Shown: positions 1 to 37,811 of the stretch, piece after piece
Numbering within the stretch: the first letter of the stretch is position 1
Layout of the letters: each line of letters starts with the position of its first letter
Assembly: GCA_004321925.1 (NCBI GenBank)
Contig: SCQH01000098.1
Coordinates: forward strand, 1 to 37,811
DNA: 37,811 nucleotides
Source of the DNA: Nitrospirota bacterium
GTDB lineage: Bacteria; Nitrospirota; Thermodesulfovibrionia; Thermodesulfovibrionales; UBA6898
Direction: 5' to 3'
The notes under the pieces: generated by a model
Told to the model about the DNA's origin: nothing
The model's input: only the letters and a program-made list of their open reading frames with translations
Databases searched by the model: none
Translations under genes and position numbers: made by a program

Positions 1-526
1 GTTCTCCGTCCCACTGCCAGTTACGGTTCTTGTCCAGATACCAGATCCCGTCCTGATAGATACCGATCTCAGCTATCCCGTCTCCATTCCAGTCACCTAC
101 TACCGGCACTTCCCCGGTCATCCCGACCCCAAACACTCCTATCTTATCCGTAGGCTCACCGTCCCACAGCCAGTTGTTATTCATGTCCAGGTACCAGGTC
201 CCATCCAGGTAGACCCCTATCTTGGTTATCCCATCTCCGGTCCAGTCTCCTACCACCGGGATCGCTCCGGTCATCCCGACCCCAAATACTCCCCTTTTAT
301 CGGTAGGTTCTCCGTCCCACTGCCAGTTACGGTTCATATCCAGGTACCAGATACCGTCGATGAATACCCCTATCTTGGTTGTCCCGTCTCCGGTCCAGTC
401 CCCTACCACCGGTATGGCCCCGTCGAGTCCTACCCCGAATATCCCAAGGGTATCTGCAGGGGTCCCTTCCCATGCCCAACTCTGGTTCGAATCCAGATAC
501 CAGGTGCCGTGATCGAATATCCCGAT
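1..526 (-). repeat. 153-bp tandem coding repeats (FG-GAP-like, 51 residues each)
   Basis: Within the giant gene, units begin at 526, 373, 220 and 67 going leftward. Each encodes a block with motifs IGIF/IGVF, TWYLD, NW.WDGEPTDK, GVFGVGM, IPVVGDWTGDG. The last three are very similar at DNA level. The GDWTGDG loop resembles the calcium-binding loop of FG-GAP/VCBS-type repeats. The array continues off the left edge, so the copy number is unknown. Confidence 0.9.
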
Positions 527-3500
527 CTTGGTGGGGGCTATGGCGGTCGTAAAGGTCGCCGTCACGCTGCAGTTGGCTGTTACCGCGCTTGTCGTATAGG
601 TGAATGCCGATGTCCCGTTTGCAGGTGTTCCCCCGCAGGTGCCGGTCATCGCCGCCGTATACCCGCTGTTCGGCGTTACGGTGAAGGTTGTCGCTGAGCC
701 GTGGTTTACGGTCCTCGATGCAGGGCTTATCGTTCCTCCTGCACTGCCGCTGGCACTCACTGTCCAGGTCTTGAGATTTGCTGTGCAGGTCGGGGAGGTA
801 CTTCCCCCGTTTGATCCGGCACAGGTCCAGGTCCATGGTCCGCTGCCGCTCACTATTGACGGTGTACCGGGGTTACAGAGGTTTACTGCAGGTGCTGTAT
901 CAAATGACTTGTTATTGGATGACCCGCATACTCCGTTTACCGGGGTTAGAGTGAATGTGGCTGTCACACTGCAAGCCGCTGTCACAGCACTTGTCGTATA
1001 AGTAAACGCTGATGTCCCGCTTGCCGGTGTTCCTCCGCAGGTGCCGGTCATCGTCGCTGTGTATCCACCGTTTGGTGTTACGGTAAAGGTTGTTGATGAG
1101 CCGTGGTTCACTGTCCTTGATGCAGGGCTTATCGTACCTCCTGCACTGCCGCCTGCTGTTGCTGTCCAGGTCTGGATGTTGGCTGTGCAGGTCGGGGAGG
1201 TGCTTCCCCCGTTCGTTCCGGCGCAGGTCCAGGTCCACGGTCCGCTGCCGCTTACGGTTGATGGCGTACCGGGGTTGCAGAGGTTTGTTGCAGGCTTTAC
1301 GGTGAATGTCCCGGTATTGGATGATCCGCATTCGCCGTTTACCGCAGGTCTTGTCAGGCTGAAGTTCAGGGTAACGACCGCATAAGGCCCTATCAGAACA
1401 TTCGTTACCGTGGCAGGATTATACCCAGTCGCTGTCACGGTGATGTCTGTTGCTACCGATGGCACCTGTGAGAAATAATGCCCTCCCGGTGACCCGTCTG
1501 TCCCGGGGGGCAGGGTGTGCACGGTCAAGCCCGGCCCAGGCCCGCCAGTCGCAGTGGTTGTGATCGCAGCACCCACTATGGCCGCACCGGTCGTCTTATC
1601 CGTTACCATGCCCGTCAGGTACCCATTGGCATCGTTGGGGTTATTGGTTATAAAGCTCCACTCTCCTCCGGCTTGGTTCAGGTTGCTCCTGGTTGCTGCA
1701 CCATAGGCATCCACTGCCCATACCCTCCAGTAATAGGTCTTGTTGTCGGTTAGGCCTGCCTCCGGTCCTATCACGGTATAACTGTAGGGTATCTCTTCTT
1801 TTGTATAGATTATGTTGCTGCCGCTGAACGGCAGGGCCTTTGCTATCTCAACGGTATAGGTCAGTCCGTCCGCGTCTGTACTTTCTCCCCAATCAAGGAC
1901 GAGTGTCGTCAACTGGTCCACTCCGTCTGCAGGGCTGACCGGACTGAACGCCGATGGCGGCGGGTTGTTGTCCCTGTCTTTGTATACCACGGATCTCTTC
2001 AGGGGTGACAGGAGTTTGGTATCTTTGTCTCTAACAAAGTAATAGATCTCATATGCGCCGCTCTCGGTGAACTGGTCAAAGCTGTATTCCCAGTTGCTCG
2101 TCCCTGCGTTCCAGGTCATCGGCCTTTTTGTTAGCTGAAGGTCCTGCTGGATACTGTCTGCCGGGGGATTAAGCACTAATGATGGTTGTCTTATCTCCAC
2201 CCAGACTGCTGTATCCACTTCGTTGTTGTCGTTGACCTTGGCCGTAAGCAGTGCTGTTATGTCGCCCGCACTTGAGGTGCGATAGATTGTACCTGATACG
2301 GTTGTGACTACCGCAGGGTTTAAGGCTGAGTTGGTGCCGAAGTTCGCCACACCGAGTTTCAGGTTTGCCGCTTCTGCACCGTCTCCGCTTGCATCTCCGC
2401 TCAGCGTATTGCTGCCGGTGCCGTCTCCGTTGTCTTCCATTTGCGGGTGCTGCACTGCACCGTCATAGTAAGGCGCATTGGCATTAGGGTTTGTGCCGCC
2501 TTTCCTGGTGAATATCTCTGTCCGTGCCGTCGCCTCTTCAAAGGCCTCTTTGAAGGTCTTGTCATTTCCAAGCAGGCTAAAGAACTCCTCAAGGAAGAAC
2601 TCCCCGCTCCTGATGGTCGCCCCTCCTTCTGAAGGCTCCTCAGGTCCTTTGTAGGAGACTTCGTTGTCTGCTGCGCTGGTGATGATCATCCGCCCTGCGT
2701 TGCTTGCTGTCGGGGCCTGTGTGAGTGAGGACATGAAGCTCCCTGAGTAGCACGACCCTATGATCACTATCCTCTTTTCCTTGAGCGCCTCGGGGTTGGC
2801 GTCCGCTCCGTTCATCAGGTTCGTCTCAAGGTTGCTCAGCCAGGTACTGAGGTCTGTCGGTGTGATAGTCTCGCTCCCGGTGTAGAAAGCGTTTGTGCTG
2901 CCGTGGTCCACCATGATCACATAGAGCGGTGCAGGCACCCCCTTCATCCTCGGCGCTGCCCACTCCTCTATCGCGTACTGGATATTTGCCCTCGACGGTA
3001 TCCCGTCTACCCCGGTTGAGAGCTGATAGCTCAGGTAGTAGATGTTTTCATCCGAGAACCCGCGGGATTTCAGATGCGTGTATATCCGGCCGGCGGTCTT
3101 TGAATGGGATTTGAGCCCCTCAGGGTCGGTACTGATCTTGCCCACTACGATGACTGCGTATCCGGCAGAGGCGCCTACCATAACGGTCATCGGGGTCGAT
3201 TGGGAGGCGCTCAAAAGTCCTGAGTTGGTGTTTTCGTAGAAGGCCTGGATGCTGTAGGGCCCTTTTTGGGTGAAGACGTTTATGTTCGGTATCTGGAAGT
3301 CTCCGTAGCTGTCATTTACGGTTGTGGTCAAAGGTGTTAGGGCCACGCCCTTGGGGTCCCAGATCTTCAGTTTGATCGTCTCGCCTGTCGGGTCTGCCCC
3401 GTTTGCTGATAGGTTCTGCAGTCTCCCCCAAACGGTCAGAGTGTTTGGCAGGGCGGTGCTGCCACTTGGGTTGATGGTAGGGTTTGACATATCAAGCGAC

Positions 3501-6136
3501 AGTGCAGTAACGCCCGGCGTGAAGGTGTAGCTCTGGCTGCCAGGGGCACCGCTGTTGCCGAGCAGGTCGGTTGCAAAGTACCTGAGGGTCGTCTGCTGGT
3601 CTAGCGGGATAGGAGTCGTATATATTGCTGATGAGGTGGTAGGGGGGGTGCCGTTTGTGGTGTAGTAGATCCTATCGCAGCCTGAGCCTCCTGTGTTGTC
3701 TGTACAGGTAAGGCTTACCAACTGCGGTATACCATAGGTCGCACCACCAGGGGCCGCACTGACGCCAGGACCGGTAGTGTCAAGGATGATCGTATCGCTC
3801 ACCGGTGCAGACAAGTTGCCTGATGAATCCATAAACTTTACATAAACCGTCTTCAGGCCATCTTCCGTGGTACCGCCATATGCCGCATTTGTCATGTCCC
3901 AACTCAGCTTTGTTGCCGAATAGGTTTCAGACGATGACCACGCGGAACCATTATTGCTGAACTGCATCCAGGAACAGGTCCCCTGCAGATCGCCGCAGGT
4001 GAGGGTTAGGGTTACAGAAGTTGACCCCGTGTTAGCTGCATTGTTATTTAATTTGATAGTGCCTATCGGCGGCGTAATATCAGTCAGGGCATTGGTTGCA
4101 TACTTAAGGTCGGCATTTGTTTTGTCATAATAGCTGATATGCACCCCGTTGCCGCTGTCCACTGCGATTGAGGAGTTTACTCCGACATCTCCCGTAATGT
4201 CTATTGTTTCGGTTACCCAACTGCCTGTGGCATTCGTCGCATATCTCAAGTTATAATTTGGCTGCCAATCATAATAACTGATATGTATCTTGTCGCTGCC
4301 GTCGACCGCGATTGATGTATCTTGAGTCACGTATCCTGCATTGTCTATTGTGACAACTGCCCATGAACCTGAGGCATTTGTCGCATATTTTAAGCCTGTA
4401 CCCACATAGCTGATATGTATCCTGTTGCTGCTGTCTACAGCGATTGAAGAGCTTGTCCCCACATCTCCAGTACTGTCTATTGGCGTAATCACCCAGCTGC
4501 CTGTTGCATTCGTCGCATATTTCAGGTCTAAATTTGTCATATCATAATAGCTGATATGCACATTGTTGTTGCTGTCCACGGCAATTGACGACTCCCTGCT
4601 GGAACTGTCTATTGGAGCAGTTACCCAACTGCCTGTTGCATTTGTCGCGTATTTCAGCACTCCAGCTGCATAATAGCTGATGTGGACCTTTTTATTGCTG
4701 TCGACTGCCAACGATGTATAATGCCCAGCCGATGACCCCGTGCCGTCTATCGTCGTAGCCACCCAGGTGCCTGTGGCATTCGTCGCATATTTCAGATCGA
4801 CATTGGTCAAATCATAATAGCTGATATGCACCTTATTGCTGCTGTCCACGGCAATCGATGAATACATCCCTACATCCCCTGTACTGTCTATTGCCGCAGC
4901 CGCCCAAGGGCCTGACGCATTCGTCGCATATTTCAGATCTTTATTTTTAGTGTCATAATAACTGATATGTATCTTATTACTGCTGCCCACCGCGATCGAT
5001 GGGTCACTTCCTACATCTCCTACACTGTCTATGTTCTTCTTCACCCAGGCACCTGAGGCATTTGTCGCATATCGAAGGTCTTTGTTCTGCCATTCATAGT
5101 AGCTGATATGTATCTTGTTGTTACTGTCAAATGCTATTGAGGTGAAGTAACCCGCATTAGTTCCCGTATTGTCTACCGTCGAAATTACCCAACTGCCCGA
5201 AGTATTCGTTATGTATTTCAGAGAGAAAGGGAAGCCTTGCAGATAACTGATATGCACTTTACCACCACTATCCACAGCAATCGAGGCCATGTCACCTGCA
5301 TGCGATGTGCTGTCTATCGTCGAAGCAACCCAGGCGCCTGTGGCATTTGTCGCATATTTCAGATGGTAGTTTATATTGTCATAATAGCCTATATGTACCT
5401 TGTCATTATTGCCGACTGCGATTGACGTACAGGTACCTACATCTCCGGTGCTGTCTATAGTAGAGGCCACCCATATGCCCGAGACATTCGTCGCATATTT
5501 AAGGTCCAGATTTGTTTTGTCATAATAACTGATATGCACGTTCCCTACACTGTCAACCGCTATCGAGGGAGACTTGCCGACATCTCCCGGACTGTCTATA
5601 GTAGAAGTCACCCATGTGCCCGAAGCATTCGTCGCATATTTAAGGTCCAGATTTGTATTGTCATAATAGCCTATATGCACCTTGCCGTTGCTGTCCACGG
5701 CGATCGATGAGTATAAACCGACATTGCCTGAATCAATGATGATATTTTCCCACTGCCCAAGCCGGTTCGTGGCATATTTCAGATAGCCATTGGTCAGGTC
5801 ATGGTAACTGATGTGTACCGCGTTATTCGCATCAATAGCAATGGAAGCGGATATTCCGACAGAAGGGGAATCATCGAGTGTCTCATATATCCACTGTGTC
5901 CCATTGAAATAGGCATGATACAGGTGATCGGTCCCGTATACAATATGCGGATTGTTTGTTGACTTTTCAACAGCAATAGCCCTTGACGAATTGGATTTTA
6001 TAGATGCTATATAGGCTACAAAACTTTTTGGCGCATCCACACTCTGGATGTTCCACGCAGCGTTTGAGTTCAGCGGCAGGGCAAAGGCAAAAAAGAGGAC
6101 CAGACTTGCACAAAGCATCTTCAAATGGATCTTCAT
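1..6136 (-). CDS. Giant secreted multidomain protein with clan CD (legumain/caspase-like) peptidase domain, partial
   Basis: Reading the minus strand from the ATG at 6136 gives one uninterrupted frame to the left edge, so at least 2,045 residues are present and the C-terminus is missing. A GGAGGA ribosome-binding site lies 4 nt before the ATG. Order seen: signal peptide (about 1-27); 13 clear plus one degenerate copy of a repeat of about 45-47 residues with core VHISYYD..LKYATN (about 48-684), probably beta-propeller blades; a chitobiase C-terminal-like segment (about 785-850); a peptidase-like domain (about 985-1230) with His1078 in DHGS and Cys1129 in GSCYSG, the dyad arrangement of clan CD peptidases (C13/C14/C25); an Fn3-like domain (about 1385-1490); a carboxypeptidase-regulatory-like domain (about 1500-1590); two copies of a 134-residue InlB-like repeat; and 51-residue FG-GAP-like repeats. 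It is probably a cell-surface or secreted protease/adhesin. Substrate unknown. Confidence 0.88.
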   Translation of the reverse strand, partial: MKIHLKMLCASLVLFFAFALPLNSNAAWNIQSVDAPKSFVAYIASIKSNSSRAIAVEKSTNNPHIVYGTDHLYHAYFNGTQWIYETLDDSPSVGISASIAIDANNAVHISYHDLTNGYLKYATNRLGQWENIIIDSGNVGLYSSIAVDSNGKVHIGYYDNTNLDLKYATNASGTWVTSTIDSPGDVGKSPSIAVDSVGNVHISYYDKTNLDLKYATNVSGIWVASTIDSTGDVGTCTSIAVGNNDKVHIGYYDNINYHLKYATNATGAWVASTIDSTSHAGDMASIAVDSGGKVHISYLQGFPFSLKYITNTSGSWVISTVDNTGTNAGYFTSIAFDSNNKIHISYYEWQNKDLRYATNASGAWVKKNIDSVGDVGSDPSIAVGSSNKIHISYYDTKNKDLKYATNASGPWAAAAIDSTGDVGMYSSIAVDSSNKVHISYYDLTNVDLKYATNATGTWVATTIDGTGSSAGHYTSLAVDSNKKVHISYYAAGVLKYATNATGSWVTAPIDSSSRESSIAVDSNNNVHISYYDMTNLDLKYATNATGSWVITPIDSTGDVGTSSSIAVDSSNRIHISYVGTGLKYATNASGSWAVVTIDNAGYVTQDTSIAVDGSDKIHISYYDWQPNYNLRYATNATGSWVTETIDITGDVGVNSSIAVDSGNGVHISYYDKTNADLKYATNALTDITPPIGTIKLNNNAANTGSTSVTLTLTCGDLQGTCSWMQFSNNGSAWSSSETYSATKLSWDMTNAAYGGTTEDGLKTVYVKFMDSSGNLSAPVSDTIILDTTGPGVSAAPGGATYGIPQLVSLTCTDNTGGSGCDRIYYTTNGTPPTTSSAIYTTPIPLDQQTTLRYFATDLLGNSGAPGSQSYTFTPGVTALSLDMSNPTINPSGSTALPNTLTVWGRLQNLSANGADPTGETIKLKIWDPKGVALTPLTTTVNDSYGDFQIPNINVFTQKGPYSIQAFYENTNSGLLSASQSTPMTVMVGASAGYAVIVVGKISTDPEGLKSHSKTAGRIYTHLKSRGFSDENIYYLSYQLSTGVDGIPSRANIQYAIEEWAAPRMKGVPAPLYVIMVDHGSTNAFYTGSETITPTDLSTWLSNLETNLMNGADANPEALKEKRIVIIGSCYSGSFMSSLTQAPTASNAGRMIITSAADNEVSYKGPEEPSEGGATIRSGEFFLEEFFSLLGNDKTFKEAFEEATARTEIFTRKGGTNPNANAPYYDGAVQHPQMEDNGDGTGSNTLSGDASGDGAEAANLKLGVANFGTNSALNPAVVTTVSGTIYRTSSAGDITALLTAKVNDNNEVDTAVWVEIRQPSLVLNPPADSIQQDLQLTKRPMTWNAGTSNWEYSFDQFTESGAYEIYYFVRDKDTKLLSPLKRSVVYKDRDNNPPPSAFSPVSPADGVDQLTTLVLDWGESTDADGLTYTVEIAKALPFSGSNIIYTKEEIPYSYTVIGPEAGLTDNKTYYWRVWAVDAYGAATRSNLNQAGGEWSFITNNPNDANGYLTGMVTDKTTGAAIVGAAITTTATGGPGPGLTVHTLPPGTDGSPGGHYFSQVPSVATDITVTATGYNPATVTNVLIGPYAVVTLNFSLTRPAVNGECGSSNTGTFTVKPATNLCNPGTPSTVSGSGPWTWTCAGTNGGSTSPTCTANIQTWTATAGGSAGGTISPASRTVNHGSSTTFTVTPNGGYTATMTGTCGGTPASGTSAFTYTTSAVTAACSVTATFTLTPVNGVCGSSNNKSFDTAPAVNLCNPGTPSIVSGSGPWTWTCAGSNGGSTSPTCTANLKTWTVSASGSAGGTISPASRTVNHGSATTFTVTPNSGYTAAMTGTCGGTPANGTSAFTYTTSAVTANCSVTATFTTAIAPTKIGIFDHGTWYLDSNQSWAWEGTPADTLGIFGVGLDGAIPVVGDWTGDGTTKIGVFIDGIWYLDMNRNWQWDGEPTDKRGVFGVGMTGAIPVVGDWTGDGITKIGVYLDGTWYLDMNNNWLWDGEPTDKIGVFGVGMTGEVPVVGDWNGDGIAEIGIYQDGIWYLDKNRNWQWDGE
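536..1339 (-). repeat. Two 402-bp direct repeats (134 residues each, InlB-like)
   Basis: Two adjacent units (1339-938 and 937-536) inside the giant gene share the order NG.CGSSN, NLCNPGTPS, GSGPWTWTC, GGTISPASRTVNHGS and TFTVTPN. The TISPASRTVNHGS part resembles the bacterial InlB B-repeat type of surface-protein module. High DNA similarity suggests a recent internal duplication. Confidence 0.85.
4087..5860 (-). repeat. Array of 13 coding repeats of about 141 bp (propeller-like blades)
   Basis: Thirteen units with the core pattern SIAVDS..KVHISYYD followed by LKYATN..G.WV...ID are read on the minus strand. A more degenerate unit just before them (containing NPHIVYG) would bring the count to 14. 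Some units are shortened (one lacks the Asp-containing loop), so this is a diverged array and not a fresh tandem expansion. Confidence 0.88.
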
Positions 6137-6553
6137 ATAATCCTCCGCATTGCTATTTTCTGAAGTAATTTATAACTTGTCCGTAATCTTATCGAATACC
6201 ATAGCGCCCCCTTTTACATCCCGGCACACAGATACGATTCAAAGCTGTCTTCATATTTCAGTTACACTGACATGGATTATTGTCACAATAGACGTACGAC
6301 AGATGATTTTCTTACCGACCAACTGAATTCTTTTAGGCAGGGATTCGCATAGAGAGTGAATCCGGGAAAGGATTTCATCGAACAGTGATATCGTCAAGAA
6401 TGATTCCCCCTCTGGAACAGGCTAAGATCTCCACATCCCCTCTGCCTCTCGCAAAACAACCACCCTTAGAATACGCAACTATTCAAGAATAATCAATTTA
6501 TAGCTTGAGTTATAATTAACTCTAAAGTTATAGATTCAGGTCAAAATAATGAC
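6137..6553. other. 417-bp intergenic region upstream of the giant gene
   Basis: No convincing ORF lies here. It holds the GGAGGA ribosome-binding site of the giant gene (6141-6146), an inverted repeat TGACA-N8-TGTCA at 6268-6285, a GGATTC/GAATCC hairpin at 6341-6363, and a short AT-rich hairpin (gagtta/taactc) at 6507-6522 just after the stop of the next upstream gene. No convincing sigma70 promoter was found. The giant gene may have its own promoter here, possibly recognised by the sigma factor encoded at 13.2-13.8 kb; that is inference only. Confidence 0.5.
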
Positions 6554-8524
6554 TTATTTCGTCACGATCAGGTCCTTCTCCCTTATCTCCAGCGGAGAGG
6601 GCTTCTCGAGTATCTTGGCCTTCGAGAAGTCTTCCTGTATCTCCTCAAGCCGTCCCTCGCCTAACTTTATTGAATCAAAGCCAAGGGATTTGCCGGTGAC
6701 CGGGTGCTTGACCTCCTTGCCCTTGCGGTAGATGATGATGGCGGCGGCCTTATGGAGCTTTGCTTTGCTGCCGATGTCGGTATACACCATTCCCGCGTCT
6801 TTCTTGATCACCATGCCTTCCGTCAGAGGAAAGGCATTTGCGATCTTGGCAGCAAGCCCGTCCATCAGTTCCTTCACCGTCCCCATGCCCTTGTCCTCGG
6901 TGAATACGTCCTTCACGTCCATCACCTCGGAGGTTTCGGTATTGATCACCCGGGAAATGATCTCGATCGACTTCGCATCTTCCTTTACGGAGGTCGCGAC
7001 TATTGCGCTGGCAGCCATGAGCTTGCCGACCCTGATGGAATGCTCGGGGTCCGTAAGCTTTGCCCTGGTCAGCTTCTGTTCCTGAAGCACCTGTTCCAGT
7101 TTTGCCCGCTCGATGATACTGAACCTCTTCTGATCGACAAAGGAGCCGATAAGATGATCATAGGCAAGGTCACTGTAGCCCGGGTTCTTCTGCCTGCTCT
7201 CAAAAGGCAGGACCGTAATATTCATTCTCGACCCCACCTGCATGACCGACGGGATCTCCCTTTTGACGGTCAACTCAGAGACTGCCTTATTGCCTGAGCC
7301 GTCCACTGCTTCAACGATAATTTTGTTGCTGCCGGCATTCAGCTTTACCACCTTGCTGAAAAAGACCTTTTTGCCCTTGCCGGACGAGATCTCCATGCCG
7401 TTGACCAGCACTTTTTCGACCTTCTTGTTGTCAAAGGCCTCACCTTCGACAAAATAGCGGTCGACAAAGACTGAAGGGAGATCGCCGGACTCTTTCAGCT
7501 TTATGACCGGGAGCTCTTTGTCGAAACCGAGGATCCCGGGGGCGTTAAATGCAAGGAGCACGGGTTCGGGCCTGCGGCTGAAGGCTGCAATATCCCTCTC
7601 GACCTCGATCACCGCCTCATTGTCGTTTTCCAGAACATCGACTGCCTTAATGCTGATCCGCTCCCCGGCCTTCTTCCTGCTTATTGCAAGATCGAAGTCA
7701 TAGGCAACACTGCCTTTTACCTCGAACTTCTCATCGCCGACAACAACTGACTTTATCCCCGTAGCATCGCTGACCGTGCCGGTGATCCTTACAAACTTTT
7801 CTCCGGCCCTATCCTCAAGCTTTATGTCGGATATCGCAACCCCGGGTCCCTCACGGTCAACGGTCACGACATGCTCGGCCGACGTCTTGTTGCCGAAAAG
7901 ATCTTCACATACAACCGTGATCCTGTTTTCTCCATCAAAGACCTGAACTTCTTTCTCAAAAGTAACATCACGCCCGGCAAGTTCAAAGCGGTATTGTTCA
8001 CCGTTGACCGAGATCTTCGATACAAGCCCGTCTCCCGCAGCCCTCCCCTTTATTCTTACCGACAAGGCCTTGACCGGCCGGCCCTGGGCCGGAGAATCGA
8101 CAGTAAGGACAGGTGGTCTGACCTGGGTTCCCTTCTTCTGCAGCTGTGCCTTTCTCGCCCTGTTCAGATAAAAGACCGCCTTTGCAGACTCCTCGTCGCG
8201 GACCGACCTTTCCAGTTCGCTTACAGCCTCATCGATCTCACCTCTCGTCAGATATGCAATACCCAGCTCTCGATGGGGGAAGTAGTCGATAAAGTGCATG
8301 CCATAGGTCCGGGCCATCCTCTGGTCCTTCTCCCGCATCGAAACGGCCCTCGTAAGGTCTGCAACGACTTTTTCCCATTCGCTGGCCTCGGCCGAGCCGA
8401 GGGCCCGGTCATAATAGTTCCACCATTTTCCGCGGAACGTCCCGCTTTCGTCTGCTGAACATTCCAGCCTCAACGGGGCCGCAAGAAAACTTAAGAGCAG
8501 AAGAAGGGTGGCGATAGGCTTCAT
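6554..8524 (-). CDS. Exported TPR / Ig-like / CsgG-like domain protein
   Basis: 656 residues with a hydrophobic N-terminal signal (about 1-24). A helical TPR-like segment follows (about 35-130), then about three Ig-like or glucodextranase-B-like beta domains (about 135-420, e.g. SVNGEQYRF and GENRITVV). A CsgG/FlgO-like domain spans about 432-570, with ITVLPFES and ERAKLEQVLQEQKL. The C-terminal 85 residues resemble the FlgT C-terminal domain (HPVTGKSLG, S.AKILE). CsgG-type domains oligomerise in the periplasm or outer membrane. An AGGAGA site 5 nt before the ATG supports the start. It ends the run of closely spaced genes from 12.4 kb, 9 nt after the beta-barrel gene. The cysteine at position 22 lacks a good lipobox, so it is probably periplasmic and not a lipoprotein. 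Confidence 0.8.
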   Translation of the reverse strand: MKPIATLLLLLSFLAAPLRLECSADESGTFRGKWWNYYDRALGSAEASEWEKVVADLTRAVSMREKDQRMARTYGMHFIDYFPHRELGIAYLTRGEIDEAVSELERSVRDEESAKAVFYLNRARKAQLQKKGTQVRPPVLTVDSPAQGRPVKALSVRIKGRAAGDGLVSKISVNGEQYRFELAGRDVTFEKEVQVFDGENRITVVCEDLFGNKTSAEHVVTVDREGPGVAISDIKLEDRAGEKFVRITGTVSDATGIKSVVVGDEKFEVKGSVAYDFDLAISRKKAGERISIKAVDVLENDNEAVIEVERDIAAFSRRPEPVLLAFNAPGILGFDKELPVIKLKESGDLPSVFVDRYFVEGEAFDNKKVEKVLVNGMEISSGKGKKVFFSKVVKLNAGSNKIIVEAVDGSGNKAVSELTVKREIPSVMQVGSRMNITVLPFESRQKNPGYSDLAYDHLIGSFVDQKRFSIIERAKLEQVLQEQKLTRAKLTDPEHSIRVGKLMAASAIVATSVKEDAKSIEIISRVINTETSEVMDVKDVFTEDKGMGTVKELMDGLAAKIANAFPLTEGMVIKKDAGMVYTDIGSKAKLHKAAAIIIYRKGKEVKHPVTGKSLGFDSIKLGEGRLEEIQEDFSKAKILEKPSPLEIREKDLIVTK

Positions 8525-8533
8525 GTCATTCTC

Positions 8534-9859
8534 CTAAAAATAATAGATCAGGGACATCATGACCGTATGCTGATTTATATCGGCACTGCTCCCGGGGATT
8601 CCCGGCACATCTCCGGTGACCCTCCTGCCGAACCTGAACTGGTAAGAGGCGTCGAGAGAAAACCTGCTTGTGGAATAACCGGTCCCGAGGGAGAAGCCGT
8701 AGAAGTCGTCCGGGCTCCCTTTTGCGGGCTCGGGGTCATAGAAGACGCCGGCCCTCACCGGGACGACATATTTTTCCTTTATGATGAGATACTCTGTCCC
8801 GAGCCGCACCTGGGTGGTGTCTTTTAATCTGCCCTCGCTGATCGGTGCAGCATCGAGGGGGTTCACTTCGTTCCCCGCGGAGTCAACCAGGCTGAACCTC
8901 GACCACCCGGTGCGATAGACATCCAGGGCGATCAGCCATTTGTCTGATTGCCGGTACGATATGCCAAGGCCATAAGAGGCAGGCATCTTCATCGTCAGGT
9001 CGCCGGCAAATGTTGTCGTCGACTCATCATGAATTGACAGGTCAGTAAGATCCTGGCTTTGAGTAGAGGTCGTTTCCCTCCGGAGCTTGCCGTTAAAGGC
9101 GGTCTTATACACACCGCCGATCGTGATCGGTCCCGAGACATTCCAGAGAAATCCGATATTGGCGTTCGTACCCCTAAACGACGTACGGCTCGTCTCGTCA
9201 AACTTGTCTACCAGGTTATGGCCGAAAAATATTCCCTGAGAGTTTTGAGTGTAGGTTTGTTCCCATCCGTTCTTTCCAACGTAATCACCCCAGAAATTTA
9301 TCGTAGCGCCGATATAGAGCTGCGGGACGACCTGTATGGCAAACGCTGGAGTAAGTGCATAGAGATACCCTTTCTGGACAGAGTGGATAGTTTCATTGAG
9401 CTTTGTTCCATCGATATCAAGGGTATAGTTAAAACTGACCTTTTTATCCATCTCATAGAGCCTCTGGTAGTTGAGTGAAACGATCATATTATGCTTCAGA
9501 AAGACGAAGGGATATGCGGCGCTCGCGTAGTTGAGGCCGGCCGTGTCCATGCTGTTCGTGGACTCGATCTCAGGATGGATATCGGAATGATAGGTCTGCG
9601 ACCTGCTGAAATAAGAGCCGACCACAGATATCTCCGGCTTTTCGAGATGTATCAGGCCGGCAGGGTTCCAGGATGCCGCGGTCGCATCATCCGCAACACT
9701 GATGAAGGCGCCTCCCATGCCTGTTGCCCGTGCACCCGAACCGACGGGATTGAGCGTGGAAGATACTTCAACCTGCTGTGCCCATGCACCGGAAGTCATG
9801 AAGAACAAACCTATGAGCAGCCCGCATGTGCTGATAAGAGATCTGAAAACGCCTGTCAT
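8534..9859 (-). CDS. FadL/OmpP1-like outer-membrane beta-barrel protein
   Basis: 441 residues from the ATG at 9859, chosen because the GAGGGGGA ribosome-binding site is 6 nt before it; an in-frame ATG at 9863-9865 overlaps that site. A signal peptide ends near AWA|Q. The mature N-terminus carries the hallmark NPVGSGARATGMGGAF...DDATAASWNPAGL pattern of OmpP1/FadL and related PorV-like barrels. The body is rich in alternating beta strands and the chain ends in Tyr-Phe, typical of BAM-inserted barrels. Family members move hydrophobic compounds or act as secretion or attachment partners. It sits between two CsgG-domain proteins, which suggests it is the outer-membrane component of the same system. 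Whether it transports, or anchors the giant secreted protein, cannot be told from sequence. Confidence 0.82.
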   Translation of the reverse strand: MTGVFRSLISTCGLLIGLFFMTSGAWAQQVEVSSTLNPVGSGARATGMGGAFISVADDATAASWNPAGLIHLEKPEISVVGSYFSRSQTYHSDIHPEIESTNSMDTAGLNYASAAYPFVFLKHNMIVSLNYQRLYEMDKKVSFNYTLDIDGTKLNETIHSVQKGYLYALTPAFAIQVVPQLYIGATINFWGDYVGKNGWEQTYTQNSQGIFFGHNLVDKFDETSRTSFRGTNANIGFLWNVSGPITIGGVYKTAFNGKLRRETTSTQSQDLTDLSIHDESTTTFAGDLTMKMPASYGLGISYRQSDKWLIALDVYRTGWSRFSLVDSAGNEVNPLDAAPISEGRLKDTTQVRLGTEYLIIKEKYVVPVRAGVFYDPEPAKGSPDDFYGFSLGTGYSTSRFSLDASYQFRFGRRVTGDVPGIPGSSADINQHTVMMSLIYYF

Positions 9860-9874
9860 AACCATTCCCCCTCA

Positions 9875-12400
9875 TTATGATTTCGATTTTGTCGTTGCAC
9901 CATTTTTGACCCCCTCTATATTACCTGATGAAGGGTTCTCTGCTTTGGCCCATTCCAGGATCTTCCCGCCGAGCTGCTTAACGGTCTCCCGGTCAAGGGT
10001 CTTGCCGGTCGTCTCAGCGGAGACGACCTTCCTCACTGCTGTCGTTTCCGTATCGATGAGCCTGAGCATGACAGCCTGTCCCTTTGAGTCGGCCATAATG
10101 CTTCCGGTAATGATGATCCTGGCAGAAAGGACCTTTCCGATCTTCAGCGCCGTCGTCGGGTCAGCAAGAGATGAATTGCTCAATTTAAGTTCCTCCAGGA
10201 GCTTTTCGAGCAGTTCCCTCTCCACCATCTGCACGCCCTCTCCTTCCTGCAGGACCGCTGTGAGCATATTCACCAGATTATCCCGGTCGGCAGTCGCGCC
10301 TGTTCCGGAGGGCTTGACATCCATGATCACCATGGTGAGAGGGCCGGTCTTTCGGGCATCGCCCACCTTTGTCCGGTCAAAATTGCCCTGTCTATAGGAT
10401 GCGGCGAGCGACGCCACAAGCTCGTCAATGCGTTTACGCGACTTCTCGTCGCTTGCCGGGGCTGACGGTGGCGCAACCACCGCCTGCACCTTGGGGTCTG
10501 CCGGGCGGCTGCCCCAGAGAAACAACCCGGCAAGACCCGCGATCAGGACCAGCGCAGCGCCGACCGCCAGAAGACCGACAGGAGATCTTTTCCCGGGGGT
10601 GGCCGAAAAGACCTGTTCCCTGGTCCCCGCCTCGACTGACACGAAGGAGCCGGCCTTCTCCTCTCCGGCGGGTTCGCTTCTGAGGGACTCCTGAGACGGG
10701 TCTATGTACCTTGTAGTAGGATCGCCGTAAAGCATATAGCAGGCCCATACGATTGTATCTTCTCCGTACTTGTCTATCAATGCCTGGCGCGCCTGGCGCA
10801 CTGCCTCGCCAATCGTCATGCCGTCGATAAGGTTCTGGTAAAAGTTCACGGCAAAATGGCATCCGGCCTCGTCCGGGATCTCCCAGAAGGTGCCTATATA
10901 ATGCTGTACACCAGTCAGCAGGAAGGCGTTGGCGAGGCCGAAGATCCGGTGTTCGTAGTCTTCGCTGAGCCGCCACTCATCGGTCTGTCCCGATTGGCAT
11001 GCGTTTGAGAAGATGAGTGAGGGCATCGGCATCTGTCCGGTCATGGTCATGATCTGTCCGGCCTTCAGAGTGCCGTCCTTCAGGAGCCATCCGCTTTCCT
11101 CCGGGTGTTCCATGACATGTTCTGCATGCCCCGCATAATGGACAATATCGAAGTTCCTGATCTTGGAGCGGACATAATCAGTCTTTATATCGGTCGTCCT
11201 CAACGAAACATCCACCCAGTCGTCCAGCTTTTCCATATCGCTCTTGATCGCGAGCCCTTCCTCATAGGCTGCCTTGAGGTCTCCCCGAGGGTCTGCAAGT
11301 ATCTGCATCTTCAACGGCCTCCCGACCGCCCTGCTGACGGCAGAGACAGGCTGTTTTGTGCTTACCGACCTCCCAATGCTGAACCGCTGACAGAGAAAGT
11401 CCCTGCCGTCATAGAGAAGCTCCCAGGGTATCTGGACAAGCGTGTCATCTATGCTTATGGACAGGTGCTTCTGCTCTGTCTGCAGAAGTTTGCCCTTTAT
11501 CTCCTGCGGAATCAGCTCGTCAAAGAGAAGACCTCCGACCTCTTTCAAACGAATGAAGATGTCATTGCCGATCTTCCCCCTTCTGTTTGCGCGGTTGAGA
11601 AGGCCGGTGATCTCCCTGGTATGGTTTCCTATGGTGCCGACATGATAGGGGACCTCCTGATAATTCTTCACCGGCCGCTCCTCGCCATCGGCTCTCTCAA
11701 ACCCGCTTATTTTAAGTTTACTGCCGGCAAGGGATGCCTCTATTACGAATAAGCCCTCTTTTGGGGTAACAGCCCTGACAGCCTTTCTTGTCCTGCCAAG
11801 GTGCAGGTCTTCGTTGCGCCAGATGAGGCGGTACGCCTTTATCGGCTCACTTTTGCCTTTGACCGAAACAGAATCGAAATATCTGAAGATAAACTCATCA
11901 TTGCTCCTTACCTCACGGTAGAGGTCTTCAGACACCATGACCTCGTCGGCGTCGGCAAGGGACTCTAGCCTGCTTGCCAGGTTGACAACGTCGCCGTATA
12001 CGTCTGATTCTTCGACAATGCCGACACCATAATTGATACCGACGCGGACATGGATCTGTTCCTTTTGCGACTTCTTGTCATTGTAGGTCTGAAGCCTCTT
12101 CTGCACTGCCACCGCGGCCCGCACTGCTTCGGCAGGGTCGTCGTAAGCCGACATGGTCGCATCGCCTATCGTCTTGAGCACCTCACCCTTGTTCTCTTTG
12201 ATCGCCGGCATAACGACCTCGTTGTGCCGGTGGACCATCATCCTGCCGTCCAGATCGCCATGCTTTTCATAAAAGGACGTGGACCCCTTGATGTCCGTGA
12301 ACATGATCGCCACACGTTTACTGAACTGGTCATGAAGGATCGCGTCGAGCCTTGCCCTCTCCTCCAGGATCTTCTCGATGTCATTGTTTTTTTCAGTCAT
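9875..12400 (-). CDS. Adenylate cyclase - CHAT protease - TM - CsgG-like fusion protein
   Basis: 841 residues. A class III nucleotide cyclase domain (about 28-190) has both metal Asp residues (D36 in FTDIKGS, D80 in TIGD), the adenine-selecting Lys76 and Asp137, and the transition-state pair Asn140/Arg144 (VNLASR), so it should make cAMP. Residues about 215-565 form a CHAT domain (caspase HetF-associated) with His425 in HYAGHA and Cys468 in SNACQSG, the intact catalytic dyad. One transmembrane helix lies at about 606-630. The C-terminal part (about 685-820) is a CsgG-like domain with VERELLEKLLEELKL. With cytoplasmic enzymes, the CsgG-like part should be periplasmic. The start has a GGAGGGG site and overlaps the anti-sigma gene by 8 nt, so the two are probably co-transcribed and translationally coupled. 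This looks like a transmembrane receptor that joins an envelope cue to cAMP and proteolysis. Confidence 0.9.
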   Translation of the reverse strand: MTEKNNDIEKILEERARLDAILHDQFSKRVAIMFTDIKGSTSFYEKHGDLDGRMMVHRHNEVVMPAIKENKGEVLKTIGDATMSAYDDPAEAVRAAVAVQKRLQTYNDKKSQKEQIHVRVGINYGVGIVEESDVYGDVVNLASRLESLADADEVMVSEDLYREVRSNDEFIFRYFDSVSVKGKSEPIKAYRLIWRNEDLHLGRTRKAVRAVTPKEGLFVIEASLAGSKLKISGFERADGEERPVKNYQEVPYHVGTIGNHTREITGLLNRANRRGKIGNDIFIRLKEVGGLLFDELIPQEIKGKLLQTEQKHLSISIDDTLVQIPWELLYDGRDFLCQRFSIGRSVSTKQPVSAVSRAVGRPLKMQILADPRGDLKAAYEEGLAIKSDMEKLDDWVDVSLRTTDIKTDYVRSKIRNFDIVHYAGHAEHVMEHPEESGWLLKDGTLKAGQIMTMTGQMPMPSLIFSNACQSGQTDEWRLSEDYEHRIFGLANAFLLTGVQHYIGTFWEIPDEAGCHFAVNFYQNLIDGMTIGEAVRQARQALIDKYGEDTIVWACYMLYGDPTTRYIDPSQESLRSEPAGEEKAGSFVSVEAGTREQVFSATPGKRSPVGLLAVGAALVLIAGLAGLFLWGSRPADPKVQAVVAPPSAPASDEKSRKRIDELVASLAASYRQGNFDRTKVGDARKTGPLTMVIMDVKPSGTGATADRDNLVNMLTAVLQEGEGVQMVERELLEKLLEELKLSNSSLADPTTALKIGKVLSARIIITGSIMADSKGQAVMLRLIDTETTAVRKVVSAETTGKTLDRETVKQLGGKILEWAKAENPSSGNIEGVKNGATTKSKS

Positions 12401-13052
12401 GATTCCCCTCCCCGGACATTTCTTTTATCTTCAGCGTGATACTTCCAAAAACTTTGCCGTTCTTTCGGATGATGACACTATACCTTCCTGGACCGAGCTC
12501 CTCAAAGACGCTGCGGCCTCCGGCAAGGTGCTCGGAAGCAATTATCCTGCCCTCTGACAGGAGCTCGGCCCGTAAATGATCGGACCGGACGTTCCTGGCA
12601 GCAGGAACATCGACTATGATAGTGCAAAGGCCGCCCCGGCTCCTCTGAACGTCAAGCTCCAGATCAAACTCGTCAAAGGACTTCCTTATGACCACGACCT
12701 CAGGCTCCTGTGAGCCGTTCGACCTCAGGGCATATGAGACCTGAGGTCGAGAAATATCAGTGCCGCTGTCACTTATTAGCACCCGAATAGTATTCCCAAT
12801 AAGACCTAATACTACATCAAAAAGTCCTTTGTCGGACGGAGACAAGGAAATGACATGCCGCAGAAGTCCTTCAGGCACGGGCCCTGCCTCCGGCCCGGCA
12901 GATGAATGTCCTGTTCGATATAATGCAAGCAATTCATCGATCAGACACGGGTCTTTTGCAAGGAAGGCTTCGATCTCCTGCCGGCGCTCCCCTGACAGCC
13001 TGCCCTCGAAAAAGGCAGCTATGTCGGTCTCTTTTGCACGCTCAGCCTTCAT
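12393..13052 (-). CDS. Putative soluble anti-sigma factor (zinc-less)
   Basis: 219 residues; start supported by GGGAG 8 nt upstream. The N-terminus (about 8-46, IAAFFEGRLSGERRQEIEAF) has the helical pattern of anti-sigma/zinc-finger domains of the 'egrLs.eer..vE.hL' type. The usual His-x3-Cys-x2-Cys zinc ligands are absent; only one Cys (36) remains. There is no transmembrane helix. The C-terminal half (about 130-212) is beta-rich and ends in an Ig-like fold (FEELGPGRYSVIIRKNGKVF). It follows the sigma gene by 114 nt and overlaps the cyclase/CHAT gene, a classic sigma/anti-sigma/effector order. Function is inferred from position and the N-terminal pattern. Confidence 0.6.
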   Translation of the reverse strand: MKAERAKETDIAAFFEGRLSGERRQEIEAFLAKDPCLIDELLALYRTGHSSAGPEAGPVPEGLLRHVISLSPSDKGLFDVVLGLIGNTIRVLISDSGTDISRPQVSYALRSNGSQEPEVVVIRKSFDEFDLELDVQRSRGGLCTIIVDVPAARNVRSDHLRAELLSEGRIIASEHLAGGRSVFEELGPGRYSVIIRKNGKVFGSITLKIKEMSGEGNHD

Positions 13053-13166
13053 TTATCACTCCCGTCTGTGTTTGTCGCTTCTTGTCCATAGTAACGAAGT
13101 AATACTCCATAGTTCCGCATCCCGCTCATTTCCTTTGTCCTGTAAGACGTTAGCCGAATCCTTTTC

Positions 13167-13793
13167 TTACACGCCGCTGAGATTATTTTTCAGTCTCTTG
13201 ATTATCCTGTGCTTTCTGGAATAGACAAGGTCATCGGAGATTCCCAGCACCTTTGCCGTTTCCTCGGCGCTGCATCCCCTTATGAACAGAAGATGATATA
13301 TCAGGCGGTCTCGCGGGATCAGCCGCGCCACTTCCCTGGCAAGGATTTCCCCCGTCTGCTTCCCTGCGAGCAGGACATCTGCAGGACTCCCGCCGTCAGC
13401 AATCGTCTCCCATATGTCGCTGTTCTCGTTCGCAGGCTCAGCACTGAGATGCCCTTTGTCCTGACGAATGAAGTCAATCGTCCTGCGGCCTGCTACTACG
13501 GTCAGCCAGGTAGAGAGGGAGCAGTTGTTATCGCCCCTGAACTGCCGGAGCTTTCTGAAATCGTTTTCGATAAGGGAAAGGAAGATGGAGTTGAAGAGGT
13601 CCTCGGCATCCTCTTTACGGCAGGCAAAATTGTAGAGCGCACAGGTCCTGTGGATCGCGCTCCAGATAAGCCCGGCATATGTTCCAACGAACTCTTCCCA
13701 GGCCTCCTGATGCGAAACGCCGAGGCACCTCTCAATGAGGTCGGAATCGCCCGTTTTTCTTCTGTCATGCCCTTGACCAATGACTAGAAGCAC
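13167..13793 (-). CDS. ECF-type RNA polymerase sigma factor
   Basis: 208 residues. Region 2-like sequence at about 35-112 (EDAEDLFNSIFLSLI, CSLSTWLTVVAGRRTIDFIRQ) and a region 4 helix-turn-helix at about 150-205 (CSAEETAKVLGISDDLVYSRKHRIIKRL) match the sigma-70 ECF family. It should direct RNA polymerase to promoters of its own locus. The start is uncertain: the longest frame begins at GTG 13793 with a GGAG about 14 nt upstream, and the conserved part begins near residue 15, so a later non-ATG start is possible. The likely anti-sigma partner is the next gene. Confidence 0.85.
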   Translation of the reverse strand: MLLVIGQGHDRRKTGDSDLIERCLGVSHQEAWEEFVGTYAGLIWSAIHRTCALYNFACRKEDAEDLFNSIFLSLIENDFRKLRQFRGDNNCSLSTWLTVVAGRRTIDFIRQDKGHLSAEPANENSDIWETIADGGSPADVLLAGKQTGEILAREVARLIPRDRLIYHLLFIRGCSAEETAKVLGISDDLVYSRKHRIIKRLKNNLSGV

Positions 13794-13966
13794 GGAATAT
13801 GCTGTATCTCCATCAAATCCCCCCTACAGCTCAGCAGAGCACTGAAGTGCCCATGTACTTCCTTGACGGCCGTTGCAGCTTAGCTGCCATGTTGACTGAG
13901 CAGCTCTGTTATGCAACATTTCCATAAACTTACGGACAAAATAAATGGTTGCGTGTTCCTCCCGTT

Positions 13967-14848
13967 TTATTGCTCCATGCAGGTGATATAGAACTCGCCA
14001 AGATCAGGGTCGGTGACCGCTATTGACGCTGTGGATATCGAGTTTATCGAAATTGGCCTGGAGTTATACAGGCCCGGTGTGGTCGTACAGATAGGCATCG
14101 ACGACATTGCCGGATTAAAGGTCAATTCAAAGGTATCGATCCCGGTCTTTACAACCGTTCCGAAGCCCCACCCGCGTGTAATATGAGGAAGAAGACTTAT
14201 ATCGATATTGACAACCGCCGCTATGATACGGGACACCCCCGCCGACCCGGAAGCGCCCGCCGGTCCCTGCGGACCCGGGGCACCCGTCGCGCCGCTGTCG
14301 CCTTTTGGCCCCTGTGGACCGGCAGGGCCGGTCAACCCTGTATCTCCTTTGTCTCCCTTCGGACCTTGCGGACCAGTTTCACCTTTTTCTCCCCTGAGCC
14401 CCATGCCGGCCTCTGATTCAGAAACTTCCATCACCGTAAAGCTGATAATTCCGTCATCCTCGGAATATTTCAGTAAAACCCTTGCATACTGCCTGATGCT
14501 CTGGCCAAGATTGATCATCCATGATTCATCTACCCGCGTCTTGATAATTGCCAGAAGCGGAATGTTCAGGATGCCCCGTTCCGCGTCAAAAAAAGCAGGA
14601 TTGGAAGTAAACTCCTCTGATTCCGCTCTGTCGACAAGAACGAACTTCACCTGCTCAAATTCAGCTTTCGGCTCAACCGCCGCAAGAGTTACGTCGAACA
14701 CCCCGAGGCCGGGAACATTCACACCCTGCACCCTGAGCTTGCCGTCTGCCTGCGTATATGTTGCACTGGCGAGACTCTCTCCATATCCCAGAAGTATCAT
14801 CAATAAGGAAATTGCCGCCAGCGAAGAAAAAAACTTTGATCTATCCAT
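13967..14848 (-). CDS. Secreted collagen-like (Gly-X-Y) repeat protein
   Basis: 293 residues from ATG 14848, chosen because GGAGGG lies 5 nt upstream; the frame opens further but without a ribosome-binding site. A signal peptide ends near LASA (about 29). A beta-rich N-terminal domain (about 30-148) precedes 18 perfect Gly-X-Y triplets (150-203, rich in [12 protein letters not shown]), then a C-terminal globular domain of about 90 residues with two Cys (254, 290). Bacterial collagen-like proteins form trimeric stalks or surface fibres, with the globular ends setting trimerisation and binding. It lies 173 nt upstream of the sigma gene on the same strand. Whether it belongs to the same regulon is inference. 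Function unknown beyond a structural surface role. Confidence 0.85.
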
Positions 14849-14961
14849 TGTTGCCCTCCAATAAATATATGTCCTCATCTTAATGCCTACCATTACTGCC
14901 AAGAATATAGCAGATTGATCAAATTCTGTATACATTTTATTTTGGACATATTGATTTGATA

Positions 14962-14992
14962 TAAAAAAAGGGCAGGATTGACCATCCTGCCC
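14962..14992 (-). terminator. Rho-independent terminator after the small secreted protein gene
   Basis: On the minus strand a 9-bp perfect stem (GGGCAGGAT / ATCCTGCCC, 5-nt loop) is followed directly by a run of T. It separates the small secreted protein gene (ending at 15043) from the collagen-like gene, so the latter must have its own promoter in 14849-14961. Confidence 0.88.
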
Positions 14993-15042
14993 TCTCGCTG
15001 TTCAATAAAACAATGAACTCTATGATGCTGTCTTAAAAAAAC

Positions 15043-15492
15043 TTAAGGACAAAATACAAAGTTCAGTGTGTCCTGAATCACCGCAATGGTGCTTTGCCCC
15101 TGGTAGTTGCTGCCTATCATAATGCCTGCCCCTGTTCCGTTCAATGTTGACAGGTTCAATGCCCAATTCAGTGAAAATGATTCTGTTAAACTTGAGCCAA
15201 ACAACCCGCCATTAAGCGAAACATAAACAGCTGTATTATCTCCCTGTTGTCCGGCTTCAGCGCTTCCGCTTAGTGGGAGTATAGATCCCCCCGGCAAAAT
15301 GACCCGGCCATTGAGAAGGTAATGGAAATTCCCCATATCATTTACAGCAAATACATAAATACTTCCATCAACACTTGATTGCCAGCAAAATTGGCCAAGG
15401 TAATCTGATGCCTGAGCTACAGAACTTAAAAAAAGACAAGCAACCACTACAACCACCCAAATAAAACTACGGATCATTCTGCGTGCTTTCAT
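15043..15492 (-). CDS. Small secreted protein of unknown function
   Basis: 149 residues. GGAGG is 5 nt before the ATG. A strong signal peptide ends at VAQA|SD (28). The mature part of about 120 residues is polar, rich in Ser, Gly and Asn and in alternating hydrophobic positions, suggesting a single beta-sandwich or lipocalin-sized barrel. Its only two mature cysteines are at the ends (36 and 148) and could form a disulfide closing the domain. I recognise no family. It is separated from the collagen-like gene by a terminator, so it is a single-gene unit. Its place beside the other exported proteins suggests, weakly, a surface or periplasmic role. Confidence 0.75.
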   Translation of the reverse strand: MKARRMIRSFIWVVVVVACLFLSSVAQASDYLGQFCWQSSVDGSIYVFAVNDMGNFHYLLNGRVILPGGSILPLSGSAEAGQQGDNTAVYVSLNGGLFGSSLTESFSLNWALNLSTLNGTGAGIMIGSNYQGQSTIAVIQDTLNFVFCP

Positions 15493-15660
15493 TTCGGCCT
15501 CCGGTTTAGTTTTTATTTCATCCCTTTGTCTTCATTATATCGCTAATTGCACGGACGTCAATCGCCATAACTTCGCCCCACCAGGCGCTCTTCTATACCA
15601 GCAGGTCTGAAGTAGCACAGTCAGGGCAATAAGCAAGATGGCAAGGACCGGAAAGGACAA

Positions 15661-15707
15661 AAGAAAAACTGGAAAAAACCCTTATATTCCAAAGAATTCC
15701 TTCCAGT
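15661..15707 (-). terminator. Probable terminator after tRNA-Val
   Basis: On the minus strand, 6 nt after the tRNA 3' end, a 7-bp stem (ACTGGAA / TTCCAGT) with a long, partly pairing loop is followed by TTTTTCTTTT. This suits a factor-independent terminator for the tRNA transcript, though the loop is large. Confidence 0.5.
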
Positions 15708-15713
15708 CTTATA

Positions 15714-15788
15714 TGGTGGGCGATACTGGGATTGAACCAGTGACCCCTCCCGTGTGAAGGGAGTGCTCTCCCGCTGAGCTAATCGCCC
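15714..15788 (-). tRNA. tRNA-Val (anticodon CAC)
   Basis: The minus strand folds as a cloverleaf. The acceptor is GGGCGAT paired with ATCGCCC; the D-arm contains TAGCTCAGC.GGGAG; the anticodon stem is CTCCC/GGGAG with loop TTCACAC, giving anticodon CAC; the T-loop is GGTTCAATCCC. A discriminator A and an encoded CCA end the gene. CAC reads GUG valine codons. It stands alone, not in a tRNA cluster. Confidence 0.95.
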
Positions 15789-15808
15789 TCTTGACTAAAA
15801 CATTGACC

Positions 15809-15833
15809 GGATTCCCGTTTCCACGGGAATGAC
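15809..15833. repeat. REP-like palindrome
   Basis: The sequence reads GTCATTCCCGTGGAAACGGGAATCC on the minus strand, with an ATTCCCGT/ACGGGAAT stem. This is the common REP-type intergenic palindrome found scattered in many proteobacterial and related genomes. It lies between the tRNA and ugd and could also stabilise a 3' end. Confidence 0.65.
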
Positions 15834-15859
15834 ATAACAAAAGAGGTCATACATAATAA

Positions 15860-15882
15860 ACCAAAAGACCCCCCGGAGGTCA
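15860..15882 (-). terminator. Probable terminator of ugd
   Basis: On the minus strand GACCTCCGGGGGGTC folds into a short GC-rich hairpin (with one G-T pair) that begins at the ugd stop codon and is followed by TTTTGGTTTATTA. Short but well placed. Confidence 0.55.
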
Positions 15883-17184
15883 ATTTCTGCCGACGCTGAA
15901 ATATCTGAAGCCGGCGGTGCGCACCTTTTCAGGGTCATAGATGTTCCTGAGGTCGAAAAAGTGAGGCGACTTCAGCAGCTTTTTGACCCGCGCCAGATCG
16001 AGGTTGCGGAACTCGTTCCACTCCGTGATGATCACGACCGCGTCTGCGCCTTTGACACAGTCGTAGGAGTCCTTGGCATATTTGATCTTCCGACCGAAGA
16101 CGGCTTTGGCATCCTCCATCGCGATGGGATCAAAGGCCCTGATCGAGGCCTTTTCCTGGAGGAGCCTCTCGATGATAAATACCGCGGGCGCATCCCGCAT
16201 GTCGTTGGTATTGGGTTTAAAGGAAAGCCCGAGCACGGCAATGGTCTTTCCCTTGAGGCCGCCCATGCCGGCCTTTATCTTTTCGATCATATGCGCCTTC
16301 TGCTTTTCGTTCGCGTCGACCGCCGCATGGACAATGCCGAGTTCGATCCCCTTGCCCTCCGCTATCGTCAGCAGGGCGCGGGTGTCCTTCGGGAAGCAGG
16401 AACCGCCGTAGCCGGGCCCGGTATGGAGGAACTTCGCACCGATCCGCTGGTCAAGCCCCATGCCTTTGGCGACCATCTTGACGTCAGCGCCGACGCTCTC
16501 GCATAAGCGGGAAAGTTCGTTGATAAAGGATATCTTCACCGCCAGGAAGGAGTTCGAGGCATACTTGATGAGCTCCGCGGTCTCGACAGAGGTTATCACC
16601 ACCGGGGTCTCGATAAGGTAGAGCGGACGGTAAAGGTCCCGCATGATCGCTACCGCCTGCTGGCTCGCCGAACCGATGACGACCCTGTTGGGCCTCATGA
16701 AGTCCTCTATCGCCGAGCCCTCCCTCAGGAACTCGGGGTTCGAAACGATATCAAAGTCCACCTGCTCTTTCAGGCTTTTTGAGATGATCGCCCGGAGACG
16801 CGCGCCGGTGCCGACAGGAACCGTGCTCTTCATCACAATGACCTTATACCCCTTTATTGCACGGGCAATGTCGGCGGCCACTTCTTCGACGTATCTCATG
16901 TCGGCCGAGCCGTCCCCGCGGGGAGGCGTGCCGACGGCAATGAAGATCACGAGGGACGAATCAACGGCATCGCTGATCTTCGTGGAGAACTTCAGCCTGC
17001 CGTTCTTGATATTCTTTTTTACAAGGGTCTCAAGCCCCGGCTCATAAAAAGGCACGACCCCTTTTTTGAGCGCCCTGATCTTTGCCGCGTCCTTGTCTAT
17101 GCAGGTCACCGAAATGCCGAATTCGGCAAAGCAGGTCCCTGTTACGAGCCCGACGTACCCTGTCCCGATCACGCCTATATGCAT
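15880..17184 (-). CDS. ugd: UDP-glucose 6-dehydrogenase
   Basis: 434 residues from the ATG at 17184 (MHIGVIGTGYVGL). An in-frame ATG at 17196 is only 1 nt from the GGGGAG and is less likely. The enzyme oxidises UDP-glucose twice with NAD+ to UDP-glucuronate, a precursor for capsule, exopolysaccharide and LPS sugars. Seen: N-terminal Rossmann motif GTGYVG; STVPVGTG; NPEFLREGSAI; the catalytic-Cys motif GPGYGGSCFPKDT; and a C-terminal UDP-binding domain with GLSFKPNTND. Full length for the family. It stands alone, with a probable terminator at its stop. It might support surface polysaccharide for the neighbouring surface locus, but no glycosyltransferase is nearby. Confidence 0.96.
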   Translation of the reverse strand: MHIGVIGTGYVGLVTGTCFAEFGISVTCIDKDAAKIRALKKGVVPFYEPGLETLVKKNIKNGRLKFSTKISDAVDSSLVIFIAVGTPPRGDGSADMRYVEEVAADIARAIKGYKVIVMKSTVPVGTGARLRAIISKSLKEQVDFDIVSNPEFLREGSAIEDFMRPNRVVIGSASQQAVAIMRDLYRPLYLIETPVVITSVETAELIKYASNSFLAVKISFINELSRLCESVGADVKMVAKGMGLDQRIGAKFLHTGPGYGGSCFPKDTRALLTIAEGKGIELGIVHAAVDANEKQKAHMIEKIKAGMGGLKGKTIAVLGLSFKPNTNDMRDAPAVFIIERLLQEKASIRAFDPIAMEDAKAVFGRKIKYAKDSYDCVKGADAVVIITEWNEFRNLDLARVKKLLKSPHFFDLRNIYDPEKVRTAGFRYFSVGRN

Positions 17185-17331
17185 TGTTGCCACCATCTCC
17201 CCAAAAAGTATTCACTGCGGACATTGCGGCCTGCCTCTCCCCTATATCCGGGGTCCCGCAATCCGAAGGTTATTATTATGTCAGAAGACCGGCCGCTTGT
17301 AAACCTGTTTCGGAGAGTTCTATAGTAAAGT

Positions 17332-17493
17332 ATGAGCGCTATCAAGCTCCTGAAGAAGAACCCCTGCCCTGACTGCAGCTTCTGCCAGTACTGCAGCACG
17401 ACCCGCTGCAGTATATGCCTGCCGAAGGGACCGAAAAAAGAGAAAAAGCCCCACGGACCGAAGAACAACAAGCCGCTCTTCCGCTCCTTCTGA
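17332..17493 (+). CDS. Small Cys-rich basic protein (53 residues)
   Basis: ATG at 17332 to TGA at 17493. The N-terminal half carries a tight cysteine array, C-x2-C-x2-C-x2-C-x4-C-x2-C (CPDCSFCQYCSTTRCSIC). The C-terminal half is very basic and Pro-rich (PKGPKKEKKPHGPKNNK). Such an array could bind an iron-sulfur cluster or zinc, and the tail could contact nucleic acid or an acidic partner. The ribosome-binding site is weak (GGAGAG about 14 nt upstream). It runs divergently from ugd and ends 15 nt before the stop of the hydrogenase-like small-subunit gene, which faces it. The organised Cys pattern argues for a real gene. No family recognised. Confidence 0.55.
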   Translation: MSAIKLLKKNPCPDCSFCQYCSTTRCSICLPKGPKKEKKPHGPKNNKPLFRSF

Positions 17494-17508
17494 CCTGCCT
17501 TTAGCCTG

Positions 17509-18033
17509 TCACTTTTTACCGGGGTAGCCGTCAACGGCCGTCAGTATGCCGCTCAGCAGGGCAAGCGGCGGCGGCGGGCAGCCGGGGACCAATACATCGA
17601 CCGGGATCACGGAATCGACCCCGCCCAGCGTTGCATAGCTCTCGCCGAAGATTCCGCCGTTACAGCCGCAGTCGCCGACAGCGACGACCAGTTTCGGAAA
17701 GGGTGTTGCGTCATAGGTCCTTTTGAGCGCCACCTCCATATTCCTCGAGACCGGCCCGGTGACCAGGAGCATATCGGCAAACCTCGGCGAGGCCGTAAAA
17801 TGCACGCCGAAGCGTTCGCAGTTGTAGAAAGAGTTATTGATCGCATGGATCTCCAGCTCGCAGCCGTTGCAGGAACCGGCGTCCACCTGCCTGATGGTCA
17901 GGCTCCTGCGAAAGCGCTTCCTGATGGTCTCTTCGAGACGCTCCCCTACCTGCAGTATCCCGGCCTCAATTTCCGGGGGCAGCGGCTCGGTCACGATGCC
18001 GGTCCTGAAGATCTGGCGAAGGATCCTGATCAC
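17509..18033 (-). CDS. Ehr/hydrogenase-4-type small subunit (NuoB/HyfI-like)
   Basis: 174 residues. It carries the iron-sulfur cluster next to the large subunit and hands electrons to or from its active site on the cytoplasmic face of the membrane complex. Cluster cysteines are kept: C55-x2-C58 (GSCNGCE), the GDCGC motif at 121-124 and C152 in GCPPPP. The N-terminal 45 residues match the HyfI-type extension. It starts at GTG, overlapping the stop of the large-subunit gene by 4 nt (GTGA), and is the last gene of the operon. Confidence 0.92.
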   Translation of the reverse strand: MIRILRQIFRTGIVTEPLPPEIEAGILQVGERLEETIRKRFRRSLTIRQVDAGSCNGCELEIHAINNSFYNCERFGVHFTASPRFADMLLVTGPVSRNMEVALKRTYDATPFPKLVVAVGDCGCNGGIFGESYATLGGVDSVIPVDVLVPGCPPPPLALLSGILTAVDGYPGKK

Positions 18034-19619
18034 AGGTCATGCCCCGAATAGGACTGATTAAAGCTCTTGTTGCAGAGCGGGAAGTCAGGGACGATATTCC
18101 CCGGTATTGCCTGCTCAAGCCCGAGCCAGTTGACGCTGGAAGGGTCCCTCACCATGCAGCGGTTGATCTCCCCGGCCCTGCCTGCCTGCAGCCAGTAGAT
18201 GATCTCGCCCCTCCAGCCCTCGACAGCAGCAAACCCGGCTGTTTCCGGAAGCGGGTCCCCCACAGCCACGGAAATAGGCCCTGCGGGCATATTCTCAAGG
18301 ATGTAGCGTATGATCCGGATGGACTCCCGGGTCTCCTCGACCCTCACCCATACGCGGGCATGGACATCTCCGGTCACCTTGACCGGCACATCCAGCTCAA
18401 GCCGGTCATACTGGTCATAAGGAGGGAACGGGTTGAATATCCGGCAGTCGAGGTTCATGCCGCTTGCGCGCGCAACAATACCGACGACACAGAGCTCCCT
18501 GGCCTTCTCAGGCTTCAGGACCCCGGTATCCCTGACCCTGTCCTCAAGGGAGGAACTCTCTTCATAGACCTCGACCAGCCGTTCAAAGTCCTTTGCAACG
18601 ATCTCCATCTCAGCGAGGATCTCGTCCCTGCCCTGTGCCGTGATATCCACTGACACGCCCCCGGGGAAGACCCTGTCCATGATGAACCGGTGGCCGAAGA
18701 GGCGCAGGTTCGTGCGCAGGAGCAGTTCCCTGAGCCGCGAAAGCTGATAGAGCATAAAGGCGAAGGCAGCGTCATTGCAGACCGCCCCGATGTCGCCGAG
18801 GTGGTTCGCGATACGCTCCCGCTCAAGGAAAAGCGCCCTGAGCCAGTGGGCACGTTCAGGGATGTTGCATCCGGTTAAGCCGGATATGGACTCCACGGCA
18901 AGGGAATAGGCGATGCTGTGGGCGACGGTCGAGTCGCCTGATACCCGGCCGGCCAGCCTGGCAGCGTCATGCCAGGAGAGGGCCTCAAACTTCTTCTCTA
19001 TCCCCTTATGCACGTAGCCCAGCCGCTCTTCAAGGTTGACGACCATCTCTCCGACCGCCTGGAAACGGAAATGGCCGGGCTCGATTATCCCGGCGTGGAC
19101 AGGGCCGACAGGTATCTCGTAGACGCCTTCACCTTCGGCCTTTGCCCATTGATACTCGCCGTCAACGCGAGGCAGCGGTTCTGTTGAATCAAAGCTCTTC
19201 CTGAGGGGATAGCAGTCCTGCGGCCAGTCCTCGAACTTTATCCAGGGCCTCAGGTCAGGATGGCCGGCGGGTATGACTCCCATAAGGCTCTGCATCTGGC
19301 GCTCGAACCGGTAGGCAGGAAGATATTTTTTTGTCAGGCTCGGGAAGGAAGGGTCCTCTGCCGGGAGCTCCGATCTCACGATCAGATACTCCTTGCCCCA
19401 GCGATAACAGGCATAGACGCTGAAGCCCTTTCCCAGTAACGTCTCATCAGAGGCCCATTCCGCGGCCAGCAGGGCATACTTCTTTTTCAACACCTTCGCG
19501 GCCTCGGCAAATCTTTCACGCGGCAGCAGACAGCAGATGACCCGTGACGGGTGCTGTCTGTGGTCAAACTGCAGTTCCTCCGGAAAGGCCTCTCTCAGGG
19601 CTTCGCTCAGCATGCTCAT
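18030..19619 (-). CDS. Hydrogenase-like large subunit lacking the Ni ligands (Ehr-L; HyfG-like NuoC-NuoD fusion)
   Basis: 529 residues from the ATG at 19619, which overlaps the upstream stop in ATGA. Residues about 1-150 are a NuoC/30-kDa-like domain and about 165-529 a NuoD/hydrogenase large-subunit domain. In NiFe hydrogenases four cysteines hold the metal site, in R-x-C-G-x-C-x3-H and D-P-C-x2-C. Here the first motif reads RVSGDSTVAH (225-234) and the second DPSSVN (492-497), so all four are replaced (Ser, Ser, Ser, Asn). No C-terminal maturation extension follows, since the chain ends soon after VPDFPLCNKSF. This matches Ehr (energy-converting hydrogenase-related) complexes, which cannot make H2 at a Ni-Fe centre and whose electron donor or acceptor is unknown. 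Calling it a hydrogenase would be wrong. Confidence 0.93.
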   Translation of the reverse strand: MSMLSEALREAFPEELQFDHRQHPSRVICCLLPRERFAEAAKVLKKKYALLAAEWASDETLLGKGFSVYACYRWGKEYLIVRSELPAEDPSFPSLTKKYLPAYRFERQMQSLMGVIPAGHPDLRPWIKFEDWPQDCYPLRKSFDSTEPLPRVDGEYQWAKAEGEGVYEIPVGPVHAGIIEPGHFRFQAVGEMVVNLEERLGYVHKGIEKKFEALSWHDAARLAGRVSGDSTVAHSIAYSLAVESISGLTGCNIPERAHWLRALFLERERIANHLGDIGAVCNDAAFAFMLYQLSRLRELLLRTNLRLFGHRFIMDRVFPGGVSVDITAQGRDEILAEMEIVAKDFERLVEVYEESSSLEDRVRDTGVLKPEKARELCVVGIVARASGMNLDCRIFNPFPPYDQYDRLELDVPVKVTGDVHARVWVRVEETRESIRIIRYILENMPAGPISVAVGDPLPETAGFAAVEGWRGEIIYWLQAGRAGEINRCMVRDPSSVNWLGLEQAIPGNIVPDFPLCNKSFNQSYSGHDL

Positions 19620-21064
19620 TTCAGCAGCTCCACAGCGGTATGGAACCACTGGCTCAGAAAATCAGGCAGATAGAGACCGAGGACCAGGACAAGCGCCATA
19701 TGCAGCAGCACCGGAAAATGGGCGACCTTCAGAGGACGCTGGTGTGAGGGTATCTCCCCTGCGACCATGGGCTGTACCTTTCTGAAAAGTGCGGCAAAGG
19801 CAACACCGAGCCCAAGGAGGAGGAACGGGGTCAGGAGGGGCGCGTCCTTGATCGTCGCGGTCAGGATGAGGAACTCACTCGTGAAGATGCCGAACGGCGG
19901 CATACCGACGATCGCCATGACCCCGAACATCAGGCCCCAGCCGACCAGGGGATTGCCCCTGAAAAGGCCCTGTATCTTATCCATCTCCTGGGTCCGGTGC
20001 ATCTGAGAGGCATGCCCCACGGTAAAGAAGATCGCAGATTTTGCGAGACTGTGGACGAGCATATGCAGCAGCGCCCCGAAGGTGGCTATGGGGCCGCCGA
20101 GGCCGAAGGCAAAGGTGGCGATGCCCATATGCTCGATGGACGAATAGGAGAACATCCGCTTGACATCTTTTTGGCGGAGGAGGGAAAAGGCCGCAACAAG
20201 GATCGACAGCAGGCCGAACCCCATCATGATGTTCCCTGCATGGTGCGTATGCGTCGAGCCGTCGACAAGGACCTTGCACCTGACAAGGGCATACAGCGCG
20301 ATGTTCAGCAGGAGGCCCGACAGCACGGCCGAGATCGGGGTCGGACCCTCACTATGCGCGTCCGGAAGCCAGTTATGGAGCGGCACCAGCCCGACCTTTG
20401 TCCCGTAGCCGACCATAAGAAAAACAAAGGCAAGGGAAAGGACGGTCGGCTCCAGCTGGCCGCTCACCTGGTTCAGGTTCGTCCAGAGGAGGGCATCCCC
20501 TCCCTCCCCGAGCACCTTTTCGGCCGCGAAATAAAGGAGCACGGTCCCGAAGAGCGCCTGTGAGATGCCGACCCCGCAGAGTATGAAATATTTCCAGGCA
20601 GCCTCGATCGCGGTCGGGGTGCGGTAGAGAGAGACGAGCAGGACCGTCGAGAGGGTCGCAAGCTCCATCGCGATCCAGAGCACCCCGATATTGTTCGTCA
20701 GGAGGCACAGAAGCATGGCAAAGATAAAGAGCTGGTACATCGCATGATAAAAACGCATCCGCACCTGCCCCACGCGTCCGTGCTCACGTTCCCGCCGCAT
20801 GTACCGCCTGCTGAAGACAGCGGTGGTCATCGAGACGAAGGAGGTGAGGACCGCAAGGTATACATTAAAGGCATCGACAAAAAAGAACTTGCCCCCTGCC
20901 ATCATCGGCCCGTGCTCATAGACCTCAAGCGCGAGCGCAAACCCTGCGACGCAGGTCGCGGCAGAGCCGAGTATGTTGATCTCCGGGGCCAGCTTCCGGT
21001 CACCGACAAAGGCGAGGAGCAGTGCGGCGGCCAAAGGCACCCCGAGCAGCACAAGAAGTATCAT
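19616..21064 (-). CDS. Antiporter-like membrane subunit (HyfF/NuoN-like)
   Basis: 482 residues with about 14 hydrophobic segments. It is a proton/sodium antiporter-type subunit of the complex I superfamily. The key charged residues are visible: Glu in WIAMELATLS, Lys in GYGTKVGLVPLHNWLPDAH and Lys in HSLAKSAIFF, the set used in complex I channels. It should couple redox chemistry in the peripheral arm to ion movement. It lies 5 nt after the hyfE-like gene and overlaps the large-subunit gene, in the hyf-type gene order. Confidence 0.92.
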   Translation of the reverse strand: MILLVLLGVPLAAALLLAFVGDRKLAPEINILGSAATCVAGFALALEVYEHGPMMAGGKFFFVDAFNVYLAVLTSFVSMTTAVFSRRYMRREREHGRVGQVRMRFYHAMYQLFIFAMLLCLLTNNIGVLWIAMELATLSTVLLVSLYRTPTAIEAAWKYFILCGVGISQALFGTVLLYFAAEKVLGEGGDALLWTNLNQVSGQLEPTVLSLAFVFLMVGYGTKVGLVPLHNWLPDAHSEGPTPISAVLSGLLLNIALYALVRCKVLVDGSTHTHHAGNIMMGFGLLSILVAAFSLLRQKDVKRMFSYSSIEHMGIATFAFGLGGPIATFGALLHMLVHSLAKSAIFFTVGHASQMHRTQEMDKIQGLFRGNPLVGWGLMFGVMAIVGMPPFGIFTSEFLILTATIKDAPLLTPFLLLGLGVAFAALFRKVQPMVAGEIPSHQRPLKVAHFPVLLHMALVLVLGLYLPDFLSQWFHTAVELLK

Positions 21065-21069
21065 CGGCC

Positions 21070-21735
21070 TTAATCCCCTTCCTTCAGCCTTGCCATCTGA
21101 TCGACGTCAAGGCTGTCAAAGGTGGTATGGATATGGAAAAAGAAGATACCGAATATAAAGGCCGCAATCAGCACATCAAGGGCAACGCCGAGTTCAACGA
21201 CCAGCGGCATGCCATATGTCGCGCTGGTTGCGGCAAAGAAGAGCCCGTTCTCCATGGCCAGGAAGCCGATGATCTGGGTAACGGCATGCTTCCTCGTGAT
21301 CATCATCAGCAGGCCGATCATGACCGTGGCAAGGGCAACGGCAAGGGTTGACCTGGTTATCAGTTTTGAAAGCTCGCTGACCGGAGCCATCAGGTGATAT
21401 GAAAATATGACGAGGGCCAGGCCAATGAGCATCAGCATCGGAATGTTCACGAGCGTCTCGACCTCCCTGCGGATCCGGAGACGCACGATAAGGACATGCA
21501 GGATGTACGGGAGGAGAAAGACCTTGAGCGAGAGCGTCAGAATGGATGAAATGTACAGATGGTGCTTGCTGGCAACATACCCGACGATCGCGGTGTTTAT
21601 CGAAAGCAGCAGTCCCTGCCAGGCGAACAGATGGATAAGGCTGTATATCCGCTTCTGCACCAGCATGCCAAAGGCGGTCAGCAGCACAAAGGCTGCGAGA
21701 AAACTGTTTATCTGGGCTGCCGTCTGAAGGTCCAT
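21070..21735 (-). CDS. Membrane subunit (HyfE-like)
   Basis: 221 residues with about six to seven transmembrane segments. It matches HyfE, the small membrane subunit specific to hydrogenase-4/Ehr complexes; its C-terminal part corresponds to NuoK (e.g. IIGFLAMENGLFF with the membrane Glu, and ELGVALDVLIAAFIFG). The ribosome-binding site, AGGAGG 6 nt before the ATG, lies in the end of the 97-bp palindromic repeat directly upstream. Confidence 0.88.
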   Translation of the reverse strand: MDLQTAAQINSFLAAFVLLTAFGMLVQKRIYSLIHLFAWQGLLLSINTAIVGYVASKHHLYISSILTLSLKVFLLPYILHVLIVRLRIRREVETLVNIPMLMLIGLALVIFSYHLMAPVSELSKLITRSTLAVALATVMIGLLMMITRKHAVTQIIGFLAMENGLFFAATSATYGMPLVVELGVALDVLIAAFIFGIFFFHIHTTFDSLDVDQMARLKEGD

Positions 21736-21832
21736 AAAATCCCTCCTACCCTCCCTTTGCCAAAGGGAGGAATGAATCCCTCTTGCTTAAAGCACCTACT
21801 GTTGGTTGGCAAAGAGGGGTAAGGGGAGATTT
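21736..21832. repeat. 97-bp palindromic (MITE/REP-like) element inside the Ehr operon
   Basis: The two ends are imperfect inverted copies of about 27 nt. One arm reads AAATCTCCCCTTACCCCTCT and then TTGCCAA; the complement of the other reads AAATCCCTCCTACCCTCCC and then TTTGCCAA. A tight CCCTCCCTTTGCCAAAGGGAGG-type hairpin forms one arm by itself. This style of pyrimidine-rich palindrome is a common non-autonomous repeat in bacterial genomes. It sits between hyfC- and hyfE-like genes and ends at the base before the hyfE-like start codon, supplying its Shine-Dalgarno sequence. Confidence 0.75.
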
Positions 21833-21852
21833 ATTGGTCATAATATCCATAA

Positions 21853-22797
21853 TCACTCCAATATGAAAAATGAGAGCATCCCGAGGGTGGCCATGAGAAA
21901 GGCCGACCCGAGGAACTCGGTTAATCTGAAGAGCCGCATCTTCGCGAGCCCGGTCTCTATGAGGACCAGGACGACGCCTGAGGCGCCGACCTTGAGCAGC
22001 AGAAGGACCCCGGCCATGAGCCCCATAAGAAGACTGTCAGACCGGGCAATGCCCCACGGAACGAACAGGGCGCTCCCGAGGGCCATAAAGAGAAAGAGCT
22101 TCATCATGCCCGCCCACTCGATAAGGGCAAGATGCCTTCCTGAATATTCGAGGATCATGGCCTCATGGAGCATGGTCAGCTCCAGATGTGTCGAGGGGTT
22201 GTCGACCGGGATCCGGCCGGTCTCTGCAAGCGTGATGAGAATAAAGGCGATAAAGGCGAATGCCAGGGACGGCTTCAGGACCGCGTGGCCGCTGTACATG
22301 ACCTCCGCAATATGGGAGAGGGAGGTGGACTGGTTCACCAGGGAGACGGTAAAGATGGCCATAAGCATCGCCGGTTCAGCGAGGGACGCGACCATCATCT
22401 CGCGGCTTGAACCCATGCCGCCGAAGGCAGTGCCTATGTCCATTCCTGCCAGGGCCGTAAAAAAGCGCGCTATCGCAAAGAGGCCGACCAGGACAATGAC
22501 GTCGGCACTCGGCGACAGAGGGAGTTTCGTCGTGAGCATGGGGACGACCGCCCCGGACAGAATGACCGTGCCGAAGACCAGGTACGGGGTAAAGCGGAAT
22601 ATCCAGGAAGCATTTTCAGCAAGGATCACATCCTTGGAGAAGAGCTTTAGCAGGTCCCGGTAGGGCTGAAAGAGACTGGCGGTCGATCTGCTCTGGGCCC
22701 AGCATTTCAGCATCCTCACCCAGCCGACGAACAGAGGGGCAACCGCTATGAGAAGGGCGATCTGCAGACATTCCATGACGATCTGATTCACTGTCAT
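21853..22797 (-). CDS. NuoH-like membrane subunit (HyfC-like)
   Basis: 314 residues, about eight transmembrane segments. Equivalent to NuoH/HycD/HyfC, which joins the peripheral redox arm to the ion-translocating membrane arm. Visible family features: the cytoplasmic-loop region QPYRDLLKLFSKD near the N-terminus and the acidic loop ETGRIPVDNP with LTMLHEAMILEYSGRHLA. The start overlaps the stop of the upstream hyfB-like gene in ATGA, so they are translationally coupled. Confidence 0.93.
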   Translation of the reverse strand: MTVNQIVMECLQIALLIAVAPLFVGWVRMLKCWAQSRSTASLFQPYRDLLKLFSKDVILAENASWIFRFTPYLVFGTVILSGAVVPMLTTKLPLSPSADVIVLVGLFAIARFFTALAGMDIGTAFGGMGSSREMMVASLAEPAMLMAIFTVSLVNQSTSLSHIAEVMYSGHAVLKPSLAFAFIAFILITLAETGRIPVDNPSTHLELTMLHEAMILEYSGRHLALIEWAGMMKLFLFMALGSALFVPWGIARSDSLLMGLMAGVLLLLKVGASGVVLVLIETGLAKMRLFRLTEFLGSAFLMATLGMLSFFILE

Positions 22798-24857
22798 AAG
22801 GCCGCCAGCAGCAACAGCACGATGATCGTCACGAACGAATAGATAAGGTACGACTGTATCCGGCCCTGCTGGAGCCTGCCGACCTTCCGCGCAATCCAGA
22901 AACTGGCATCCGCAACAGGTTTATACAGCCAGTTCCAGAAACGGTCCCGTATGCGGAGGGTATAGTGCAGTCTCTTCGGAAAGGCTGCATGTGCCGTCTG
23001 GGGTGACAGGGTCACCTGCTCCTTCACATGCACCATGAAGCCGAAGACCCTGCGGAAGGGCATCGAAAAAGAGGTGGCGTTATACTGCATCCTGTTGGTG
23101 AGCTTCTGGAACCCGCAGTCCCAGATGGCGCCCCGGTGCAGCTTGCCGGGGTTGACATGCAGCAGGATATAGACGATGCCGTAAACAAGGAGACTGCCCG
23201 CAAAGACAACGATCCCCGAATACGAAGCCCTCTCCTGCGCAACAGGGGTAAGCCACATCCAGCCGCTTGCCGTTGCGGATACGGAAAGCCTGGACCCCAC
23301 CAGTTGCAGAGGGATCTCGTCCATCCAGTCGATAAAGGTGGCGGGGAAAATACCGAGGCAAAGACAGGAGACGGCCGTCACGAGCATGCCGGTCCGCATC
23401 AGCCAGTCGACCTCATGGATCCGGCTGCTTGAATGCTCTCCCCTCCAGTGTCCGAGAAAGGTAACGCCGAAGGCCTTCACAAAGGTTGCCGCAGCCAGGG
23501 CAGCCGTCAGTGCAAGGAGCGCTGCCCCAAGCGGCATGAAGAGCTTCATGAGCGGGCTGGGCAGGGACGGTGACAGGAGGAACGCCTGGAAGGTGAGCCA
23601 TTCCGAGACAAAACCGTTAAAGGGCGGCAGGGCGGAGATGGAAATGCATCCTACCAGGAAAAGAGCTGCGGTCCAGGGCATCCGGTGTATGAGGCCGCCC
23701 ATATGTTCCATGTTCCTTTCATGCGTGGCATGCAGGACAGAGCCGGCTCCCATAAAAAGCAGCCCCTTGAACATCGCATGGTTCATGACATGATAAAGAC
23801 TGGCCGTAAGGGCAAGAGATGCCAGTACGGAAAGCTTAAAGGAGAAAAATACCATTGCCAGCCCCAGGCCGGTTATGATGATCCCGATATTTTCGACCGA
23901 CGAATAGGCCAGGAGACGCTTGAGGTCCTTTTCCATCATCGCATAGAGGATGCCCATGAGGGCTGAGATGATACCGAGCCCGAGGACTATGGCCCCCCAC
24001 CACCAGGGGAATTCCCTCAGGAGGTCAAAGGTGACGCGGATGATGCCGTAGACGGCGGTCTTGAGCATCACGCCGCTCATCAGGGCCGAGATATTGGACG
24101 GCGCTGCCGGGTGTGCATCCGGAAGCCAGACATGGAGCGGCACCATACCGGCCTTTGCCGCAAAGCCGAAGAAGGCCAGCAGGAAGGCTGCCGTCGCCCA
24201 GCCGAGCGGGAAGGAGGCCTGGCGCATCGCATCAAAGGTATAGCCGCCGAAGCTTTCAAACCCGGTGGCAATACCGGCCATCACCCCGAAAGACAGGAGG
24301 ATCGCTATGGCGCCCACATGGGCGATCACCAGATAGACAAAGGCGGCCTTCCGCGTCTCGGGACGCTCATCCTCGAACATGACGAGAAAATATGACGCCG
24401 CCGCCATCACCTCCCACGAGATGAGAAAGAAGAGGGCATCATCGGCCAGGACGACCATGGCCATGCCTGCAAGGAAAAGGCAGTAAAAGACCACGAGCCG
24501 GGTGACCGGCCTCTGCCCGAGAAAACCCTTCAGATAGCCTGCGGAATAGATGGAGACCGCTGCGGACAACAGACCGATTACCGTCAGGAAGAATCCGGCA
24601 AGCGGATCGAGGCGCAGATGGAAGGGGAGGTCCGGCAGGCCGAGCAGGAGTATGATGCGCTCGGCAGTCCCGTTCCATACGGAAAGGGCCCCGGCTGCAG
24701 AGGCCAACGCTGAGGCAACCGTGGCAACCACGGAAAACAGGCCGATCAGTACGCTCTGTGCCCTACTGAGAAGCCCGGCAAGGGCAGCAAATACCAGAAG
24801 CAGGAGTATCGAAGCTGAGGCCATCTCAATAGGCGAGAATATCATAACGACATTCAT
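22794..24857 (-). CDS. NuoL-like membrane subunit (HyfB-like)
   Basis: 687 residues; about 16 transmembrane segments. An antiporter-like subunit with Glu in LISWEVMAAASYF, Lys in GFAAKAGMVPLHVWLPDAH and Lys in NHAMFKGLLFMGAG. The C-terminal extension of about 150 residues (GAIWDCGFQ and a final TM helix) is typical of HyfB. It is first in the Ehr operon. The start is uncertain: the ATG at 24857 overlaps a good -10 box (24856-24861), and neither it nor the in-frame ATG at 24845 has a Shine-Dalgarno sequence; if the promoter is right, translation begins at 24845. Confidence 0.92.
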   Translation of the reverse strand: MNVVMIFSPIEMASASILLLLVFAALAGLLSRAQSVLIGLFSVVATVASALASAAGALSVWNGTAERIILLLGLPDLPFHLRLDPLAGFFLTVIGLLSAAVSIYSAGYLKGFLGQRPVTRLVVFYCLFLAGMAMVVLADDALFFLISWEVMAAASYFLVMFEDERPETRKAAFVYLVIAHVGAIAILLSFGVMAGIATGFESFGGYTFDAMRQASFPLGWATAAFLLAFFGFAAKAGMVPLHVWLPDAHPAAPSNISALMSGVMLKTAVYGIIRVTFDLLREFPWWWGAIVLGLGIISALMGILYAMMEKDLKRLLAYSSVENIGIIITGLGLAMVFFSFKLSVLASLALTASLYHVMNHAMFKGLLFMGAGSVLHATHERNMEHMGGLIHRMPWTAALFLVGCISISALPPFNGFVSEWLTFQAFLLSPSLPSPLMKLFMPLGAALLALTAALAAATFVKAFGVTFLGHWRGEHSSSRIHEVDWLMRTGMLVTAVSCLCLGIFPATFIDWMDEIPLQLVGSRLSVSATASGWMWLTPVAQERASYSGIVVFAGSLLVYGIVYILLHVNPGKLHRGAIWDCGFQKLTNRMQYNATSFSMPFRRVFGFMVHVKEQVTLSPQTAHAAFPKRLHYTLRIRDRFWNWLYKPVADASFWIARKVGRLQQGRIQSYLIYSFVTIIVLLLLAAL

Positions 24858-24885
24858 TATCGGGCATAACCCGATTCTTTGTCAA
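24856..24885 (-). promoter_or_regulatory. sigma70-like promoter of the Ehr operon with overlapping palindrome
   Basis: On the minus strand, TTGACA (24885-24880), an 18-nt spacer, then GATAAT (24861-24856). A perfect 6-bp inverted repeat ATCGGG-N5-CCCGAT (24859-24875) lies between the two boxes and overlaps the -10, where a repressor would block transcription. Transcription would begin near 24849, only about 4 nt before the ATG at 24845. Confidence 0.6.
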
Positions 24886-24991
24886 CACGCTGTTGGCCAT
24901 TTTACGTGTTGCCCGGGCTGCCTGAGCTATTTTTTCCGTCAGTACCGGGGACCGGTCTCTTCAGGATGCCGGATCGTGCATTCATGCGCCC

Positions 24992-25021
24992 TTGACAAGA
25001 TAATCCTCGCATACCTATAAT
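24992..25021 (+). promoter_or_regulatory. Consensus sigma70 promoter of the HTH-EIIA regulator
   Basis: TTGACA (24992-24997), an 18-nt spacer, then TATAAT (25016-25021): both hexamers match the consensus exactly. It points toward the regulator gene at 25060 and is back to back with the Ehr-operon promoter. Confidence 0.75.
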
Positions 25022-25059
25022 TTAGGACAAAATGAGACAATTAAGGACATATTAGACAA
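25022..25059 (+). promoter_or_regulatory. Four helically phased GACA direct repeats (candidate operator)
   Basis: GACA occurs at 25026, 25036, 25046 and 25055, a spacing of 10, 10 and 9 nt, each in an A/T-rich context (TTAGGACAAA, TGAGACAAT, AAGGACATA, TTAGACAAA). The array fills the leader from the -10 box to the start codon. Repeats one helical turn apart suit head-to-tail binding by a BldC/excisionase-type HTH protein like the one encoded just downstream, so autorepression is likely (inference). Confidence 0.5.
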
Positions 25060-25755
25060 ATGCATCTCAGCGTGAAAGATGTAGCAAAAATGCTGAATGT
25101 CTCGGAAAAGACCGTCTATCGTATGGTCAGGAATGAGACGATCCCCTTCTACCGGGTTGGCGGCCAGTGGCGCTTTGACAGGAGACATATACGGTCCTGG
25201 CTCGCAGACGCCGGGCAGTTTACCGTGAGGACCGTCTCTGCCGAGCTGACCCGTGAGGATGAAGAGACCATATCAATAACTGAATTTATCCGGCGGGGCG
25301 GTATATACCGGGACATCAAAGGACGGACGAAAGAGGCGGCGGTCCGCGCCTGCCTCGACATCATAGGAAAAGCGGTCCCGCATCTCGACGCGCGCAGGCT
25401 CTTTGATTCCATCATGGAACGGGAACGGCTCTGCCCCACGGCAATAGGCAATGAGCTCGCGATGCCGCACCCGCGGCATTTCAGCCGGTTCACGACACTG
25501 TCGTATATCGCCCTCTGTTTTCTTGAGCAGCCGATCCCGTTCGAGTCCTTTGATAAGGAGCAGATGGTGGATACCCTTATTTTTATCTTTCCCCGGAGCG
25601 AACTGCGCTTTCTGAGAATTCAGGCCAAATTGCTGCGCCTGCTGAAAGATGAACAGGTATTGTCGATGATAAAAGGAGGATCACGCGGAGAAATTTATGA
25701 CCTGCTCTCCTCAAAGGAAGCTGAGATCTTCGGGAAAATACATTCACCCACATGA
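25060..25755 (+). CDS. Transcriptional regulator: excisionase-type HTH plus PTS EIIA-like domain
   Basis: 231 residues. Residues 1-50 are a winged-HTH of the excisionase/BldC kind (LSVKDVAKMLNVSEKTVYRM, then YRVGGQWRF and an RSWLAD end). Residues about 72-225 resemble PTS EIIA of the fructose/nitrogen type (PtsN-like); His137 in ELAMPHPRH is at the phosphorylation position. Such a protein could change DNA binding on phosphorylation by a PTS phosphocarrier, linking carbon or nitrogen status to the divergent Ehr operon. No PTS gene is in the window. The ribosome-binding site is weak. Confidence 0.88.
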   Translation: MHLSVKDVAKMLNVSEKTVYRMVRNETIPFYRVGGQWRFDRRHIRSWLADAGQFTVRTVSAELTREDEETISITEFIRRGGIYRDIKGRTKEAAVRACLDIIGKAVPHLDARRLFDSIMERERLCPTAIGNELAMPHPRHFSRFTTLSYIALCFLEQPIPFESFDKEQMVDTLIFIFPRSELRFLRIQAKLLRLLKDEQVLSMIKGGSRGEIYDLLSSKEAEIFGKIHSPT

Positions 25756-25777
25756 TGCACGAAAGGAGCAATACCAG

Positions 25778-26338
25778 ATGAAACAGTTACTTACAGCAGT
25801 CCTTCTCGCCATGGTCTTCACGGTTCCTACGGGGTGTTCGCAGAAAAAAGTGGCGACACTCGACCAGACGTCTGCGCCGGCAGCTGCCCAGCAGACCACC
25901 GATACGCAGTCCCGGAAGCAGATACCCGTAGAGCCGGTCACCTCCCTTGATAAGGACGGCCAGGAGAGCGTCCCTGCCTACGTAAAAGAACTTCAGTCAA
26001 AACTGCAGGATATCCATTTTGCCTTCGACAGGTATGACCTGTCGGATGAAGCAAAGGGCAGCGTAAAGGGTCTCGCTGACATCCTGACAAAGAACAGGAA
26101 AGTTACGGTTACCGTTGAGGGTCATTGCGATGAGCGCGGGACGAATGAATACAACCTGGCCCTGGGTGACAGGAGGGCAAAGGCCGCGAAAGAATACCTC
26201 GCGGCGCTCGGCATCGCGTCAGGCAGAATGGAGATGATCAGCTACGGCGAAGAAAGACCGGCCTGCACCGAGAGCACCGAACCGTGCTGGGCAAAGAACA
26301 GAAGAGACCACTTTGTGCTTGCCGGAGAAAAGCGGTAA
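25778..26338 (+). CDS. pal: Peptidoglycan-associated lipoprotein
   Basis: 186 residues from the ATG at 25778, with AAAGGAGC about 8 nt upstream; the frame opens earlier but inside the regulator gene. An N-terminal lipoprotein signal ends at VPTG|C20; the -3 Pro makes the lipobox imperfect. The C-terminal OmpA-like domain (about 75-180) has IHFAFDRYDL, the peptidoglycan-binding region TVEGHCDERGTNEYNLALGD and RRAKAAKEYL. Pal tethers the outer membrane to the wall with the Tol system. tolB is not beside it here. It lies 22 nt after the regulator stop and may be co-transcribed. Confidence 0.93.
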   Translation: MKQLLTAVLLAMVFTVPTGCSQKKVATLDQTSAPAAAQQTTDTQSRKQIPVEPVTSLDKDGQESVPAYVKELQSKLQDIHFAFDRYDLSDEAKGSVKGLADILTKNRKVTVTVEGHCDERGTNEYNLALGDRRAKAAKEYLAALGIASGRMEMISYGEERPACTESTEPCWAKNRRDHFVLAGEKR

Positions 26339-26360
26339 GGCGGCACCGTCAGGACGGCAC

Positions 26361-27470
26361 TCACTGCGGCTGATCAGTTCCGGCAGTCTCAGACTTTTTC
26401 ACCGGCAGGACGATGGTAAAGGTCGCGCCTTCTCCGGGTCTGCTCCCGGCCGCAATGCTGCCGCCGTGCTCCGCGATGATGCCGTAGGACATCGAGAGCC
26501 CCAGGCCCGACCCTTCACCGACAGGCTTGCTGGTAAAGAAAGGGTCGAATATTTTACCCAGCAGTTCTTCGGGGATACCAGTTCCGTTATCGGCTACGGT
26601 TATGCGTATCTGTTTTGTGCTGCTGTCGTACTGCGTTTCGATCACGATCCTGCCGCGCCGGCCGGTATTCCTGACCGCCTGCTCGGCATTCATAATGATG
26701 TTCAGGAATGCATGCTGCATCTGCTGGACATCGATCAAGGTGCGCGGCAGTTCATGAAAGTCCCTGACGATGTCGAGGTCCCCTGATTTCAGCCAGTAGG
26801 TCCTCAACTCCAGGGTCTGGTCGATGACGTCGTTGATACTGGCGAGGTTCTTGTGCGCCTTCTGCTGCCGCGAAAAACAGAGGAGGCCCTCGACGATGAT
26901 CCTGCAGCGGTCCGCTGCCTCATAGATCCTCTGAAGGTCGTTCTTTATTGCGTCGTCCTTCACCTTCATCATCAGGAGTTCTGCATACCCGAGGATGCCG
27001 GTCAGGGGATTATTGATCTCATGGGCCACCCCCGAGACAAGCTGCCCGATAGAGGCCAGCTTGTATGAATGGTAGATCCGGTCCTGCAGGCCCTTCATCT
27101 CCGTAATGTCCTTCATGACGCAGACAAAGGTCTCATCCTCGTCAAGGCCCACCGGGAATATACTGGTCATATAGGTGCTGCCGTCGATGGTCATCTCGTC
27201 GACGATCTCCTGGTTGGACGCAAAGGCCCTGTCTATCAGGCAGTTCGTATGGGGGACGCAGAACTGGAACAACTGGTCCACCTTCATGCCGACCACATCT
27301 TTGGGGTGCTTGTTGAACCTTCGGGAGAAGGAGAGATTGGCCCGCTTTATCTCGCGGTTCCTGTCGATGACAAAGATATAGTCGGTGATCGCATCAAGCG
27401 TCGTCTGCCACTGATGCTGGCTCTTCTTTATCCCGGCAACGGGGTCTTCGTGATTGTCAGACCTGGACAC
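26361..27470 (-). CDS. PAS-domain sensor histidine kinase
   Basis: 369 residues from a GTG at 27470, preferred because GAGGGG lies 6 nt upstream and the longer frame runs back into the response-regulator gene. Residues about 20-125 are a PAS sensor with a Cys-x5-Cys pair (71, 77). The phosphoacceptor is His150 in [12 protein letters not shown]. The ATP-binding domain has [14 protein letters not shown] and GEGSGLGLS, so the kinase should be active. There is no transmembrane helix, hence a cytoplasmic sensor. It overlaps the 3' end of the response-regulator gene by 14 nt, which makes them a likely pair. The signal is unknown. Confidence 0.93.
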
Positions 27471-28944
27471 AGGATGCCCCTCTGCCCGAGGCTGTCTGCA
27501 GGAACGCCCTGACCACCTCAGGATCGAACTGGATGCCGGAGAACTTATTGAGCTCGTCAACGGCAAAGGCGTGGGGCAATGCCTTGCGGTACGGCCGCGA
27601 CGAGGTCATGGCGTCATAGGTGTCGGCCACCTTGATGATCCTCACGATCAGGGGGATATGGTGCCCTTCAAGGCCGTCAGGATATCCCCGGCCGTCAAAA
27701 CTTTCATGGTGGGAGCGGATAAGCTCCCGCTCCCGCGGAAAGAATTTTATCGGCTTGATGATATTGTCCCCGATGACCGGATGCAGCTTGATCTCTTCCA
27801 GTTCGTCGCTGGTGAGCCTGCCGGGATTCAGCAGGACCGTGTCCCTGACCCCTATCTTTCCGATGTCATGGAGGTAGCCGCCGAAGTTGATGACATCGAT
27901 CTCCTCCGGGTCTATGCCCATGTGGCGTGCTATTTCCAGGGAATATGCGGTCACCCGCTCGGAATGCTGCTTGGTATAGCTGTCGCGGACCTCGATGCTC
28001 GTTACCAGCGCCTTGAGCGTATTTACCAGGTTGCCGTAGAAGACCTCATACAGGGCATTGTTCTCAATCCTGAGGGCCGCCTTTTTGGCAAAGGCAACGG
28101 CAAGCGAAATGTCATAATCGGCAAAAGTGGTCCCGTCGGACTTGCCGGAGAGGTTGAGGATGCCGAAGACCTCTTCGTTCATGATAAAGGGTATCGAGAA
28201 GAAGGGGGAGGCGAGAGCAGTCCCGGTATGGGGATTTATCTCCCCCGGCGAGGCGATATAGTAGTTCTTTGTCGTCAGGACATGCTCAAATATCGAACCG
28301 GCAACGGGGATGCTCCCGGCGGTGACACCCAGGGCACTCTCTATCTTAAGGGTGCCGTTATCAATAATACCGAAGGAAGCCTCCCTGACCATAAGGAGCC
28401 TCGAGGCCATCTCGACAAGGTTCTCATACACCTCCGTATTATTAAAGAGCCCGTCCAGTTCGGTGCTGACCATATGAAAGATCCCTATCTCGTAAAGACT
28501 GCGGAAGAGCTCCTTGTTCAGCCTCTCCATGGCCGTCTCCCTGTCAGCGCCGGTCGAGAGCCTGCCGAGAAGCTTCTTTTCCCCGACGATCCTGTCGGCG
28601 ATCGAGATGACGGTATTGATCTTGAAGGGCTTGGTGATGAAGTCCCGGGCCCCCTCCTTCATCGCGTTGATGGCATTGTCGAGGGTCGAAAAACCGGTTA
28701 TGACGACGATGGACTGGGACGGATTGAACTTCCTGGTCTCCCTGATGAGGTCCATGCCGTTCATCCGGGGCATGGTAAGGTCGGTAAAGACAACGTCATA
28801 CTCCCTGTTCCTGATCTTTGCTATGCCGTCAAGGCCGTCCACAGCCACATCAGTGGTGTAGCCGCCGACGCTGCCGAGTATATCGAGGAGGACGTTCCTT
28901 ACGACAGGATCATCATCGACGATAAGTACAGTTCCCTTTTCCAT
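27457..28944 (-). CDS. Response regulator with GAF and HD-GYP domains (c-di-GMP phosphodiesterase type)
   Basis: 495 residues from ATG 28944; an upstream in-frame start at 29004 would overlap the preceding gene. The receiver domain (1-125) has acidic VDDD, phosphoacceptor Asp55 in VFTDLTMP and Lys in TKPF. A GAF-like domain lies at about 145-295. The HD-GYP domain (about 305-480) has His359-Asp360 in YLHDIGKIG, HH at 412-413 and the GYP signature at 420-422 in DGRGYPDG. HD-GYP proteins degrade cyclic di-GMP, so phosphorylation by the kinase encoded downstream could tune motility, biofilm or surface traits. Confidence 0.94.
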   Translation of the reverse strand: MEKGTVLIVDDDPVVRNVLLDILGSVGGYTTDVAVDGLDGIAKIRNREYDVVFTDLTMPRMNGMDLIRETRKFNPSQSIVVITGFSTLDNAINAMKEGARDFITKPFKINTVISIADRIVGEKKLLGRLSTGADRETAMERLNKELFRSLYEIGIFHMVSTELDGLFNNTEVYENLVEMASRLLMVREASFGIIDNGTLKIESALGVTAGSIPVAGSIFEHVLTTKNYYIASPGEINPHTGTALASPFFSIPFIMNEEVFGILNLSGKSDGTTFADYDISLAVAFAKKAALRIENNALYEVFYGNLVNTLKALVTSIEVRDSYTKQHSERVTAYSLEIARHMGIDPEEIDVINFGGYLHDIGKIGVRDTVLLNPGRLTSDELEEIKLHPVIGDNIIKPIKFFPRERELIRSHHESFDGRGYPDGLEGHHIPLIVRIIKVADTYDAMTSSRPYRKALPHAFAVDELNKFSGIQFDPEVVRAFLQTASGRGASCVQV

Positions 28945-28966
28945 CTCTTCGTGATCAGCCTTTCCT

Positions 28967-29236
28967 TTATTCTCTGCGTCTCGTTGCGTCCTTGATCCGG
29001 TCAAGCACCTCGCTTTTGGTCTGGGCGAGTATCTGCTTCATCTTGCCTTCAGAAGAGATGTTCACAATATCCAGGGGCTCCCCCTGCTCCTTCATCAGCA
29101 GGGAAGCAGGACTGAGCTTTGTCAGCCGGTTGTAAAGCTTTGAAACATCATTATCCTGAAAAGGAAAATCGACCATTTTTTGTACCTGCCTCCGCACGAT
29201 GCCACACTGATAGTTAATGATATCATGATTTTCCAT
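28967..29236 (-). CDS. Small hypothetical protein upstream of the two-component genes
   Basis: 89 residues; AGGA is 5 nt before the ATG. Mostly charged and helical, with no signal peptide or transmembrane segment; the C-terminal half (MKQILAQTKSEVLDRIKDATRRRE) looks like an amphipathic helix. No family recognised. It ends 22 nt before the response-regulator start on the same strand, so it is probably first in this operon and may modulate the kinase or regulator. Confidence 0.6.
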   Translation of the reverse strand: MENHDIINYQCGIVRRQVQKMVDFPFQDNDVSKLYNRLTKLSPASLLMKEQGEPLDIVNISSEGKMKQILAQTKSEVLDRIKDATRRRE

Positions 29237-29353
29237 AAAAGTCCTGCGGCCCTCCCGGACACTATGCTGAACGAACTTCTCTCGCGGCCCTCACCTGGCC
29301 ATCGCTTCGGTAAAGACAGGCGAGCGTGAAAGAACGAAATACCGGCAGGTTCG

Positions 29354-30010
29354 CTAGGCAGGCACTGACACGAGCTTTTTGTCCCTGATCATCAGCAGCT
29401 TGTCAGCAAGCCGCTCAGCCTGGGCACGGTCATGGGTCGTGATGATCATCGTTATCCCCTGTTTCTTCTTTTCGAGGATCATCTCCTCGATGAGCCGCGT
29501 ATTGGTTTCGTCGATCGAAGCGGTCGGCTCATCGAGAAAGAGCATCTCGGGTTCGATCACCAATCCGCGGGCGATCCCCATCCGCTGCTTCTCTCCGCTT
29601 GAGAGACTCGGAGCATTCTGGCCTCTTTTCTGCGTCAACCCGGAGAATGCAAGCATCTCAGCGGTCTTTTGCTCGATCTCAGACCGTCCGGCGCCCCGGA
29701 CCCTGAGGCCATACGAAATATTGTTAAAGACCGATGTATTGAATATGCCGACCTGGGGCAGCACGAGGGTCACCCGCCTCCTCAGGAAAATGTTGTCTTC
29801 AAGCCTCTCCTGCCCCAAAAAATAGGCTATCTCGCCGCTGTCAGGTCTTTCAAGGAGCGCGCATATCCGGAGAAGCGTGGACTTGCCGGAACCGTTCGGG
29901 CCCGTCAGCACATAGACACCGCCCTGCTCAAAGAAGAACGAGCAGTCATCCAGGACCCGGTCGCCGTTATGGGACTTCCTGATCTGAGATATCCTGAGCC
30001 TCAGGTTCAC
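29354..30010 (-). CDS. tupC: Tungstate ABC transporter ATP-binding protein
   Basis: 218 residues. A standard ABC ATPase: Walker A GPNGSGKST, signature LSSGEKQR, Walker B MLFLDEPTAS and switch His in TTHDR. It powers uptake of tungstate with TupB and TupA. The start overlaps the tupB stop by 4 nt. It is shorter than ModC/WtpC proteins and lacks a C-terminal TOBE (oxyanion-sensing) domain, as usual for TupC. Confidence 0.9.
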   Translation of the reverse strand: MNLRLRISQIRKSHNGDRVLDDCSFFFEQGGVYVLTGPNGSGKSTLLRICALLERPDSGEIAYFLGQERLEDNIFLRRRVTLVLPQVGIFNTSVFNNISYGLRVRGAGRSEIEQKTAEMLAFSGLTQKRGQNAPSLSSGEKQRMGIARGLVIEPEMLFLDEPTASIDETNTRLIEEMILEKKKQGITMIITTHDRAQAERLADKLLMIRDKKLVSVPA

Positions 30011-30708
30011 GCTTCGGCCGTCCCCTTCTTTCTGAAGACATTCAGGGCAACATTGATCGCCAAAGAGATCGCCAGCAGGATGAGTCCCAGGGCAAGGGCA
30101 AGCTCGAAGTTGCCCTTGTCGGTCTCCAGCGCGATCGTCGTCGTCATGACACGGGTATAGCCCGCGATATTACCGCCGACGATCAGGATCGCACCCACCT
30201 CGGCCATGACCCTGCCGAAGGCCGCCATGATGCCGGACATGATCCCATACCGCGCCTCCCGTATGACCGTCAGCGAGATCTGCAACGGCGTGGCGCCGAG
30301 GGTCTTTGCCGCCTGACGGATGATCGGATCGACACTGACGATCGCGGAATGGGTGAGGGACGCGACGATCGGCAGGGCAAGTATCGTCTGTGCAATGATC
30401 ATGGCCGACGGGGTATAGAGCAGGGCCAGGAAACCGAAGGGCCCGCTGCGGGAAAGGAACAGATAGACGAGGAGTCCGACAACGACCGGCGGCAGTCCCA
30501 TAAAGGTGTTCAGGATATTCACGAAGATCCCCTTCAGGGGGAACTTCCCGAATGCCATAAACGCTGCCAGCGGAAGCCCAATCGCTATGGAGACGACCAG
30601 GGCCGAGCCCGAGACCCTCAGCGACAGCAGGATGATCGAAAGGAGCTCCTGGTCCAGATGAAGAATAAGGGAGAACGCCTGGCTGAGGCTCCCGGCGATA
30701 TTATTCAT
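30007..30708 (-). CDS. tupB: Tungstate ABC transporter permease
   Basis: 233 residues with about five to six transmembrane segments. The cytoplasmic loop TLGATPLQISLTVIREAR is the EAA-type motif that docks the ATPase, followed by GRVMAEVGAILIVGGN, typical of TupB/ModB-like permeases. It lies 44 nt after tupA and overlaps tupC. Confidence 0.92.
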   Translation of the reverse strand: MNNIAGSLSQAFSLILHLDQELLSIILLSLRVSGSALVVSIAIGLPLAAFMAFGKFPLKGIFVNILNTFMGLPPVVVGLLVYLFLSRSGPFGFLALLYTPSAMIIAQTILALPIVASLTHSAIVSVDPIIRQAAKTLGATPLQISLTVIREARYGIMSGIMAAFGRVMAEVGAILIVGGNIAGYTRVMTTTIALETDKGNFELALALGLILLAISLAINVALNVFRKKGTAEA

Positions 30709-30752
30709 TATGCTTTTCCATCGATCGTACTCCCTCGGGCAGACCCGGTCCC

Positions 30753-31574
30753 TTACTTCGCGTTCGGATAGAAGAGCTGGTTCCCGAAGGGATCCTTGAA
30801 GGAGGCGATGGCCTGCTGGCCTTCCTTCGAGATCATCCAGTTGACGAACTCCATGGCCTCTTTGTACTTCACATGCTTGTGCTTTTCAGGATTGACCGCC
30901 ATGACGCCATACTGGTTAAAGAGTGTCGGGTCGCCCTCGTGGACGACGACCATTTCGAGCTTGTCCTTGTCCTTGGTTGCAAGCCAGGTGCCGCGGTCGG
31001 TAAGGGTATAGGCCCGCTTTTCGTTTGCGACCCTCTGGGTCTTCTCCATCCCCTGGCCGACTTCGAGGTACCACTTCTGGCCCTTCGGTTCGATCGCAGC
31101 CTTTTTCCAGATCGAAAGCTCCTTGGTGTGCGTGCCGGAGTTGTCACCGCGCGAGACGAACTGCGCTGATCCGCTGATCTTCTTAAAGGCCTCGACCGTC
31201 GACTTTATGCCTTTTATCTTTGCCGGGTCGTCCTGAGGACCGATGATGACGAAATCATTGTACATGACGTCATGCCGGTTCACAAAAAAACCCTCCTGGA
31301 CCGCCTTCAGTTCCTGCTCCTTTGCATGCACAAAGGCCACGTCGGCATCGCCCCGTTTTCCCATCTCAATGGCAGCGCCCGTGCCGCGTGCGACCACCTT
31401 CACCTTGATCCCTGTCTTCTTTTCGAACAAAGGCAGGATGTGCTTGAACAGTCCGGAGTTTTCGGTGCTCGTCGTCGATGAGCAGATGATCTCTGATGCC
31501 GCCAAAGCAACTGATGTCCTCAATAAAACTGCACATACCACCAAAAGGACCAGACCAACTATTATTCTTTTCAT
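30753..31574 (-). CDS. tupA: Tungstate-binding periplasmic protein
   Basis: 273 residues with a signal peptide (cleavage after VALA, about 25). The mature N-terminus has the oxyanion-binding motif SSTTSTENSGL characteristic of TupA, then ARGTGAAIEMGKRGDADV and SRGDNSGTHTKE. TupA proteins bind tungstate very tightly and much better than molybdate. Tungsten supply suggests the cell has W-dependent enzymes such as aldehyde:ferredoxin oxidoreductases or formate dehydrogenases; none is in the window. The start overlaps the modE-like gene stop in ATGA. Confidence 0.94.
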   Translation of the reverse strand: MKRIIVGLVLLVVCAVLLRTSVALAASEIICSSTTSTENSGLFKHILPLFEKKTGIKVKVVARGTGAAIEMGKRGDADVAFVHAKEQELKAVQEGFFVNRHDVMYNDFVIIGPQDDPAKIKGIKSTVEAFKKISGSAQFVSRGDNSGTHTKELSIWKKAAIEPKGQKWYLEVGQGMEKTQRVANEKRAYTLTDRGTWLATKDKDKLEMVVVHEGDPTLFNQYGVMAVNPEKHKHVKYKEAMEFVNWMISKEGQQAIASFKDPFGNQLFYPNAK

Positions 31575-31969
31575 GTTTTCTCCTTATCGTTCATGAATTT
31601 ATCCAGCACTTTTTTCTCTTTATCCAGAAAACCCTGAAAATCTCCATAGAACTTCCAGAAGAACCTGACCGCCTTTTCTCCATCAGTCGTGAGCCGGGCA
31701 CCGCCGCCGCCCTTCCCGCCGGTGGCCAGTTCGACAAAAGGCCGTGCAGACTGCCTGTTCATCGAATCAACAAGCTCCCAGGCATGCCGGTAGGACATCT
31801 CCATGGATTTTGCCGCCCTGGTGATCGAGCCGTGCTCGCGTATCCTTTCAAGAAGGATGATCCTGCCATATCCCAGGAACGTCCCCTCTTCGCCATCGAT
31901 CCAGATGCGGCCCCGGAGACCGGGAGAAGTCGCTTTTTTCACGCCGGCATGGCCCGCCTTTTTCGTCAT
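31571..31969 (-). CDS. ModE-type N-terminal HTH regulator of tungstate/molybdate uptake
   Basis: 132 residues from ATG 31969; a longer frame to 32101 runs into uppP and is unlikely. It matches the DNA-binding N-terminal domain of ModE (winged HTH, LysR-like): GYGRIILLERIREHGSITRAAK, then MSYRHAWELVDSMN and GGKGGGGARLT. The molybdate-binding C-terminal domains of full ModE are missing, so it must sense metal otherwise or act with a partner. It is the first gene of the tup operon, so autoregulation is likely. No Shine-Dalgarno sequence precedes the ATG, and a promoter ends about 6 nt upstream. Confidence 0.88.
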   Translation of the reverse strand: MTKKAGHAGVKKATSPGLRGRIWIDGEEGTFLGYGRIILLERIREHGSITRAAKSMEMSYRHAWELVDSMNRQSARPFVELATGGKGGGGARLTTDGEKAVRFFWKFYGDFQGFLDKEKKVLDKFMNDKEKT

Positions 31970-31971
31970 AT

Positions 31972-32003
31972 CGTAATATACCAAAGGGAATAACGAAAAA
32001 CAA
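31972..32003 (-). promoter_or_regulatory. Promoter and candidate ModE-type operator of the tup operon
   Basis: On the minus strand, TTGTTT (32003-31998), a 17-nt spacer, then TATATT (31980-31975); transcription would start at or next to the ATG at 31969. An imperfect palindrome with ends CGTTAT and ATTACG (31995-31972) overlaps the -10 box and resembles the CGTTATAT-type half-sites bound by ModE. Confidence 0.5.
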
Positions 32004-32039
32004 GCGGATCGCTCCGGACAGCAGACTATTGGAGAGCGG

Positions 32040-32807
32040 CTACCCCTTGAACCACATACCGGCGAGAATAACACCCGCAAGCAGGAACCGGTAATAGACA
32101 AAAAGGTTCAGCGGGTGCTTTTTCAGGAAATACATCAGGAACCGTATGGCAGCATAGCCGGTTATGGCCGAGGCGATAAATCCGGCCGCAAACAACGGAA
32201 TGTTGTAATCAGCCTGGCCGGAGATCATCTTCCGCGCATGCAGGAGCGTGGCCCCGGCGATGATGGGGGTGGAAAGCAGAAAGGAGAACCGGACCGCTGC
32301 CTCGCGCTCAAGCCCCCGGAACATCCCTGCGGACATGGTTATGCCGGAGCGGGAGACCCCGGGGATGAGGGCGACGGCCTGCGCCAGCCCGATCAAAAGG
32401 GCGTCGACCGCGTTCATCTGGTCGATCGTCCTGTGTTTGAATATCCGCTCCGAGGCAAGCATCACAAAGCCTGCCAGGACAAGAGAAGCGGCTATGACAG
32501 ACGGCGTTCGCAGGGTATGCTCAACAAGTTTGTTCAGCAGTATCCCCGCGACCCCGGCAGGGACAGAGGCGAGGATGATCAGTCCGAAGAGCCTGAACTT
32601 CCTGGTGCAGAGCTCCCACCAGTCCCTCCAGAAACAGACCAGGAGCGCCAGCAGGGTGCCCGCATGGAGGGCCACATCAAAGGTGAGGGTATCAACGAGA
32701 CCTGTCCAGCCGAAGAACCAGGGGAAGAGGATCAGGTGGGCAGTGCTGCTGACCGGAAAGAATTCCGTCAGTCCCTGCACCATACCGAGGATTACTGCTT
32801 CCCACAT
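32040..32807 (-). CDS. uppP: Undecaprenyl-diphosphatase (BacA/UppP family)
   Basis: 255 residues, about seven to eight transmembrane segments. It removes one phosphate from undecaprenyl diphosphate so the lipid carrier can be reused for peptidoglycan and other glycans; extra copies give bacitracin resistance. Both conserved motifs are present: QGLTEFFPVSSTAHL near the N-terminus and PGVSRSGITMSAG in the middle. No Shine-Dalgarno sequence precedes the ATG. Confidence 0.95.
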   Translation of the reverse strand: MWEAVILGMVQGLTEFFPVSSTAHLILFPWFFGWTGLVDTLTFDVALHAGTLLALLVCFWRDWWELCTRKFRLFGLIILASVPAGVAGILLNKLVEHTLRTPSVIAASLVLAGFVMLASERIFKHRTIDQMNAVDALLIGLAQAVALIPGVSRSGITMSAGMFRGLEREAAVRFSFLLSTPIIAGATLLHARKMISGQADYNIPLFAAGFIASAITGYAAIRFLMYFLKKHPLNLFVYYRFLLAGVILAGMWFKG

Positions 32808-32813
32808 TCTGTG

Positions 32814-32843
32814 ATAATATCAGATGCAGTATTATTTGGGCAA
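32814..32843 (-). promoter_or_regulatory. Candidate promoter of uppP (leaderless arrangement)
   Basis: On the minus strand, TTGCCC (32843-32838), an 18-nt spacer, then TATTAT (32819-32814). The start codon at 32807 lies 6 nt after the -10 box, so the transcript would begin at about the ATG. Confidence 0.4.
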
Positions 32844-32875
32844 TGGGATGCTGCCCGGGACCTCGGTAAAAAACT

Positions 32876-32905
32876 TTGCAACTGATGCCCTGAGTCAATT
32901 AAAAT
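32876..32905 (+). promoter_or_regulatory. Candidate promoter of the CBS-domain gene
   Basis: TTGCAA (32876-32881), 18-nt spacer, TAAAAT (32900-32905), pointing toward the gene at 32946 and leaving a leader of about 30 nt with a good ribosome-binding site. Moderate match only. Confidence 0.35.
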
Positions 32906-32945
32906 AGAAACTGTTGTCAGAACATATCTGCGCCAAGGAGAGTCT

Positions 32946-33431
32946 ATGCGAAGCAAACGTACTGTCCATTTGAGATCAACGATAGGGGATGAGATGCTCG
33001 TCCGGGATGTGATGACCACGGAGGTCCTCTCGGTACAGAAGCTTGAGAACGTTGTCACGGTCGCCCATATCCTGTCTGAAAGGGGCATCAGCGGCCTGCC
33101 GGTGGTCGACAAGCAGAAACATGTGATCGGGATCATCACACAGGCCGACATCCTGTCGGTCGTCGGCGTACGGAGGGAACATACCTTCAGGGACCTGCTC
33201 AAAAATATGCTCGGGGAACCGCTTCCGGAGCGACGGACCGGTGATATTGTTGCCGACATCATGTCTCCTGTGCCGATCACCACGACTCCGGATGTCACTA
33301 TTGCCAAGATCGCGCAGATCATGGATGAGAAGAAGATCAGGAGACTGCCGGTGGTGGATGAGAAGAAGAAGCTTGTCGGCATCATCTCGAGGGCTGATAT
33401 CCTGAAGGCCGTGCTCAAGAACCTGACGTAA
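32946..33431 (+). CDS. Tandem CBS-domain protein
   Basis: 161 residues; AAGGAG is 5 nt before the ATG. Two CBS domains, about 17-75 (VRDVMTTEVLSV, SGLPVVDKQKHVIGIIT) and about 98-158 (ADIMSPVPITTTP, RRLPVVDEKKKLVGIISRADIL), form one Bateman module that typically binds adenine nucleotides. No enzymatic or membrane domain is attached, so it is probably a stand-alone energy sensor. Partner unknown; it converges on the PiT gene and diverges from uppP. Confidence 0.92.
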   Translation: MRSKRTVHLRSTIGDEMLVRDVMTTEVLSVQKLENVVTVAHILSERGISGLPVVDKQKHVIGIITQADILSVVGVRREHTFRDLLKNMLGEPLPERRTGDIVADIMSPVPITTTPDVTIAKIAQIMDEKKIRRLPVVDEKKKLVGIISRADILKAVLKNLT

Positions 33432-33434
33432 CAG

Positions 33435-33481
33435 ACCGGTCGGCAGGTGACCGGTATTCATCCCCTGCGTTTATCACCTGC
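33435..33481. terminator. Overlapping inverted repeats between convergent genes
   Basis: Two alternative hairpins: ACCGGT-N9-ACCGGT (33435-33455) and GCAGGTGA-N23-TCACCTGC (33443-33481). They lie in the 64-nt gap between the converging CBS and PiT genes and could act as a bidirectional transcript end. No clear T-run follows, so this is weak. Confidence 0.3.
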
Positions 33482-33495
33482 AAAGCAGGACGTTC

Positions 33496-34488
33496 TTACC
33501 CCGAAAACGTGTAAACAGCGAGGCAGGACAAGGCGGCGATGGCTGCGGAGCAGGGGATGGTGATGATCCAGGCCCAGACAATGGTCCCTGCCACATCCCA
33601 GCGGACTGCGCTGAACCTCTGGATCGAGCCGACCCCCATGATCGAGCCGGTGATGGTATGGGTCGTACTTATCGGGACCCCCATCGCGGAAGAGACAAAA
33701 AGCATGGTAGCGGCACCGGTCTCAGCGCAGAAACCGTCAACAGGTGTCAGCTTCGCCACCTTCTGACCCATGGTCTTGACGATACGCCAGCCGCCAAACA
33801 TGGTGCCGAGCGCTATTGCGGCCTGGCAGGAGACCACCACCCAGAACGGCACATAGAATTTATCCCCGAGGAGCCCTGCGCTGAAAAGCAGGCTGGCAAT
33901 AATACCCATGGTCTTCTGCGCATCGTTGCCGCCATGCCCGAGACTGTACAGGGCTGCAGAGACCAACTGCCCCTTTTTGAAGAAGTTCTGGACCGCAATA
34001 CGGCTGCTGTTCTTAAAAAACCCGTAGACGGCAAGACCCAAGCCAAGACCCAGTACAAGACCGGCGATCGGAGATATGACAATGAAGACCACCGTCTTGA
34101 TTATCCCGCTCCAGACCAGGGCCGACGTGCCTGCCTTCACCAGGGCGGCGCCGATCATCCCGCCGATCAGGGCGTGGGAGGAACTGGTCGGCAGGCCAAA
34201 GTACCAGGTGATGATATTCCAGCTGCAGGCACCGGTCAGGGCCCCGAAGATGACCGTTTTGTCCACGATCGCAATGTCAATGATGCCTTTCCCGATGGTA
34301 TTGGCAACATGCAGCCCGAAAAAAAGAAAGGCAATGAAATTAAAGAAAGCCGCCCAGATCACCGCTGCCCTCGGCGTGAGGACCCGTGTAGAGACCACGG
34401 TCGCGATCGAATTGGCCGAGTCATGGAACCCGTTGAGAAAATCGAAGGTCAGGGCCAGCAGGATAAGGAAAAGGATCGTTAGAGTCAT
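33496..34488 (-). CDS. PiT-family inorganic phosphate transporter
   Basis: 330 residues, about ten transmembrane segments. It carries the PiT signature in both halves: DFLNGFHDSANSIATVVSTR near the N-terminus and SLGHGGNDAQKTMGI near residue 195. PiT carriers import metal-phosphate by proton or sodium symport with low affinity. It follows the DUF47 gene on the same strand with a 48-nt gap, the usual pairing. The length is short relative to E. coli PitA but typical of the bacterial PiT/DUF47 type. Confidence 0.94.
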   Translation of the reverse strand: MTLTILFLILLALTFDFLNGFHDSANSIATVVSTRVLTPRAAVIWAAFFNFIAFLFFGLHVANTIGKGIIDIAIVDKTVIFGALTGACSWNIITWYFGLPTSSSHALIGGMIGAALVKAGTSALVWSGIIKTVVFIVISPIAGLVLGLGLGLAVYGFFKNSSRIAVQNFFKKGQLVSAALYSLGHGGNDAQKTMGIIASLLFSAGLLGDKFYVPFWVVVSCQAAIALGTMFGGWRIVKTMGQKVAKLTPVDGFCAETGAATMLFVSSAMGVPISTTHTITGSIMGVGSIQRFSAVRWDVAGTIVWAWIITIPCSAAIAALSCLAVYTFSG

Positions 34489-34536
34489 GCCCGGGAGGTG
34501 CCGGCAGGAAACATCATCAAAAGGACCAGTGCCGCC

Positions 34537-35154
34537 TTATGCATATTTGAGGACTATCGCCTCGAGGATATTGGCAACGTCTTCACACTTGTCCGAGGCA
34601 TCTTCGAGATGCTCATAGATCTCTTTCCATTTGATGATGAGGATCGGGTCCTTCACCTCGTCGAAGAGCTTGCCAAGGGCGTCACGGAAGTCACGGTCGA
34701 TGATGTTCTCGAGACGGTTGATCTCTATGCAACAGTCCTGGACATGGGAATACTGTTTTTCTTTGAGTTTCTGGATCGCCTTATGGATGATCTCCGTTGT
34801 CGCCAGGAGGTCCTTTGACATGGCAATGGCCTCCTTGGTAGCAGAGGGGATCTTGAAAACGACCATCCTGTCGACAGCGCCCCAGATGAGGTCAAGGATA
34901 TCATCGAGTCGGGACGCGAGGTCGTAGAGGTCTTCCCGGTCGATAGGGGTGATGAAGGTCTTGTTCAGCTTCTTCATGATCTCGTGGGTCACGATGTCGC
35001 CTTCCTGCTCCACCTCGTAGATCTCCTTGGCGCGCTCTTCAAGGCGGTCGAAGTTTTCCATGAGCGCAACGAGGAGCACCCCGGCCTTCGTGATATTCAG
35101 GGCCACCCGGTCGAAGATCTCAAAAAAGTCTATATCCTTTGGAAAGATTCCCAT
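34537..35154 (-). CDS. DUF47 (PhoU-like) Pit accessory protein
   Basis: 205 residues from ATG 35154 (MGIFPKDIDFFEIFDR), supported by AGAGGGGAA upstream. All-helical and related to PhoU; contains E..GD.V.HEIMKKLNKTFITPIDRED, typical of DUF47. These proteins, encoded beside PiT transporters, are thought to regulate the carrier. Confidence 0.93.
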   Translation of the reverse strand: MGIFPKDIDFFEIFDRVALNITKAGVLLVALMENFDRLEERAKEIYEVEQEGDIVTHEIMKKLNKTFITPIDREDLYDLASRLDDILDLIWGAVDRMVVFKIPSATKEAIAMSKDLLATTEIIHKAIQKLKEKQYSHVQDCCIEINRLENIIDRDFRDALGKLFDEVKDPILIIKWKEIYEHLEDASDKCEDVANILEAIVLKYA

Positions 35155-35255
35155 GTCATTATTCCCCTCTGTTGTTGCAATATTATGATTATGATAAAGA
35201 AAGAGACTGCCGATGTCAATGCCGAAGAGGCTGCCGGCATCCATGCGCAGAAGCC

Positions 35256-35921
35256 CTATGTATCTGAAGGCAAAGCCATATGCCGGATGATCTTGCCCTC
35301 AACGAGGTAGATCACCATTTCTGCGATATTCGTGGCGTGGTCCGCGATCCGCTCGAGGTACTGGGCCACAAAACTGACCTTCATTGCACGCGACACGGTC
35401 GAAGGGTTCTGGGCCATCAGGAAGGCAAGTTCCGCCAGGACATCATGTTTAAGGTCGTCCACCGCGTCATCCCGCATGATGACCTCCATGGCAAGCTTCT
35501 TGTCCTTCCTCACGAAGGCGTCCAGCGCGTCCCGGGTCATACCCTGTGCGATCTCCCTCATCTTCGGAATATCTATGTAAGGCTTCAGGATAGGTTCTTC
35601 GTTCAGCTCCAGCGCCCTTTCGGCGATGTTGACCGCAAGGTCCCCCATGCGCTCGAGGTCGGAGGTGATCTTCATGGCCGTGGTGATGAACCGCAGGTCT
35701 CCTGCCATCGGCTGTTTCAGCGCGATAAGCCGGATGGATTCCTCGTCTATCTCAACATCGAGCGTATTGACCATGCGGTCCCTGTCAATGATCTTCCTGG
35801 CCAGATCATTGTCCCGCTCAACAAGTGCCTGCACAGAATTCTTGATCGAGTCCTCCACCAGGGAGCCCATCCTCAGTATTTTTTCCTTCACATGCTGCAG
35901 CTCTTCATCAAATACAGACAT
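35256..35921 (-). CDS. phoU: Phosphate signalling protein PhoU
   Basis: 221 residues, two three-helix bundles. Conserved metal-site motifs are visible in each repeat (DRMVNTLDVEIDEESIRLIALKQP..DLR; DDAVDDLKHDV). PhoU links Pst transport activity to PhoR/PhoB signalling and dampens phosphate uptake. Its ATG overlaps the pstB stop by one base (TGATG). No phoB or phoR is in the window. Confidence 0.94.
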   Translation of the reverse strand: MSVFDEELQHVKEKILRMGSLVEDSIKNSVQALVERDNDLARKIIDRDRMVNTLDVEIDEESIRLIALKQPMAGDLRFITTAMKITSDLERMGDLAVNIAERALELNEEPILKPYIDIPKMREIAQGMTRDALDAFVRKDKKLAMEVIMRDDAVDDLKHDVLAELAFLMAQNPSTVSRAMKVSFVAQYLERIADHATNIAEMVIYLVEGKIIRHMALPSDT

Positions 35922-36685
35922 CAGCCGAACCTCCCCGTCACGTAATCTTCCGTTAGTTTTTCAGCAGGTGCAGTAAAGATCTTGTCGGTCGTATCGAACT
36001 CGACCAGTTCACCGAGCATCAAAAACCCGGTCCAGTCCGATATCCGCGCCGCCTGCTGCATGTTATGCGTCACTATGATAATCGTTACATCTTTTTTTAT
36101 CTTGTCAAAGAGCTCCTCGATCTTTGAGGTGGATATCGGGTCGAGGGCTGAGGTCGGTTCGTCAAAAAGGAGGACCTCAGGGTTCACCGCCAGTGCCCGC
36201 GCAATAACAAGCCGCTGCTGCTGCCCCCCTGAAAGATCATAGGCACTGGCATTGAGCTTGTCCTTCACCTCGTCCCAGAGGGCTGAATGCAGAAGCGCTT
36301 TTTCCACAAGTTCGGAGAGTTCAGACCGTTTGCTGATTCCTTTGAGCTTCAACCCATAGGCGATATTGTCGAAGATGCTCATGGGAAAGGGGGTCGGCTT
36401 CTGAAAGACCATCCCTATGCGGCTCCTCAGGCTGATCAGGTCCGTATCCGGGCTGAGAATATTGTCCTTCACAAAATGTATCTCGCCCTCGTACCGGTTG
36501 CCGGGATAGAGGTCATGCATCCGGTTGAAACATCTCAGGAGGGTCGTCTTGCCGCAGCCGGACGGGCCGATCAGGGCCGTCACCTGCTTGCTGTAGACCT
36601 GCAGGTTGATCTGCTTGAGGGCATGAATTCCCCCGGAATAATAGAAATTCAGTCCTTTCACTCTCAGTTCTATCTGCTCACGCAC
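35921..36685 (-). CDS. pstB: Phosphate ABC transporter ATP-binding protein
   Basis: 254 residues from the GTG at 36685, preferred because GGAGGT lies 7 nt upstream and the GTG shares a base with the pstA stop (TAGTG); an in-frame ATG at 36700 overlaps pstA. Motifs: Walker [11 protein letters not shown]-loop FQKPTPFP (typical of PstB), signature LSGGQQQR, Walker [12 protein letters not shown], His in VTHNM. Confidence 0.95.
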
Positions 36686-37527
36686 TAACGGTACCTCCAT
36701 TTGATGATAAGCCTTCCGGTGATCGTCAGAAGGAGTATGAATATCGTGATGACAAAGGCAGCTGCCCAGGCCTGCGAATGCCAGCTGTCATAGGGTCCCA
36801 TGGCATACTGGAATATGGTCACGGTGAGGGAAGAAATAGGCTGGTTCATATTGATACTGTAAAAGGAATTATTGAAGGAGGTGAACAGCAGCGGCGCCGT
36901 CTCTCCGGCAACACGGGCAATTGAAAGGAGAATGCCGGTCAGGATACCGGTGGCAGCAGCGCGATAGACCACATGCGTGATCACCTTGTAATAGGGAGCC
37001 CCCAGCGCAAAGGCAGCCTCGCGTATCGTCCAGGGGACAAGGGAGAGCATATCCTCGGTCGTCCTGAGGACAACGGGGACCATGATGATCGCCAGGGCGA
37101 CAGCGCCCGCCCAGCCGTTGAAGTGGCCGATCGGCTTGACCAGTACTGCGTAGATAAAGGTGCCGATAACGATCGAGGGGACGCTCACCATGATATCCGC
37201 CAGGATGCTGATGATCCTCGCAATGGTCCTGCCCCGCGCATACTCCGCCAGGAAGGTGCCGCCCAGCACACCGATGGGGACCCCGATCAGGGTTGCACAT
37301 ATCGTGATCATGAGCTGCCCGACAAAGGCGTTGCGCAGCCCCCCGCCATCGACCCCTGCCGGGGCAGGGTCATTGATGAACAGGCTCAGGTTCAGGGACT
37401 TCAGGCCGTGGATCAGGACATCTCCCAGGATGAAGACCAGCCAGAAGAGCCCCAGGCATGCAGCAAGGGTACTGAAGGTCAGGGCAATGACCCCTTCTAT
37501 CTTACGCTTCCGTTCAATGGTCATCAT
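36685..37527 (-). CDS. pstA: Phosphate ABC transporter permease PstA
   Basis: 280 residues, about six transmembrane segments. The EAA-type loop ([18 protein letters not shown], then [13 protein letters not shown]) matches PstA. It forms the membrane channel with PstC for high-affinity phosphate import. Start overlaps the pstC stop by 4 nt. Confidence 0.95.
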
Positions 37528-37811
37528 CGCGAGTATTTCCTCTCCGCCTTCAGCAGGAAGAACTTTGCGACGGCCAGGGTGATGAAGCTCATCACAAAAA
37601 GCACCAGGGCCAGATAAAAGAGCGACGAAAGATAGATGTCCGTATCCGCCTCCGCAAACTCGTTTGCCAGGGTGACGGTTATGGTGGCGGCCGCGTCAAG
37701 CAGGGAGGTGGTGATCCGGTGGTTGTTGCCGAGCACAAAGGCGACCGCCATGGTCTCGCCCAGCGCCCTGCCCAATGAAAGGACGATGCCCCCGAAGACC
37801 CCGAGCTTTGA
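37524..37811 (-). CDS. pstC: Phosphate ABC transporter permease PstC, 3' part
   Basis: The frame is open to the right edge, so the N-terminal part is missing; about 95 residues are seen. They include LSLGRALGETMAVAFVLGN, the conserved EAA-type loop of PstC, and the last transmembrane helices. The gene order pstC-pstA-pstB-phoU is the standard pst operon; pstS would lie beyond the edge. Confidence 0.92.
   Translation of the reverse strand, partial: SKLGVFGGIVLSLGRALGETMAVAFVLGNNHRITTSLLDAAATITVTLANEFAEADTDIYLSSLFYLALVLFVMSFITLAVAKFFLLKAERKYSR

Follow-up and report, generated by a model that had tools for sequence, protein, structure and literature searches.

Does this Nitrospirota locus encode two enzymes of the caspase type, one of them exported inside a very large protein, and do the two act together? 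The window, i.e. the whole stretch of 37,811 nucleotides that was analysed, is an entire contig of the assembly (C119). All features described below lie on its reverse strand.

The exported giant and its modules

The giant open reading frame (2..6136) starts with an ATG, encodes 2045 amino acids and is open at the window edge. As the window is the complete contig, the C-terminus is absent from the assembly itself and not merely beyond the limits of the window. Residues 1-27, MKIHLKMLCASLVLFFAFALPLNSNAA (6056..6136), were judged from the sequence to be a Sec-type signal peptide, through which the protein is predicted to be exported. Together with a Pfam C13 match in the middle of the protein, this bears out the very large exported clan CD peptidase proposed in a preliminary description.

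The same description regarded the rest of the protein as made of adhesin-type repeats, which is only partly apt. Repeats are found at both ends. Residues 98-683 (4088..5845) consist of 13 tandem repeats of about 47 amino acids with the consensus SIAVDSxNKVHISYYDxTNxDLKYATNATGxWVxxTIDSTGDVG, which had no Pfam match and suggest a propeller-like fold, and the C-terminus consists of 51-amino acid repeats truncated by the contig end (2..538). The flanks, however, also hold a CHB_HEX_C_1/Fn3-associated sandwich (residues 797-864, 3545..3748, E 4.5e-16) and an Ig-like segment immediately N-terminal to the peptidase (3185..3499). This segment was identified by sequence comparison with the homologue L002, where it is found too; the alignment with L002 takes in its end. 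C-terminal to the peptidase, the alignment gives a conserved beta-sandwich (SGTIY...KRSVVYKDR, 1937..2329), followed by a CarboxypepD_reg-like domain under the Pfam cut-off (residues 1507-1595, 1352..1618) and two InlB-B-type repeats (Flg_new_2), the stronger at 545..763 with an E-value of 2.7e-6.

Family and active site of the peptidase domain

The peptidase domain itself (residues 985-1230, 2447..3184) was assigned by Pfam, profile and fold comparisons. It scored 27.9 bits against Peptidase_C13 (PF01650; cut-off 22.8, E 2.1e-6), a profile that also matched all 24 homologous domains (best 1.7e-13; E up to 0.01). His1078 in DHGS and Cys1129 in GSCYSG, 51 residues apart, had been put forward as the catalytic pair; positions and distance are confirmed in the translation, and alignment with the catalytic pair of legumain places the two codons at 2903..2905 (VDHGS) and 2750..2752 (GSCYSG). 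The spacing by itself is weak evidence for a clan CD enzyme; in human legumain His148 and Cys189 are 41 residues apart. We do not regard the dyad as a chance occurrence because His and Cys are conserved across the homologous domains, being invariant in 24/24 close ones and in 20/20 of a wider set, and because the domain matches Peptidase_C13.

The C14 profile reached 23.1 bits on the giant, slightly above its cut-off of 21.4 but below the C13 score, and matched one of the 24 homologous domains; C14 was ruled out as C13 scores higher. The C25 profile did not match the giant, though weak relatives can escape it, and matched the CHAT neighbour instead; here too C13, as the better match, was preferred. 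The best-known C13 peptidases, legumain and the GPI transamidase, are eukaryotic. A search of the PDB with a profile of 20 homologues found legumain (9.8e-11) and the GPI-anchor transamidase (1.1e-6), whereas the single domain sequence had no credible direct match in the PDB, so that legumain was reached by family profiles only.

For the fold we used an AlphaFold2 model built from two sequences only, those of the window protein and L002 (pTM 0.60, pLDDT 53); a single-sequence model was set aside (pLDDT 40). Searched with this model, Foldseek gave legumain first (2.7e-5), whereas VIA placed caspases on top (Z 12.6), with no legumain among the 50 matches listed. C13 was chosen despite the VIA ranking because Foldseek and the sequence profiles favour legumain, C13 also being the best profile in the comparison with C14 and C25. 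A caspase/haemoglobinase fold is thus modelled with modest confidence, and the sequence comparisons support the assignment of the giant's peptidase to clan CD, family C13, with an intact dyad.

Legumain has, like this domain, a caspase-type fold and the active site DHG...(E/G)xCxSG, and it is both the closest PDB family by sequence (1e-10) and the first by Foldseek. The giant differs in that the LSAM C-terminal domain of legumain is not evident, that Glu187 is replaced by Gly, and that its C13 domain lies within a bacterial multidomain protein of 2000 residues. The S1 pocket of legumain is formed by Arg44, His45, Ser216 and Asp231 (PMC4357240). At the aligned positions the window protein has Ser, His, Ser and Glu, the Asp231 equivalent having been assigned by extending the alignment by hand; it thus keeps the equivalents of His45 and Ser216 and departs from the legumain signature by Arg44 to Ser and Asp231 to Glu. 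As two of the four positions differ, the Asn/Asp specificity of legumain should not be assumed for the giant. The GPI-anchor transamidase (GPI8/PIG-K) belongs to the same family but is a eukaryotic membrane complex, and the giant is without partner subunits. We infer either proteolytic or transamidase activity for the C13 domain.

The homologues are found in large open reading frames of 867-4504 amino acids, up to about eight copies per genome. Many of those with a complete N-terminus carry a signal peptide as judged by eye, and their fronts vary, with NHL, FG-GAP and RCC1-type modules (the last by eye). Two clades can be distinguished, differing at the aligned S1 positions. Several clade I homologues are without an evident N-terminal signal peptide, which counts against the export reading; these may use another export route. 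The C13 domain of the window is a member of a family found in exported bacterial giants, whose propeller-type fronts vary. No relatives were found in a scan of viral contigs.

The neighbouring cluster and its linkage with C13 giants

A 417-bp A+T-rich gap (6137-6553) lies between the C13 gene and a cluster of genes, and cotranscription should therefore not be presumed; no terminator was found in this gap. The cluster is headed by a conserved ECF-type sigma-70 factor (13167..13793). It further comprises a 219-amino acid anti-sigma-like protein (12393..13052), which is conserved in the cluster, has no Pfam match and owes its putative role to its position; a protein combining a class III cyclase, a CHAT domain, a membrane helix and a CsgG/LpoB-like part (9875..12400); an outer-membrane barrel of the FadL superfamily (8534..9865), assigned by domain match and orthologues; and a CsgG-like exported protein with Glucodextran_B Ig domains (6554..8524), in whose orthologues a lipobox was seen by eye.

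The CHAT profile matched the cyclase-CHAT protein with an E-value of 4.5e-36, its dyad is intact, and the motifs HYAGH and NACQSG-type are conserved among intact orthologues. One hydrophobic helix follows the CHAT domain, which predicts an enzyme anchored in the membrane and not a free cytoplasmic one. The earlier view of two caspase-like enzymes at the locus thus stands for an exported C13 and a CHAT enzyme, both with intact dyads, but not for the cytoplasmic location given to the latter. Metacaspases, orthocaspases and CHAT proteases are of clan CD like the giant, and the CHAT neighbour is a member of this group, whereas the giant is C13 and predicted to be exported; only 30 of 671 metacaspases fall in the extracellular category (Asplund-Samuelsson et al. 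2012, PMC3501461). PADLOC gave no defence-model match for the giant, and weak matches of the CHAT protein to Pycsar cyclases (cyclase domain) and BovA (CHAT domain).

Elsewhere in the phylum the cluster, or its FadL/CsgG part, adjoins C13 giants too, but these are from another C13 clade. C13 genes have FadL and/or CsgG orthologues as neighbours in G000, G377, G184, G349 and G386. The CHAT gene is present in five of seven C13 genomes compared with 12 of 396 genomes overall (P 2e-7 by genome, 0.002 by family). However, CHAT clusters occur without a detected C13 giant (G031, G259, G379), and, conversely, no CHAT orthologue accompanies the C13 giants in G373 or in the genomes from the Pseudomonadota search. 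As each part is also found alone, the gene linkage is recurrent but optional, and an obligate pair was rejected. In the open-access literature we found no paper describing this association, and nothing relevant on CHAT with CsgG, FadL or cyclase clusters.

Proposed function and alternatives

We consider it probable that the giant is a surface or released protein with an active C13 endopeptidase, and that the cluster is a separate envelope regulatory module. The giant would cross the inner membrane by Sec and then pass or dock at the outer membrane, where the FadL-family barrel and the CsgG-like lipoprotein are probable envelope partners. The propeller-like front together with the Ig, carboxypeptidase-regulatory-like and InlB-type modules would fix the protein at the surface or on a target, and His1078 and Cys1129 would drive limited cleavage or acyl transfer on an adjacent surface protein or on the giant itself. 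C13 giants of two different clades would have been added onto the cluster. We infer the localisation, the FadL partnership and any regulation of the giant by the CHAT protein.

The preliminary description also suggested a cascade or a shared target recognition, neither of which was borne out by the comparisons. A cascade, in which the periplasmic CsgG-like domain would be the sensor of the membrane cyclase-CHAT protein, and this protein would govern when C13 is released or activated by means of proteolysis or a cyclic nucleotide, is unlikely. The position of both genes in one cluster, the occurrence of two C13 clades with it, the co-occurrence and the two intact dyads agree with such a cascade, but either part is found alone, the enzymes are predicted to lie in different compartments and no cleavage site was identified.

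Somewhat less likely is that the C13 domain chiefly cuts its own flanks and frees the front or the tail. Directly behind the domain, and conserved in the alignment, is the motif QHPQMEDNGDGTGSNTL (2402..2452), an EF-hand-like acidic loop, DNGDG, accompanied by an Asn (GSN), and activation by cleavage outside the domain has a precedent in legumain and gingipains (PMC4357240). The loop may, however, just bind calcium, and no cleavage site was identified.

It is quite improbable that the giant is a surface sortase or transpeptidase which, in the manner of GPI8 or plant ligases, would cut exported proteins and link them to an acceptor on the surface, while the FadL barrel would serve it as PorV serves PorU in type IX secretion. 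The transamidase in family C13, picked up by the homologue profile, is in line with this, as is the 51-amino acid terminal repeat, which is common to at least eight other open reading frames of the genome, many of them exported; this common tail, though, ends in its own repeat, with no cleavable sorting motif seen, and in those other frames it closes with a short ...VPVPGKW before the stop. The FadL-family neighbour matched BamG/PorV models only weakly, far below their cut-offs, and an SprA search of the genome gave no match, but neither did its positive control. As with gingipains and the type IX secretion proteins (C25, PorU/PorV/PorZ), the protease is of clan CD, is exported and forms part of a multidomain protein; a barrel of the FadL family is found near the giant, and the relative L027 has a Cleaved_Adhesin match within its C13 domain. 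The giant is C13 and not C25, however, and no type IX sorting domain was seen in it, its C-terminus being absent from the contig; type IX secretion gains no support here, though it is conceivable.

That the C13 fold is catalytically dead and serves an adhesin for structure or binding only is the most improbable reading, as the window copy and all first domains checked retain both residues, although the wider family has dead copies in the second tandem domains of L021, L024 and L027, where His and Cys are replaced and an additional active site is thereby ruled out.

Very improbable, too, is an envelope-spanning system of two caspase-like enzymes, in which a surface C13 enzyme, controlled by the ECF sigma factor and the cyclase-CHAT protein of the inner membrane, would act with the FadL barrel to cut exported repeat proteins or to attach them. 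If true, it would do what PorU/PorV do in type IX secretion, with a protease of another family. The bacterial C13 family delineated here combines exported giants, two clades differing at the aligned S1 positions, dead second copies and a recurrent link to a cluster with a membrane-bound CHAT-cyclase protein, and the locus makes it possible to examine whether caspase-like enzymes on the two sides of the envelope cooperate.

The predicted exported C13 peptidase

The giant open reading frame (2-6136, minus strand) encodes 2045 residues with a signal peptide and is open at the end of contig C119, with which the window is identical. Pfam places in it a CHB_HEX_C sandwich, a carboxypeptidase-regulatory-like domain and InlB-B-type repeats, and 13 repeats of approximately 47 residues each were found at residues 98-683. 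Residues 985-1230 submitted alone matched Peptidase_C13 (2.1e-6) and caspase C14 (6.6e-5), both above the Pfam cut-offs.

A relative in one named genome, a Gammaproteobacteria MAG, is a 48% identical protein of 2866 residues with 18 FG-GAP_3 stretches and thrombospondin repeats. Searches of approximately 400 genomes of the window's phylum and approximately 400 of the MAG's phylum (Pseudomonadota) gave some 30 further homologues, all in open reading frames of 867-4504 residues and frequently in several copies per genome. In one searched genome, G080, a contig is taken up entirely by one open frame (L019:1-13512, plus strand) encoding 4504 amino acids or more, with a C13 domain at 3806-4029.

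PF01650 was matched by 24 of 24 close members, and their alignment is invariant at G8, H27, H94, G143, C145, S147, G148, E175, S177, G194 and E195, where H94 is His1078 and C145 is Cys1129. A 20-member profile including both clades of the family matched human legumain (9.8e-11), GPI-anchor transamidase (1.1e-6) and metacaspase (4e-4); against legumain, DHG is aligned with DHG and GxCxSG with EACESG. The signal peptide, the Pfam C13 match and the invariant His and Cys bear out the preliminary description of a secreted giant containing a clan CD peptidase domain. The predicted export is well supported, and the enzyme class is now narrowed to C13.

An AlphaFold2 model was built from two sequences and is of modest confidence (pLDDT 53, pTM 0.60). 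Its top Foldseek match was legumain (2.7e-5), and VIA-align gave caspases at a Z of 12.6 with an rmsd of 4.0 Å over 200 residues; checked as far as the overall fold, the predicted structure agrees with a legumain/caspase-type enzyme, as proposed earlier, in which His1078 and Cys1129 would share one active site.

Two clades of C13 domains

The tree separates the window's clade (clade I, 100/100), found mostly in genomes from the Pseudomonadota search together with G080, from an NHL-propeller clade (clade II, 100/100) in genomes of the window's own phylum. The S1 pocket of legumain is formed by Arg44, His45, Ser216 and Asp231 (PMC4357240). The aligned residues in the window are Ser1010, His1011, Ser1161 and Glu1179, and at the last three positions clade II mostly carries Thr, Ala and Thr; the Asp231 position falls past the printed profile alignment and was placed by extending the alignment by hand. 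Two residues before the Cys, legumain has Glu whereas the window's domain has Gly; clade II mostly has Asp. Judged from sequence, cleavage targets probably differ between the two clades. The C13 domain is followed in clade I by a QHP-x-x-DDNGDG-x-GSN motif, which looks like a calcium loop, and in clade II by a similar DDNGNG stretch.

Three loci of the clade II type, NHL-type giants and their relatives (L021, L024 and L027), carry a further C13 domain after an intact first one, and this second domain is degenerate, with His replaced by Asn or Arg and Cys by Ser or Pro. The first domain of L027 and L021 has an insertion between His and Cys, which in L027:1-4926 (minus strand) is approximately 330 amino acids long and is Cleaved_Adhesin/reelin-type according to Pfam.

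C-terminal repeats

Residues 1867-2045 of the giant (window 2-538) consist of 51-residue repeats, also present in at least eight other open reading frames of this genome (loci L132-L137), many of which, judged by eye, begin with a signal peptide. Repeat-bearing frames with a complete 3' end stop directly after the repeats, two of them ending in GVVPVPGKW, so the missing end of the giant is probably short and the array its terminus. In the available part of the giant, the true end of which lies off the contig, neither an LPXTG nor a PEP-CTERM or type IX motif was seen. The terminal repeat could serve these proteins as a shared tail for the surface or for secretion.

Association with the CHAT gene cluster

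Upstream of the giant lie genes for a CsgG-like protein, a FadL-family barrel, a cyclase-CHAT-helix-CsgG protein (9875-12400, minus strand), a 219-residue anti-sigma-like protein and a sigma factor. Within this last CHAT protein only weak matches were obtained, to Pycsar cyclase models for the cyclase domain and to BovA for the CHAT domain. An exported collagen-like protein (13967-14935) is encoded immediately upstream of the sigma factor.

The same cluster order recurs with a C13 gene in genome G377 (L085 and L027). Partial clusters with C13 are found in G184 (L026: CHAT, CsgG, C13, FadL) and G349 (L022: C13, CsgG, FadL, CsgG), and in G386 FadL adjoins C13 on one contig, with sigma, 219-residue protein, CHAT and CsgG on another. 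Beside this FadL-C13 pair, on the opposite strand, are genes resembling phage tail genes by eye (L021:12135-17723). The C13 giants of these four genomes are of the clade II type and that of the window is of clade I; the strongest reason to think the association meaningful is that giants of two kinds are joined to a single cluster. Strong C13 giants occur in 7 of 396 genomes, the CHAT gene in 12 (matches better than 1e-50) and both together in 5 (P 2e-7, or 0.002 by families, kinship being allowed for only that far).

Findings on both sides speak against an obligate C13-CHAT pair. Clusters without a detected C13 gene are present in G031, G259 and G379 (in the latter two the cluster reaches or lies close to a contig end), and a CHAT orthologue was found neither in C13-bearing G373 nor in the C13 genomes of the Pseudomonadota search, which gave only weak CHAT matches of 25-31% identity. 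The four other genomes of the genus had no strong CHAT or sigma matches and no C13 gene, and the joint absence of all three suggests gain as a unit, or loss in the relatives. Partnership between the giant and the CHAT protein recurs but is not obligatory.
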